44,110 nucleotides of DNA, from contig JAFAQY010000051.1 of the NCBI GenBank assembly GCA_019261985.1, positions 1-44,110 on the forward strand, read 5' to 3'. Of the stretch, positions 1-44,110 are shown piece after piece (positions within the stretch are counted from its first letter, which is position 1; every line of letters begins with the position of its first letter). The position numbers and the translations under genes were made by a program. The notes below the pieces were generated by a model. That model did no database searches. It was not told the DNA's origin and worked only from the letters and a program-made list of their open reading frames with translations. The stretch is from Bryobacterales bacterium. GTDB taxonomy: Bacteria; Acidobacteriota; Terriglobia; Bryobacterales; Bryobacteraceae.

Positions 1-52
1 ACGACGATTACGAGATCTCTCTATTCAAAACCAAAAACCAAGAAAGGACGTC

Positions 53-67
53 GGCCGCTACGCGGCC
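53..67 (-). terminator. GC hairpin downstream of the TonB receptor gene
   Basis: GGCCGC-TAC-GCGGCC is a perfect 6-bp stem with a 3-nt loop. Read on the minus strand it lies about 180 bp past the TonB receptor stop, and a T-rich tract follows it (positions 50 down to 20). It may be a weak terminator. The distance from the stop and the interrupted T-tract make this uncertain. Confidence 0.3.
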
Positions 68-80
68 TCCTTCCCGATTT

Positions 81-140
81 TCATGCTCATCTTGCATTGG
101 AAACGGAATCCCATTTCATGCTCATTCTTCGATTGGAAAA
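81..140. repeat. Two imperfect direct copies, 35 bp apart
   Basis: TCATGCTCAT followed by a diverged stretch and ATTGGAAA occurs at 81-103 and again at 116-140. The copies differ by one inserted base and a few substitutions. No coding role is seen. The stretch 1-247 holds nothing else that I can support. Confidence 0.45.
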
Positions 141-247
141 TGCTCTCACTGATGCTGAGAACTCGGCGCTGACGTTTCAAATGTTAGAACTTGAGAGGAA
201 TGTTGAAACCCCATAAAACGCGGGTTTAACCGTCTCACATTTCAATC

Positions 248-3200
248 TCAAAACAACACTCTCACCATCATCTGCAACCGCCTCGCCGGCTCCCCCGCCG
301 GACCGAAGAACAGCGGACTCGTGTTCGCGATGCGTCCATATGTCGCCACGGCGAGCGACTCGCTGCCCACGAAAACCCGATCCGGCGCCGGATTATTCAG
401 GTTCGAATGATTCAGCGCGTTGTACGCATCGACGCGGAGCATCGCACTAACCGATTCCGTGATTCGGAATGTACGGCTCGCCGAAAGATCTATATTAAAA
501 AGCCCCGGGCCGTACAGCGCATTCCGCCCCAGACTCCCTAACTTATTCACCGGATCCGCGAAGCTTGCCGGATTCACCAGCCTCACCCCGTCGCCGTATG
601 CACCGGTATTCGCGCTCAACGGCTGTGTGGCAATCAGATTTGCCCGGTTGTAATTCAATAATCCGGCCACTCCGGCAACCAACATCGTTGCCGGCGCGCC
701 GGAAGCGTAGATCGTGTATGGCAGTCCGGAGCGAATCGCGGAAAGGCCCGCAATCCGCCAATCTCGGGTTAACGCCGTAACCCAGCCCGTGCCGGGAGCC
801 TTCGGCAAATCCCATACGCCGTAAATTACACCCGTATGGCGCTGATCGAAATCGGCGTTGCCTCGATCGACCGAGCTGTTGAACTGCTCCGTGAACCCAG
901 CAGGCCGCGGCGCGATCAGCGCCGCGTTAAAACTGGTCACCTCCAAGTTCGCCGACAACCCGCCCGAAAGCGGCTCGCTTTGATTATCGATGGCATGGCT
1001 CCACGTGTACGCCGCATGGAATTCGCCGCGCCGGAACCGATAATCCGCGGCAAAAATCATCGCGTTATAGGAAGAAGTGCCCTGATTGGCACGGTAATCG
1101 ATGTCGTTATTTAAGCTGTCGCTGTAGCGGCAAGAGCCGCTCGTCACTTGAAACACCAGGCACGTGCTGTCCATCCGGTTCACGATATCCGTGGTTATCA
1201 GTTTGCGTCCCTGCGAGCCGGCGTATGCCAGGCGCAGCAGCCAATTCGATCCAATCCGGTGCTCCAATCCGAAAAAATAGCTGTGAACATACGGCGTGCG
1301 AATGCCTGGTTGATAAAGAGTGAACGGATACACCTGAAAAAATCCATTCACGGTTGAATTGCCGGCGAGCGTCGAAACCGGCATATTCACGTAATTCGCG
1401 CCGGCGGGAAGAGCCGCGGTCGCCGGCACGGTATTGTTGAATCGCGCGTTTATCCACAAGTTGTCGAAAGGACGGTCGTAATACACGCCGTAGCCGGCGC
1501 GCAGCAAGGTCGAGCCGTCGCTTGCCAGGTTGTACGCCAGCCCCACACGTGGCGCCCAGTCATTGCGGTCCTGAGCGTACACCTGTTGATTGCCGGGCGA
1601 CGGCGGCGGAAGCGTCGCGTACGTCAGCCGGGCGGGAAAGCTGGAGCCGCTTCCCAACTGGATCAGCCAGTCTTTCTCCGCGCCGGTGTTCACAGGCGGG
1701 CCGAAAGAATCATAGCGGACGCCGAGGTGCACCAGCAGCCGGTTATTCACCCGGATGCTGTCTTGTACAAAAAAGAAAGTCTGCGTGTAGCGATAATCGC
1801 GATTGATTTGCGGATCGCCATAAGCCTTAACAAGCGCCGCATCCCGGGCGTTCGCGAATTGCACCTGCCCAGGGCCGTCCGCCGCAAACACTTTCAGGCT
1901 GGGAAAGCTGACGCTCTCCGCGGTTCCCGGCGGCACGAAATATCCCTGCATCCCGCGCCATAACAAACCGCCTCCGGCTTTCAAAAAATTCCGGTGTGTG
2001 TCGATCAAAACATTTCCGTTCACTTCGGCATTAGTTCCCCAGTTTTGAAAAAAATAAGCCCCGGGACTTCCCGGCAGCATTACACCCGGAACAGCCAAAT
2101 GAGGTACCGCCGGCTGGGGATTGCTCCACCCCGTCAGGTCGCGCCCAACCCCTCCGCGCACTTCCGAAGTAATCGAAGGCGTCCATGATCGCGTTTCCGA
2201 AATACCAACGCTGTACGCATTCTGCTGGTACTCCGAATTAAAACCCTGATAAGGGGACCAGATGAAATCCGGAATCCATTGCCGCTGCGCCAGCACCCTC
2301 CCGGACCATCGGTCTTTCACCGACTGCCGCCAGTCCAGCCGTCCCAGCCCTATCGCGCGGTCGTACGTGTGGGGAGGCCGAATGAGAACGGTCGCCGTAT
2401 CGCCGGAGCCGGTTACCGGAACCGATGGTTTGAACTGGTTCAAAAGCGAAGCCGCGATTGGTCCCTGCACGTTAGCAATGAAGGAGGGGGTGGGAAAAGT
2501 GAAGGCCTGCGCATCGTCCCACGTCCGCTCCCGTGAGTACTCCGCAAATGCGAGCATGAAAAGCCGGTCCCGAATCAAAGGTCCGCCCGCGCGCACGCCC
2601 TGCTCCAATCCCCTCAACGGCAGGCGGCCCTGGCCGTCCGCGTTTCGCTGGAAATCATTCGCGTTGAGAGCCTCATTCAGCAAATATGTGTAGCCGAGCC
2701 CATGCCACCGGTCGCCTCCACTGCGAGTTGCGGCGTTCGCAAGAAAACCCGCCGTGCGGCCGTATTCCGCCGAAAAATTATTGGTGGATATCCGGTACTC
2801 GCCGACGGCCTCAGGCACTAGAGCGGCGTAGGGTCCGGTTATCAGGTAATTGTTGTTGTCCAAGCCGTCGAGCAAAAAACTGCCCGAAGAAGGCCGCTGC
2901 CCGTTTGCGGAAACGCCGACGCCGCGCAGCGTCGCAAGATCGTTCGTCACGCCCGGTTCGAGCGTCAGCAGTTCGTACAGATCGCGCCCGGCCAGCGGCA
3001 AATTATCGAGCAGCGACGGCCCAATCACATACGACAAAGACGGGGCGATATCGCTCTTCACCGATGTGGCTTGCTCGACGAAAATTGACCGGCTGGTATC
3101 TACGTCGGGACCATAGAACGTAAGAATTGTTTTTCCGTCCGGCGAAAAACTGCGCCGCATAACTTGCCTCTGCCAGATATCGGTAAGCAATCGTAGCGAG

Positions 3201-3607
3201 ACGTTCTGCGCAACGAATGCGCCAACGGGTACATCGATATTTTCGATCCGCGCCGGACGGTACTTCGGCGCTTCAACCGACAGCGAGTAAGTGCCGGGAG
3301 GCAGGAGCGGCACGACGAAATATCCCGACGGGCCCGAAACAGCCGAATAACTGGTGCCCGAAGCGGTGTGAAGAGCGGTAATTTCCGCGCTAAGCGGCTG
3401 GCGGTCGACATCGTCGCTGATCCTCCCGGTAATCAGACCCTGGCTGGTCTGCGCGGCCGCACTTACCGACAAGCAGAGAATGACGTGGGGCAGGTTGCCA
3501 ACCTGCAGCGGGTTGCCAACCCGCTCGCCGGCGTTTCGAGCAACCCCGAACAGCGCGGTTGGAAACCGCTCGCAGGATAGCATCCGGGCCCACAAGCGCA
3601 TAACCAC
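248..3607 (-). CDS. TonB-dependent receptor, Oar-like, with carboxypeptidase-regulatory domain
   Basis: Predicted outer-membrane beta-barrel that takes up a large ligand with energy from TonB; the substrate is unknown. After a signal-like stretch ending in SVSAAAQ (about residues 46-54), residues 57-140 form a CarboxypepD_reg/Cna-B-like fold (GLITGRI...GYFVVPLLPPGTY). A plug follows (FLLDGLDNNNY, AEYGRTAG, ATRSGG), then a long barrel ending in an aromatic residue (MVRVLF). This layout is standard for the large acidobacterial receptors. The odd part is the start: residues about 5-42 are encoded by a copy of the dispersed hairpin repeat (3485-3593), so the leader is abnormal. Either translation begins at 3607 or 3601 with a repeat-encoded N-region before the hydrophobic core, or the insertion has damaged export. 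It diverges from the BACON protein across the 31-bp array. Confidence 0.9.
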   Translation of the reverse strand: MVMRLWARMLSCERFPTALFGVARNAGERVGNPLQVGNLPHVILCLSVSAAAQTSQGLITGRISDDVDRQPLSAEITALHTASGTSYSAVSGPSGYFVVPLLPPGTYSLSVEAPKYRPARIENIDVPVGAFVAQNVSLRLLTDIWQRQVMRRSFSPDGKTILTFYGPDVDTSRSIFVEQATSVKSDIAPSLSYVIGPSLLDNLPLAGRDLYELLTLEPGVTNDLATLRGVGVSANGQRPSSGSFLLDGLDNNNYLITGPYAALVPEAVGEYRISTNNFSAEYGRTAGFLANAATRSGGDRWHGLGYTYLLNEALNANDFQRNADGQGRLPLRGLEQGVRAGGPLIRDRLFMLAFAEYSRERTWDDAQAFTFPTPSFIANVQGPIAASLLNQFKPSVPVTGSGDTATVLIRPPHTYDRAIGLGRLDWRQSVKDRWSGRVLAQRQWIPDFIWSPYQGFNSEYQQNAYSVGISETRSWTPSITSEVRGGVGRDLTGWSNPQPAVPHLAVPGVMLPGSPGAYFFQNWGTNAEVNGNVLIDTHRNFLKAGGGLLWRGMQGYFVPPGTAESVSFPSLKVFAADGPGQVQFANARDAALVKAYGDPQINRDYRYTQTFFFVQDSIRVNNRLLVHLGVRYDSFGPPVNTGAEKDWLIQLGSGSSFPARLTYATLPPPSPGNQQVYAQDRNDWAPRVGLAYNLASDGSTLLRAGYGVYYDRPFDNLWINARFNNTVPATAALPAGANYVNMPVSTLAGNSTVNGFFQVYPFTLYQPGIRTPYVHSYFFGLEHRIGSNWLLRLAYAGSQGRKLITTDIVNRMDSTCLVFQVTSGSCRYSDSLNNDIDYRANQGTSSYNAMIFAADYRFRRGEFHAAYTWSHAIDNQSEPLSGGLSANLEVTSFNAALIAPRPAGFTEQFNSSVDRGNADFDQRHTGVIYGVWDLPKAPGTGWVTALTRDWRIAGLSAIRSGLPYTIYASGAPATMLVAGVAGLLNYNRANLIATQPLSANTGAYGDGVRLVNPASFADPVNKLGSLGRNALYGPGLFNIDLSASRTFRITESVSAMLRVDAYNALNHSNLNNPAPDRVFVGSESLAVATYGRIANTSPLFFGPAGEPARRLQMMVRVLF
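3485..3593 (-). repeat. Dispersed hairpin repeat, copy 1 (inside TonB receptor 5' end)
   Basis: A 109-bp copy in reverse orientation. Read on the minus strand it carries GGATGCTATCC, a GCGGTT-TCC-AACCGC hairpin, an AGCGGGTT-GGC-AACCCGCT hairpin and a GCAGGTT-GGC-AACCTGC hairpin, and it ends CTGCCCCAC. It matches the copy at 25579-25687 in order, spacing and length. It overlaps the start of the TonB receptor reading frame. Confidence 0.85.
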
Positions 3608-3611
3608 TTTA

Positions 3612-3704
3612 GTGTAATCAAGTTATCTTGTATAATCAGCCGGTGTAATGAAGCTATCTTGTATAATCACCCGGTGTAGTGAGGTTATCTTGAATAATCA
3701 GCCG
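3612..3704. repeat. 31-bp tandem repeat, three units, with -10-like boxes
   Basis: Units start at 3612, 3643 and 3674, each exactly 31 bp, and run from GTGTAAT to CAGCCG with few substitutions. Units 1 and 2 contain TATAAT (3631-3636 and 3662-3667) and unit 3 has AATAAT (3693-3698). The array fills the gap between the divergent TonB receptor and BACON-protein genes. Because 31 is not a multiple of 3, it is unlikely to be coding. It may be a multi-copy promoter or operator; no good -35 box stands 17 bp before any of the boxes. Confidence 0.8.
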
Positions 3705-3740
3705 ATGCAGGCGAATCCCACTGTATTTACTCCCGCTTTT

Positions 3741-6242
3741 ATGCGATTTTTTGTCTTTATCCTTCCGCTCCTCTCCTCCGCCCCCGTATTCGGCCAAAGC
3801 TCGGCGTTAACGGTGCTGTTGAATGGCGCATCCCTGGGAGGCAATGCCGTAACGCTTCCCTACAATACGGACCGCGCGAATCCGTCAGCGTTCTCGGGCA
3901 CGCCTCAATTAATCCAGGTGCGCAGCACTCCGCCGGTAAACTTCACGGTTACACCCGTTGGGAGCTGGCTGGTATACGCGCTCGTCAGCCCCACCGCGAC
4001 GGATTGTACCGGCGCGAACTACACATCTAGGCAATTGACCAGCACCACGCCGGTTGGAATTTGTATCGCCGCGACGCAGGGAAGCACCCCCATATTGCCT
4101 GGTTATTACACAGGCACTCTTACGCTGGGCGCTACTGTTGGACCACCTGTTACCGTTCCGCTTCAGCTAAATGTTTTCCCGACCGGCTACCTACAGCTAA
4201 CCATGCCGTACTCCCCCAACCAGCAGTCGTTCAATGGAGGAGCCCTCAGCTATTCATTGACCGGCAGCGCAGTTTCACCGGCGCAGAGCGTGCACGTGAA
4301 TGTATTCAACAACAATTCCGTGAACAGCACGCCATACACCGACAGCAATGACCAGAAGGAGCAGCTATCCATCAGCGGCATGAACAGCGACGGCACAAAC
4401 GCGGCGTGGCTCGTGACGACGCTTACGAACCCAACCACGGGTGCGCCGACGCAATCCTCGCCCGCTCTCCTCAATATCAGCGTTGACCCGACGCTTGCTC
4501 CGTCAGGAACCCAGAACATCTCTGGAACTGTGTCGATCTCCAGCGGAGGCCCATTCATCGGGTCGGATTTCGTCCGCGTGAATGTGGCGTTGCCGCAAGC
4601 GGCCCTCACGCAATTCTCTGCGCCTTCGGGACCCATCAACTTCACCAGCCCGGGCGCGAACTCTCAATCCTTCACGCTGGCAAGCACGGGCGCTCCCATA
4701 TCGTTTAGCGCAGCAAGCGATTCGCCCTGGCTCACCGTTACGCCAGCCACCGGCACGACGCCTCAACAGATCACGGTCACCGTGAACCCGTCGGGACTTC
4801 AGCCGAACGTCTACACCGGCACGCTGACCTTCTCCGATACCACGGGAGCGGCCACGCCGCTAACAATCGGTGTGATGCTGACGGTGAACAGCACCAGCCC
4901 CGTAACGCGGACCATAGCGCACGTCGCCGACGGAAACAGTTTCACCACCACTTGGATTCTTTCCAACCCGGACACCGTGAACCCGTCGTCATACACCATC
5001 GCGCTTTTTGACGAGGGAGGAAATCCGCAGACGCAGGGCTTTCAACTTGCGGCGGGATCGGGCGCGCTCAGCGGCAATATTCCCCCGGGCGGCCAAGTGG
5101 TGATTCGCACGCAAGGGCTCGGAACCCAGACGATTTCCGGTTGGGCAACACTAACCGCGGCCCCGCAGGTGGGTGCAAGCGTGATCTATGGACAAAAAAT
5201 TCCGAGCCTGCCGAGCATTCAGGAAGGCACTGCAGTCGTTCCCCCCTTGGGAATTAATCACTTCTTCTTGCCGTTCGATAACACAAACGGTGCGGTGACC
5301 GCGCTGGCCCTCACGAATTCGAGCACAGCCGCGGCGAACATAACGGTAATACTTCGATACACCGGCGGCGGCTCCGACACGGTCTCTTTTACCCTTCCTT
5401 CCCGCACGCATCAAGCCTTTGCGCTCTCCGCTAAGTTTCCGACCACCGGCCAAGCGGGCCACCAAAACGGCGTGGCCGAAATAAGCTCCAACATCGGAAT
5501 CTTCGCGGTCGCATTCCGGTTCAACTACACGGGAGGATTTACCGCTTTCAATGTAATCCCTGCCGCGACGAGCGCCGCTTCGATCACCCAAATCGTCCCG
5601 CATGCCGCCGATGGAAATGCGTTCACGACAACTCTGATTTTGACCAATCCCGATATCATGGACCCGGCGCCATATACGCTCCGCTTCGACGACAATAACG
5701 GCAATCCGCAAACGCAAGCTTTCGCGCTCGCGACGGGCGCGCTCAGCGGCACGATCCCGCCGGGAGGCTCAGTAACCATCGCGACCAGCGGGCAGGGAAG
5801 TCAGACCATAAGCGGCTGGGCCGAGCTGACCGCGCCGAGTCAGGTGGGAGCGAACGTAATCTACGGCCAAAAAATTCCGGCCCTGCCGAGCTTGCAAGAG
5901 GGCACAACGTTAGCGACCGCGACGGGTACGCGTCATTTCTTTTTGCCGTTCGACAACAGCAACGGCGCCGTCACGTCGATGGCATTGACAAATCCAGGCT
6001 CCGCTCCCGCCCACATCGGTGTGGTGCTGCGATACGACGCCGGCGGTTCCGATAGCACTTCCTTCACGCTAGGATCGAGGAGTCATCAGGCGTTCACGCT
6101 GGCTTCCCAGTTCCCGACTACATCGCAACCAGGGCATCAGACCGGGGTCGCCGAGTTCACATCGGATGTCGACGTCTTCCCCGTCGCCTTCCGCTTCAAC
6201 TCCACCGGAGCTTTCACCGCCTTTGGCATTAATCAGCAGTGA
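3741..6242 (+). CDS. Secreted BACON-domain surface protein with two long C-terminal repeats
   Basis: The frame is open from 3648, but I place the start at 3741 because MRFFVFILPLLSSAPVFGQ is a clean signal peptide; ATGs at 3705 and 3648 are alternatives and no site has a clear Shine-Dalgarno. The mature protein (833 aa with leader) is Thr/Ser/Gly-rich beta protein. Residues about 305-383 form a BACON-type domain (SDSPWLTVTPATGTTP, then NVYTGTLTFSDTTG). Residues about 390-607 and 616-833 are two copies of a module of roughly 218 aa (HVADGNSFTTT / HAADGNAFTTT, GQKIP.LPS.QEGT, HFFLPFDN.NGAVT, FRFN.TG.FTAF). I do not recognise the repeated module by name. The role is probably adhesion or glycan binding at the cell surface (inference). 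The 3' end overlaps the convergent ArsR gene by 14 bp. Confidence 0.8.
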   Translation: MRFFVFILPLLSSAPVFGQSSALTVLLNGASLGGNAVTLPYNTDRANPSAFSGTPQLIQVRSTPPVNFTVTPVGSWLVYALVSPTATDCTGANYTSRQLTSTTPVGICIAATQGSTPILPGYYTGTLTLGATVGPPVTVPLQLNVFPTGYLQLTMPYSPNQQSFNGGALSYSLTGSAVSPAQSVHVNVFNNNSVNSTPYTDSNDQKEQLSISGMNSDGTNAAWLVTTLTNPTTGAPTQSSPALLNISVDPTLAPSGTQNISGTVSISSGGPFIGSDFVRVNVALPQAALTQFSAPSGPINFTSPGANSQSFTLASTGAPISFSAASDSPWLTVTPATGTTPQQITVTVNPSGLQPNVYTGTLTFSDTTGAATPLTIGVMLTVNSTSPVTRTIAHVADGNSFTTTWILSNPDTVNPSSYTIALFDEGGNPQTQGFQLAAGSGALSGNIPPGGQVVIRTQGLGTQTISGWATLTAAPQVGASVIYGQKIPSLPSIQEGTAVVPPLGINHFFLPFDNTNGAVTALALTNSSTAAANITVILRYTGGGSDTVSFTLPSRTHQAFALSAKFPTTGQAGHQNGVAEISSNIGIFAVAFRFNYTGGFTAFNVIPAATSAASITQIVPHAADGNAFTTTLILTNPDIMDPAPYTLRFDDNNGNPQTQAFALATGALSGTIPPGGSVTIATSGQGSQTISGWAELTAPSQVGANVIYGQKIPALPSLQEGTTLATATGTRHFFLPFDNSNGAVTSMALTNPGSAPAHIGVVLRYDAGGSDSTSFTLGSRSHQAFTLASQFPTTSQPGHQTGVAEFTSDVDVFPVAFRFNSTGAFTAFGINQQ

Positions 6243-6651
6243 CGTTCGGAAGTTGATATGATCTAGCCCTTCTTGAGCTTTGGGGCGCGGCAGGTTTCGT
6301 AACGTGGCTCTCCGCCATCTCTTTGATCCGGAGGAGCTGGCTCGACCAAAGCTCTTCGAATTTGCCGACCCAGCGTTCGTAAATCCGCCGGATCGGCGCC
6401 ACATTCAATGAATTCACGCGCTGGCGGCCCTCTTCGCGCGTGGCAACGAGATCGGCCTCGCGAAGCACGTCAAGATGCTTCATCACCCCGAAACGCGTCA
6501 GGTGCGGAAACGCATCCACTATTTCGGTAGTCGTCCGCGAACCCTGGCGCAAGAGATCTAGAATCGCTCTCCGGGTTGGATCGGAGAGCGCCTTCCAGAC
6601 AGGATCGAGGTCGTCCCCCTTCACTTTTGTGCCGCTGTTTTGGTGGTGCAA
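6229..6651 (-). CDS. ArsR-family winged-helix transcriptional regulator
   Basis: 140 aa. Residues about 15-90 form the ArsR-type winged helix: VWKALSDPTRRAILDLLRQG, a recognition helix around TRFGVMKHLDVL, and a beta-wing at ATREEGRQRV. There is no obvious metal-binding ELCVCDL-type motif, which fits the subgroup that is paired with SRPBCC/AHSA1 proteins. It is the second gene of a two-gene unit: the upstream SRPBCC gene overlaps its start by 31 bp, so the two are very probably cotranslated. It probably autoregulates through the palindrome at 7103-7122. The last 14 bp are antisense to the end of the BACON-protein gene. Confidence 0.9.
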   Translation of the reverse strand: MHHQNSGTKVKGDDLDPVWKALSDPTRRAILDLLRQGSRTTTEIVDAFPHLTRFGVMKHLDVLREADLVATREEGRQRVNSLNVAPIRRIYERWVGKFEELWSSQLLRIKEMAESHVTKPAAPQSSRRARSYQLPNVTAD

Positions 6652-7070
6652 TCCTCGGCGACCACCTTCAGCAGATTCTGCCAGCCTTCGCCCATTCCCT
6701 GACGATGCGCCGGCTCGATAAAGCCGATGGCCCGGTGGCGGAGTCCCAGGCGCGTGCCGCCGGCGACCTCCTCCAGCTTCATCTCCAGGTGGTTAATTGC
6801 CGGATACGACATGAACATGGGGCCGCTTAACTCCAGCAGAACGGGCGCCTTGATTACCTGTACGTGGCCCCACAAGTGGCCGACGCCGTTGCCCCGGTCG
6901 CGGAACCAGCGGCCTCCGGGCCATTGTTCTAGAATCATCTGCAACGAATCGCCCTTCGGGGTGGCGAATCCTTCGCCAAGCCGGTACAGCATGTCGCGGA
7001 AAACGTCGCCGATGGCTGCTTTAATCTCGACGTGCTGATCGATGTCGAGTGTCATGTCCTCAAGTTTCAT
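6621..7070 (-). CDS. SRPBCC/AHSA1-like domain protein
   Basis: 149 aa, cytoplasmic, with the START-like helix-grip pattern: IKAAIGDVFRDML at the N-terminus, GGRWFRD and GHLWGHVQVI in the middle, and a C-terminal helix GWQNLLKVVAED. The family (Activator of Hsp90 ATPase homologue 1-like) binds hydrophobic ligands; no catalytic role can be read here. First gene of the unit with ArsR. The start has AAGGAG 10 nt upstream and a good promoter at 7097-7125. ArsR plus SRPBCC pairs are common in bacteria, and the SRPBCC partner is often the regulated product. Confidence 0.85.
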   Translation of the reverse strand: MKLEDMTLDIDQHVEIKAAIGDVFRDMLYRLGEGFATPKGDSLQMILEQWPGGRWFRDRGNGVGHLWGHVQVIKAPVLLELSGPMFMSYPAINHLEMKLEEVAGGTRLGLRHRAIGFIEPAHRQGMGEGWQNLLKVVAEDCTTKTAAQK

Positions 7071-7086
7071 ACTTCGTGGTCTCCTT

Positions 7087-7125
7087 ACGTGACTTAATAA
7101 TAACGTGACTACTTAGTCACGTCAA
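7087..7125 (-). promoter_or_regulatory. Promoter of the SRPBCC-ArsR unit with a palindromic operator in the spacer
   Basis: On the minus strand TTGACG (7125-7120) and TATTAT (7102-7097) are 17 bp apart. The perfect palindrome ACGTGACTA-AG-TAGTCACGT (7103-7122) fills the spacer. A third half-site, AGTCACGT (7094-7087), lies just downstream, followed by the Shine-Dalgarno AAGGAG (7086-7081). A repressor bound here would block RNA polymerase, and the encoded ArsR protein is the obvious candidate (inference). Confidence 0.8.
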
Positions 7126-7167
7126 GAGCAAAATGATAAGGTGCCGCCGAATACCGCAAAATCGGTT

Positions 7168-8631
7168 CTACTTCACGGTCAGTTGAACTAAGTTGTCAGC
7201 CCGGCGTTGTTGTTCAAGATCGCGGCAGGTTGCGATGAGCTGGTCGTACTGCTTCGGCTGGATGAATATGCCGGGGACGATGGGGCGAATGCGGCGCTCC
7301 TCCTCGTTGAAGTCCCAAATGAACTCGCGTCCGGTCGCCTGTTTCGTGTAGCTCTTTCCGTCCTTGGTGAAGATGGTTATTCGTGGAGCAAACAGACCCA
7401 TGTCATGCGAAGGGACGATCGTCACTCGCTTCATGAGTTCCAGTACCTCGGGCGGGTCGTTCGCAAAAGGCAGCATGGGAAAGCCGCGCTGTACGACGCC
7501 GTAGGCCGCGTAATATCGCGTATCGCCTCGCCGCGGCTCACCGATGTCTTCCCGGCGTGTTGGAAATGCAGGACTGGGATATTGCGTTTCCAGCCAGTTC
7601 ACCACCGCCTCCACGCGATCGACATCCGCGTAGGTGATGTTATGCTCTTCGCACAGCTTTGCCGTGACATCGATATGAGCGATGTTATAGCCGGGAATCG
7701 AGTAAATTCGGTAGAGCGTTTCGAGGAACATCCAATCCTTACCGAGATTGGCCGTGATTTTGTTCAGGTCGGCCTTCCTCTCGCCGGTGAAGCTGTAAGT
7801 GAGATAGCCCTGGTTGTTGCCCGCGTACGCGTTATAGAAACCAGCGTTGCCTTCGAGAGCGGTCTCGCCTCCGCGATGACCCGCCCTGGCCAATAACACC
7901 GCGAACATCGCGTTGCGCGCCGAGCCGCCTTCGCGCAGATCTCCGCTTTCGATATTCCCTCCCGCGAGATTTGCGCATAACGCAACAGCGTTGTTGATCT
8001 GGTCCTCGTTGAGGCGCATTATTTTAGCGGCGGCAACGGCCGCTCCAAAAATACCGAACACCGGACCGGCGTGGAAACCGCGCGCCATCACCGTTGGAAT
8101 GAAATCGGCCGACATGCGCTCGGTAACCTCGTACCCTGCGACGAGGCCGGTTATGAACTCTTTGCCCGAAGCGGCGACAGCCTCCGCCGCGGCGAAAGCG
8201 GCCGGGATGATGCACGTGCCGGGATGCGTCAGCATGCGGAACGTGTCCCATTTCCCGCCCGCCAGCGCCATCTCAGCGTTGGCGTAAGCAGCGCCTTCCT
8301 TTGTCGCCTTTGTGCCGTACACCATAATCGTGGCGCCGTTGCGCGCGCCGCCTTCTTCCTCGGTGACGAGCTTTATCGCCTCTCTTGCCGCCGGCGACTG
8401 ATAACCCAAAAGCACGGATGAAAGCGTTTGAAGCGTCAATCCTTTGGCGCGGTCGATCACTGCCGGAGGCAGATCCTCATAGCGCAGGCCGGCAACCCAG
8501 CGGGCAAACTGACGGCTGAGAGATTCCCCGCCTGAGTTCCTATTGCTCTGCCTGACCTGTTGAGCGATGGCCGGCACGCGGACGATTGCCGCGGAGAGCG
8601 CGGTTTTTTGAAGGAAGGTGCGACGGTGCAT
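7168..8631 (-). CDS. MmgE/PrpD family protein with twin-arginine-like leader
   Basis: 487 aa. The fold family includes 2-methylcitrate dehydratase (PrpD), cis-aconitate decarboxylase and iminodisuccinate epimerase; the substrate cannot be read from sequence. The family pattern is clear: LLGYQSPAAREAIKLV, KWDTFRMLTHPGTCIIPAA (position of the usual H.G.s..PaalA motif), GYEVTERM, FGIFGAAVAAAKIM, and a C-terminal region with GREFIWDFNEEE. The N-terminus MHRRTFLQKTALSAAI resembles a Tat signal, which is unusual for a family that is normally cytoplasmic, but similar leaders occur in acidobacterial members. GAGGAGG precedes the ATG. It is divergent from a second, distant paralogue 97 bp away. Confidence 0.88.
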   Translation of the reverse strand: MHRRTFLQKTALSAAIVRVPAIAQQVRQSNRNSGGESLSRQFARWVAGLRYEDLPPAVIDRAKGLTLQTLSSVLLGYQSPAAREAIKLVTEEEGGARNGATIMVYGTKATKEGAAYANAEMALAGGKWDTFRMLTHPGTCIIPAAFAAAEAVAASGKEFITGLVAGYEVTERMSADFIPTVMARGFHAGPVFGIFGAAVAAAKIMRLNEDQINNAVALCANLAGGNIESGDLREGGSARNAMFAVLLARAGHRGGETALEGNAGFYNAYAGNNQGYLTYSFTGERKADLNKITANLGKDWMFLETLYRIYSIPGYNIAHIDVTAKLCEEHNITYADVDRVEAVVNWLETQYPSPAFPTRREDIGEPRRGDTRYYAAYGVVQRGFPMLPFANDPPEVLELMKRVTIVPSHDMGLFAPRITIFTKDGKSYTKQATGREFIWDFNEEERRIRPIVPGIFIQPKQYDQLIATCRDLEQQRRADNLVQLTVK

Positions 8632-8728
8632 AAAACGGCCTCCTCGCTTCCAAAAAGCATTCCGATATTATCAATACTCGCAGGCGGTTGTTATAGAATC
8701 ACCCACAGTAATCGAGGAGCTCCTCACT

Positions 8729-10171
8729 ATGCTGCCATGCCTTACACGTCGGGCCATGCTAAATCGCATCATCGCAAGCACTGCGGCGATACCGATGTTA
8801 CGCCGGGGAGCGTTCGCCGAACCCACTCCTCTCGCGCTCGGCCTCGCTCGATCCCTCGATCGAATCAAGTTCGGCGACCTGTCGCCGACGTCGATCAAGC
8901 ACGCCAAGATGATCCTCGCCAGCACGCTGGCAAGCGCGGCGCCAGGTTCCCTGATCGGCTCGGCGCGGATTGTGCGGGATCTTGCGAAGGAGCAGGGCGG
9001 GCGTGCGGAAGCGCCGATTTGGTTCGACGGGACGAAGCTGCCCGCCACTGAGGCCGCGCGCGTTAACGCTATGTTCAGCGATGCCGCCGCGTCGGATGAT
9101 AGCGATCTTCGCAATGTCGCTCACACGGGAACGAGCCTCACGGCGGTAGGGCTGGCGCTTGGAGAGCGCACCGGCGCCACGGGCCGCGATTTGCTGTCGG
9201 CAATTGTTGCCGGTTACGAGGCTGCGGGACGGGTGGGGGACGCGCTCAGCGGCGGACGATCGGGTTTTCACGCTTCCGTTATCGTGGCCTTTGGCGGAAC
9301 CGTCGCGGCCGCGAAGCTTTTGAAGCTTACCGGAGAGCAGATGGCGCAGGCGATTTCGATGACGGCAACGACGATGGGCGGCCTGGCGATCGGCACCAAC
9401 AGTTGGGCGCGCGAGTATCACGCCGGGAACGCGGCCTTATGCGCGGTGAATGCAGCGCAAGCGGCAGGGCGCGGATACACGGTGAACGAAGACATGCTGG
9501 AAGATCGAGGTGGCTTTCTAGCGGTCTTCGGAGGAAGCGACTTCGACGCAAAGAACTTCACGCGCGAAGCCGCCAAGACGTACGACATTGAAAAATACCT
9601 CGCAATAAAGCTTGTGCCGGGCGCGCATGCGTTTCAGTCATCGGCGGAGGCAGCTGTTAGTGCGGCTCGAAAGGCAAGCGTGTCGCCGGACGAAGTGGCC
9701 AAGATTCTGATCTCCGGCCCCCAGAGTCGAACCGTGAGCGGCAATCAGCGTCCGCCTAAGGACATGGTCGAAGCCATTCACAGCCTCGCGTATTTCATCG
9801 CCTCTGCCGTCGCTGACAAGGACTTCTCATGGGTTCACGCCACACCGGAGAAGATACATCGGCCCATGGTCGCTCGGCTGATGAGCGTCGTGGAGCCTGA
9901 CCCGATGCCGCCGTCTATCCACTACGACTGGACCTGGGGCGGCACGGTGACGGTCGTCACGAAATCCGGCGCGCGCTACACGAGTACCGTGGACGCGCCG
10001 AGAGGGTCGGGACCGCGTGGAATCGAGTGGAGCGATGTCGACGCGAAGTATCGCGCCTTGCTTCCCGAATCGGGCCTGCCGGTGAAACGCACGGAAGAAG
10101 TCCTGGATCACATTCACGGTTTTGATCAAGTGAAAAGCGTCGCGGAGTTTACACGTCTGCTGCGCTCGTAA
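8729..10171 (+). CDS. MmgE/PrpD family protein, second divergent paralogue
   Basis: 480 aa from the ATG at 8729, which has GAGGAGC about 8 nt upstream. The frame is open to 8618, but that would overlap the divergent gene. Family features: DDSDLRNVAHTGTSLTAVGL, GYEAAGRVGDAL, GFHASVIVAFGGTVAAAKLL, MGGLAIGTNSWAREYHAGNA, and KLVPGAHAFQSSAEAA. The N-terminus TRRAMLNRIIASTAAI has a twin-arginine-like pair and ends near AFAEP. The paired divergent arrangement suggests shared regulation from the 97-bp gap and related substrates (inference). The protein is quite different in sequence from its neighbour, so this is not a recent duplication. Confidence 0.88.
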   Translation: MLPCLTRRAMLNRIIASTAAIPMLRRGAFAEPTPLALGLARSLDRIKFGDLSPTSIKHAKMILASTLASAAPGSLIGSARIVRDLAKEQGGRAEAPIWFDGTKLPATEAARVNAMFSDAAASDDSDLRNVAHTGTSLTAVGLALGERTGATGRDLLSAIVAGYEAAGRVGDALSGGRSGFHASVIVAFGGTVAAAKLLKLTGEQMAQAISMTATTMGGLAIGTNSWAREYHAGNAALCAVNAAQAAGRGYTVNEDMLEDRGGFLAVFGGSDFDAKNFTREAAKTYDIEKYLAIKLVPGAHAFQSSAEAAVSAARKASVSPDEVAKILISGPQSRTVSGNQRPPKDMVEAIHSLAYFIASAVADKDFSWVHATPEKIHRPMVARLMSVVEPDPMPPSIHYDWTWGGTVTVVTKSGARYTSTVDAPRGSGPRGIEWSDVDAKYRALLPESGLPVKRTEEVLDHIHGFDQVKSVAEFTRLLRS

Positions 10172-10195
10172 CTTCACGATCCGCAATTGCAGAGC

Positions 10196-11524
10196 TTAAG
10201 GCCTGGCCGGGCCTCTCAACGTAAAGGTCACCGATTGTGTCAGCGTGCGGCTTTTGGCGGTAATTTTCACGCTTGCCTCGCCTGTGAACTGGCTGGGGGC
10301 CCTGTACAAGCCGTAGATTGGATCGATTTCACCCGGCCCTTCCAAGGACCAGACGACTGCCGGCGGTGGATCGCCGTTTACCTTGAATTGAAAGGCCTCC
10401 GAGGGTTTCAGAATCGTCGGCTTCTTGGTGATCGCTAGGGTGGCTGCAGGGGCAGGGGCGGGTGCAGCGTATGAAACGCGTTTCTCGGGCGCCTTTATCT
10501 TAACCGGCGCTGCGTGCGCGGGGGGAATGTCCGGAACATCCGGTACCGCTGCCGGAACCTGCCGGGCGGCAACGGGGAGATCCGGCGCGGCAGCGAAAGC
10601 ATCCGCCGCGCGAACAGGGGGACTCGGCTTTGAAACAGCCGCCGCTAATTCTGCGATTTGAGCCGTCAGCGGCTGTAAATTGACGGTGGCAGCCTGTCGC
10701 GGGATGTGCCGGACAGACCAAACCATTAAGATGTTTGCGGCCAAGGATAGTAGAAGCAACGTGATGATGGTCGCGTCCAGCCAAAACCGATCTCTGGAGC
10801 GCAGACTTGCCAGCATGCTCGCGGCTTTGCCTGCCCGAAGCGAGCCTTCCAAATTCTTTAGCCGGGCTAGCGGAGATTTTAACAGCGCTACCGCGCGTGG
10901 AAACAGCGCTGCTGCAGGTGCTAGCCGCGCTAATGCGGGTTTCGATGTTAAGCGCGGAGTGGGGAGCTCCGCTTCCAGTTTGATTTGGTGAATTTCGGTC
11001 CACTGCTCGCCTTTACGCATGAGCACGCGCACTGATGCTTCCGCGTCCGATACGGGAACAATCACAAAACAGCAACGAACCGCCGACATTGCAGAATGCT
11101 CTTCTCCGCTCGCAGGGAGCAGTTCAAGGCCGCGGCCGGATAACCTTTCCTGGCCGGGGATGGCAATTCGATACATTCCGACGATACCGAGAGATCGTTT
11201 CCGCTGAGCTTCCGCAAGCACGGGCTGAACCGACATAATGCCCGCGAGCAACATCGGTAGCGAGTGTGCGGAGCGGTATTCGCTCCCTAGCCGGACGGCT
11301 GCTTCTATCAGCAAATCGTCGCCCTGAGGTTCGGGCCCGAGTAGTAGACCAATATCGCCGGTAGCCGCGAAGGGGGAGTTCGCATTTGTTTGGCCGCAGA
11401 TCTGCCGCAGCAGCGATCTCGAGATGACCACTAAACCCGCCGCCGCTCCATCTCCGAGGATAAGAGTGGCGGCCCCGCTTAGCGGGTCGCGAGACGGACC
11501 GGCACTGGCTGTTTGAGGTTGCAT
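10196..11524 (-). CDS. Membrane protein with degenerate MPN/JAB-like N-terminal domain and C-terminal Ig-like domain
   Basis: 442 aa from the ATG at 11524, preceded by AGGTGG; the frame extends to 11716, but that would overlap the cytochrome gene. Residues about 25-170 look like the MPN/JAB fold (DIGLLLGP, then GIVGMYRIAIPGQERLSGRG, then CCFVIVPVSDAEASV). The metal-binding histidines expected in a JAMM protease are absent. One transmembrane helix lies at about 248-271 (ATIITLLLLSLAANILMVW), followed by a Pro/Ala-rich linker (about 275-370) and a terminal Ig-like strand region (SEAFQFKVNGDPPPAVVWSL). So the N-domain is probably cytoplasmic and the tail periplasmic. Function unknown; the MPN reading is by eye and should be tested. 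Confidence 0.65.
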   Translation of the reverse strand: MQPQTASAGPSRDPLSGAATLILGDGAAAGLVVISRSLLRQICGQTNANSPFAATGDIGLLLGPEPQGDDLLIEAAVRLGSEYRSAHSLPMLLAGIMSVQPVLAEAQRKRSLGIVGMYRIAIPGQERLSGRGLELLPASGEEHSAMSAVRCCFVIVPVSDAEASVRVLMRKGEQWTEIHQIKLEAELPTPRLTSKPALARLAPAAALFPRAVALLKSPLARLKNLEGSLRAGKAASMLASLRSRDRFWLDATIITLLLLSLAANILMVWSVRHIPRQAATVNLQPLTAQIAELAAAVSKPSPPVRAADAFAAAPDLPVAARQVPAAVPDVPDIPPAHAAPVKIKAPEKRVSYAAPAPAPAATLAITKKPTILKPSEAFQFKVNGDPPPAVVWSLEGPGEIDPIYGLYRAPSQFTGEASVKITAKSRTLTQSVTFTLRGPARP

Positions 11525-11609
11525 GATACCACCTGTGCCTTGAAACCGACCTAAACAGTATAATCCCGGATTTGGCGTCGTTGTAAAGCCCGGCTGTATA
11601 CTTGCGTTC

Positions 11610-12131
11610 ATGCTCAACACGCGCAACCTTTCATGTGTGCCTTTCGTACTTGCCGTTGCATTGGCCGCACCGGCAGCCAAAGGACAGGACCAGCAAACGC
11701 CCAGCGCTTCCGACATTGCCGATGGGATGCGGCTGTATGAGCAAAAGGGCGCATGCCAGGCGTGTCATGGATGGGCCGGTGACGGTCACAAGAGCGACAG
11801 CCAGATGCCCGATGGCGCTAACCTGCGCGAGACCAAGCTCAACCGCGCGGGTTTGGTGACGACCATCAAGTGCGGACGGCTGAATTCGCAAATGCCCGCC
11901 TTCGACAAGTTCGCATACAGCGACGGGCGATGCTACGGCAAGAAGCAAGCCGATCTGAAGGCGTACCCGATCCGGATGCCCGATCCCGCCGCCACTTTGC
12001 AGCCACGAGAGATCGATTTAATTGTCGACTTTCTCATGGCGAAGGTAGTCGGAAAGGGTCCTATGGATCACGCCAAGTGCGTCGACTTCTGGGGCTCGGA
12101 AGCGGACGCTTGTAAGGAGTTTTCGAAATAG
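11610..12131 (+). CDS. Secreted c-type cytochrome, likely partner of the PQQ dehydrogenase
   Basis: 173 aa. A signal peptide (about 1-25, FVLAVALAAPAAKG) precedes a single haem-binding motif C49-Q-A-C52-H53 (GACQACHGWAGDGH), with M95 in NSQMPAF as the probable distal haem ligand. Length and layout fit a class I periplasmic monohaem cytochrome that accepts electrons from a quinoprotein alcohol dehydrogenase. It is convergent with the PQQ dehydrogenase gene (9 bp between stops), so the two are adjacent but not cotranscribed. A TATAAT lies at 11559-11564, about 45 bp before the ATG, as a possible -10; the only TTGAAA is too close to be ideal. Confidence 0.88.
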   Translation: MLNTRNLSCVPFVLAVALAAPAAKGQDQQTPSASDIADGMRLYEQKGACQACHGWAGDGHKSDSQMPDGANLRETKLNRAGLVTTIKCGRLNSQMPAFDKFAYSDGRCYGKKQADLKAYPIRMPDPAATLQPREIDLIVDFLMAKVVGKGPMDHAKCVDFWGSEADACKEFSK

Positions 12132-12140
12132 CTCGGCGCA

Positions 12141-13919
12141 TTAATTCAACGCAAACACAAACAGGTAGCTGGAGTCCTGCAGGTTGTCGAATTTTACAGG
12201 GTGCAGGTGCCGGCCGCTGGCTTGGACCGCAAGGTACTGTTTGGTCCCGATCGTATACGTTACCGGAGCGCCTTTCAGCGCCGTGCCGACGTTAAAGCGC
12301 CAAAGCTCTTCAAGCGTCTCGTCGTTGTAAGCCACCACCCACCCATCCTGAAGCGCGGTGAATACCAAGCCACCGGCGGTGGCGGTCGCGCCTGAGCGGA
12401 TTTCTATATCGGTAATGGCCTTGGCAATTACCTTATGGTTGATTGTGTCGAAAGCCGTGACCGAACCGTAGTAAAGATCGCTGTTATAGGTCCGCTTTTC
12501 GCTGTTCTTCTGATCGATGCCGCCTTCGGGTGATTTGAAAGCCACTGCCGCGCCGTTTTGCGAAAAACAGCCTTCAATTCCTACTCCGTAAGCGATGTGC
12601 TTAACGGGGTTGTACGCAGAGGGTTGGTGGGCGATGCCGCCGTGCCAGGTTGGGCACGTCCGCTTTTCGGGGTCGCCGCGCAGCGCCCGCGCAGCTGGAT
12701 TGTACGTTTGAACATCGAGCTTAGAGTTGTACTCCGCCGGCTTTCCTGTTTCCGGATCCAAACCCTTGGTCCAGTTCAGATCGTTTACGTATTGGGCGCC
12801 CTTGATGAACCTTCCGTTCGTACGGTCCAGCGAGTAGAAGAAGCCATTGCGCCCGAAATGGCTGACGACCTTTCGAGGCTGGCCGTTGATGATCGTGTCA
12901 TACAGCATGTGGACGCCGACCTCGTCGTAGTCCCAGGAATCGTTCGGCGTGTATTGGAAATACCATGCGAGCTTGCCGGTATCGATATTAACGGCGACTG
13001 CGGAATCGGTGTAAAGGTTATCGCCCGGGCGCGACTGGGGATCATATTGAGGAACCGGATTGCCCGTGCCCCAAATTGTGAGTCTGGTTGAAGGGTCGTA
13101 GGAGCCGGTCTGCCAGATGCCGCCGCCGCCGGTTTTCCATGCGTTGTTCTTGTCCTTCCATGTTTCGCTGCCAGGATCGCCCGGCTTCGGGACCACGTAC
13201 CATCGCCACAGCTCCTTGCCTGTTCTCGCATCCAGGGCCGCGATCCAGCCGCGCGTTCCGGCATCACCCGCGCCGTTCGCGATCAGGACCCTATCTTCGG
13301 CGGTGATCGGCGCGGTAACGAATTTCTCCTTGTTGCCGAACTCATTCGTGGCCGCGATCATCTTGTCCCACACGATTTCGCCGGTGTCGCGCTTCATGGC
13401 GATCACGCGGCCATCCGGAAGATTGGCGATCACCAGGTCTTCCCATAGCGCGACACCGCGCGTTCGCGGAGCATTACCCTGATGTTTTACTCCGGGGTCC
13501 GTGACCCAGACGAACTGGCCTCGATTCGGATCGCGCGCGTCGATTTTGTAGACCGTTCCCCAGCCGTCGGAGGTGTACATGAAACCGTTGTCAATCAGGG
13601 GATTCAGTTCATTTTCCGGGCCGTTCTGCCCAACATCCTGCATCCCGCCGAGCGCGAGCGCCCACACCATCCGGAGATTTTTCACGTTTTCCCGGTTGAT
13701 CTGAGCGAGCTTTGAGTAACGGGTCGATCCGTAATCGCCGTTCATCATGAGCCAGTTTTGCGGCTCATTCTGCGAGTTCAGCAACCGGTCCTTATTGACC
13801 GTCATGGTGTATTGTCCAAACGCACGCTTCGCAAACGGCGCAACCACGAGCACGACCACAACTCCCGCGGCGATCGACGCCATTCTCAGACGTAGCCGGA
13901 CACTATGTAGCATGGTCAT
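12141..13919 (-). CDS. PQQ-dependent methanol/ethanol-type alcohol dehydrogenase with DYD motif
   Basis: 592 aa, secreted eight-bladed quinoprotein that would oxidise alcohols in the periplasm and pass electrons to cytochrome c. The leader is about residues 1-36 (VVVLVVAPFAKRAFGQ). Trp-docking-type repeats recur (GKELWRWY, GSVTAFDTINHK). The catalytic segment reads W329-D330-Y331-D332. The second Asp, two residues after the catalytic Asp, is the hallmark of lanthanide-using XoxF/PedH enzymes. At the position of the usual metal Glu there is Asp (NGAGDAGTRGW, D219), and the metal Asn appears in WGTGNP (N287). No vicinal Cys pair is visible. The start may be the second ATG (13913), where AGGAGG is 8 nt upstream; at 13919 the spacing is only 2 nt. 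Confidence 0.9.
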   Translation of the reverse strand: MTMLHSVRLRLRMASIAAGVVVVLVVAPFAKRAFGQYTMTVNKDRLLNSQNEPQNWLMMNGDYGSTRYSKLAQINRENVKNLRMVWALALGGMQDVGQNGPENELNPLIDNGFMYTSDGWGTVYKIDARDPNRGQFVWVTDPGVKHQGNAPRTRGVALWEDLVIANLPDGRVIAMKRDTGEIVWDKMIAATNEFGNKEKFVTAPITAEDRVLIANGAGDAGTRGWIAALDARTGKELWRWYVVPKPGDPGSETWKDKNNAWKTGGGGIWQTGSYDPSTRLTIWGTGNPVPQYDPQSRPGDNLYTDSAVAVNIDTGKLAWYFQYTPNDSWDYDEVGVHMLYDTIINGQPRKVVSHFGRNGFFYSLDRTNGRFIKGAQYVNDLNWTKGLDPETGKPAEYNSKLDVQTYNPAARALRGDPEKRTCPTWHGGIAHQPSAYNPVKHIAYGVGIEGCFSQNGAAVAFKSPEGGIDQKNSEKRTYNSDLYYGSVTAFDTINHKVIAKAITDIEIRSGATATAGGLVFTALQDGWVVAYNDETLEELWRFNVGTALKGAPVTYTIGTKQYLAVQASGRHLHPVKFDNLQDSSYLFVFALN

Positions 13920-13986
13920 CTCCTCCTGAAGAGCATAGGAATTTCAACCGGACTGGTCAAGGGGAATGTCTTGTTAGGGCGCATCA

Positions 13987-14967
13987 TTACGCGGTCACAA
14001 CAGGAGTGGACACGGGCCGTCGAGCTCTTGCCAGCCGCGGACGCAGGACCCGGTTCCACCACATAATCGCGCCAGTGACGAACATTACGGCCGGCGCGAG
14101 CCCGAATAGCGCCCAAACCGCCTTTGTCGTCTGGTCGCAAACACCAGGACCGTGGCAGGGAATGCCGATCCCCTGAATGCGCCCGAAGTGCAAATAAGCG
14201 AGCCAATAAATCACGCCGTCGACAATCCGAAAGCCGGCGTTCGCGCGGGTTACCGGCTCGATTTTGTCGGCGAGGTCCTGAATCGTCTCGGGGATGCAGA
14301 GATAGATTCCACTCAGGCCGAAGATCACGGTAAACCCGAGGCTCCAAAAGCCGACCATGCTGTGCAAGTGCCAGTTGAAGCGTTTCCATCCCACGCCGCA
14401 ATGGAGTGTCAGGCTGCGGCGCCATGTCTTAATGCCCGGCCACCAGACGACTAAACCGGTGATCGCGAGTACCAGCAACGCGACTGCGCCGATTCCGTTC
14501 ACCTTCCTGCCCGCGGATCCTGCAAGCAAATCGTCATGGAGCTCGAGCAGCTTTGACACGAGCCAGATGCCGGTTGGGACCGAGTCGCCGAGATCGGCGC
14601 CGGTCCGTGGATCGAACAGTCGTTTCTTAACCTCGCGGCCGCGGCGAAGCCAAACATCGACCGCCTGGTCGAGATCTCGCGCGCGGTTGATTCTTACCAG
14701 CAGGTATGCCGGATATAAATTTCCGGCGATCTCCTTGAGCTTGTCGTCGGTTAGTCTAGGCGCGGGGCTCTTCGAGACAATCGGTTCCGGCGTTGCCATT
14801 CTGAAGAGCTCGTTGCGATAGACCAGCACGCTGCCGGTCACGCTCATCATTAGGACATAGAGTCCGAGAATAATGCCGCTCCACAAGTGTGCCTGAAAAA
14901 GCGCTCTTCGGAGCCAGATTTTCTGTGGCTGCCGAAGCCAGCGCTGTGTTAACCCACCAGAATGCAT
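13987..14967 (-). CDS. PepSY-associated transmembrane helix protein
   Basis: 326 aa inner-membrane protein. The first helix (about 28-50, HLWSGIILGLYVLMMSVTGSVLVYR) carries the typical PepSY_TM signature and is followed by a periplasmic PepSY-like section (LTDDKLKEIAGNLYPAYLL...RTGADLGDSVP). Further helices are AVALLVLAITGLVVWWPG, MVGFWSLGFTVIFGLSGIYL and LFGLAPAVMFVTGAIMWW, and there are conserved His residues (LHSMVGFW, LHDDLLAG). The family often accompanies siderophore/TonB systems or ferric reductases. Here it stands upstream of, and 67 bp from, the PQQ dehydrogenase on the same strand, so it could be cotranscribed and aid metal or cofactor supply (inference). Confidence 0.85.
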   Translation of the reverse strand: MHSGGLTQRWLRQPQKIWLRRALFQAHLWSGIILGLYVLMMSVTGSVLVYRNELFRMATPEPIVSKSPAPRLTDDKLKEIAGNLYPAYLLVRINRARDLDQAVDVWLRRGREVKKRLFDPRTGADLGDSVPTGIWLVSKLLELHDDLLAGSAGRKVNGIGAVALLVLAITGLVVWWPGIKTWRRSLTLHCGVGWKRFNWHLHSMVGFWSLGFTVIFGLSGIYLCIPETIQDLADKIEPVTRANAGFRIVDGVIYWLAYLHFGRIQGIGIPCHGPGVCDQTTKAVWALFGLAPAVMFVTGAIMWWNRVLRPRLARARRPVSTPVVTA

Positions 14968-14988
14968 TTAGATCTCAGCCCTCTACCG

Positions 14989-15051
14989 ACTCCGAACAGC
15001 GCGGTTGGCAACCGCGCGCCGGATGGCATCCCGGATGGCATCCGGCCCCAC
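14989..15051 (-). repeat. Dispersed hairpin repeat, copy 2 (left half only)
   Basis: In reverse orientation, only the left half of the element is present: TGGGGCCGGATGCCATCC, a second GGATGCCATCC, the perfect GCGCGGTT-GCC-AACCGCGC hairpin, and CTGTTCGGAGT. It abuts exactly the truncated third unit of the 75-bp tandem repeat, so it seems to have replaced or cut that unit. Confidence 0.8.
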
Positions 15052-15239
15052 TCGGCGCATATGTAATCCAGCAACTCGGTATTCAAAACTCGTTTCCTCA
15101 CCAGATGCGGGAGGTCCTTCTGGTTCTCCGCGCAGATATACTCCAGCAGCTGGGTATTCAGAACTCATTTTCCTACCAGATGCGGGAGGTCCTTCTCGTT
15201 CTCCGCGCAGATATAATCCAGCAACTCGGTATTCAGAAC
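15052..15239 (-). repeat. 75-bp in-frame tandem repeat at the 3' end of the third paralogue
   Basis: Units lie at 15165-15239 (end of the gene, including its TGA), 15090-15164, and a truncated one at 15052-15089. The period is exactly 75 bp (25 codons), so the reading frame is kept past the stop. Unit 1 ends AAATGA, and unit 2 has AAACGA at the same place, so the stop codon corresponds to Arg in the second unit. Unit 3 is cut by the hairpin half-element. Confidence 0.85.
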
Positions 15240-15971
15240 AATCACCTGGCTCAGCTTCGTGGTCCACGGCTTGGTGTAGGCCTTGGGATCGTCGACGGTA
15301 ATTTCGATTTCCAGATGCCCGAAATCCGAACGGCGGAATCGCTCGGTCATTTTCGCGGCGTCCGTCATCGGGCTGCCGCCCATATCGAGCCACTGGCCAT
15401 CCCGAAACCCCACCGTTTGCACGACGAGCGTATCTCCATCCCATTGGCCCGATGAATAGCCGCGCCACGAAGGCTGCGGATCGGAAGGCAAGGGCCTTCC
15501 ATCGATATAGATCTGGCGGTAAAACGCATCGTGTTCATTGAGGATTGCCAGTATGCCCGGCGCCTGTACAATTTTGCGATACAGCGGAGTGGTGTGCATT
15601 TCGACGTTGCTGTACGGCAGGCAATGCGTGGAAGGGGCGTCCTTGTCGTTATCGGCCGAGCGCTGCGCATGGACAGCCGCGGCCCACGGCTGAAATGGAA
15701 GTCCGCCCTCAATGCGCGCCCCGATATCCAGGAACTGCCGGTTCAGCGGCAGATCGGCACAGCCGTCGGGAGGACAAGGGACGTTCACCTCGGCGCCCCA
15801 CAATCCCGAGAGATCGGGATGGCCATCAACGGCGCGTGGCGCGGGAGCCGATAGATTCGGCCGGCCATTCGGCAACCGCGGCACTCCAGCCGTCGGGTAG
15901 TTCACCCACTGCGCCCCAAGGGGCACGCAAAGAATGGCTACCATCACGACCGCTCTATTTCCCGACCGCAT
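15165..15971 (-). CDS. Secreted protein of an uncharacterised family, third tandem paralogue
   Basis: 268 aa from the ATG at 15971, preceded by a GAAGGA ribosome site; the frame is open further upstream, but that lies inside the previous gene. Signal peptide MRSGNRAVVMVAILCVPLGA, then QWVNYPTAGVPRLPNG. The conserved core has GYSSGQWDGDTLVVQTVGF, GQWLDMGGSPMTDAAKMTER, FRRSDFGHLEIEITVDDPKA and YTKPWT, and the end is ENEKDLPHLVGK. The family is widespread in acidobacteria and some proteobacteria, but I know no function for it. It overlaps the second paralogue by 17 bp. The last 25 codons are repeated downstream. Confidence 0.8.
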   Translation of the reverse strand: MRSGNRAVVMVAILCVPLGAQWVNYPTAGVPRLPNGRPNLSAPAPRAVDGHPDLSGLWGAEVNVPCPPDGCADLPLNRQFLDIGARIEGGLPFQPWAAAVHAQRSADNDKDAPSTHCLPYSNVEMHTTPLYRKIVQAPGILAILNEHDAFYRQIYIDGRPLPSDPQPSWRGYSSGQWDGDTLVVQTVGFRDGQWLDMGGSPMTDAAKMTERFRRSDFGHLEIEITVDDPKAYTKPWTTKLSQVIVLNTELLDYICAENEKDLPHLVGK

Positions 15972-16764
15972 GAACGGAATCCTTCTCGTTATCGTTGCAA
16001 TAGTAATCGAGTAGTTCGGTGTCCGGCACAAGCATTTGGTGCAGGACGACGGTCCAGGGCTTCGTGTATGCTTTGGGATCGTCGATGGTAACCTCAATCT
16101 CCAAATTGCCGAAATTCACGCGGCGATATTTCTCCGTCATTTTCGCGGCCTCCGTCAGCGGGCTTCCATTGCGGTCTAACCACGTCCCATCGCGCAGACC
16201 GTTGGTTTGCACCACAAGAACGTCGCCCTCCCATTTCCCAATCGAATAACCATTCCACGATGGAGAGGGATCCTCAGGCAGTGAACGCCCGTCCGTGAAG
16301 ATCTGCCGGTAAGTGACGTCGCGTTCGGAAAGCAAAATCGTAAGACCCGGCATCTGGATGATCTTGCGATAAGGAGGATACGTGAGCAGCCGCAGCGCGC
16401 CCGCCGGCTTGCACCATGCGACTGGATCGTCCTTTCCTAAATCCGCCGTCCTCTTCTTAACCAGCTCGGCCGCCCACGGCTGATAAGGGAGGCCGCTGGC
16501 GAGACGCGCGCCGATGTTTCCAAATTCGCGCCCACCGCGATAATCTCCAGCGCATGGCTGGATGGCGTTGGCGGCGCACGGCGCAGGCTCGAGTTGCCAC
16601 ACCCCGGAGAGATCGGGGTGGCCGCCGGCGCGTGGCGCGGGCGCGTTCAGGTTTGGCTTACCATTGGGCAGGCGCGGCGTTCCTGGCGCGGGGTAATTGA
16701 GCCACTGTGCTGTCGCCATTGCGCCGCTCAGCAGAAAGATCGAAATCGTCTGGTGGATGATCAT
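15955..16764 (-). CDS. Secreted protein of an uncharacterised family, second tandem paralogue
   Basis: 269 aa. The ATG at 16764 overlaps the stop of the first paralogue as ATGA, so translation is probably coupled. Signal peptide MIIHQTISIFLLSGAMATA, then QWLNYPAPGTPRLPNG. The core matches its neighbours: GYSIGKWEGDVLVVQTNGLR, GTWLDRNGSPLTEAAKMTEK, YRRVNFGNLEIEVTIDDPKA, and the end NDNEKDSVHAVGK. It has additional Cys residues (PCAANAIQPCAGD) that the third copy partly shares (PCPPDGCAD) and the first lacks. Function unknown. Confidence 0.8.
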   Translation of the reverse strand: MIIHQTISIFLLSGAMATAQWLNYPAPGTPRLPNGKPNLNAPAPRAGGHPDLSGVWQLEPAPCAANAIQPCAGDYRGGREFGNIGARLASGLPYQPWAAELVKKRTADLGKDDPVAWCKPAGALRLLTYPPYRKIIQMPGLTILLSERDVTYRQIFTDGRSLPEDPSPSWNGYSIGKWEGDVLVVQTNGLRDGTWLDRNGSPLTEAAKMTEKYRRVNFGNLEIEVTIDDPKAYTKPWTVVLHQMLVPDTELLDYYCNDNEKDSVHAVGK

Positions 16765-17558
16765 TTCCCCGTGAGATGCCGGACATCCTTTTCGTTCTCC
16801 AGGCAGACAAACTCCAGCATGTCTGTATCGGGCGCGAATGCTTGAGTTACCTGGATACTCCAAGGCTTGGTGTACGCCTTCGGATCGTCAACTGTGATTC
16901 CGATTTCAAGCCTTCCAAAAGTTGGGCGGTGAAACCGCTCGGTAATCTTCGCCGCATCGGTCATCGGCGTTCCCCGGACGTCGAGCCATGTGCCATCCTT
17001 AACGCCGATCGTCTGAACAACCAAGGTATCTCCTTCCCACTTTCCGCTAGAGTAGCCGTTGAAACTGGGTTGCGGATCGGCTGGCAGCGGTCGGCCATCT
17101 GTGAAGATCTGCCTATAAGCGGTGTCGCGCTCAAACAGGATAACCAACAATCCTGCAGTCTGGATGATCCTGCGTGGATAGGGATGAAGATGCATTTTGA
17201 TTGGTCCCAAAGGCTGGCAATGCGAGTCCGGATCGTCCTTGCTGTTCACGGCCAGCCGCGCTTTCAAAAGATCCGCCGCCCAGGGCCGAAAGGGCAGGCC
17301 TCCCTTGATCTCCTTGGCAACGTCTTGAAATTGCGGGTCCCGTCCGCCTGAGCCGGTGAAGCTGGATGTGGCCGGTCCGATGGGCTCCCAAAGCCCAGAT
17401 AGATCGGGCTTGCCGTCGGCGGTTCGCGGAGCGGGCGCGCTCAGGTTCGGCTTGCCATCGGCGAGCCGCGGAATTCCGGGGGTGGGATAGTCCAGCCATT
17501 GCGCGAAGAGGGGCGCCGACACCGCAAGCATCACCGAGAGCTTGATCCGGGCGGCCAT
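16761..17558 (-). CDS. Secreted protein of an uncharacterised family, first tandem paralogue
   Basis: 265 aa. The ATG at 17558 has a near-perfect AGGAGGT ribosome site 5 nt upstream; the frame is open to 17630 without support. Signal peptide MAARIKLSVMLAVSAPLFA, then QWLDYPTPGIPRLADG and PRTADGKPDLSGLW. The core reads GYSSGKWEGDTLVVQTIGVK, GTWLDVRGTPMTDAAKITER, FHRPTFGRLEIGITVDDPKA, and the end LENEKDVRHLTGK. It heads a three-gene operon of paralogues with 4-bp and 17-bp overlaps. The tandem arrangement suggests local duplication followed by divergence. Function unknown. Confidence 0.8.
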   Translation of the reverse strand: MAARIKLSVMLAVSAPLFAQWLDYPTPGIPRLADGKPNLSAPAPRTADGKPDLSGLWEPIGPATSSFTGSGGRDPQFQDVAKEIKGGLPFRPWAADLLKARLAVNSKDDPDSHCQPLGPIKMHLHPYPRRIIQTAGLLVILFERDTAYRQIFTDGRPLPADPQPSFNGYSSGKWEGDTLVVQTIGVKDGTWLDVRGTPMTDAAKITERFHRPTFGRLEIGITVDDPKAYTKPWSIQVTQAFAPDTDMLEFVCLENEKDVRHLTGK

Positions 17559-17722
17559 GCGCACCTCCTGTCGCGCGCACAATGCTGGACGCTGTGCGCT
17601 CCTGCAAACTCGCGGACGATTGTATCGCATCTAAGCCCTGAGAGCGCGTTCGCGCCATAAAATTGGAGCAGCCCCTGGGACCCGCTCGGGTTGCGAAATT
17701 GAAAAGACGCATGCTTGCGTTT

Positions 17723-18312
17723 TCATAGAGTTGCTGGGTTCGAATCGCAAATTACGTTTTCCTGGGATTCCTTTTGCTCCGGCTCCCAGGTGGCGGTGCT
17801 GCAGGTTAGAGGGCCGACGAGGAGGCTGTCTTCGCCGGCGGCCGGCTGGACGGATCGCAGCTTTACCAACAGGCCGAGCGCGCGGGAAAACTGACGATCA
17901 TAAGATGTCTCGTAGCGGTGGTGGAGATCGAGCGTGCGCGAGTTGTCGCCGAGGCTGCGGAAGACAACGGCGGCTCGGGCGGGCGGCGAACCGGAGGCGT
18001 TTTCCGGGCGGGCCATTTCTATATCGAACGCGGCCTTCTGAATGCCCCAGACACGCATTTGACGCCAGCGCGCGATCGCCATGGTTTCGACGAGCGAGGC
18101 TTCAATGGGAGTGCGCGGCTTGATTTCGGCGGTGATGGCTTCGAGAAGTTGCGTGAAGAGCTCACGGGATTCACCTTCGAGCACCACAGTTTGAGCGAGC
18201 AGCCGTGGCGCATGTTGTTAAGAGAAGAATTGTGCTTGCCGCGGCCGGTAACGGGTCCACGAGAGCGGGTTCCGTTGGCGCGGGCGGCTTGGATTTGTTT
18301 GTCGGTTGGCAT
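17723..18312 (-). pseudogene. Frameshifted gene of the 'SxGPxTxxGKxxSSxNxxxHG' family
   Basis: The first 41 codons (from 18312) read MPTDKQIQAARANGTRSRGP, then GRGKHNSSLNNMRHGCSLK. The expected continuation, TVVLEGESRELFTQLLEAIT...VETMAIARWRQMRV, is in another frame (18187 down to 17723). One missing base at the AAA run (18190-18192) joins them: CTCAAA-CTGTGG would need an extra A to read SLKTVVLEGES. Family members are usually one continuous protein of about 170-220 aa, of unknown function and common in acidobacteria. It may be a real pseudogene or an assembly error in a homopolymer. Confidence 0.7.
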
Positions 18313-18431
18313 ACTGAGGCAAGGATAGAAAGCCGGGGTTGGCAGTTTTCGGATTGGGAACGCAATGGTGTTGAATTCCTTACTGAAAGGCTATGTTCTT
18401 CGGCGGGACCAACCTTTTACGTGGTGAAAAC

Positions 18432-18663
18432 ATGGATTGGCACGACCGCACAACGATTGACCCTCGTTTCTGGCGGTAAGCCCATTGTCAAGGGCACCAA
18501 GATCTCGGTCGAACCACTTATCGATCTTTTGGCCGCGGGGTGGACGCAGCAGCAGATTCTGGATAATTACCCGACTCTGTGGGCGGATGACGTGCGCGGC
18601 TGTTTGGCCTATGCGGCCGAAATCCTGCATGGTGAAAGTGTCTTCCCTCCTGAGCCAGTGTGA
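18432..18663 (+). pseudogene. DUF433 antitoxin-like gene with an N-terminal frameshift
   Basis: The true beginning is MDWHDRTTIDPR (ATG at 18432), which runs into a stop. The rest, GGKPIVKGTKISVE, LIDLLAAGWTQQQILDNYP and DVRGCLAYAAEILHGE, is a typical DUF433 body in the +1-shifted frame. One base is missing between about 18464 and 18474. DUF433 proteins are thought to be antitoxins for DUF5615 PIN-like partners, and such a partner follows at once. The body frame stays open upstream to 18205 with possible GTG starts at 18421 or 18424, so a product with an altered N-terminus is possible. Confidence 0.7.
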
Positions 18664-19002
18664 TACTGCCGGCGTACAAGAATTTCCCCCGCGCCGCGGT
18701 TGAGGCGCTGCGGCGGGCTGGGATGGATGTTGTTTGGGTTGCGGAATTAAAGCCGGGCGCGCCCGTGATGAGGTTCTAGCCCTGCGCGTGTCGACCGGGC
18801 GGGTCTGCTAACGCTCGATAAGGATTTCGGCGAACTGGCCGACCGCCGTAAACTCCCAGCAGGCTGCGGCATCATTTTGTTCCGGATCGCGGCGGAAAAT
18901 CCGGAGGAGATGGCGAGGTTGGCCGTCCCAGTAATATTGCTCGAGGATTTCACCGGCGGGGCTCTTCAGGGCGTTAAAGCCGCACGCAGGGCGATCCATT
19001 GA
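18660..19002 (+). pseudogene. DUF5615 PIN-like toxin remnant with at least two frameshifts
   Basis: Reading begins at GTG 18660, overlapping the DUF433 stop as GTGA: KNFPRAAVEALRRAGMDVVW, VAELKPGAP. It then shifts (near 18769) to DEVLALRVSTGRV, and shifts again (near 18810) to LLTLDKDFGELADRRKLPAG, CGIILFRIAAENPEEMARLA, VPVILLEDFTG. This is the whole length of a DUF5615 protein (about 110 aa) in three frames. The usual acidic ADEN motif at the start is AYKN here, so the active site is lost too. It is clearly dead. Confidence 0.8.
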
Positions 19003-19105
19003 ATATCCTTTTTGCCCAGGCTCCGCGGCCGGCCTGCATTCGCCAGGCGACCGGATCGGCGCGCTGTCCCTTGAGGGAGAGGCAAAGAGGGTGAGGTTTG
19101 TACGT

Positions 19106-19134
19106 TTGACGTCACTCATCATATAATGTTATAT
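19106..19134 (+). promoter_or_regulatory. Promoter and overlapping palindrome of the higBA module
   Basis: TTGACG (19106-19111) and TTATAT (19129-19134) are 17 bp apart. The palindrome ATATAA-TG-TTATAT (19121-19134) covers the -10 box. In HigBA systems the HigA antitoxin represses its own operon by binding a palindrome at the promoter, so this is a likely operator. The toxin ATG is 8 nt after the palindrome. Confidence 0.65.
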
Positions 19135-19142
19135 ATGCCTGA

Positions 19143-19412
19143 ATGATAAGGAGTTACGGCGACAAGGACACGGAGAGGCTCGCGGCGGGCGAAAAGGTTC
19201 GCCAGTGGGAGCCCTTCCGGCGACAGGCGGAGAAGCGGCTTAGAATTCTGGACGCCGCGACGTCGCTCGGCGACCTGGCCGCGTTGAACTCCAACCGGCT
19301 GGAAGTCCTGAAAGGGAACCGCAAGGGCCAATATTCCATCCGGGTCAACAGCCGGTGGCGCATATGCTTCAAGTGGCGGAAGGATGCGCCGGCGCCGTGG
19401 ATTAATCACTAA
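19143..19412 (+). CDS. higB: HigB-type toxin (RelE/ParE superfamily mRNA interferase)
   Basis: 89 aa, a normal length for HigB. It shows the family pattern: MIRSYGDKDTERLAAGE, RRQAEKRLRILDAATSLGDL, LNSNRLEVLKGNRKGQYSIR, VNSRWRICFKW. The final beta-strand usually ends in VEIVDYH and here reads PWINH, a slightly changed but intact tail. The predicted role is ribosome-associated cleavage of mRNA, held in check by HigA. The toxin-first order and the 16-bp gap to the antitoxin are typical of higBA. No clear Shine-Dalgarno. Confidence 0.88.
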   Translation: MIRSYGDKDTERLAAGEKVRQWEPFRRQAEKRLRILDAATSLGDLAALNSNRLEVLKGNRKGQYSIRVNSRWRICFKWRKDAPAPWINH

Positions 19413-19428
19413 ACGAAAGGAGACCGCC

Positions 19429-19737
19429 ATGGCCAGAACGCCCATTCACCCCGGAGAAATCCTCGCCGACGAGCTGGAGGAGACCGGACTTTCTGCAAAA
19501 AAACTCGCGGACATGATTGATGTGCCGCCGAACCGCCTTTACCAGATCATCGCCGGAAAGCGCAGCATGACCGCGGACACCGCCTTACGCCTCGGCCAGT
19601 ATTTCGGCATGGCGGCCGACTTCTGGATGAACCTGCAAACCGCTTACGAGCTCGACTTGGCGCGGCAGCAGAACGGCAAGGCGATACAGCGGATTCCCAA
19701 ACGCAGTGAAACGGCCGAGCCCCGTCCGGCGGCGTAA
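19429..19737 (+). CDS. higA: HigA-type antitoxin, XRE-family helix-turn-helix
   Basis: 102 aa from the ATG at 19429 with AAAGGAG 8 nt upstream; the frame extends to 19384 into the toxin gene without support. The N-terminus ARTPIHPGEILADELEETGL is the HigA hallmark. The helix-turn-helix follows (SAKKLADMIDVPPNRLYQII, AGKRSMTADTALRLGQYFG), then AADFWMNLQTAYELDLAR. It neutralises HigB and probably represses the promoter at 19106-19134. It is the only intact toxin-antitoxin module here and lies 0.1 kb from the dead DUF433/DUF5615 pair. Confidence 0.93.
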   Translation: MARTPIHPGEILADELEETGLSAKKLADMIDVPPNRLYQIIAGKRSMTADTALRLGQYFGMAADFWMNLQTAYELDLARQQNGKAIQRIPKRSETAEPRPAA

Positions 19738-19832
19738 AATATCAGAACATCCGGATCCAGCGGCGTGGTGGACTTGTTGTAAGCGGAAACGAGCCTGTTT
19801 CCACGTAAAAACAACGATAAGTTGAAATGTTT

Positions 19833-20016
19833 TTATATTCCGCCGCGCTGGTAGCGCTTGCGCCAATCGTAGAGGCTGTGTTCGGCGATGCCCTGTTGTT
19901 TGCAGAATTGTTTTGTCGATAGCCCGCTGCGCTGCTGCTCCGCGATTCGCTCGCGCTACTGGCCGGCTTTAGAAGCAGGCTTTTCTTCGATGATGTTCTC
20001 GCTCCTTCCACAACTA
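19833..20016 (-). pseudogene. Relic of an IS66-type accessory (TnpA-like) or similar HTH transposition protein
   Basis: On the minus strand one frame reads ENIIEEKPASKAGQ, stop, then RERIAEQQRSGLSTKQFCKQ, QGIAEHSLYDWRKRYQRGG, stop. The pattern W.e.i.e.q.SGlS...FC...gi...s.Y.WRkr is the N-terminal helix-turn-helix of the small protein of IS66-like elements. The internal TAG stands where the family usually has TGG (Trp). No transposase or terminal inverted repeats are seen. The remainder of 19738-20334 holds only weak short frames and the leader of the next gene. Confidence 0.65.
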
Positions 20017-20334
20017 TGCGACGGCTGCCGAGCAGTTGAGAAGAGGGGTTTATCGGACGCTTACGCATTTTCGATGCATCGCTCAACAGTCGCATCTTGT
20101 AAATGCTGTTTGCTTCGATGTATCGTCTTTAGGCGGCGTCAACATTCTTATCGCCGGCATCAACTCTGCAGGATGAGCCTCTTTCCTGACTTGAAATGGC
20201 GCGATCCATTTCGTCGCGAAATGCCGTATGGCTTCGCTAACGCGCGTTGGCTGGAACAAGGCCGTGCCCAAGCGACAGCGAATCTCGAGATTCCGCTACA
20301 ATTAGCCTGCGTTTACGTGGCGCAAAGGAGGATT

Positions 20335-22032
20335 ATGTCCGCCCCGACGAACCTTTCGGAAATTGACCTCATTCCGATTCCCGGCAAGAACTATTTCAAT
20401 CTGGACCGCGAATGGCGCGAGGAGTTCATCTATTTCGCAATGGTGGATCGCTTCCACGACGACCAGGCGCGGACCCCTCGGCTGCAACCCGGGCGAAGCA
20501 CCGGAATCAGTACACCTGACGACTTCTTCGGTGGCAAAATCAAGGGCATCACGAATCACCTTGATTACATTGCAGGATTGGGCTGCACTGCCATCTGGGT
20601 TTCCCCAATTTTTGAAAACAATCCTCATGCCTATCACGGGTACGACATTAACAACTACCTGAGCGTTGATCCGAACTTCGGTACCGAGCAGGATCTCATT
20701 GACCTCGTGAACGCGGCGCACAACTTCGATAACGCCGGCAAGCCGTTTCCGATGCGCATCATTCTGGACGTAGTCATCAACAATTCGGGAGACAATTGGG
20801 AATACCAGGGTGGACCGAAGGCGTATTCGAATGCGCAGCAGTTTCCGTTCGGGGCTTTTCGCAGACCGGATCGGCCCATTCCCATCGAGTTGCGCAACTC
20901 TGACTGGTACCATCGGCGAGGAAGCATAAATCATTTCGATGTCTCACCTGAGAACCTGCTTGGGGACATCGTCTCGCTGAAGGATTTTGAAAACGACGAT
21001 GACGACATTGGCTCCGCCGTAATCAATACGCTGATTAAGTCATACGCGTACTGGATCCGCCAAGCCGACATCGACGGGTTTCGCGTCGACGCTGTCAAGC
21101 ACATGGGCCCCCTGGCATGCGCGCGGTTCTGCTCCAACATCCGAGAGTACGCCTATACGCTGGGCAAACGTGACTTCTTCCTCTATGGAGAGATTGCTCA
21201 GGCCAGCGATGACCTCTATAACCGTTACATCGGGCAAAATACGTCCGCACAGGATGGCAACAATACGATCTTCTTCGGCCTCGACTCCGTTCTGGACTTC
21301 CGTTTAGCGGAAGGTAACGGCGACGGCGGCTTGCGCGATGTTATCAAGGGCTTCCAGGAGCCCAAAGCGCTTTTTGAGCGGCTCGAAGCCCAGCGCGAGC
21401 GTGCACTCAACCGCGGTGAAATCGGCCGTTATCTTGTTACGTTCGTGGACAACCATGACTCATTCTGGCAGCCGAGCGGCCGTTTCGGGAACGGCGCGCC
21501 CGATGAGCAGGTGATCGCCGCCATTGGCTACCTATTGTGTTCGCTAGGCACTGCATGCATTTATTACGGCACTGAACAGGGCTTTTCAGGGCACGGCGGC
21601 GATAACCAATTGCGCGAGGCCATGTTTGACAAGGCGACACCGGGCCGGAACCTGCTCAATACGGATTGTCGCATCTATCAAGAAATTGCGAAAATAGCCG
21701 ACGTGATGCGGAACAACGAACCGCTCCGGTTTGGGCGCATGTACTTCCGCCAGATTTCAGGAGATGGACAACACTTTGGATTCCCGTTCGGCTTCGCTTA
21801 TACGCTCGCGTTCTCTCGTATCCTCTATCCCGACGAGATCCTGATCGCGTACAACGTCAGTGACGCTCCCCGCAATGACGCCGTGATCGTGGATGCGACT
21901 TTGCACGCGGACAGCTCAACGATGAACTTCTTATATGGCAATGCAGGCACGGTACGGGTCCAGACAGCCGCGGACGGATCGCGCTTTGTGAACCTGAGCT
22001 TGGCGCCGCGTCAATTCGTGATTCTGCGCTAG
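20335..22032 (+). CDS. Cytoplasmic alpha-amylase family glycoside hydrolase (GH13)
   Basis: 565 aa from the ATG at 20335, which has AAAGGAGG 5 nt upstream; the frame is open to 19888 but that part is not protein-like. The (beta/alpha)8 landmarks are GLGCTAIWVSPIFEN and YHGYDINNY (101-108), nucleophile D252 in DGFRVDAVKH, acid/base E286 in FLYGEI, and D375 in FVDNHDS. Region I reads DVVINN (145-150), with Asn where most GH13 enzymes have His. There is no signal peptide, so it acts inside the cell on an alpha-glucan or alpha-glucoside. Which subfamily cannot be told by eye; trehalose- or maltose-active enzymes are possible. TACAAT at 20297-20302 is a possible -10. It stands alone, with no glycogen or trehalose gene nearby. 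Confidence 0.9.
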   Translation: MSAPTNLSEIDLIPIPGKNYFNLDREWREEFIYFAMVDRFHDDQARTPRLQPGRSTGISTPDDFFGGKIKGITNHLDYIAGLGCTAIWVSPIFENNPHAYHGYDINNYLSVDPNFGTEQDLIDLVNAAHNFDNAGKPFPMRIILDVVINNSGDNWEYQGGPKAYSNAQQFPFGAFRRPDRPIPIELRNSDWYHRRGSINHFDVSPENLLGDIVSLKDFENDDDDIGSAVINTLIKSYAYWIRQADIDGFRVDAVKHMGPLACARFCSNIREYAYTLGKRDFFLYGEIAQASDDLYNRYIGQNTSAQDGNNTIFFGLDSVLDFRLAEGNGDGGLRDVIKGFQEPKALFERLEAQRERALNRGEIGRYLVTFVDNHDSFWQPSGRFGNGAPDEQVIAAIGYLLCSLGTACIYYGTEQGFSGHGGDNQLREAMFDKATPGRNLLNTDCRIYQEIAKIADVMRNNEPLRFGRMYFRQISGDGQHFGFPFGFAYTLAFSRILYPDEILIAYNVSDAPRNDAVIVDATLHADSSTMNFLYGNAGTVRVQTAADGSRFVNLSLAPRQFVILR

Positions 22033-22201
22033 CTGGCCGCCAGGCAGCTAAACACCGCCGGATAAAACTTTATTCGATGCCGATGGGGATCACGATTAAC
22101 CACAGCCGACCAAGAGATGGCAAGAACCGATCAGCTACCCCACTTAACGGCTATCGTTACTTCGATTAGGGTCCAAAGTCGACCTTGGGCGTCACCTTGG
22201 G

Positions 22202-23005
22202 GTGGTACGTCTGGGAGCGTGGTGCACGTTCGATTGGGATCAGTCGCGGGTGGTGGAGCGGACGGCGGCGGATGCGGTGCGAGCCGGCGTTCCGGATGCC
22301 GTTGAGTTTGCGCGGGAAAGGCTTGGGTTTGAGGCGGATGAGCGGCAGGCGGCGGTGCTCGCCAGCGAGGCGAAGCGCGGGATGCTGAATTGCACGCGAC
22401 AGTGGGGGAAGTCAACCCTCGCGGCGATCAAGGCGGTCCACCGCGCGTATGCGCAGCCGGGAAGCCTGGTCATCGTGGCAAGTCCGACGGAGCGGCAGAG
22501 CGGGGAGTTCCTGAGGAAGGCGGCGGAGATGGTTGCGCGCCTGGGCATTCGTCCGCGGGGGGATGGAAGGAACGCGGCGAGTTTGCTGTTTCCGAACGGG
22601 TCGCGGGTGGTGGGGCTGCCCGGCACGGAGGGGACGATCCGCGGTTTCTCAGCCGTCGCGCTGATGATTATCGATGAAGCGGCGCGAGTGGCGGACTCGC
22701 TGTACAAGGCTCTGCGGCCGATGCTGGCGGTGGCGGATGGGGATTTGTGGCTGCTGAGCACTCCGCGGGGCAAACAGGGGTTCTTTTACGAGAACTGGGC
22801 GAATGGCGGCGAAGAGTGGGATCGCGTGGCGGTCCGCGCGGAGGAGTGCCCACGAATCAGCGCGCGGTTTCTTGAGGACGAGCGGAAGCAACTCGGGGAG
22901 GCGTGGTTCCGGCAGGAGTATGAGTGCGAGTTTGTGGACGATGGGTTCGGGTGGTTCGACCGGGATGTGGTGATGAGGGCGTTGGTGGAGATGGAGCCGC
23001 TATAA
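22202..23005 (+). CDS. Orphan terminase-large-subunit-like ATPase
   Basis: Up to 267 aa (GTG start at 22202; a GTG at about 22252 is also possible). Walker A is NCTRQWGKST, Walker B is ALMIIDEAAR, and a motif III-like stretch is LWLLSTPRGKQGFFYENW, followed by WFRQEYECEFVDD. This is the packaging ATPase of tailed phages without the C-terminal RNase H-like nuclease, and no portal, head or small-terminase gene is nearby. It ends cleanly at EMEPL, which suggests a free-standing ATPase form rather than a random break. The role is unknown; it could be a prophage relic or a domesticated gene. A decayed hairpin-repeat copy follows 127 bp downstream. Confidence 0.8.
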   Translation: MVRLGAWCTFDWDQSRVVERTAADAVRAGVPDAVEFARERLGFEADERQAAVLASEAKRGMLNCTRQWGKSTLAAIKAVHRAYAQPGSLVIVASPTERQSGEFLRKAAEMVARLGIRPRGDGRNAASLLFPNGSRVVGLPGTEGTIRGFSAVALMIIDEAARVADSLYKALRPMLAVADGDLWLLSTPRGKQGFFYENWANGGEEWDRVAVRAEECPRISARFLEDERKQLGEAWFRQEYECEFVDDGFGWFDRDVVMRALVEMEPL

Positions 23006-23131
23006 TGCCGGAAACCGCAAAATCGTTTCCGGCAGCGCATGTTCTTGCCGTTCACCTTCGTTGCTCGTTTTCTGTGTGGATGGAAAGGCGGCCTGCCGAG
23101 CCCGCCTCCGGCGCAGTAGGACGACCTGAAA

Positions 23132-23266
23132 GTGGCAACCTGCAGCGGGTTGCCAACCTGCTTGCCGACGTTTATTCCAACCCCGCCCAGCGCGGTTGGC
23201 TTGTTTTGTTTATTTGGGAAGGGCCGCGCCTTATCTAAGCGGCATTGGGATGGCATCCGGCCCCAC
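23132..23266 (-). repeat. Dispersed hairpin repeat, copy 3 (decayed, with insertion)
   Basis: In reverse orientation it keeps TGGGGCCGGATGCCATCC at one end and AGGTTGGCAACCCGCTGCAGG at the other (about 23135-23160). The hairpins between are damaged, and roughly 40 bp of foreign sequence separates the first and second hairpins (23201-23243). Confidence 0.65.
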
Positions 23267-23303
23267 ATGTGCGGATTCAGCCTGTCCTGCGCACTTAAAT
23301 AAA

Positions 23304-24407
23304 CTATCGGACCTTCACGTATTTTCTTAAATTGTGCGCGGCGACATCCGCCGCGTAGATACTACCCGCGTCATCAGCCGCGATGCCGGATGCGGTTGTG
23401 CCCACATCCAATTTATCGGGGTCCGCGGGGTCGGGGATGAAGGCCTTGAGGGAGCCGTCTTTGGCATTGCCCACTACAATGCCTCTCAACTCGCCTTTCT
23501 TCGCCGCCGGATCGGGGAATGCGGCGCCTACGTAGATGGTGTCGTCTTTACCGACAAAAACCGAACTCGGCTGGCCGAATTGCGTCCACGCGGCGATGAA
23601 ATTTCCGTTCTGGTCGAACACTTGAATTCGGTTGTTCTTGCGATCGGCGACATACACTCGTGCTTGCGAGCCGCCCACGAATATGTCATGGGGCTCGTCG
23701 AAATCGCCGGGGGCCGAACCTTTGCGCCCCCAAGACTTGATAAACCGCCCCTCTTTCGAAAACTTCACCACCCGCCCGGAATTGTGCTGATTGGGCGCAT
23801 GTCCATCGCTCACGAAGATGTCACCGTTCGGCGCGATAGCGACGCCCGTTGGACGATCGAATGTATCCGGGCCGTTTCCGGACACGCCCTCCTTGCCAAG
23901 AGTTAAAAGGACCTTCCCGGCCGGGCTTAATTTAAGGACCTCCTGGCCCATCTGGACGCCGGACGCGTTCTTCGCCGGCATGCCTAGCACGGTCGACTCA
24001 TCGTTTACGTCCGTCGCCCAGAGATTTCCATCTTGATCCACCGTGAAGCCGTGAGGATAAGCGAAGAGTCCCGCGCCGAGGCTCGTCAGGAGCTTACCCG
24101 AAGAGTTGAATTGCAAAATGGGAGGATTGGATTCCCCGCGTCCGATGCAGGTGGCGTGCCCCGGAGGCACTGTGTTGAAGCAGCGATGAAAAACCCAGAC
24201 GGTTCCATCAGTGTGAACATGGACGCGGATAACCTCGCCCCAGCGGCCGCCGTTCATGCTTTGGGGGAGAGTTGGCCAGCCCTCCACCAGGCGATACGGG
24301 TTGGGAAGGTCAGCGGGTTTCGGATATTTGGGTTGCTGGGCGAACGACGCCGTTTGAAAAAGTGCGAGCGCAAGCACGCTCGCCAGGAATCTAGTTTGTC
24401 TCGCCAT
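23304..24407 (-). CDS. Secreted NHL-repeat beta-propeller (peptidyl-amidating-lyase-like)
   Basis: 367 aa from the ATG at 24407, preceded by GGGAGGT; the frame is open to 24449. Signal peptide MARQTRFLASVLALALFQTA, cleaved near SFAQQ. At least five NHL blades are visible: AYPHGFTVDQDGNLWATDV, DRPTGVAIAPNGDIFVSDG, EPHDIFVGGSQARVYVADRK, FGQPSSVFVGKDDTIYVG and TASGIAADDAGSIYAADV. The overall pattern matches the six-bladed family related to the lyase domain of peptidylglycine amidating enzymes. Such bacterial proteins have mostly unknown roles, and metal binding is likely. It is convergent with the decayed repeat and terminase region, and divergent from the dioxygenase gene. Confidence 0.85.
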   Translation of the reverse strand: MARQTRFLASVLALALFQTASFAQQPKYPKPADLPNPYRLVEGWPTLPQSMNGGRWGEVIRVHVHTDGTVWVFHRCFNTVPPGHATCIGRGESNPPILQFNSSGKLLTSLGAGLFAYPHGFTVDQDGNLWATDVNDESTVLGMPAKNASGVQMGQEVLKLSPAGKVLLTLGKEGVSGNGPDTFDRPTGVAIAPNGDIFVSDGHAPNQHNSGRVVKFSKEGRFIKSWGRKGSAPGDFDEPHDIFVGGSQARVYVADRKNNRIQVFDQNGNFIAAWTQFGQPSSVFVGKDDTIYVGAAFPDPAAKKGELRGIVVGNAKDGSLKAFIPDPADPDKLDVGTTASGIAADDAGSIYAADVAAHNLRKYVKVR

Positions 24408-24534
24408 GGCGACCTCCCGTCGAAACTTAGCATATATATTGTTCGCCAACCAGCGGCCCCAATAATCATGACGTTCGCCCGATCGATGCTAGACTGGGCA
24501 TAACGTAAAGTCTCCTTTTTGCCATCTGTTTGCC

Positions 24535-25533
24535 ATGATGCAGCCAGCACTTTCCCCCAAGACGCTTGCGAAGACCAGGCTAGAAGATAGACAGCGGCGG
24601 GCGTGGGAACAGGCCGCATTGGAGCTGACCTATCCCGATCCGCGCGACGTGCCCGCGTGGCGAGGCTTCGTTGATGCATCGACAGCTATCGCCCGGAAAT
24701 ACCTTCCGGCGGAGGAAGCCGAGCGGCTCCACGAGTTCTTTTCCCCCGATGGGCCAGACGCGCTCCTGATCGAAAATCTGCCGGTGGATCCGGTGCTTTC
24801 CCCGGCGCCGTCCGATGGCCGCAGGCCGGGCTCAAAGACCGCCGTATCGGAGGCGGTGATTGCCGGACTCATCGAGAGCCACGCAACCATCATTTCCTAT
24901 TCCAACGAAAAGGCCGGCGCGCCCATTCACGAAATCGCGCCAGCGACAGGTTTGGAGCAGGTACCGTCCAGCTCGGGACGTGTGCGGTTTCCCTGCCATA
25001 CCGATGTCGCGCTTCTGGCCCCACACTTCTCACCGCGCGGTTTACTGCTTTACGGCCTGCGCAACGAGAATAGCGCGCCGACTTCGATCCTGCCGCTTGA
25101 ACGCGTGCTTGATGCAGCGCGGCCGGCCCTCACCGCATCGCTCGAGAAGCCTATTTTCCGGCACCCTGCGCCAGCCAGCTTTGAACTCGCGCTGTCCGTA
25201 ACGGCGCCGGTAGTTTGGCGAGATAAACACGGGGCGCCGCGCATCGCCGTACAGACTCATGCCGTTCAGCCGGTGAACGCAGAAGCCGGGGCGGCCATCT
25301 CCGAATTGCGCGAAATTCTGGCGGCGCTGGAGCCGGAGCGGGTGGTCGTGGCGCCAGCGACTGCTTTGCTTTTTAAAAATGATCGGGTGCTGCACGGGCG
25401 CTCCGCCTTTCGCGGAGAACGGTGGCTGCAGCGCGCTTATTTTACGGACTCGATTGAGCGGTTCCGCGCGGCGACAGGCGGTGGGCCGGGCAATTTTGCC
25501 TTCGACGCCCGCCAATTAATTTCGACGCGCTAA
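24535..25533 (+). CDS. Clavaminate-synthase/TauD-like Fe(II)/2-oxoglutarate dioxygenase
   Basis: 332 aa, no leader, cytoplasmic. The iron facial triad is visible as H155-T-D157 (RFPCHTDVALLAP) and H287 (NDRVLHGRSAF), with R300 or R296 (GERWLQRAYF) to hold 2-oxoglutarate. HEIAP (132-136) before the triad and the GLLLYGLRNEN strand match the clavaminate-synthase-like branch, whose members hydroxylate free or carrier-bound amino acids such as Arg and Asn. The substrate here is unknown. No peptide-synthetase or other biosynthetic gene is adjacent, so the context does not help. It is followed by the best preserved hairpin repeat. Confidence 0.75.
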   Translation: MMQPALSPKTLAKTRLEDRQRRAWEQAALELTYPDPRDVPAWRGFVDASTAIARKYLPAEEAERLHEFFSPDGPDALLIENLPVDPVLSPAPSDGRRPGSKTAVSEAVIAGLIESHATIISYSNEKAGAPIHEIAPATGLEQVPSSSGRVRFPCHTDVALLAPHFSPRGLLLYGLRNENSAPTSILPLERVLDAARPALTASLEKPIFRHPAPASFELALSVTAPVVWRDKHGAPRIAVQTHAVQPVNAEAGAAISELREILAALEPERVVVAPATALLFKNDRVLHGRSAFRGERWLQRAYFTDSIERFRAATGGGPGNFAFDARQLISTR

Positions 25534-25570
25534 TTAGCCGCCCGCCAATAGACTCGGGTAAATAATGCAG

Positions 25571-25695
25571 TTTTTTCTGTGGGGCAGGATGCCATCCTGC
25601 GCGCGATTGCCAATCGCGCTGTTCGGGGTTTTATAATGGCCCACCAGGCGGATTGGCAATCCGCCGCAGCTTAGCAAGCTGCCCCACGGAAAAAA
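25571..25695 (+). repeat. Dispersed hairpin repeat, copy 4 (best preserved, with extended inverted ends)
   Basis: The 109-bp core (25579-25687) runs GTGGGGCAG to CTGCCCCAC. Inside, in order: CAGGAT-GCC-ATCCTG, GCGCGATT-GCC-AATCGCGC, a 27-nt spacer with TGTTCGGGG, GGCGGATT-GGC-AATCCGCC, and GCAGCTT-AGC-AAGCTGC. The flanks TTTTTTCT and GGAAAAAA extend the terminal inverted repeat to 17 bp with one mismatch. It lies between two genes on the same strand. Confidence 0.9.
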
Positions 25696-25792
25696 TTGTT
25701 GCGCCATCGGAGGCCATCCGTCATAGTGGAATTAGAGTGTGGCGCGATTCTAGGAGCGCGCCCCGCCGGTAATCCATGTCTTTGGAAGTTCG

Positions 25793-27049
25793 ATGGCGTC
25801 CGTTACTTCGAAGGAGGAATCCCTTTTCCTCACCGAACTGCTCGGCCTCAAGGTCTTCGACCTCAAGGGGCACAGGATCGGTGTGGTCAAAGACGCCGCC
25901 ATCGTGCCCCTGGTCGATCCGGTTCGCATCGACCGATTTCTAATCGGAAGCGGCTCGGCGTGGTTCACCGTCCGGCACGACCAGGTACGTTCCGTCGGTC
26001 TTAACGGAATCTCGCTTCGCGACGAAAATCTCACGCCTTACCATTCGGACGAATACATGCTCCGCGTCGTCCGGGATCTTCTGGATCAGCAAATCATCGA
26101 CGCGCAGGGACGCAAGGTGGTTCGCGTTACGGACATCACGTTCGAAGTCCGCCACGAGCCGGATAACGAAGTGCTTTGGGTGCTTGATATCGACGTGGGG
26201 CTGCGCAGTGTATTCCGCCGTCTGGTTCAAGGCTGGCTTCCGCCGCGCTGGGTGCGCAAACTCCAGCGGTTTATCCAGCCGCGCTCGATCCGGTGGGAGT
26301 TTTGCAACATCCTGGAACCGGACCCGCAGCGGCGCCTGAGGCTGAACATTTCGAACAAACTGCTAGAGGACATGCACCCGGCCGATCTCGCAGATATCGT
26401 CGAAGAGTTGGGTCCGGAAGACCGCGAGGCGATCTTCGAAAACATCGACAGCGAAGTGGCCGCAGAGGCTTTGTCCGAAGTCGATCCCGATATTCAGGTC
26501 AGCATACTCGAGTCGCTTGAAACCGAGAAAGCCGCGGACATCGTGGAAGAGATGGCGCCGGACCGGGCGGCCGATGTCCTAGGCGAGATGGAAGAACAGA
26601 CTTCGCAGGAAATCCTCGATGAAATGGAGCATCAGCCCAAGAGCGAAGTCACCGAACTGCTGGAATTCGAACAGGACACGGCAGGGGGCATGATGAACAC
26701 GGAATACGTTGCGCTCCGCGAATCTGCTTCCGTCGCGAACGCCATTGAGGCGTTGAAAGAACACGAGCAGTTACTGGAATCCATCAACACGATCTTCCTG
26801 ATTGACGCCGAGGAACGCCTGGTGGGCGCGGTTCCGCTCGCGCGCCTGTTCCTCCATGTCGGCGAGACACCGCTCAAGCAATTGGGCGCGGAAACGCTCA
26901 TCGAAGTTAAATCCGATGAGGGCCAGGATCGGGTGACCGAGCTCTTCGATAAATACAACCTGCTGGCGCTGCCGGTCGTGGACGACCGGCAAAAGCTGAC
27001 TGGCGTAATTACGGCCGACGATATTATTTCCGTGCTTAGGAGCAAATAG
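25793..27049 (+). CDS. PRC-barrel, MgtE-N and CBS domain protein (Mg-sensor-like, no channel)
   Basis: 418 aa, soluble. Residues about 10-150 hold two PRC-barrel-like stretches (GLKVFDLKGHRIGVVKDAAI, QIIDAQGRKVVRVTDITFEV). Residues about 190-295 are the acidic helical MgtE N-domain (DMHPADLADIVEELGPEDRE, then EKAADIVEEMAPDRAADVLG). A CBS pair follows, from EQDTAGGMMNTEYVALRES to LTGVITADDIISVLRSK. MgtE channels use N plus CBS domains to sense intracellular Mg2+, but here the transmembrane pore is missing. The Nramp transporter gene starts 28 bp downstream, so this protein is likely its cytoplasmic regulator (inference). GGAAG precedes the ATG weakly. Confidence 0.9.
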   Translation: MASVTSKEESLFLTELLGLKVFDLKGHRIGVVKDAAIVPLVDPVRIDRFLIGSGSAWFTVRHDQVRSVGLNGISLRDENLTPYHSDEYMLRVVRDLLDQQIIDAQGRKVVRVTDITFEVRHEPDNEVLWVLDIDVGLRSVFRRLVQGWLPPRWVRKLQRFIQPRSIRWEFCNILEPDPQRRLRLNISNKLLEDMHPADLADIVEELGPEDREAIFENIDSEVAAEALSEVDPDIQVSILESLETEKAADIVEEMAPDRAADVLGEMEEQTSQEILDEMEHQPKSEVTELLEFEQDTAGGMMNTEYVALRESASVANAIEALKEHEQLLESINTIFLIDAEERLVGAVPLARLFLHVGETPLKQLGAETLIEVKSDEGQDRVTELFDKYNLLALPVVDDRQKLTGVITADDIISVLRSK

Positions 27050-27076
27050 TGACGTCTAACGGAGACCCTCCGAGGA

Positions 27077-28324
27077 ATGTGGAAACGCTGGCGCTATTCG
27101 ATTGTCGTGTTCCTGGGAGTTCTCGGCCCGGGTTTTATCACCGCCATGGTCGACAACGACGCGGGCGGGATTCTGACGTACTCGCAAGCCGGGGCGCGCT
27201 GGGGGTATTTGCCGCTGTGGACGCTGCTTCCGATCACTCTCCTGCTGATCGTCACGCAGGAGATGTGCTCCCGCATGGGCGCGGTTACGGGAAAGGGTTT
27301 GCAGGACCTGATCCGCGAAGAGTTCGGGCTGCGGACTACCTTCCTGATGATGGCGGCTTTGGTGCTGGTGAACCTCAGCAACATCATGGCCGACTTCGCC
27401 GGTATCGCCAGCTCGCTTGAGCTGTTCGGTATTTCCCGCTACATCACCGTTCCGCTTGGCGCGGTTGCGGTCTGGCTGTTAGTGGTGAAGGGCAGCTATA
27501 GCTCAGTCGAAAAAATCTTCCTGATTTTATGTATATTCTATGTCGCTTATGTAATATCCGGTATTCTGGTCCGGCCAAATTGGAAGCAAGCGGCGATCTA
27601 TAGCGTGCGGCCCGTGCTTATGCTTGAGGGCAGCTATATCACGATGGTGATCGGGATGGTGGGGACGTCCGTGGCGCCGTGGATGCAGTTTTATCAGCAG
27701 GCGGCGGTAGTGGAAAAAGGAATTGCGCCGAAGGAAATCGTTGCGTCGAGAGTTGAAGTCACGCTGAGCTGTATTTTGACCTCGGTGGTCGCGTTCTTCA
27801 TCGTTGTAGCTTGCGCCGGCGCAATCTATAACGTGGAACCGCGAGATATAACGGATGCATCTCAGGCCGCCCAGGGTTTGAAACCATTTGGTGAATACGC
27901 GTACTTACTGTTCGCACTGGGCCTTCTGAATGCGTCGCTATTCGCTGCGTGCATCCTGCCCCTGTCGACGGCTTATTCGGTCTGCGAAGGATTGGGGTTT
28001 GAATCGGGGGTGAACCGGAACTTCCGCGATGCTCCGATCTTTTATTGGCTGTTCACGCTGCTGATCGTGGTGGGCGCGGGCGTGATTTTAGTTCCGGGTT
28101 TTCCGCTGATCCGGATGATTCTCGTTTCGCAGGTGATCAATGGAATCATGCTGCCGTTCGTCCTCATCTTTATGGCGCTGCTGATCAACAAGCCGAAGCT
28201 GATGCATGAATGGATCAACTCGCGGTTCTATAACGCGGTGGTGTGGCTGTCGGTGATCCTGTTGATCGGGCTGGCGCTGGCGCTGATTCCAATCGCGGTT
28301 CAGCAGATGAGAGGCGGGGGCTAA
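27077..28324 (+). CDS. Nramp-family divalent metal transporter with altered metal-site residues
   Basis: 415 aa inner-membrane protein with about 11 helices. TM1 reads GPGFITAMVDNDAGG: the canonical DPGN is D28-A-G-G31, keeping Asp but losing Asn. TM6 reads MVGTSVAPWMQF, where MPH of manganese transporters becomes APW, so the metal-binding Met is Ala200. In characterised Nramp-related Mg transporters, loss of this Met goes with loss of transition-metal selectivity, so Mg2+ is a reasonable guess. Cotranscription with the MgtE-N/CBS protein supports this. The start (27077) has GAGGA immediately upstream, which is a close spacing. Confidence 0.88.
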   Translation: MWKRWRYSIVVFLGVLGPGFITAMVDNDAGGILTYSQAGARWGYLPLWTLLPITLLLIVTQEMCSRMGAVTGKGLQDLIREEFGLRTTFLMMAALVLVNLSNIMADFAGIASSLELFGISRYITVPLGAVAVWLLVVKGSYSSVEKIFLILCIFYVAYVISGILVRPNWKQAAIYSVRPVLMLEGSYITMVIGMVGTSVAPWMQFYQQAAVVEKGIAPKEIVASRVEVTLSCILTSVVAFFIVVACAGAIYNVEPRDITDASQAAQGLKPFGEYAYLLFALGLLNASLFAACILPLSTAYSVCEGLGFESGVNRNFRDAPIFYWLFTLLIVVGAGVILVPGFPLIRMILVSQVINGIMLPFVLIFMALLINKPKLMHEWINSRFYNAVVWLSVILLIGLALALIPIAVQQMRGGG

Positions 28325-28325
28325 G

Positions 28326-28715
28326 TCACTCCAGCCACTTGATGCTGGTCACCTTGATCTTATCCTCCTGAATTTCGCCGGTGACTTGCACGCGCAGATC
28401 GTCGTCTTTTTTGGTGGCCTTGAGCGCCGCTAGCGCGAGCCGGTTGCCGTTCTCATCGAAGCTCAAGAATTTTTGATCGTAGGTGAATACGCCGTAGCCG
28501 CTTTTTTGGCATTCCGGCATCAGCGCGCACTGGCGCGTGTGAGTATAGGCGACGACGATGCCGCCCTCCAGGCGCGGACCCGGTACGATTCTGGTTTCGG
28601 CCTTATAGGAGCACATCTTATCCATCAGTACGCCTTTAACATCCGCGCCGCGCGCGGTCAGGGAGAGGAACACAGGCAAAGCGACTAGGCTCAGCTTTCG
28701 CAGTAGACTCTTCAT
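28326..28715 (-). CDS. Small secreted protein of unknown function
   Basis: 129 aa with signal peptide MKSLLRKLSLVALPVFLSLT, then ARGADVKGVLMDKMCS. The body has THTRQCALMPECQKSGYGVF, a strand-rich FDENGNRLALAALK, and KKDDDLRVQVTGEIQEDKIK. The three Cys residues (MCS, CAL, EC) with nearby His suggest metal or disulfide chemistry, but this is a guess. Short proteins with this VLMDKMCS...CALMP.C..SGYGV layout recur in acidobacteria. It is convergent with the Nramp gene; the stops are 1 bp apart. Confidence 0.75.
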   Translation of the reverse strand: MKSLLRKLSLVALPVFLSLTARGADVKGVLMDKMCSYKAETRIVPGPRLEGGIVVAYTHTRQCALMPECQKSGYGVFTYDQKFLSFDENGNRLALAALKATKKDDDLRVQVTGEIQEDKIKVTSIKWLE

Positions 28716-28867
28716 AGAACGCTCGACTATTGAGAGGCTGAGACTCTGAGGCGGGCTGGAAGCGTTCTCAGAGCTTACAGACCGCGCCGGGAGGTTGTCC
28801 CAACCGTCTCGGAGAATATTTCCGAGAATCAGATTGCCACGAGGCGCGAAAGCTTGTCAATACCGTC

Positions 28868-28985
28868 GTGTCGTCGGATGCTGTCCTGCGCGCGGTTGCC
28901 AACCGCGCGTGGGCTCTCGGCAAAACAGACCAGGCGGGTTGGCAACCCGCCGCAGGCTGGCAGCCGGGCTGGCAGCCTGCCCCAC
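28868..28985 (+). repeat. Dispersed hairpin repeat, copy 5 (with duplicated fourth hairpin)
   Basis: In forward orientation: GGATGCTGTCC, the perfect GCGCGGTT-GCC-AACCGCGC, a spacer, the perfect GGCGGGTT-GGC-AACCCGCC, then GCAGGCT-GGC-AGCC. The last hairpin is repeated (GGGCTGGCAGCC) before CTGCCCCAC. The left end has drifted (GTGTCGTC for GTGGGGCA). It ends 11 bp after the stop of the DUF169 gene. The rest of 28716-28996 holds nothing I can support. Confidence 0.85.
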
Positions 28986-28996
28986 AGAATGCTGCC

Positions 28997-29746
28997 CTAC
29001 TGCATTGCCGCGAGGGATTCCTTGATGCTGGGCCGCGCCCCCGCCTCCACGTCCCTGCGCCGAAGCTTGTGGAACGTGGTGAGGATTCCGTTCGCCTTGG
29101 CCAGCGCGGTCACGCGGTCCGCGAACTCCTCCAGGCGGGAGCCGGGGATCGCGTACAGCGCAACATCGGGCGTTAGCGCGTCCAGATAGGCGCGCGCTCC
29201 GCAGCACCCGAGGCTCAAAGCTGTGCGCCCAGTGTTGAACGCCTGCGGAATGACGCCGCACGCCGGCCGTCCCATCGCGGGGGGCAATCCATTTTCAATT
29301 TGCTGCGAAGCTTCGGACAGAATCAAACTTTGGTCTGCTTTGACGAACAACAACACAACGTCCGGCGGCAGCGGATTTGCGCCCAATGGACCGTAGACCA
29401 CCACCCTGGCTTCGCGGTTCAGAACCGGGATGAACGGCAGGTCAGATTCCCGGACATAGCCGAGATCGCCGAACACCTTCAGCGCATCCTGCAAATCGGT
29501 TTGAAAGCCCGCGCCTCCTTTCAGGTGGTGCGTATAGATTCCAACCGCGCAAAGTTCGTGATCGCGCGGCACCGTGGCAAAGACTTTTGTCGCGGCTTCC
29601 TGCCAAAAGCGGCAACCGGCGGGCGCCGATCCGCTGTACGCCGCGACGCCTTCGGGAACGGCATCCGCGAACGAGACCGCGATAGGCGGAAGGGAAAGTT
29701 GTAGCGATTCGGTCAGCTTCTGAGCGAGAGTTTTAGGGGCAGTCAT
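28997..29746 (-). CDS. DUF169 family protein
   Basis: 249 aa, cytoplasmic. It matches the DUF169 pattern: SLPPIAVSFADAVPEGVAAY, AGCRFWQEAATKVFATVPRD, HELCAVGIYTHHL, then RPACGVIPQAFNTGRTALSL and GCCGARAYLDALTPDVALYA. Cys residues at CRFW, ELC, PACG and GCCGA are typical of the family, which has been suggested to bind metal or iron-sulfur, though the function is not established. It is a single gene on the minus strand; the hairpin repeat lies immediately beyond its stop. Confidence 0.85.
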   Translation of the reverse strand: MTAPKTLAQKLTESLQLSLPPIAVSFADAVPEGVAAYSGSAPAGCRFWQEAATKVFATVPRDHELCAVGIYTHHLKGGAGFQTDLQDALKVFGDLGYVRESDLPFIPVLNREARVVVYGPLGANPLPPDVVLLFVKADQSLILSEASQQIENGLPPAMGRPACGVIPQAFNTGRTALSLGCCGARAYLDALTPDVALYAIPGSRLEEFADRVTALAKANGILTTFHKLRRRDVEAGARPSIKESLAAMQ

Positions 29747-29855
29747 TGTCCCATGGTACTTCGGGCCGCAGAATAGCCCGACAACACCCGAATGGCATAC
29801 GGTGCTACCTCAACTAACCGAAACGCGCTAGAAGCGCCGCGCATATTGAGTAAAG

Positions 29856-30137
29856 GTGGGACAACAGGCTGCTATGGTGACTCTCGCTCCCTTAGGAAAG
29901 CTGGTTGGCGGCGCTTTGGGGGAGCTGCGCCGGGGAATCGAAAAAGCGCGGCGGAATCACAGAGCCGTCGCCATCGACCTAAGCGAGGTCACGCTGGTCG
30001 ATCGCCACAGCATCTCATTCCTTGTTTCCCAAGAGGGGCAGGACTTGGTGCTGATTAACTGCCCGGATTACCTTGAGCCGTGGATGGAGCGCGCCCGAAA
30101 ATCGGCCGTCCCGGGGAGGTTCAATCCTCAATTGTGA
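29856..30137 (+). CDS. Small STAS-domain-like protein
   Basis: 93 aa from GTG 29856, or 87 aa from ATG 29874; an in-frame stop lies just upstream, so it cannot be longer. The pattern LGKLVGGALGELRRGIEKAR, AVAIDLSEVTLVDRHSISFL, LVLINCPDYLEPWMERAR is that of a minimal STAS fold, as in anti-sigma-factor antagonists. The first beta-strand appears short or missing. The usual phospho-acceptor position is near VDRHS, where S is present. No anti-sigma kinase is adjacent. Its last 17 bp overlap the convergent Mrp-family gene. Confidence 0.65.
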   Translation: MGQQAAMVTLAPLGKLVGGALGELRRGIEKARRNHRAVAIDLSEVTLVDRHSISFLVSQEGQDLVLINCPDYLEPWMERARKSAVPGRFNPQL

Positions 30138-30951
30138 CTTTCGGCCCCAGAGCCTGATTTTTCCGGCAACTTTCCTCCATAGCCTTCGCGAGCTGAAAGA
30201 AAGGCGCCGCGTGCGCGTCGGAGTTGGAGCGCGTGGCCACGGGCTGGCCGCTGTCGCCGGAGATCCTGACGTCGGGATCCAGCGCAAGTTCTCCCAGGAA
30301 AGGAACATTCATCTGCTCCGCCGTGCGCTTGCCTCCGCCGTGGCCGAACACATCGATGCGCTCCCCGCTCCCCGGGACGACGAGATAGCTCATGTTCTCC
30401 ACCAGCCCGAGCACCGGCACGCGAACTTGCCCAAACATATTGACGGCTTTCCGGGCGTCTTCGAGCGACACATCGGATGGAGTGGTAACCACGACCGCGC
30501 CCGAAATTGCCGCGGTTTGAATAAGCGAGAGCGCGACGTCGCCCGTGCCGGGCGGCAAATCGATCAGCAAGTAATCCAGCTCGCCCCATTCCACGTTGCG
30601 AAGAAACTGTTGGATGACGCTGTGCAGCATCGGCCCGCGCCAAACCAACGGTTTATCTCCCGGATTGAGAAATCCCATCGACATGATTTTTACGCCATAT
30701 TTTTCGATGGGACGGATGCTTTCGGCGTGCCCCCGGGGCGTCTCGCGCGTTCCCATCATCAGCGGAACGTTAGGTCCGTATACATCGGCATCGAGAAGCC
30801 CCACACGCCTTCCTAGCTGCGCGAGAGCGATGGCAAGATTGACCGAAACGGTGGTTTTTCCAACCCCTCCCTTACCCGATCCGATCGCGACCAGGTATTG
30901 AACGCCGGGAATAGGCATTTTCGGAGGAGCGTTTGGAGGTTGGGGACCCAT
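30121..30951 (-). CDS. mrp: Mrp/NBP35-family iron-sulfur carrier ATPase
   Basis: 276 aa from the ATG at 30951; the frame is open to 31173 through non-protein-like sequence. The deviant Walker A is GSGKGGVGKTTVSVNLAIAL. Other motifs are LLDADVYGPNVPLMMG, KIMSMGFLNPGDKPLVWRGP, DYLLIDLPPGTGDVALSL and GLVENMSYL. This is the ApbC/Mrp class that loads Fe-S clusters onto target proteins. The CxxC that often follows the ENMS motif is not present (SYLVVPGSGER), and the N-terminal MIP18-like domain is missing, so it is a minimal form. It lies downstream of the lytic transglycosylase on the same strand, separated by an inverted repeat. Confidence 0.9.
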   Translation of the reverse strand: MGPQPPNAPPKMPIPGVQYLVAIGSGKGGVGKTTVSVNLAIALAQLGRRVGLLDADVYGPNVPLMMGTRETPRGHAESIRPIEKYGVKIMSMGFLNPGDKPLVWRGPMLHSVIQQFLRNVEWGELDYLLIDLPPGTGDVALSLIQTAAISGAVVVTTPSDVSLEDARKAVNMFGQVRVPVLGLVENMSYLVVPGSGERIDVFGHGGGKRTAEQMNVPFLGELALDPDVRISGDSGQPVATRSNSDAHAAPFFQLAKAMEESCRKNQALGPKVTIED

Positions 30952-30974
30952 GCAAGATTCGATGGTAGCAGGAG

Positions 30975-31069
30975 AGGGGCCAGGGCCAGCGACCAGGGGA
31001 AAGCAGCGCCCAAAAAAAACCAACTGACGGACGCGTTTACTGGCCGCTGGCCCCTGGCTCCTGGCCCCT
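30975..31069. repeat. GGGGCCAGG-type inverted repeat spanning the transglycosylase 3' end
   Basis: The left arm (30975-30999) AGGGGCCAGGGCCAGCGACC and the right arm (31040-31069) GGCCGCTGGCCCCTGGCTCC-TGGCCCCT are complementary, apart from one mismatch and a short insertion in the right arm. They are separated by about 40 bp that includes an A8 run. The right arm encodes the last residues of the lytic transglycosylase (RGQEPGASGQ). It is unrelated in sequence to the 109-bp hairpin family. Confidence 0.7.
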
Positions 31070-31708
31070 ATTCTGATCCTTGAGGTAATCGCGAACCACG
31101 CGATCGACGTAGCGCTGTGTCTCGGAATACGGCGGGACGCCCCGATAGCGATCGACTGCTTTCTCGCCGGCATTATAGGCGGAGAGCGCCTTGGCTACGT
31201 CGCCGTCGTATTTGATCAGTAACTCGCGCAGCAGACGGGTCCCCGCGTCGATATTTTGCTCGGGATCGCGCGGATCTGCTCCAAGCGTGTGCGCGGTATC
31301 GGGCATTAATTGCATGACTCCGATCGCGCCTTTGGGCGATACCGCTTTAGAATCGAATGCCGATTCGGCTTTGGCGACGCTTTCGACAAATGCGCCCGGA
31401 AGACCGCTCCGTTCGGCCGCGGCGCGGACCATATCCTTTGGATTTTTCGATTTGGGCTGCCGCTCGGTGGAGATTTCCGGAAGCGATGGAGAAACGGGTG
31501 GAGGAGGCGCGACGTAATCGTCGGCCTCGAAGGCGGCGATGCTCGCGGCAGGCAACTCGATCGCCCCGCTGCCTTGGTACAGCCGCACCACATCGCCGGA
31601 GGATTCATGCCGGTCGACATGCATACGCAAGCCACTCACGAGAATGGCGTTTTCGCCTGCGAGTACGGGCAAAGCTAGGGCGAAGAATCCGGCGGGGAAA
31701 AGCTTCAA
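31037..31708 (-). CDS. Lytic transglycosylase (SLT domain)
   Basis: 223 aa if translation starts at TTG 31708, which gives an ideal signal peptide (MKLFPAGFFALALPVLA, then GEN). The frame is open to an ATG at 31795, but that would overlap the divergent adhesin gene. The N-domain has MHVDRHESSGDVVRLYQG and a Pro linker. The SLT domain then shows catalytic Glu115 (AKAESAFDSKAVSPKGAIGV), MQLMPDTAHTLG, DAGTRLLRELLIKYDG and ALSAYNAGEKAVDRYRG. It cleaves the peptidoglycan glycan strand with 1,6-anhydro product formation. The final RGQEPGASGQ tail comes from the inverted repeat at 30975-31069 and is probably not ancestral. Confidence 0.88.
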   Translation of the reverse strand: MKLFPAGFFALALPVLAGENAILVSGLRMHVDRHESSGDVVRLYQGSGAIELPAASIAAFEADDYVAPPPPVSPSLPEISTERQPKSKNPKDMVRAAAERSGLPGAFVESVAKAESAFDSKAVSPKGAIGVMQLMPDTAHTLGADPRDPEQNIDAGTRLLRELLIKYDGDVAKALSAYNAGEKAVDRYRGVPPYSETQRYVDRVVRDYLKDQNRGQEPGASGQ

Positions 31709-31761
31709 ATAAACAAGACGATCCGAGGCGGGCGCGCGTGGATAATGAACTCTGGAGGAAT

Positions 31762-33246
31762 ATGAACGGTCATAATCTGTTTCGGGCGGTTGCATGTTGC
31801 GCCGTAATACCGCTGATGTTGAATGCTCAGGCTAGGACGAACCTGGATACGGTAATCCTCAAGCATTGGGCCGCACCGCTGTACTGGCAACCGCACGCAG
31901 AGCTGATCCCGATCCCGCCGCTGAATCTTCCCACCACGGTTAGCACTCTCGTGTTCGTGGCGATGACGCCTTGCCGGCTTGTGGATACGCGGGCCTCGCA
32001 GGGATTTCCGGCTGCGTTCGGCACGCCCAGCCTTGGCGGAAGCGCCAGCCGGACCTTTGCACTGCAATCGAGCACCACCTGCTCGATTCCCGCCGCGGCG
32101 CAGGCGTACTCGCTCAACATTACGGTGGTCCCGACAAGCCCAGCCGGTTTCCTGACAGCCTATCCGACCGGGCAATCGCTTCCGCTCGCCGCGGCATTGG
32201 TGTGGGCGCAAGGCAACGTAACAAGCAATGCGGTCATCGTGCCGGCCGGCTTAAGCGGCTCGGTCGATGTGTACGTCAATGCGCCGACGGACGTGGTGAT
32301 TGACATCAACGGGTATTACGCGCCTAGCGGCTACGTGTCCACGGGAAGCAATAATACAGCCCTCGGCAACGGCGCGCTTAGCTATAACACCGGCGGGAAT
32401 TACAACACCGGTATCGGCGATGGCGCCCTTGGTTCAAACACCACGGGAGCGGACAACACAGCGGTTGGGCGTCTTGCGCTCTCCCCTAACACTACGGGTA
32501 GCGACAATACCGCGCTTGGCTCCGGGGCGCTGCTTGGAAATACTAACGGCGTTAACAACGCCGCCGTCGGATTCCATGCGATGGCGTCTAATATGGACGG
32601 GGGCTACAACAGCGCGATCGGGTGGGGAGCTCTTGCATCAAATACTGGCGGAGGAACTAACGTCGCGGTCGGGTGGGATGCGCTTGATTCCAACACTACC
32701 GGAAACGGCAACATAGGTATCGGAGCCGGGGCCGGACAATTTATCTCAGGCGCGAGCAGCAACAACATCGAGATTGGGAACCTGGGCTCATCTTCAGATA
32801 ATGCGGTTATCCGCATCGGCGATCTGGTAACCCAGAAGTCGTTCTTCGCCGCCGGAATTCGCGGCGCCACAACAGGCAGTAATGATGCCGTTCCGGTAGT
32901 AATCGACTCCAAGGGTCAGTTGGGCACGGTAAGCTCTTCGCGGCGCTTCAAGGAAGATATTCAGGACATGGGCGACGCCAGCCGCGCGATCTTGCGGCTC
33001 CGTCCGGTCACGTTCCGTTATCGGAAGCCATTCGAGGATGGGTCCAAGCCCGTTCAGTACGGCCTTATTGCCGAGGAAGTATCGCAGGCCTTTCCTGATC
33101 TTGTTGCGCGTTCAGCCGATGGGAAGATCGAGACGGTGAAATATCAGCTGCTGGATCCGCTGCTCCTGAATGAATTGCAGCGCCAGGAGGCGGAGATCGG
33201 TGCGCTCAAGGAACGGCTCCTCAAACTCGAATCCCAGTTGCCGTAA
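31762..33246 (+). CDS. Secreted adhesin-like protein with 17-residue repeats and C-terminal S74 chaperone domain
   Basis: 494 aa from the ATG at 31762, with TGGAGGAA 5 nt upstream; the frame is open far upstream but antisense to the transglycosylase. Signal peptide about 1-24 (ending LNAQA). Residues about 68-187 form a beta domain (MTPCRLVDTRAS...VVIDINGYYAP). Residues 197-322 are eight copies of a strict 17-residue repeat (NNTALGNGALSYNTGG and variants), like the Hep/Hag repeats of trimeric autotransporters. Residues about 393-494 are a Peptidase_S74 intramolecular chaperone (SSRRFKEDIQDMGDASRAIL, GLIAEEVSQAFPDLVA) with a C-terminal coiled coil (QEAEIGALKERLLKLES). In phage tail spikes S74 assists trimerisation and cuts itself off. 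The stop abuts the next gene's stop with no gap. Confidence 0.85.
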   Translation: MNGHNLFRAVACCAVIPLMLNAQARTNLDTVILKHWAAPLYWQPHAELIPIPPLNLPTTVSTLVFVAMTPCRLVDTRASQGFPAAFGTPSLGGSASRTFALQSSTTCSIPAAAQAYSLNITVVPTSPAGFLTAYPTGQSLPLAAALVWAQGNVTSNAVIVPAGLSGSVDVYVNAPTDVVIDINGYYAPSGYVSTGSNNTALGNGALSYNTGGNYNTGIGDGALGSNTTGADNTAVGRLALSPNTTGSDNTALGSGALLGNTNGVNNAAVGFHAMASNMDGGYNSAIGWGALASNTGGGTNVAVGWDALDSNTTGNGNIGIGAGAGQFISGASSNNIEIGNLGSSSDNAVIRIGDLVTQKSFFAAGIRGATTGSNDAVPVVIDSKGQLGTVSSSRRFKEDIQDMGDASRAILRLRPVTFRYRKPFEDGSKPVQYGLIAEEVSQAFPDLVARSADGKIETVKYQLLDPLLLNELQRQEAEIGALKERLLKLESQLP

Positions 33247-34320
33247 TTACCTTGGATTCACCTGCGAAGAAAATACCGCTATCATGCCCGCGGCAAAGAA
33301 TAGGAAGGCCCCCGTTAACAAAGCCTTCGCCTTGGCCGGAGCGTCTTTGAACTCGCGCCAGGCCACTAACCCCCAAGCCGTGCCGAAAAAGACGGCGCCC
33401 TGGCCAAGGGCGAAAGTCATCGACGAACCTATAGTGCCCGCGGCGGATGCGTTGGCGACGGCAAAGTTCAGCATGGCCCCGGTCATCCAAATCATTCCTC
33501 CGAGCACTCCTAATAAATGCTCCCGCTTGCCGCCTTTGAAATAGGCTTTGAATTCCACGGGACGCCCTTGCACCGGAAAATTCATGAAAAACGGATTGTA
33601 GAGAAATGTTGAAATCAGCACTCCCACGCTGAACAGGAGGGCCGTTCCGTAGGGGCTAAGCGCGGGCTCGGCCCAGGCTCCGTTTGTGAGCAACCAGAAA
33701 AATGAGCCTGTGATAATGCCGCCAATGGAACTTAGCGCGATTCCGCGCCCCGCCCGCGGAAGCCTCCGCCGTGGCGCAGCGTTCGGATCGGCCGCAGCCG
33801 CCTTTTGCATCGCCATGCGTTGCGCTTCAAGATGCGCCGTATACGCCGCCCCGGCCATGATCGCGGCAACCAACACCAATGCCACCCCCGAAAAGAGCGG
33901 GAGCGCATTGGCCAGCGGACTAAGCACGTAATTCAGAACCACGGCTGTCGCGAAAGCAAACCCAAGCTCCACGGGAAACGCGATCGACAGCCCGGATACC
34001 GCCACGGCTCCGGAGAAAAGCATGTTGCCGAGATTGAAAACCATCCCGGCTGCCACGCCGTAAATCATGTTTCGATATCCGGTGATGAGGAAGTTGTCCT
34101 GGACCGTAAGCTCCTTCGAGTCCAGCGAGCCGAATGTGAACGCAGCGATCACCGCGCATAGCACCGCCCCCAGCGCGAAATCGTAGTAGTACAGCTCGAA
34201 TCGCCAGCGCCCGCCCGCCCACTTTTGCGTATTTGCCCAGGAGCCCCAGCACGCCATCGACAAAATCAGCAACACAGCGGCTGCGTTGTAGGAACCGGGC
34301 AAAATCATTCGGGATTTCAC
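33247..34320 (-). CDS. Drug/metabolite-superfamily transporter, ureide-permease/GRP-like
   Basis: 357 aa from GTG 34320 (ATG 34308 is an alternative). About ten transmembrane helices. The N-terminal stretch LLILSMACWGSWANTQK, then RFELYYYDFALGAVLCAVIA, resembles ureide permeases and the related glucose/ribose (GRP) uptake proteins, which carry a CWGSW.NT motif in the first helix. Other parts: GLSIAFPVELGFAFATAVVL, and a loop with basic residues (PRRRLPRAGR) in mid-protein. The substrate is not predictable; purine derivatives or sugars are both possible. It is convergent with the S74 protein, and the coding regions touch. Confidence 0.75.
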   Translation of the reverse strand: MKSRMILPGSYNAAAVLLILSMACWGSWANTQKWAGGRWRFELYYYDFALGAVLCAVIAAFTFGSLDSKELTVQDNFLITGYRNMIYGVAAGMVFNLGNMLFSGAVAVSGLSIAFPVELGFAFATAVVLNYVLSPLANALPLFSGVALVLVAAIMAGAAYTAHLEAQRMAMQKAAAADPNAAPRRRLPRAGRGIALSSIGGIITGSFFWLLTNGAWAEPALSPYGTALLFSVGVLISTFLYNPFFMNFPVQGRPVEFKAYFKGGKREHLLGVLGGMIWMTGAMLNFAVANASAAGTIGSSMTFALGQGAVFFGTAWGLVAWREFKDAPAKAKALLTGAFLFFAAGMIAVFSSQVNPR

Positions 34321-34353
34321 ATCTTAGCAATTGCAGGAGGTAGAATCGAATAA

Positions 34354-34608
34354 ATGGCGCGTGGTTGGGAGAGCAAGTCCGTCGAGGAACAGATCGAGTC
34401 AGCGCGAGCGCGCGAAGCGGGCGGCCGTCCGCGGCTGACGCCCGAGCAAGCGGCGCTGGAAAAGAAACGCGACAGCCTGCTGCTGCACCGCACGCGCGTG
34501 CTGCGCGATTTGAATGACTGCCGCGATGAGCGCTACCGCAAGACGCTAGCCGGCGGGCTGGCGTATTTGGAGTCGCAACTCGCAGAGCTGGGTTGGACAC
34601 CCCAATGA
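34354..34608 (+). CDS. Small conserved-looking hypothetical protein
   Basis: 84 aa, highly charged and helical: MARGWESKSVEEQIESARAR, then RPRLTPEQAALEKKRDSLLL, RVLRDLNDCRDERYRKTLAG and GLAYLESQLAELG. AGGAGGT lies 12 nt before the ATG. It probably forms a helical hairpin or coiled coil in the cytoplasm. Similar short proteins occur in acidobacteria without known function. It is divergent from the transporter gene (33 bp). The gap 34609-34712 after it is GC-rich and shows nothing. Confidence 0.6.
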   Translation: MARGWESKSVEEQIESARAREAGGRPRLTPEQAALEKKRDSLLLHRTRVLRDLNDCRDERYRKTLAGGLAYLESQLAELGWTPQ

Positions 34609-34712
34609 ATCGGGCTCCGCATCAAGGCCATTTGCGCGCGGTCTCCAGCCGGCGCGGGACCCTCCGCGGCCCCGCGTAAACTAAATCATCGAAGAAGCGT
34701 GCCAGCTCGGGA

Positions 34713-35666
34713 CTAACGAACCATAAATTTGCGCCGGTAGCGGACCATCGCGACCGCCGCGCACGCCGTGACGAAGAAAATCCAACTGGATGGTTCCGGA
34801 GTAGAGGCGCTGGTCCCAGTCAGAAACGCCCCGGAATCCGATGTGAACGTCACATTGGATGGCAGGATGAGCCCCACTTGCGAGGTATGGCTGAAATCGG
34901 CCGTGTCGCCGTTGGACGCGAATGTGCTTAAGCTCAAAAGAAACGGCAACGTAGTCGAAGAACCTACCAGGTCGTAAACTCCGCTAAATTGAACCAGAGC
35001 CGGCGTGGCGGATGTGAAGTTGCCGGAGACCCACCCGCTTTGGTTGATCCCAGTCAATGTAGGCGGGCCGCCAAAGATATCTTCGCTAGCCGACACCGAA
35101 CCGCCGAGTTGAAGCTGGCTCTGCGCCTCGACCGGCGTGCCTGAGAAACCGAGAAATGGTCCGGTCAGCGAGCCATCGAAACTCCAGGTGACTGTAATCG
35201 GGGTGACTGTTGTGGCGCCGGCTCCGGCGACGCTAAAGTGGACATTATCCTGCATCGTGATCATGCTCACACCTTCGGCGCCACTGCTGCCGCTGGTAAG
35301 ACTGCGCGCGGTTCCAGCGCTTAAATCCGCGGCACTCTGCGCCAGCGCCGACTCGCCCAGAGGCGCGCTAAGGTTCATCTGTTCGAATACCGAGGTGGCA
35401 GTGCCCGTGGTATCCATGTTGCCCGTCACGGTGGCGTTCGGGTTATGATCCCAAACGAATCCGGGCGGATTGCAATTCAGGCCGTTCGGACCGACGGATC
35501 CGCCGCCGTTGTAGCACATTACCGAAACCACGGTATTACTGTCGGCGAACGTTTCATTAATGATCGAAATCGGATTGGCGTCAGCAAAGCGCGTCACCAA
35601 AAGAAGACTCGCGAAAAAGCCGGCGGCGGTTGCCGGCCGGGTTGAGAAGTATTTGATGAATTTCAT
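34713..35666 (-). CDS. PEP-CTERM sorted exported protein
   Basis: 317 aa. Signal peptide MKFIKYFSTRPATAAGFFAS, LLLVTRFADA. The mature part is Ser/Thr/Gly-rich beta protein. The C-terminus has STPEPSSWIFFVTACAAVAM followed by RYRRKF, which is the PEP-CTERM motif, transmembrane helix and basic cluster recognised by exosortase (EpsH/XrtA type). Proteins of this class are processed at the membrane and often go to the exopolysaccharide matrix. The sorting enzyme is not in this window. It is divergent from the ECF sigma gene (112 bp). Confidence 0.88.
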   Translation of the reverse strand: MKFIKYFSTRPATAAGFFASLLLVTRFADANPISIINETFADSNTVVSVMCYNGGGSVGPNGLNCNPPGFVWDHNPNATVTGNMDTTGTATSVFEQMNLSAPLGESALAQSAADLSAGTARSLTSGSSGAEGVSMITMQDNVHFSVAGAGATTVTPITVTWSFDGSLTGPFLGFSGTPVEAQSQLQLGGSVSASEDIFGGPPTLTGINQSGWVSGNFTSATPALVQFSGVYDLVGSSTTLPFLLSLSTFASNGDTADFSHTSQVGLILPSNVTFTSDSGAFLTGTSASTPEPSSWIFFVTACAAVAMVRYRRKFMVR

Positions 35667-35778
35667 TCGTTGAATTGCCCTCTACCTAATACCGCGCAAA
35701 GCCAACGAAACTTCTCTCACGCGCCCTGGTACTGGAAGTACTACAGCGCCTCGGGGGGCAAGAGGCGCATCAGCTAAT

Positions 35779-36378
35779 ATGGAAATTCCCATGTCTGGAG
35801 GGGCGGTTCCGGGGGAGATTACTGCTCTCTTAACCCGGTGGAGCGAAGGAGATCGCGATGCGTTGGCTCTTGTTGCGTCGCTGGCGTATGACGATCTGCG
35901 CGCCATCGCCACGGGATTGCTGCGTCGCGAGAGCCAGGAGCACACGCTCCAAGCTACGGCTCTGGTAAACGAATTATTCCTCCGGCTGGTTCGCCAAAAG
36001 GCCCTTCGCGTGGAGCGCCGCCAGCACTTCTATACCCTGGCCGCGATGATGATGCGCCGGATCCTTACCGACTACGCCAGGCGTTCCACGGCGCAAAAAC
36101 GCCCCGGTCGCGCCAGCCGTGTTCCCCTGCATGAGGAAATTGCGTGGGTCGACGCATCCACGGAGGAAATGGTGGAGCTGGATCGTGCCATGGCGGAATT
36201 GGAAGCTCTCGACGCCCGGTGCGTACGCGCCATCGAGTTGCGTTTCTTCCTGGGATGCACCATCGACGAGGCTTGCGAAATACTGGCCATCTCTTCCGCC
36301 ACGTTGGATCGTGACGTGAAGTTCGGCCTCGCGTGGCTCTACCGGCGGCTTTCGGCCGCCGCGCGGAAAGACCGATGA
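35779..36378 (+). CDS. ECF RNA polymerase sigma factor (Sig-70_X6/TIGR02999 type)
   Basis: 199 aa; ATG at 35779, or four codons later at 35791. Sigma region 2 covers about 15-85 (GEITALLTRWSEGDRDALAL, EHTLQATALVNELFLRLV), and region 4 about 135-190 (DARCVRAIELRFFLGCTIDE, ACEILAISSATLDRDVKFGL). The QATALVNEL and W.DR.HF-like stretches are typical of the group found in acidobacteria and planctomycetes. It directs RNA polymerase to a dedicated promoter set. The kinase gene begins 40 bp downstream, and in this sigma group a Ser/Thr kinase is the usual partner in place of an anti-sigma factor. Confidence 0.92.
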   Translation: MEIPMSGGAVPGEITALLTRWSEGDRDALALVASLAYDDLRAIATGLLRRESQEHTLQATALVNELFLRLVRQKALRVERRQHFYTLAAMMMRRILTDYARRSTAQKRPGRASRVPLHEEIAWVDASTEEMVELDRAMAELEALDARCVRAIELRFFLGCTIDEACEILAISSATLDRDVKFGLAWLYRRLSAAARKDR

Positions 36379-36418
36379 AGGCGGGCGCGTTTTTACGCGA
36401 ATACTATAAGGATTCCGT

Positions 36419-39139
36419 TTGACCGATTTCGAGAGAATTAAGGCCCTCTTCAGCGACGCGCGCGACATGCCGGACACCGGGGCGCGGCTGGCCTGGCTCA
36501 ACAGGCAATGCGGCGGCGATCGAAGCCTTATCGAAGAGGTCCAATCCCTGTTAACAGCATCCGTGGAGGCCGAAACTATCCGGGCAGAAGCTCAGTATCC
36601 CGCGAACCGTGTTCCCGCCGGGCAATTTGGTCCTTATGTCGCCCTGGAACTGCTGGGCCGCGGCGGAACCAGCGCCGTTTATCGCGCCGAGCGCCGTGAC
36701 GGTAAGTTCGAACAAACCGTCGCTTTGAAAGTTATGGCGCCGTTCTTTAGCGCGCCGGAATTCCAGCGGCGCTTCGAAACCGAGCGGCAGCTTCTGGCTT
36801 CTCTCAACCATCCGCGGATCGCGCACCTGCTGGATGGAGGCACGTCTTCCTCGGGCGACCCCTGGTTGGCAATGGAATATGTCGAGGGCGAAAGGTTAGA
36901 CCATTATTGCGATCGTCACGATCTCGACGTGCAGGCCCGTCTTCGCCTGTTTTTGCAGATCTGCGACGCCGTGGAGTACGCCCATCGCCATCTCATCGTG
37001 CACCGCGATCTTAAGCCAGGCAATATCCTCGTAACTTCGGAAGGAAGCGTAAAGTTGCTGGACTTCGGAACCGGCGCGGTTCTTGCATCGCGAAACGACC
37101 TCACGGTGACGCGCACACGCATGCTCACTCCTCGCTATGCGAGCCCTGAGCGCCTGCTTGGCTACCCTGCGAGCGTGAGCGATGACGTATTTTCATTAGG
37201 TGTCATTCTCCATGAATTGCTGACCGGCGTGTGGCCGTTCGGCGATCCGGAATCGCCCGCGGACGCACTCAAACGGCTCGACGGAACGGCTATACCCACT
37301 CCTCTGGCCAGTTCGATCGGGTCCAAAAACTCGCGCATGGCGCCGCGATCCGTCGACCGGTTGCAAAAGCTGCTGCGAGGCGATATTTCGCTGATCGTTC
37401 TTAAGGCTCTCGATGCCGATGCCGAACGCCGCTATCCCACAGTGGCCGAGTTCACGGCCGACATGGAGGCCTATCTCGAAGGCCGCCCCATTCAGGCTCG
37501 CAAAAACGAGTTCCGCTACCGGGCGCGTAAGATGGTGCAGCGCCATAAGGTGGCGATTGGCGTCTCCGCGGTGGTAACGATTGCGCTTGCCGCCGCGATT
37601 GGCGGCGTGATCTGGCAGGCCCGGGTCGCGCGGGAGCAGAGCCTCCGCGCACAGACGCGCGCCGAAGACCTGCGGAAACTCAGCAATACGCTGCTCTCCG
37701 ATCTCGACGACGCGATTCAAAAGCTGCCCGGTTCCACCGAAGCGCAAAGGATGCTGGTGACCGCGGTGACCGAACATCTCAGGCGGATGCAACACGACGC
37801 CTCCGGCGATACCCAAACCCAAATCGATATGGCGAACGGCTATATCAAGCTCGGCAATGTTCAGGGCAATCCCTATGACCAAAATACGGGCGATCCCGTG
37901 CAGGCGTTGGCGTCCATCCGAAAAGCCATCGAGATCGCAGAGCCGCTGGTTCGCAAAGAAACCGAGAATGCCGAAGCCGAGCACGCTCTCGCCTGGGCCC
38001 ATCAGTCGTACGCCGAAGTGCTGCTCGGTTCCGGCAAGCCGCGGGAGGCCGCCATCGAGATGCGAGCGGCCGTGGAGATCTTCGATCGCCTGGCGAATCG
38101 CCGGGGCGCGGGAGCGCCGCAACTTGTGGATTTGGCTGTCGCGTGGGGAGGATTGGGCGATATCCTTGGCCAGCCCGGAATAGCGAGCCTTGCCGATACG
38201 TCTGGAGCGCAGGCGGCTTTTGAGCGACTGGTGGCGACCGATGAGCGCATCTTGCGGCTTGATCCTTCAAACGCACGGGCGCGCCGTGGGATTCCGATTG
38301 TTCTCATAAAAATGGCGAACCTTGTGAACGAGACAGATCCGCCGCGCGCGCTGGATCGTTACCAGGCTGCGCTCGCCGCCGCGCAAGCGTTGCCTCCCGA
38401 GATTCGCGACGCGGTCCAGTTCCAGCGCATTGTTGAAAATAATTTGAATCACATCGGCACGTCGCTAGCGGAACTCGGAAAGTACGACGAAGCCCTTTCA
38501 AAGTTCGAAGAAGCTCGCGCCATGGCTGCGAAGCTGCTGGCCGCCGATCCGAAAGACTCCAGGGCAGTCTCGGACATGCTCGACGCGGTGGAAGACGAGG
38601 CCGATTGTTTTGTCGCGAGGCAGCAAGGCGTCTTTACACCGGATCCTCATCCGCTGCAGGATGCGGCAGCCGCGCTCGACCGGCTGGCAGAGATCGTGCG
38701 GATCAACCGCCAATCGCCGACGTTACGTGAGCATCGCGCCGCTTTCGGCGCGGCGCTGGTCCAGTCCGGTATTCAGAAACGAATTTTACGCCGTACCGAT
38801 GAATCGACAGATTCCGAAGAAGGAATCCGAATGCTGGAACGGATTGCTCTCGATCCGGCCGCCACCGCCAATGAACTAAGTCACACGGTCGAAGCTTTCC
38901 TTACGGCCCAGCCGCAGACATTGCGCCGCCCGGCTCTCGCGGTCAAAGCCGCGGAACGCATGGTCGAGTTGAGCCACCGGGCAAGGCCGGCGTATCTGCT
39001 GGAATTGGCTCTTGCCCACCGAGCCGCGGGCCAGGCAGACGCCGCGCGTCAAGAGGCACGGGAGGGTCTGAAACTTATCGCAACAGCGGGGCCGATACCT
39101 TTTCGCATGCGAATACTTTTGGAAAGGGAAGCGCGTTAG
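36419..39139 (+). CDS. Transmembrane Ser/Thr protein kinase with TPR-like periplasmic half
   Basis: 906 aa, probably from TTG 36419. Kinase domain about 72-350: glycine loop GRGGTSAVY (80-88), K104 in VALKVM, E122, HRDLKPGN (195-202) with catalytic D197, DFG (215-217) and ASPE (241-244). All catalytic residues are present, so it should be active. The glycine loop ends TSAVY where GSVY-like sequences are usual. One transmembrane helix lies at about 378-399 (VAIGVSAVVTIALAAAIGGV). Residues about 410-900 are helical TPR-like repeats (AIEIAEPLVRKETENAEAEH, YDEALSKFEEARAMAAKLLA). It probably senses an envelope signal and phosphorylates the sigma factor or another regulator (inference). Confidence 0.92.
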   Translation: MTDFERIKALFSDARDMPDTGARLAWLNRQCGGDRSLIEEVQSLLTASVEAETIRAEAQYPANRVPAGQFGPYVALELLGRGGTSAVYRAERRDGKFEQTVALKVMAPFFSAPEFQRRFETERQLLASLNHPRIAHLLDGGTSSSGDPWLAMEYVEGERLDHYCDRHDLDVQARLRLFLQICDAVEYAHRHLIVHRDLKPGNILVTSEGSVKLLDFGTGAVLASRNDLTVTRTRMLTPRYASPERLLGYPASVSDDVFSLGVILHELLTGVWPFGDPESPADALKRLDGTAIPTPLASSIGSKNSRMAPRSVDRLQKLLRGDISLIVLKALDADAERRYPTVAEFTADMEAYLEGRPIQARKNEFRYRARKMVQRHKVAIGVSAVVTIALAAAIGGVIWQARVAREQSLRAQTRAEDLRKLSNTLLSDLDDAIQKLPGSTEAQRMLVTAVTEHLRRMQHDASGDTQTQIDMANGYIKLGNVQGNPYDQNTGDPVQALASIRKAIEIAEPLVRKETENAEAEHALAWAHQSYAEVLLGSGKPREAAIEMRAAVEIFDRLANRRGAGAPQLVDLAVAWGGLGDILGQPGIASLADTSGAQAAFERLVATDERILRLDPSNARARRGIPIVLIKMANLVNETDPPRALDRYQAALAAAQALPPEIRDAVQFQRIVENNLNHIGTSLAELGKYDEALSKFEEARAMAAKLLAADPKDSRAVSDMLDAVEDEADCFVARQQGVFTPDPHPLQDAAAALDRLAEIVRINRQSPTLREHRAAFGAALVQSGIQKRILRRTDESTDSEEGIRMLERIALDPAATANELSHTVEAFLTAQPQTLRRPALAVKAAERMVELSHRARPAYLLELALAHRAAGQADAARQEAREGLKLIATAGPIPFRMRILLEREAR

Positions 39140-39175
39140 GGCCCGGTGAGGCGTCCCACTCGCGAAAGAATAGCG

Positions 39176-40864
39176 TCACTGAACGGGGCGGACGTTGGCG
39201 CCTTCCACCTTGCCGTCCGCTCCCATTGAGAGCCGGTATTCTAGCGCTCCGTTCGCGAATCTGATTTCGTAAATGTCAGCGCCGCCGGGGCCGACGCCTT
39301 TGAACGAGACCTGCTGCACCGCGCCAAGTCCCGAGACCAGGGTTTGCAGTTGCGGCAACTGCTGGCGCGTGGCGGCGGCCAAACCCGCGCCCATCAAATC
39401 GTAATTCGGCTTGCCCGTGCGCAGTTCTTCGATTATTCGCCGAACCGCGGCTTCGCTTCCGGGCGCGGCGGTTTGATCCTTAAACCGTTTGTCGGAGGCA
39501 TCGGCGGCAGCGGCGATCTGTTTGAATTCCGCATCGCTCAGGCGATTGGCGGTCTGATCCCTCCCGTTTTGGTGGAGAATGAGTTGGCCCGGAATGCCTT
39601 GCGCATCCGGCTTTGCGAATTCAATCTGAGCGTCCACTACCTTCGCGAAAAACATGGTCTGCGATTCGGGAAAAATCGGCACTCGCTGCTGGTTTCCCAG
39701 CTTCGTCATGAGTTGATTGCCATCCAGTGTGACGAGCATAGTCACGCCAGGCGCCAACTGATAGGCGCCCACTTCGCGCGCCAACACTGCCGGGTCAATC
39801 GAGATCTGTTCACGCTCGCTCTGCAACTTCACCGCCTCGCCATGCGCTATGGCAGCGAGCTTGGTTGCGATGTCTTCCGGCGCAGCGCCGTTCAGGTTCC
39901 CTAAAACCACAACCGTCAACTTATCTTCGGGATAATACGCGAGGATCGTATTGAAACCTTCAATCCCGCCATTGTGATCGATCGCTTTGTGTCCCTTCAC
40001 CGTATGCACACCCAGGCCGAAAGCATAGTCGTTCTTAAATGGAGTGGTCATTTTGGCGAGCGACGCTGCCGATAGAACTTTTCCGGCGAAAAGCCCCTGC
40101 TCCCATTTGAGGAGATCTCCGGTCGTGGAATAGAGCGCCCCGGCGGAGAAGGGAACGGTCATATTGATAAAGCCCGCGTTCACGGGACCGTTCGGACCGG
40201 GCGCGTACCCGGCCGCGCGGCGTGGAATCACGGCGGAGTTCGAGTCATAACCGGAATCTTTCATTCCCAGCGGACCGAAAATGTTTTCCTGAAGAAATTT
40301 CTCGTAAGTCTCTCCGCTAATTTTCTCGATGAGATACCCCAGCAGGACATAGCCGGAGTTGCTGTAATTCCACTTTTCGCCGGGCTCGAACTCAAGCGGC
40401 TTATCGCGGAACCGGGTGACAAGTTTTTCGGGCGTGGCCGGAAGCGCCTCGGTCGATTGATAATCCGCGAACCCTGTGAAATTCGGAATGCCGGCCGTAT
40501 GGGTCAGCACGTGGAAGATGGTCATCTTGTCCCACGCGGCGGGCGCATCCGGCATGTACTTCTTTACAGGATCGTCAATCTTCAGTTTGCCGCGCTCTTC
40601 TAAAAGCAGGACCGACGCGGCCGTGAATTGCTTGGTAACGGAACCCAGGCGAAATTTGGTTAAAGGCGAGTTCGCAATGTCCCATTCCAAATTAGCCGAG
40701 CCGTAGCCCTTGTTCAGGAGCACGTCATTGCCCCGCGCCACCAGCACCGAACCCATGAACTGCTTCGGGACATACGACTGCACGATTTGATCCATCCGCG
40801 AGTCGTTATTCTGTGCCAGGCATGCGCCCGCCAGGAAGGTAGTGGCCAGAACGCGTGACAGCAT
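39176..40864 (-). CDS. Secreted serine hydrolase, beta-lactamase class C / penicillin-binding family
   Basis: 562 aa. Signal peptide MLSRVLATTFLAGACLA. The catalytic motifs are all present: S75-V-T-K78 (GSVTKQFTAASVL), Y167-S-N169 (WNYSNSGYVLLGYLIEK) and H297-N-G299 (IDHNGGIEGF, in place of KTG). A C-terminal region of about 470-562 (NYDLMGAGLAAATRQQLPQL, YRLSMGADGKVEG) is a separate domain of the kind often attached in acidobacterial members. It probably acts on D-peptides or esters in the periplasm; antibiotic hydrolysis cannot be assumed. AAGGGGG precedes the ATG. It follows the SnoaL-like gene by 11 bp and is probably cotranscribed. Confidence 0.9.
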   Translation of the reverse strand: MLSRVLATTFLAGACLAQNNDSRMDQIVQSYVPKQFMGSVLVARGNDVLLNKGYGSANLEWDIANSPLTKFRLGSVTKQFTAASVLLLEERGKLKIDDPVKKYMPDAPAAWDKMTIFHVLTHTAGIPNFTGFADYQSTEALPATPEKLVTRFRDKPLEFEPGEKWNYSNSGYVLLGYLIEKISGETYEKFLQENIFGPLGMKDSGYDSNSAVIPRRAAGYAPGPNGPVNAGFINMTVPFSAGALYSTTGDLLKWEQGLFAGKVLSAASLAKMTTPFKNDYAFGLGVHTVKGHKAIDHNGGIEGFNTILAYYPEDKLTVVVLGNLNGAAPEDIATKLAAIAHGEAVKLQSEREQISIDPAVLAREVGAYQLAPGVTMLVTLDGNQLMTKLGNQQRVPIFPESQTMFFAKVVDAQIEFAKPDAQGIPGQLILHQNGRDQTANRLSDAEFKQIAAAADASDKRFKDQTAAPGSEAAVRRIIEELRTGKPNYDLMGAGLAAATRQQLPQLQTLVSGLGAVQQVSFKGVGPGGADIYEIRFANGALEYRLSMGADGKVEGANVRPVQ

Positions 40865-40875
40865 TTTTACCCCCT

Positions 40876-41235
40876 TTAGTAGAAGAATTCCTCGCGAACA
40901 ATTTTGCCGTTCGAGACTTTATACACGGCGATCTCCTCCATCTGCATGCGGCGAGATTCCGGCGTGAATGTGAAGTCCATTTTGAAGGTCACGGTGAATT
41001 GGGATCCCGCCACCAACGGACCCTCCACCGCAACCGAGTGAACCTCGTGGTTCTTATTCCACCATTCGCCTTTTGCCCGGACCGCGGCGATGCCGTTCGC
41101 TTCGCGCGACTCTCCGGGAGGCGCGGTGGGTTCGATGCTGACGATTTCAGGCGAATAGAGCGATTGCGCTGCTTCGTCAAACTTGCCCTGAGAACAAAGC
41201 TTGACGAGTGTGTCCGCGACTTCTTTGGTGGTCAT
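40876..41235 (-). CDS. SnoaL/NTF2-like protein
   Basis: 119 aa cytoplasmic protein. NTF2-like cone fold: MTTKEVADTLVKLCSQGKFD, EAAQSLYSPEIVSIEP, AVRAKGEWWNKNHEVHSVAV, FTVTFKMDFTFTPESRRMQM and EEIAVYKVSNGKIVREEFFY. Families with this pattern include small ligand-binding and isomerase proteins; no catalytic residue can be assigned. AGGAG lies 6 nt before the ATG. The ATG overlaps the TGA of a 36-codon frame upstream (41232-41342) as ATGA, which may be the end of a broken gene. First intact gene of a pair with the serine hydrolase. Confidence 0.85.
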   Translation of the reverse strand: MTTKEVADTLVKLCSQGKFDEAAQSLYSPEIVSIEPTAPPGESREANGIAAVRAKGEWWNKNHEVHSVAVEGPLVAGSQFTVTFKMDFTFTPESRRMQMEEIAVYKVSNGKIVREEFFY

Positions 41236-41542
41236 AGAATCTCCTGGTGTAAACTTGCGTTCCCCACGGTAGCACGAATTGCGTAGTCCAAAAGCTGTGC
41301 GGGATCAGCGGGCTCCAGCTTATTGCCTGCCGTGTCGATCATGCGAAGCAGCCCGCTTCAATAAATGGAGCTTCAACATCTCCGAGGGCGGCTTTTCGTG
41401 TTAATTGATTAGCCACCGCATATGTGGTGATCGAAGCGTGTCCCTCCCTCAAGCGCGTGCACTTCCGAAGCTGCGGCGACGAGGCGAAGGCGGGCCGCAT
41501 GGTATTAATTTCCGAGATCCGCGATCTCGCCGACAGCTCCAC
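41236..41542 (-). other. Gene-poor stretch with short broken frames, possible relic
   Basis: Two minus-strand frames lie end to end: 41339-41542 (67 codons, ending DVEAPFIEAGCFA) and 41232-41342 (36 codons, MIDTAGNKLEPADPAQLLDY then AIRATVGNASL). The second ends in an ATGA overlap with the SnoaL gene start, as in a coupled operon. Together they could be a frameshifted small gene, but I recognise no family. Nothing else is seen. Confidence 0.3.
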
Positions 41543-41580
41543 TTGACAATCGGCAGCTTTAAATGCTAAATTTATAGCAT
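41543..41580 (+). promoter_or_regulatory. Promoter with palindrome upstream of the TIGR03435 gene
   Basis: A consensus -35 TTGACA (41543-41548) is followed after 18 bp by TAAATT (41567-41572). ATGCTA-AATTTA-TAGCAT (41563-41580) is an inverted repeat with perfect 6-bp arms over the -10. A further TGCTA follows at 41583-41587. The gene starts 43 bp after the palindrome. This is probably a repressor-controlled promoter; the regulator is not in view. Confidence 0.6.
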
Positions 41581-41623
41581 ACTGCTAAAACACCAGCAAG
41601 GCGATCCGCGTGTAGATGCCGAA

Positions 41624-42490
41624 ATGAAATATTTGAAGATAACTACGGTTTTCTTTGTTTTTTGCGCCGGAGTGCTTGCGCCAACGCCCAAGGTGCGGTT
41701 TGAAGTTGCTTCCATTCGTCCGACGACTTCCGAGTTTGCCACCAGCGGGGCCGCTACGGCCGGCGTGCGCATTGATGGCGTGCAGTTTCGCGCGTCCATG
41801 CCGTTGCGCGGTTTGGTCGCAGTAGCCTACAACACAGGCCCCTATCAGTTCGAAACGCCGGAATGGATGTCGTCGCAATGGTACGAGATTGCAGCAACGC
41901 TGCCGGAGGGGCACACCAAAGTGGACGAAGTGCGGGAGATGCTGCAGGGGCTGCTGACCGAGCGTTTCAACATGAAGACGCATCGGCAAATAAAGGACCG
42001 ACCGGTCTACGCACTAACGGTTGCCAAAAGCGGTATTAGCGCCAAGTATGACCCGCTCGATCCGATTGAGCGTTCTGTGGAAGCGGTATCCACGGGAACG
42101 GAGATGAGCACGATGGCCAAGCTGCCGCGCGGGGCGACACTGGCGATTGGCGGAGACAAGGTTGAGGCAAAGAAGTTTACGATGGGAATGCTCGCGGATC
42201 AGCTGACGCGCTTTGTGGATCGGCCGGTGGTGGATCAGACGGGCCTTGCAGCCGATGCAGCCTATGATTTGACTCTGGAATTGACACACGAGGACTTCCT
42301 GGCGACGAGGGTGCAGTCGGCAATAGCGGCCGGGATGACGCCACCTCCGCAAGCAATGAAGTTGCTGGAAGCTTCGGGCGATTCATTGCATACGGCGCTG
42401 GCCAAGATAGGCCTGAAGTTGGAAGCTAAGAAAGTCCCAATGGAAGTGCTGGTGATTGACTCCGCCGACAAGGAACCTAGCGAGAATTAG
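41624..42490 (+). CDS. TIGR03435 soil-associated protein
   Basis: 288 aa with leader MKYLKITTVFFVFCAGVLA. The pattern is that of the TIGR03435 family, greatly expanded in Candidatus Solibacter: FEVASIRPTTSEF near the N-terminus, MPLRGLVAVAYNT, WMSSQWYEIAATLPEGHTKV, EVREMLQGLLTERFNMKTHR, VYALTVAKSGISAK, then LADQLTRFVDRPVVDQTGLA and YDLTLELTHED, ending LKLEAKKVPMEVLVIDSADK. Exported; function unknown. Such genes often sit beside BlaI-type repressors or M56 peptidases, but neither is visible here. The ribosome site is weak. Confidence 0.92.
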   Translation: MKYLKITTVFFVFCAGVLAPTPKVRFEVASIRPTTSEFATSGAATAGVRIDGVQFRASMPLRGLVAVAYNTGPYQFETPEWMSSQWYEIAATLPEGHTKVDEVREMLQGLLTERFNMKTHRQIKDRPVYALTVAKSGISAKYDPLDPIERSVEAVSTGTEMSTMAKLPRGATLAIGGDKVEAKKFTMGMLADQLTRFVDRPVVDQTGLAADAAYDLTLELTHEDFLATRVQSAIAAGMTPPPQAMKLLEASGDSLHTALAKIGLKLEAKKVPMEVLVIDSADKEPSEN

Positions 42491-42567
42491 CCCTTGCATT
42501 CCTGGTGTCATTTTCTATCAGGTGACCCGAACGGATTGCCCGATCAGGCGCGCAGGAAGGTCCAGAA

Positions 42568-43716
42568 ATGAAAAAATTCGAACGCTCTGCGTGGGGATGC
42601 CTCATTAATATTGCAATCGTTTTACTTGTTGGGTGCCGTCTCAGTTACCATCTACAGGGGCAGGAGCGGATGGCGATACTGATCCCGCCGGTTCCCCCTG
42701 CCGCTTTGCCGGACACCCCCTCCGTTTTTGTGATCAGGGTTTCGAACGCCCGGACTCGCCCGGCGATCTTGGATGGTTGCGACATTAACAACGACCTGCT
42801 AAGACTTCAATGGTTCGGAAATACGGCTGCGATCCAGCTCACGCCTGATTCATATTTTCCTGCGCCGGGCGATGAGAGATCGGAAGAAATTGCACCGCGG
42901 GTGTACCTCGATAGTGTGCAGAGGGTGGAGGCATTTCGGGATGCCTTAGAGGATCGCGTGGTGAGGGGGTGCCTTCGGTCCAACGAAGCCCAAAGCCTCA
43001 CGCGCAAAATCGTCGAAAACTTGCCGTTACCTCCGCTGGTTGCGCACTTCATCCGTTTTGGTGGCGGAGCCACCGGACTTGTTGACTTGACTTCAGATTT
43101 CCGCCTGAAAGTGGTGAGCCCTATGCGCAGCGCTCACGATACGAAAGAAGTTGTCGATTACCAGATCGCTTACTATCGCCTAACACCGGCGCCCAAGGAC
43201 GCACGGATTCAGATTTCGCTTACTTCCATTTCGACGGGCCAACCCACGGAACGTCAAGGAGGCGAGTCGGCCGCGGCGGCGCCGCTGGTGTTCCCGGCCT
43301 CGTTCAGGTTCTTTCGGCTATTGTTCCGAACGGACAAGTCATCGGCGGATCACCTTGCGACGATCTTGAGTGCTGACGATGAGGCTACGCTCAACAAAGC
43401 GACAAGGCGATTCAAGCGGGAGCCAGACGCCTTGTGCGAAATCGTATCCATGCCGGGCGTGACTTGTGTGACGCCGGCGCCGGACGTTGCCGTCAACCTG
43501 GAGTTTCCCGTTTCGGTGAATCGCAAGCAGGTGTTCGTTCCGCTGGGAGGAACTCTCTCCGATGCATTGCAATCGCGGAAACGTGCGAGCGAGATCACCG
43601 CTACCTTGCGGATCAGAAGATTGTTTCACGGACGCCTGCGTGCGGTGAAGTTCGACCCGGCGAGTCAGCAGATACTGCGATTTGTGCTCATGCCGGGGGA
43701 CGAGATTAGTTGGTAG
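42568..43716 (+). CDS. Predicted lipoprotein with SLBB/export-like C-terminus
   Basis: 382 aa; AGGAAGG precedes the ATG by 8 nt. The lipobox L-V-G-C23 (IAIVLLVGC) suggests a lipid-anchored protein. The middle part is not recognised; it contains PRVYLDSVQRVEAFRDALED and FLVKVV-like strands. The C-terminal 90 residues (VTPAPDVAVNLEFPVSVNRK, QVFVPLGGTLSDALQ, TATLRIRRLFHGRLRAVKFD, FVLMPGDEISW) look like an SLBB or capsule-assembly (GfcC-like) end, where a beta-grasp is followed by a closing PGD.I motif. This would fit a role in envelope polysaccharide handling (inference). It follows the TIGR03435 gene by 77 bp on the same strand. Confidence 0.6.
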   Translation: MKKFERSAWGCLINIAIVLLVGCRLSYHLQGQERMAILIPPVPPAALPDTPSVFVIRVSNARTRPAILDGCDINNDLLRLQWFGNTAAIQLTPDSYFPAPGDERSEEIAPRVYLDSVQRVEAFRDALEDRVVRGCLRSNEAQSLTRKIVENLPLPPLVAHFIRFGGGATGLVDLTSDFRLKVVSPMRSAHDTKEVVDYQIAYYRLTPAPKDARIQISLTSISTGQPTERQGGESAAAAPLVFPASFRFFRLLFRTDKSSADHLATILSADDEATLNKATRRFKREPDALCEIVSMPGVTCVTPAPDVAVNLEFPVSVNRKQVFVPLGGTLSDALQSRKRASEITATLRIRRLFHGRLRAVKFDPASQQILRFVLMPGDEISW

Positions 43717-43784
43717 GGCGTGGAATCGCCGCAGCCCTTGCCTCAAGTGCGGGACAGCCCTGAATGGTAGTAGCGGCCCTAGCC

Positions 43785-43805
43785 CGGCGTCTGCCTAGGA
43801 CGCCG
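43785..43805 (-). terminator. GC hairpin over the phosphohexomutase stop
   Basis: CGGCGTC-TGCCTAG-GACGCCG is a 7-bp perfect stem that includes the stop codon of the minus-strand gene. No T-run follows, so it is at best a weak or Rho-assisted terminator between two convergent genes. Confidence 0.3.
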
Positions 43806-44110
43806 GCGCGGCGGCCTGCGCCTTCGCTTGGGCGAGGGCGGATTCCAGTTCCTTCCGATACTCCGCAAGCAGCTCGGGGCTGGACGCCTCGAAGCGCATC
43901 ACCAGCACCGGCTGTGTGTTCGACGCGCGCAGCAGGCCCCATCCTTGTGAAAAGAGCACGCGGACTCCGTCGACCTCGATTACTTTGTGCGTGCTTCGGA
44001 ACGCTTCCGCGACGCGCCTTACGACATCGAATTTCGTCTCATCCGGACAGTCGATACGAATTTCCGGCGTGGCCACGGTTTTTGGAATCCCGGCGAGCTG
44101 CGCCGATAAT
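43795..44110 (-). CDS. Phosphomannomutase/phosphoglucomutase, C-terminal part (cut by window edge)
   Basis: Only the last 104 codons are in the window; the frame continues past 44110 without a start. The visible part is the fourth domain of alpha-D-phosphohexomutases: LAGIPKTVATPEIRIDCPDE, KFDVVRRVAEAF, then DGVRVLFSQGWGLLRASNTQ and PVLVMRFEASSPELLAEYRK. The R-A-S-N-T-Q segment is the phosphate-binding loop for the sugar phosphate. The enzyme interconverts hexose 1- and 6-phosphates for nucleotide-sugar and exopolysaccharide synthesis. The tail is Ala/Gln-rich. Confidence 0.93.
   Translation of the reverse strand, partial: LSAQLAGIPKTVATPEIRIDCPDETKFDVVRRVAEAFRSTHKVIEVDGVRVLFSQGWGLLRASNTQPVLVMRFEASSPELLAEYRKELESALAQAKAQAAAPAS

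Follow-up and report, generated by a model that had tools for sequence, protein, structure and literature searches.

A dispersed four-hairpin repeat in a Bryobacterales genome: very probably a RAYT-mobilised element of the REPIN type

The 109-bp repeat that recurs along the stretch of Bryobacterales DNA analysed here (44,110 nucleotides, hereafter the window) is very probably a REPIN-type element of single-strand mobile DNA, non-autonomous and mobilised by a RAYT, with two hairpins in each of its halves. Its spread would depend upon a RAYT encoded in this genome, the likeliest being that on contig C47, which would recognise the foot and hairpins of the element in single-stranded DNA, such as that of the lagging strand. 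The enzyme would then cleave the DNA and move or copy the element into intergenic DNA without duplicating the target. In this scheme we infer the acting RAYT, the cleavage, the copying step and the movement itself.

The basic unit is a composite REP, consisting of a foot and the two hairpins of one side, and the 109-bp element is formed from two such units placed head to head. In the consensus the foot GTGG is followed by a single nucleotide and then by a hairpin with a 7-bp stem and a 3-nt loop, which agrees with the REP descriptor in the available text of PMC6006769 (a hairpin with a stem of at least 7 and a loop of 2-5, preceded on its 5' side by a GTAG or GTGG foot at a distance of 0-2 nt). 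The features of the window are as follows.

25579..25687, + strand: intact four-hairpin 109-bp element, the top family match (covariance model R1, 125 bits over 25578-25687)
25579..25583, + strand: left foot, GTGG plus G, a REP-type tetranucleotide (from the sequence; GT[AG]G foot as in the available text of PMC6006769)
25584..25600 (17 nt), + strand: left outer hairpin, stem 7 bp, loop 3 nt (sequence and stem counts)
25601..25619 (19 nt), + strand: left inner hairpin of type A (GCGCGATT), stem 8 bp, loop 3 nt (sequence and stem counts)
25620..25646, + strand: spacer, 27 nt (sequence)
25647..25665, + strand: right inner hairpin of type B (GGCGGATT), unlike the left inner hairpin (sequence and parsed copies)
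25666..25682, + strand: right outer hairpin (sequence and stem counts)
25683..25687, + strand: right foot CCCAC, an inverted GTGGG (sequence)
3485..3593, - strand: second intact copy, 109 bp (105.7 bits over 3485-3594)
28868..28985, + strand: third copy, with the left foot decayed and the right outer hairpin enlarged (81.2 bits over 28867-28985)
14989..15051, - strand: half copy with one foot, an outer hairpin with an extra nucleotide and inner hairpin A (46.8 bits over 14968-15052)
23132..23266, - strand: decayed copy, the left inner hairpin of which carries an insertion (36.0 bits over 23130-23267)

An earlier sequence-only reading had described five copies. All five are recovered both by the covariance model, which was derived from 29 copies with the two intact window copies among them, and by repeat finding carried out without a model. 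The order of the hairpins and the 109-bp length of the two intact copies also hold, as do the half state of the copy at 14989, which is REP-like and resembles a REP singlet, and the decayed state of that at 23132. The 17-bp terminal inverted repeat ascribed to the fourth copy has to be corrected, being in part chance flank: the exact match of the element's own ends is 9 bp (GTGGGGCAG). End complementarity ceases at the element border, with only 0.22-0.34 of copies complementary per outside position in a set of 50. In all, 119 elements were at hand, 39 of which came from best-match loci. A parse into two plus two hairpins succeeds for 65 of the 100 elements of at least 98 nt, the 35 without a clean parse being excluded from the type counts, and the spacer measures 23-30 nt in 62 of the 65.

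The window holds several further repeats and frames. Between two divergent genes at 3612-3707, adjoining the first copy, lie three tandem repeats (GTGTAATCAAGTTATCTTGTATAATCAGCC-like) with 31-bp spacing. Tandem repeats of 75 bp adjoin the half copy at 15051-15275, and after them, at 15165-17630, come three similar tandem reading frames about 800 bp apart. A frame at 22202-23005 matches the N-terminal domain of the T4-type terminase large subunit (PF03237, 44.7 bits).

Beyond the window the repeat is present in hundreds of copies in the genome (6.49 Mb in 138 contigs). A model scan returns at least 150 matches, all significant (the best 150 of 6817 candidates, worst E 8e-11), and BLAST at least 40 (the best 40 of 400 candidates), while an exact-match count of inner hairpin A gives 234 places per strand across the whole genome, with a control count of 0. 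An 837-kb sample, made up of the window and 40 pieces, each no longer than 20 kb, of five long contigs that had featured among the matches, and hence not a random draw, contains 80 non-overlapping model matches (E up to 0.001). If the sample is typical there would be approximately 620 matches per genome, decayed copies and halves counted. These copies are mostly intergenic: 61 of the 80 lie outside genes (less than 15% overlap), set against an expectation of 7.9 and a maximum of 17 in 300 random placements, with 12 of the remainder mixed and 7 inside called genes, where the calls come from a custom codon-usage script rather than a standard gene finder and give a coding fraction of 0.867. A second hairpin family, GCAGGCT-N2-5-AGCCTGC, occupies 136 places per strand of the same genome (control 0). 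Many of its tips are similar to those at the ends of the RAYT units on contig C52; some members (GCAGGCTGCCAGCCTGC) look like variants of the 109-bp family.

A gene of the RAYT/Y1 type, as envisaged in the sequence-only reading, is indeed found in the genome, with no Y1 transposase match in the window. PF01797 is matched at five places, of which one has an internal stop. The C47 RAYT gene (L037:3868-4425, minus strand) is open, encodes 185 aa and scores above the cut-off of Pfam PF01797 (Y1_Tnp). Its product contains an HUH motif and a Tyr within RYIELNPV, which we take to be the catalytic Tyr; across the four open RAYT genes this region reads RYIELNPV, MYILENPV, RYIENNPV and NYIRYNPV. Against NCBIfam NF047646 (REP_Tyr_transposase) the C47 RAYT gives E 1.7e-22 and 79.9 bits, slightly missing the cut-off of 80, which the gene on C119 passes (88.6 bits) and which the two genes on C52 do not reach. 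In the PDB its sole match at E up to 0.01 is TnpArep 4ER8 (E 3.3e-6). The twelve closest full-length RAYTs among the matches listed are, by their titles, from Acidobacteria, for example Sulfopaludibacter, Bryobacterales and Solibacter. At L036:3764-4372 a RAYT gene has arrays of GTAGGACAAGCTTCAGCTTGTCC-like hairpins on its flanks and sits in a run of what appear, from their translations, to be respiratory-complex genes.

The link between the C47 RAYT and the dispersed element lies in their ends. The C47 unit is 661 bp long, with the RAYT between inverted double-hairpin ends whose foot is GTGGGG, whose outer hairpins are GCAGGTTGCTAAACCTGC and GCAGGTTGCCAACCTGC and whose inner hairpins are GGCCGGTTGCCAACCGGCC and GGCCGATTGCCAATCGGCC. 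Its outer hairpin GCAGGTT..AACCTGC recurs among the outer types of the dispersed copies, and TTGNNAA tips are common to both, although the GGAT outer type of the copies is tipped differently. Inner stems are not shared, being GGCCGGTT/GGCCGATT at the C47 RAYT and GCGCGATT and GGCGGGTT in the dispersed copies. The pairing of gene and element therefore rests upon the foot, the outer hairpin and the bases near the loop. Since the tips at the RAYTs on C52 and C119 are of the CTTCAG or CTTTAG type, the C47 gene is, by resemblance, the best candidate. Ends of four different kinds are found at the genome's four open RAYT genes.

Double-hairpin ends with a GT[AG]G foot are a wider feature of such genes. 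Among 35 RAYT genes of this and related genomes, on 34 selected loci with four genes from this genome and 3 near contig ends, such ends are found on both sides of 17, on one side of 7 and on neither side of 11, the C119 RAYT belonging to the last group; the counts are not all independent, as the pairs L117/L200 and L126/L205 each seem to represent a single locus. Control intervals of similar size have both ends in 0 of 600 cases and any end in 27 of 600. The covariance model matches 12 of 41 genomes, this one included, and the RAYT query matches 17 of 41 (E up to 1e-5). At this threshold the two occur together in 10 genomes, the element alone in 2, the RAYT alone in 7 and neither in 22 (p 0.001), and with RAYT E up to 1.1e-30 the corresponding numbers are 7, 5, 4 and 25 (p 0.007, or p 0.014 without this genome). 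Within the genus alone, this genome excluded, the association falls short of significance (5/5/2/10, p 0.17). Dispersed relatives of the GCGGACC-ended RAYT units of G011 and G023 are few or absent: the pattern occurs at 3 and 6 places, against 0 and 3 in the control, and two of the places in each are the unit's own ends. In G004 a GCGGACC..GGTCCGC double-hairpin family (L298-L313) occupies 88 places per strand, with several of 16 looking like single halves, and none of the five G004 RAYT loci examined carries a RAYT matching it.

What sets the compact elements apart is that their two inner hairpins are unlike. A model-free scan of the 837-kb sample identified 102 inner hairpins with up to 2 mismatches, 54 of them unpaired, and all 24 adjacent inner pairs are A-B, with no A-A and no B-B. 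This bears on the counts obtained in other ways, as model R1 and the first BLAST were built from A-B copies and hence favour that type. The first six stem bases are identical in both inner hairpins in none of the 65 parsed elements, and among 28 foot-bounded stretches in the sample, 16 of which parse (two overlapping), none of the 16 reaches an inner identity of 0.85. The same architecture is present in related species, where 20 of 21 compact elements, drawn from 8 species, have unlike inner hairpins (the exception, L229, has an identity of 0.86), leaving out 5 of 20 loci without a foot-bounded stretch (L228, L237-L240) and the unparsed L084 of G014. In RAYT units the inner hairpins are more alike: an inner identity of at least 0.8 is seen in 1 of 21 dispersed elements versus 7 of 15 units (rank test p 6e-6), where elements of one species are not independent and the units were picked by eye, with 1 of 16 unparsed (L141). 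For the outer hairpins the same level is reached by 8 of 21 dispersed elements and 10 of 15 RAYT units.

Could this asymmetry simply be a founder effect, the family being an old, dead relic that arose in a single amplification from one asymmetric master? The uniform A-B order of the 24 inner pairs is just what copying from one master would give. Such an origin is nevertheless improbable, as relatives other than G011, which has the same inner pair as this genome, carry different hairpin pairs that are likewise unlike, open RAYT frames are present, and the outer types swap in a coupled manner, with GGAT/GGTT in 36 elements, GGTT/GGAT in 8 and the same type in 4 (p 4e-6, for the 48 of 65 parsed elements that have only GGAT and GGTT types).

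Within the reading of the repeat as a RAYT-mobilised element, a tentative proposal, which we hold with rather less than even confidence, is that compact double-hairpin REPINs must be asymmetric, and that the constraint is eased where some 600 nt separate the halves, as in RAYT units. Identical halves about 27 nt apart would form a near-perfect arm of around 40 bp, with loss of the four-hairpin form that the RAYT would read, and an arm of this kind might also invite palindrome-specific cleavage. Predicted DNA folds bear this out only in part. Artificial symmetric controls fold as one arm, at -69.6 (left halves) and -67.4 kcal/mol (right halves), and the asymmetry of natural copies shrinks the gap between the arm and the four-hairpin form from 39.5 to 10.1 kcal/mol. 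However, the computed minimum of the natural copies is still a long imperfect arm (mean -39.8 kcal/mol) and not the four-hairpin form (-29.7), which comes within 2 kcal/mol of the minimum in 1 of 65 elements. The available text of PMC3733652 describes a preference for heterodimers in other REPs, together with the same SbcCD idea, and states that it has 'no obvious explanation', while a hairpin-versus-clover idea appears in a supplementary legend of PMC3116915. If true, the asymmetry rule would provide a general answer to why REP heterodimers are preferred.

The sequence-only reading also held that the family is selected for its structure, on the strength of compensatory changes in the stems. 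These changes stand when assessed on 29 copies (28 of 30 genomic loci, L018 and L019 being left out, plus one window copy). Stem cells are paired in 98.3% of cases, and changes on both sides affect 8 pairs and 27 cells, compared with 3.0 and 3.6 in shuffles, with 0 of 500 shuffles as high, while 0-3 pairs remain when the stem partners are slid as a control. One of the five measures is unexceptional (13 further pair types versus 10.9, reached in 51 of 500 shuffles), and since these copies rank with the best matches and part of the signal comes from a small number of inherited stem types, the cells do not count as independent events. Covariation is better supported by comparing units and species, whose stems differ completely and yet stay paired: the outer stems of RAYT units include GCAGGTT, GCGGACC, GCAGCCA, GCACGCA and others, all still paired.

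Selection for structure seems to apply to the copies that replicate, the fold then not being maintained after insertion. Stem pairs broken by a change on one side number 0.54 per element at 85% or more identity to the consensus (n=46), 1.48 in the next identity class (n=31) and 3.74 at 65-75% (n=19). Elements below 65% (n=23) have 2.43 broken pairs, and in them gaps remove 9.4 of the 30 pairs. With rising divergence, pairs that have changed on both sides but still pair number 0.89, 1.61, 2.05 and 1.96 per element, counts that include known alternative stem types. On balance this pattern fits decay after insertion, so that the structure would be needed for spreading, with no visible function in residence.

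There is accordingly little likelihood that the repeat is a resident RNA or DNA structure which is selected by the host, whether as a stabiliser of mRNA 3' ends, an attenuator or a site for supercoiling or protein binding, and is not currently mobile. The rise of both-side-changed pairs from 0.89 to 2.05 would suit such an element, if it is more than known alternative stems, but broken pairs rise faster. It would also suit such a role that, of 41 copies in the gaps between tandem genes, 29 are closer to the upstream stop codon and 12 closer to the next start (p 0.012), at median distances of 9 and 45 nt, respectively. Yet this preference would also be expected of insertions that spare promoters, there is no strand bias relative to genes (21:20), and a scan of the window against Rfam 15 gave no match at the gathering score.

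Insertion is indicated at one site, in a Cas6-like gene (PF10040; L063:18446-19372). Here a copy at L063:18941-19046 lies within the open frame and in frame with it, adding about 35 codons, and the gene in six of six relatives lacks the element at that point. Next to it some 4-5 codons of the relatives' sequence are absent, which implies either an imprecise insertion or a later change at the site. This is the one empty site among seven joined-flank junctions, that is, the only one spanned by a relative (40 relatives and this genome, with 7 candidates scored per genome); for the other six, where both flanks matched a relative they did so on different contigs. In the 50 clean-ended copies, position -1 is T in 62% and position +1 is A or T in 82%. 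In this same set, drawn from the 119 elements with 69 excluded for want of clean ends or 40-nt flanks, target duplication is missing: none of the 50 copies has one of 3 nt or more, and those of 1-2 nt are at or below chance. The earlier description as a REP- or MITE-like mobile family therefore stands for its first half, in a dispersed, REP-like family in a genome with RAYT/Y1 genes, and not for a MITE of the DDE type. Terminal inverted repeats (GTGGGGCAG), small size and many intergenic copies would befit a classical MITE, a deletion derivative of a DDE insertion sequence that is moved by its transposase through short terminal inverted repeats, but with these target-site counts and with ends resembling those of Y1 transposase units such an origin is very improbable.

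The RAYT-mobilised element can be placed beside several known systems. Members of the IS200/IS605 family are not known to duplicate their targets, a trait in common with the element here. They also share with the present system a transposase of the HUH/Y1 type and hairpin ends, and differ in that here four open RAYTs have four kinds of ends and the compact non-autonomous form is the abundant one. Class 3 TnpA_Y1 of Solibacter usitatus, as set out in the available text of PMC6006769, is likewise found in Acidobacteria with a Y1 transposase and about 600 structures in one genome. Its foot is CnGA and its Tyr motif Y----Q, whereas the foot here is GTGG and the C47 motif is RYIELNPV (Y+5 = P); as none of the four open RAYTs has Y----Q, the system falls outside this class.

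A closer likeness is with the TIRtrons, or TIRYT (BMC Genomics 2013, PMC3733652), in which, according to the available text, a RAYT-like gene is located between long terminal inverted repeats. This trait recurs here on both sides of 17 of 35 RAYT genes and on one side of 7. Some TIRtron repeats are dispersed, some are 'double palindromic' according to a figure legend, and the TIRYT include an acidobacterial group (K. versatilis, A. capsulatum and others; available text of PMC3733652). Dispersed copies are counted in that text as single, dimeric or grouped TIRs, whereas the present ones, from Bryobacterales, are compact, asymmetric four-hairpin dimers, a comparison in which the TIRtron double palindromes are represented by the legend. 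Among the matches listed in the literature, no REPINs of Bryobacterales or Solibacter appear beyond PMC6006769 and PMC3733652.

The closest system is that of REPINs or BIMEs and their RAYT (TnpA_REP). Common to both are a GT[AG]G foot by a short hairpin, head-to-head pairs, hundreds of intergenic copies and a RAYT flanked by its repeats, and REP heterodimers and in-frame intragenic copies have already been reported (available texts of PMC3733652, PMC3116915, PMC8266576 and PMC2817692). The difference is that each half here consists of two abutting hairpins, giving four per element, that the hosts are Acidobacteria and that the inner hairpins are unlike in nearly all of the relatives' elements. 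The family would add to the REPIN/RAYT kind of mobile DNA an acidobacterial design of two hairpins per half and four stems per element, which reaches hundreds of copies in a single genome and whose stems vary between species, and the comparison of compact elements, with their unlike inner hairpins, to RAYT units, with more similar ones, makes the question of REP heterodimers directly testable.
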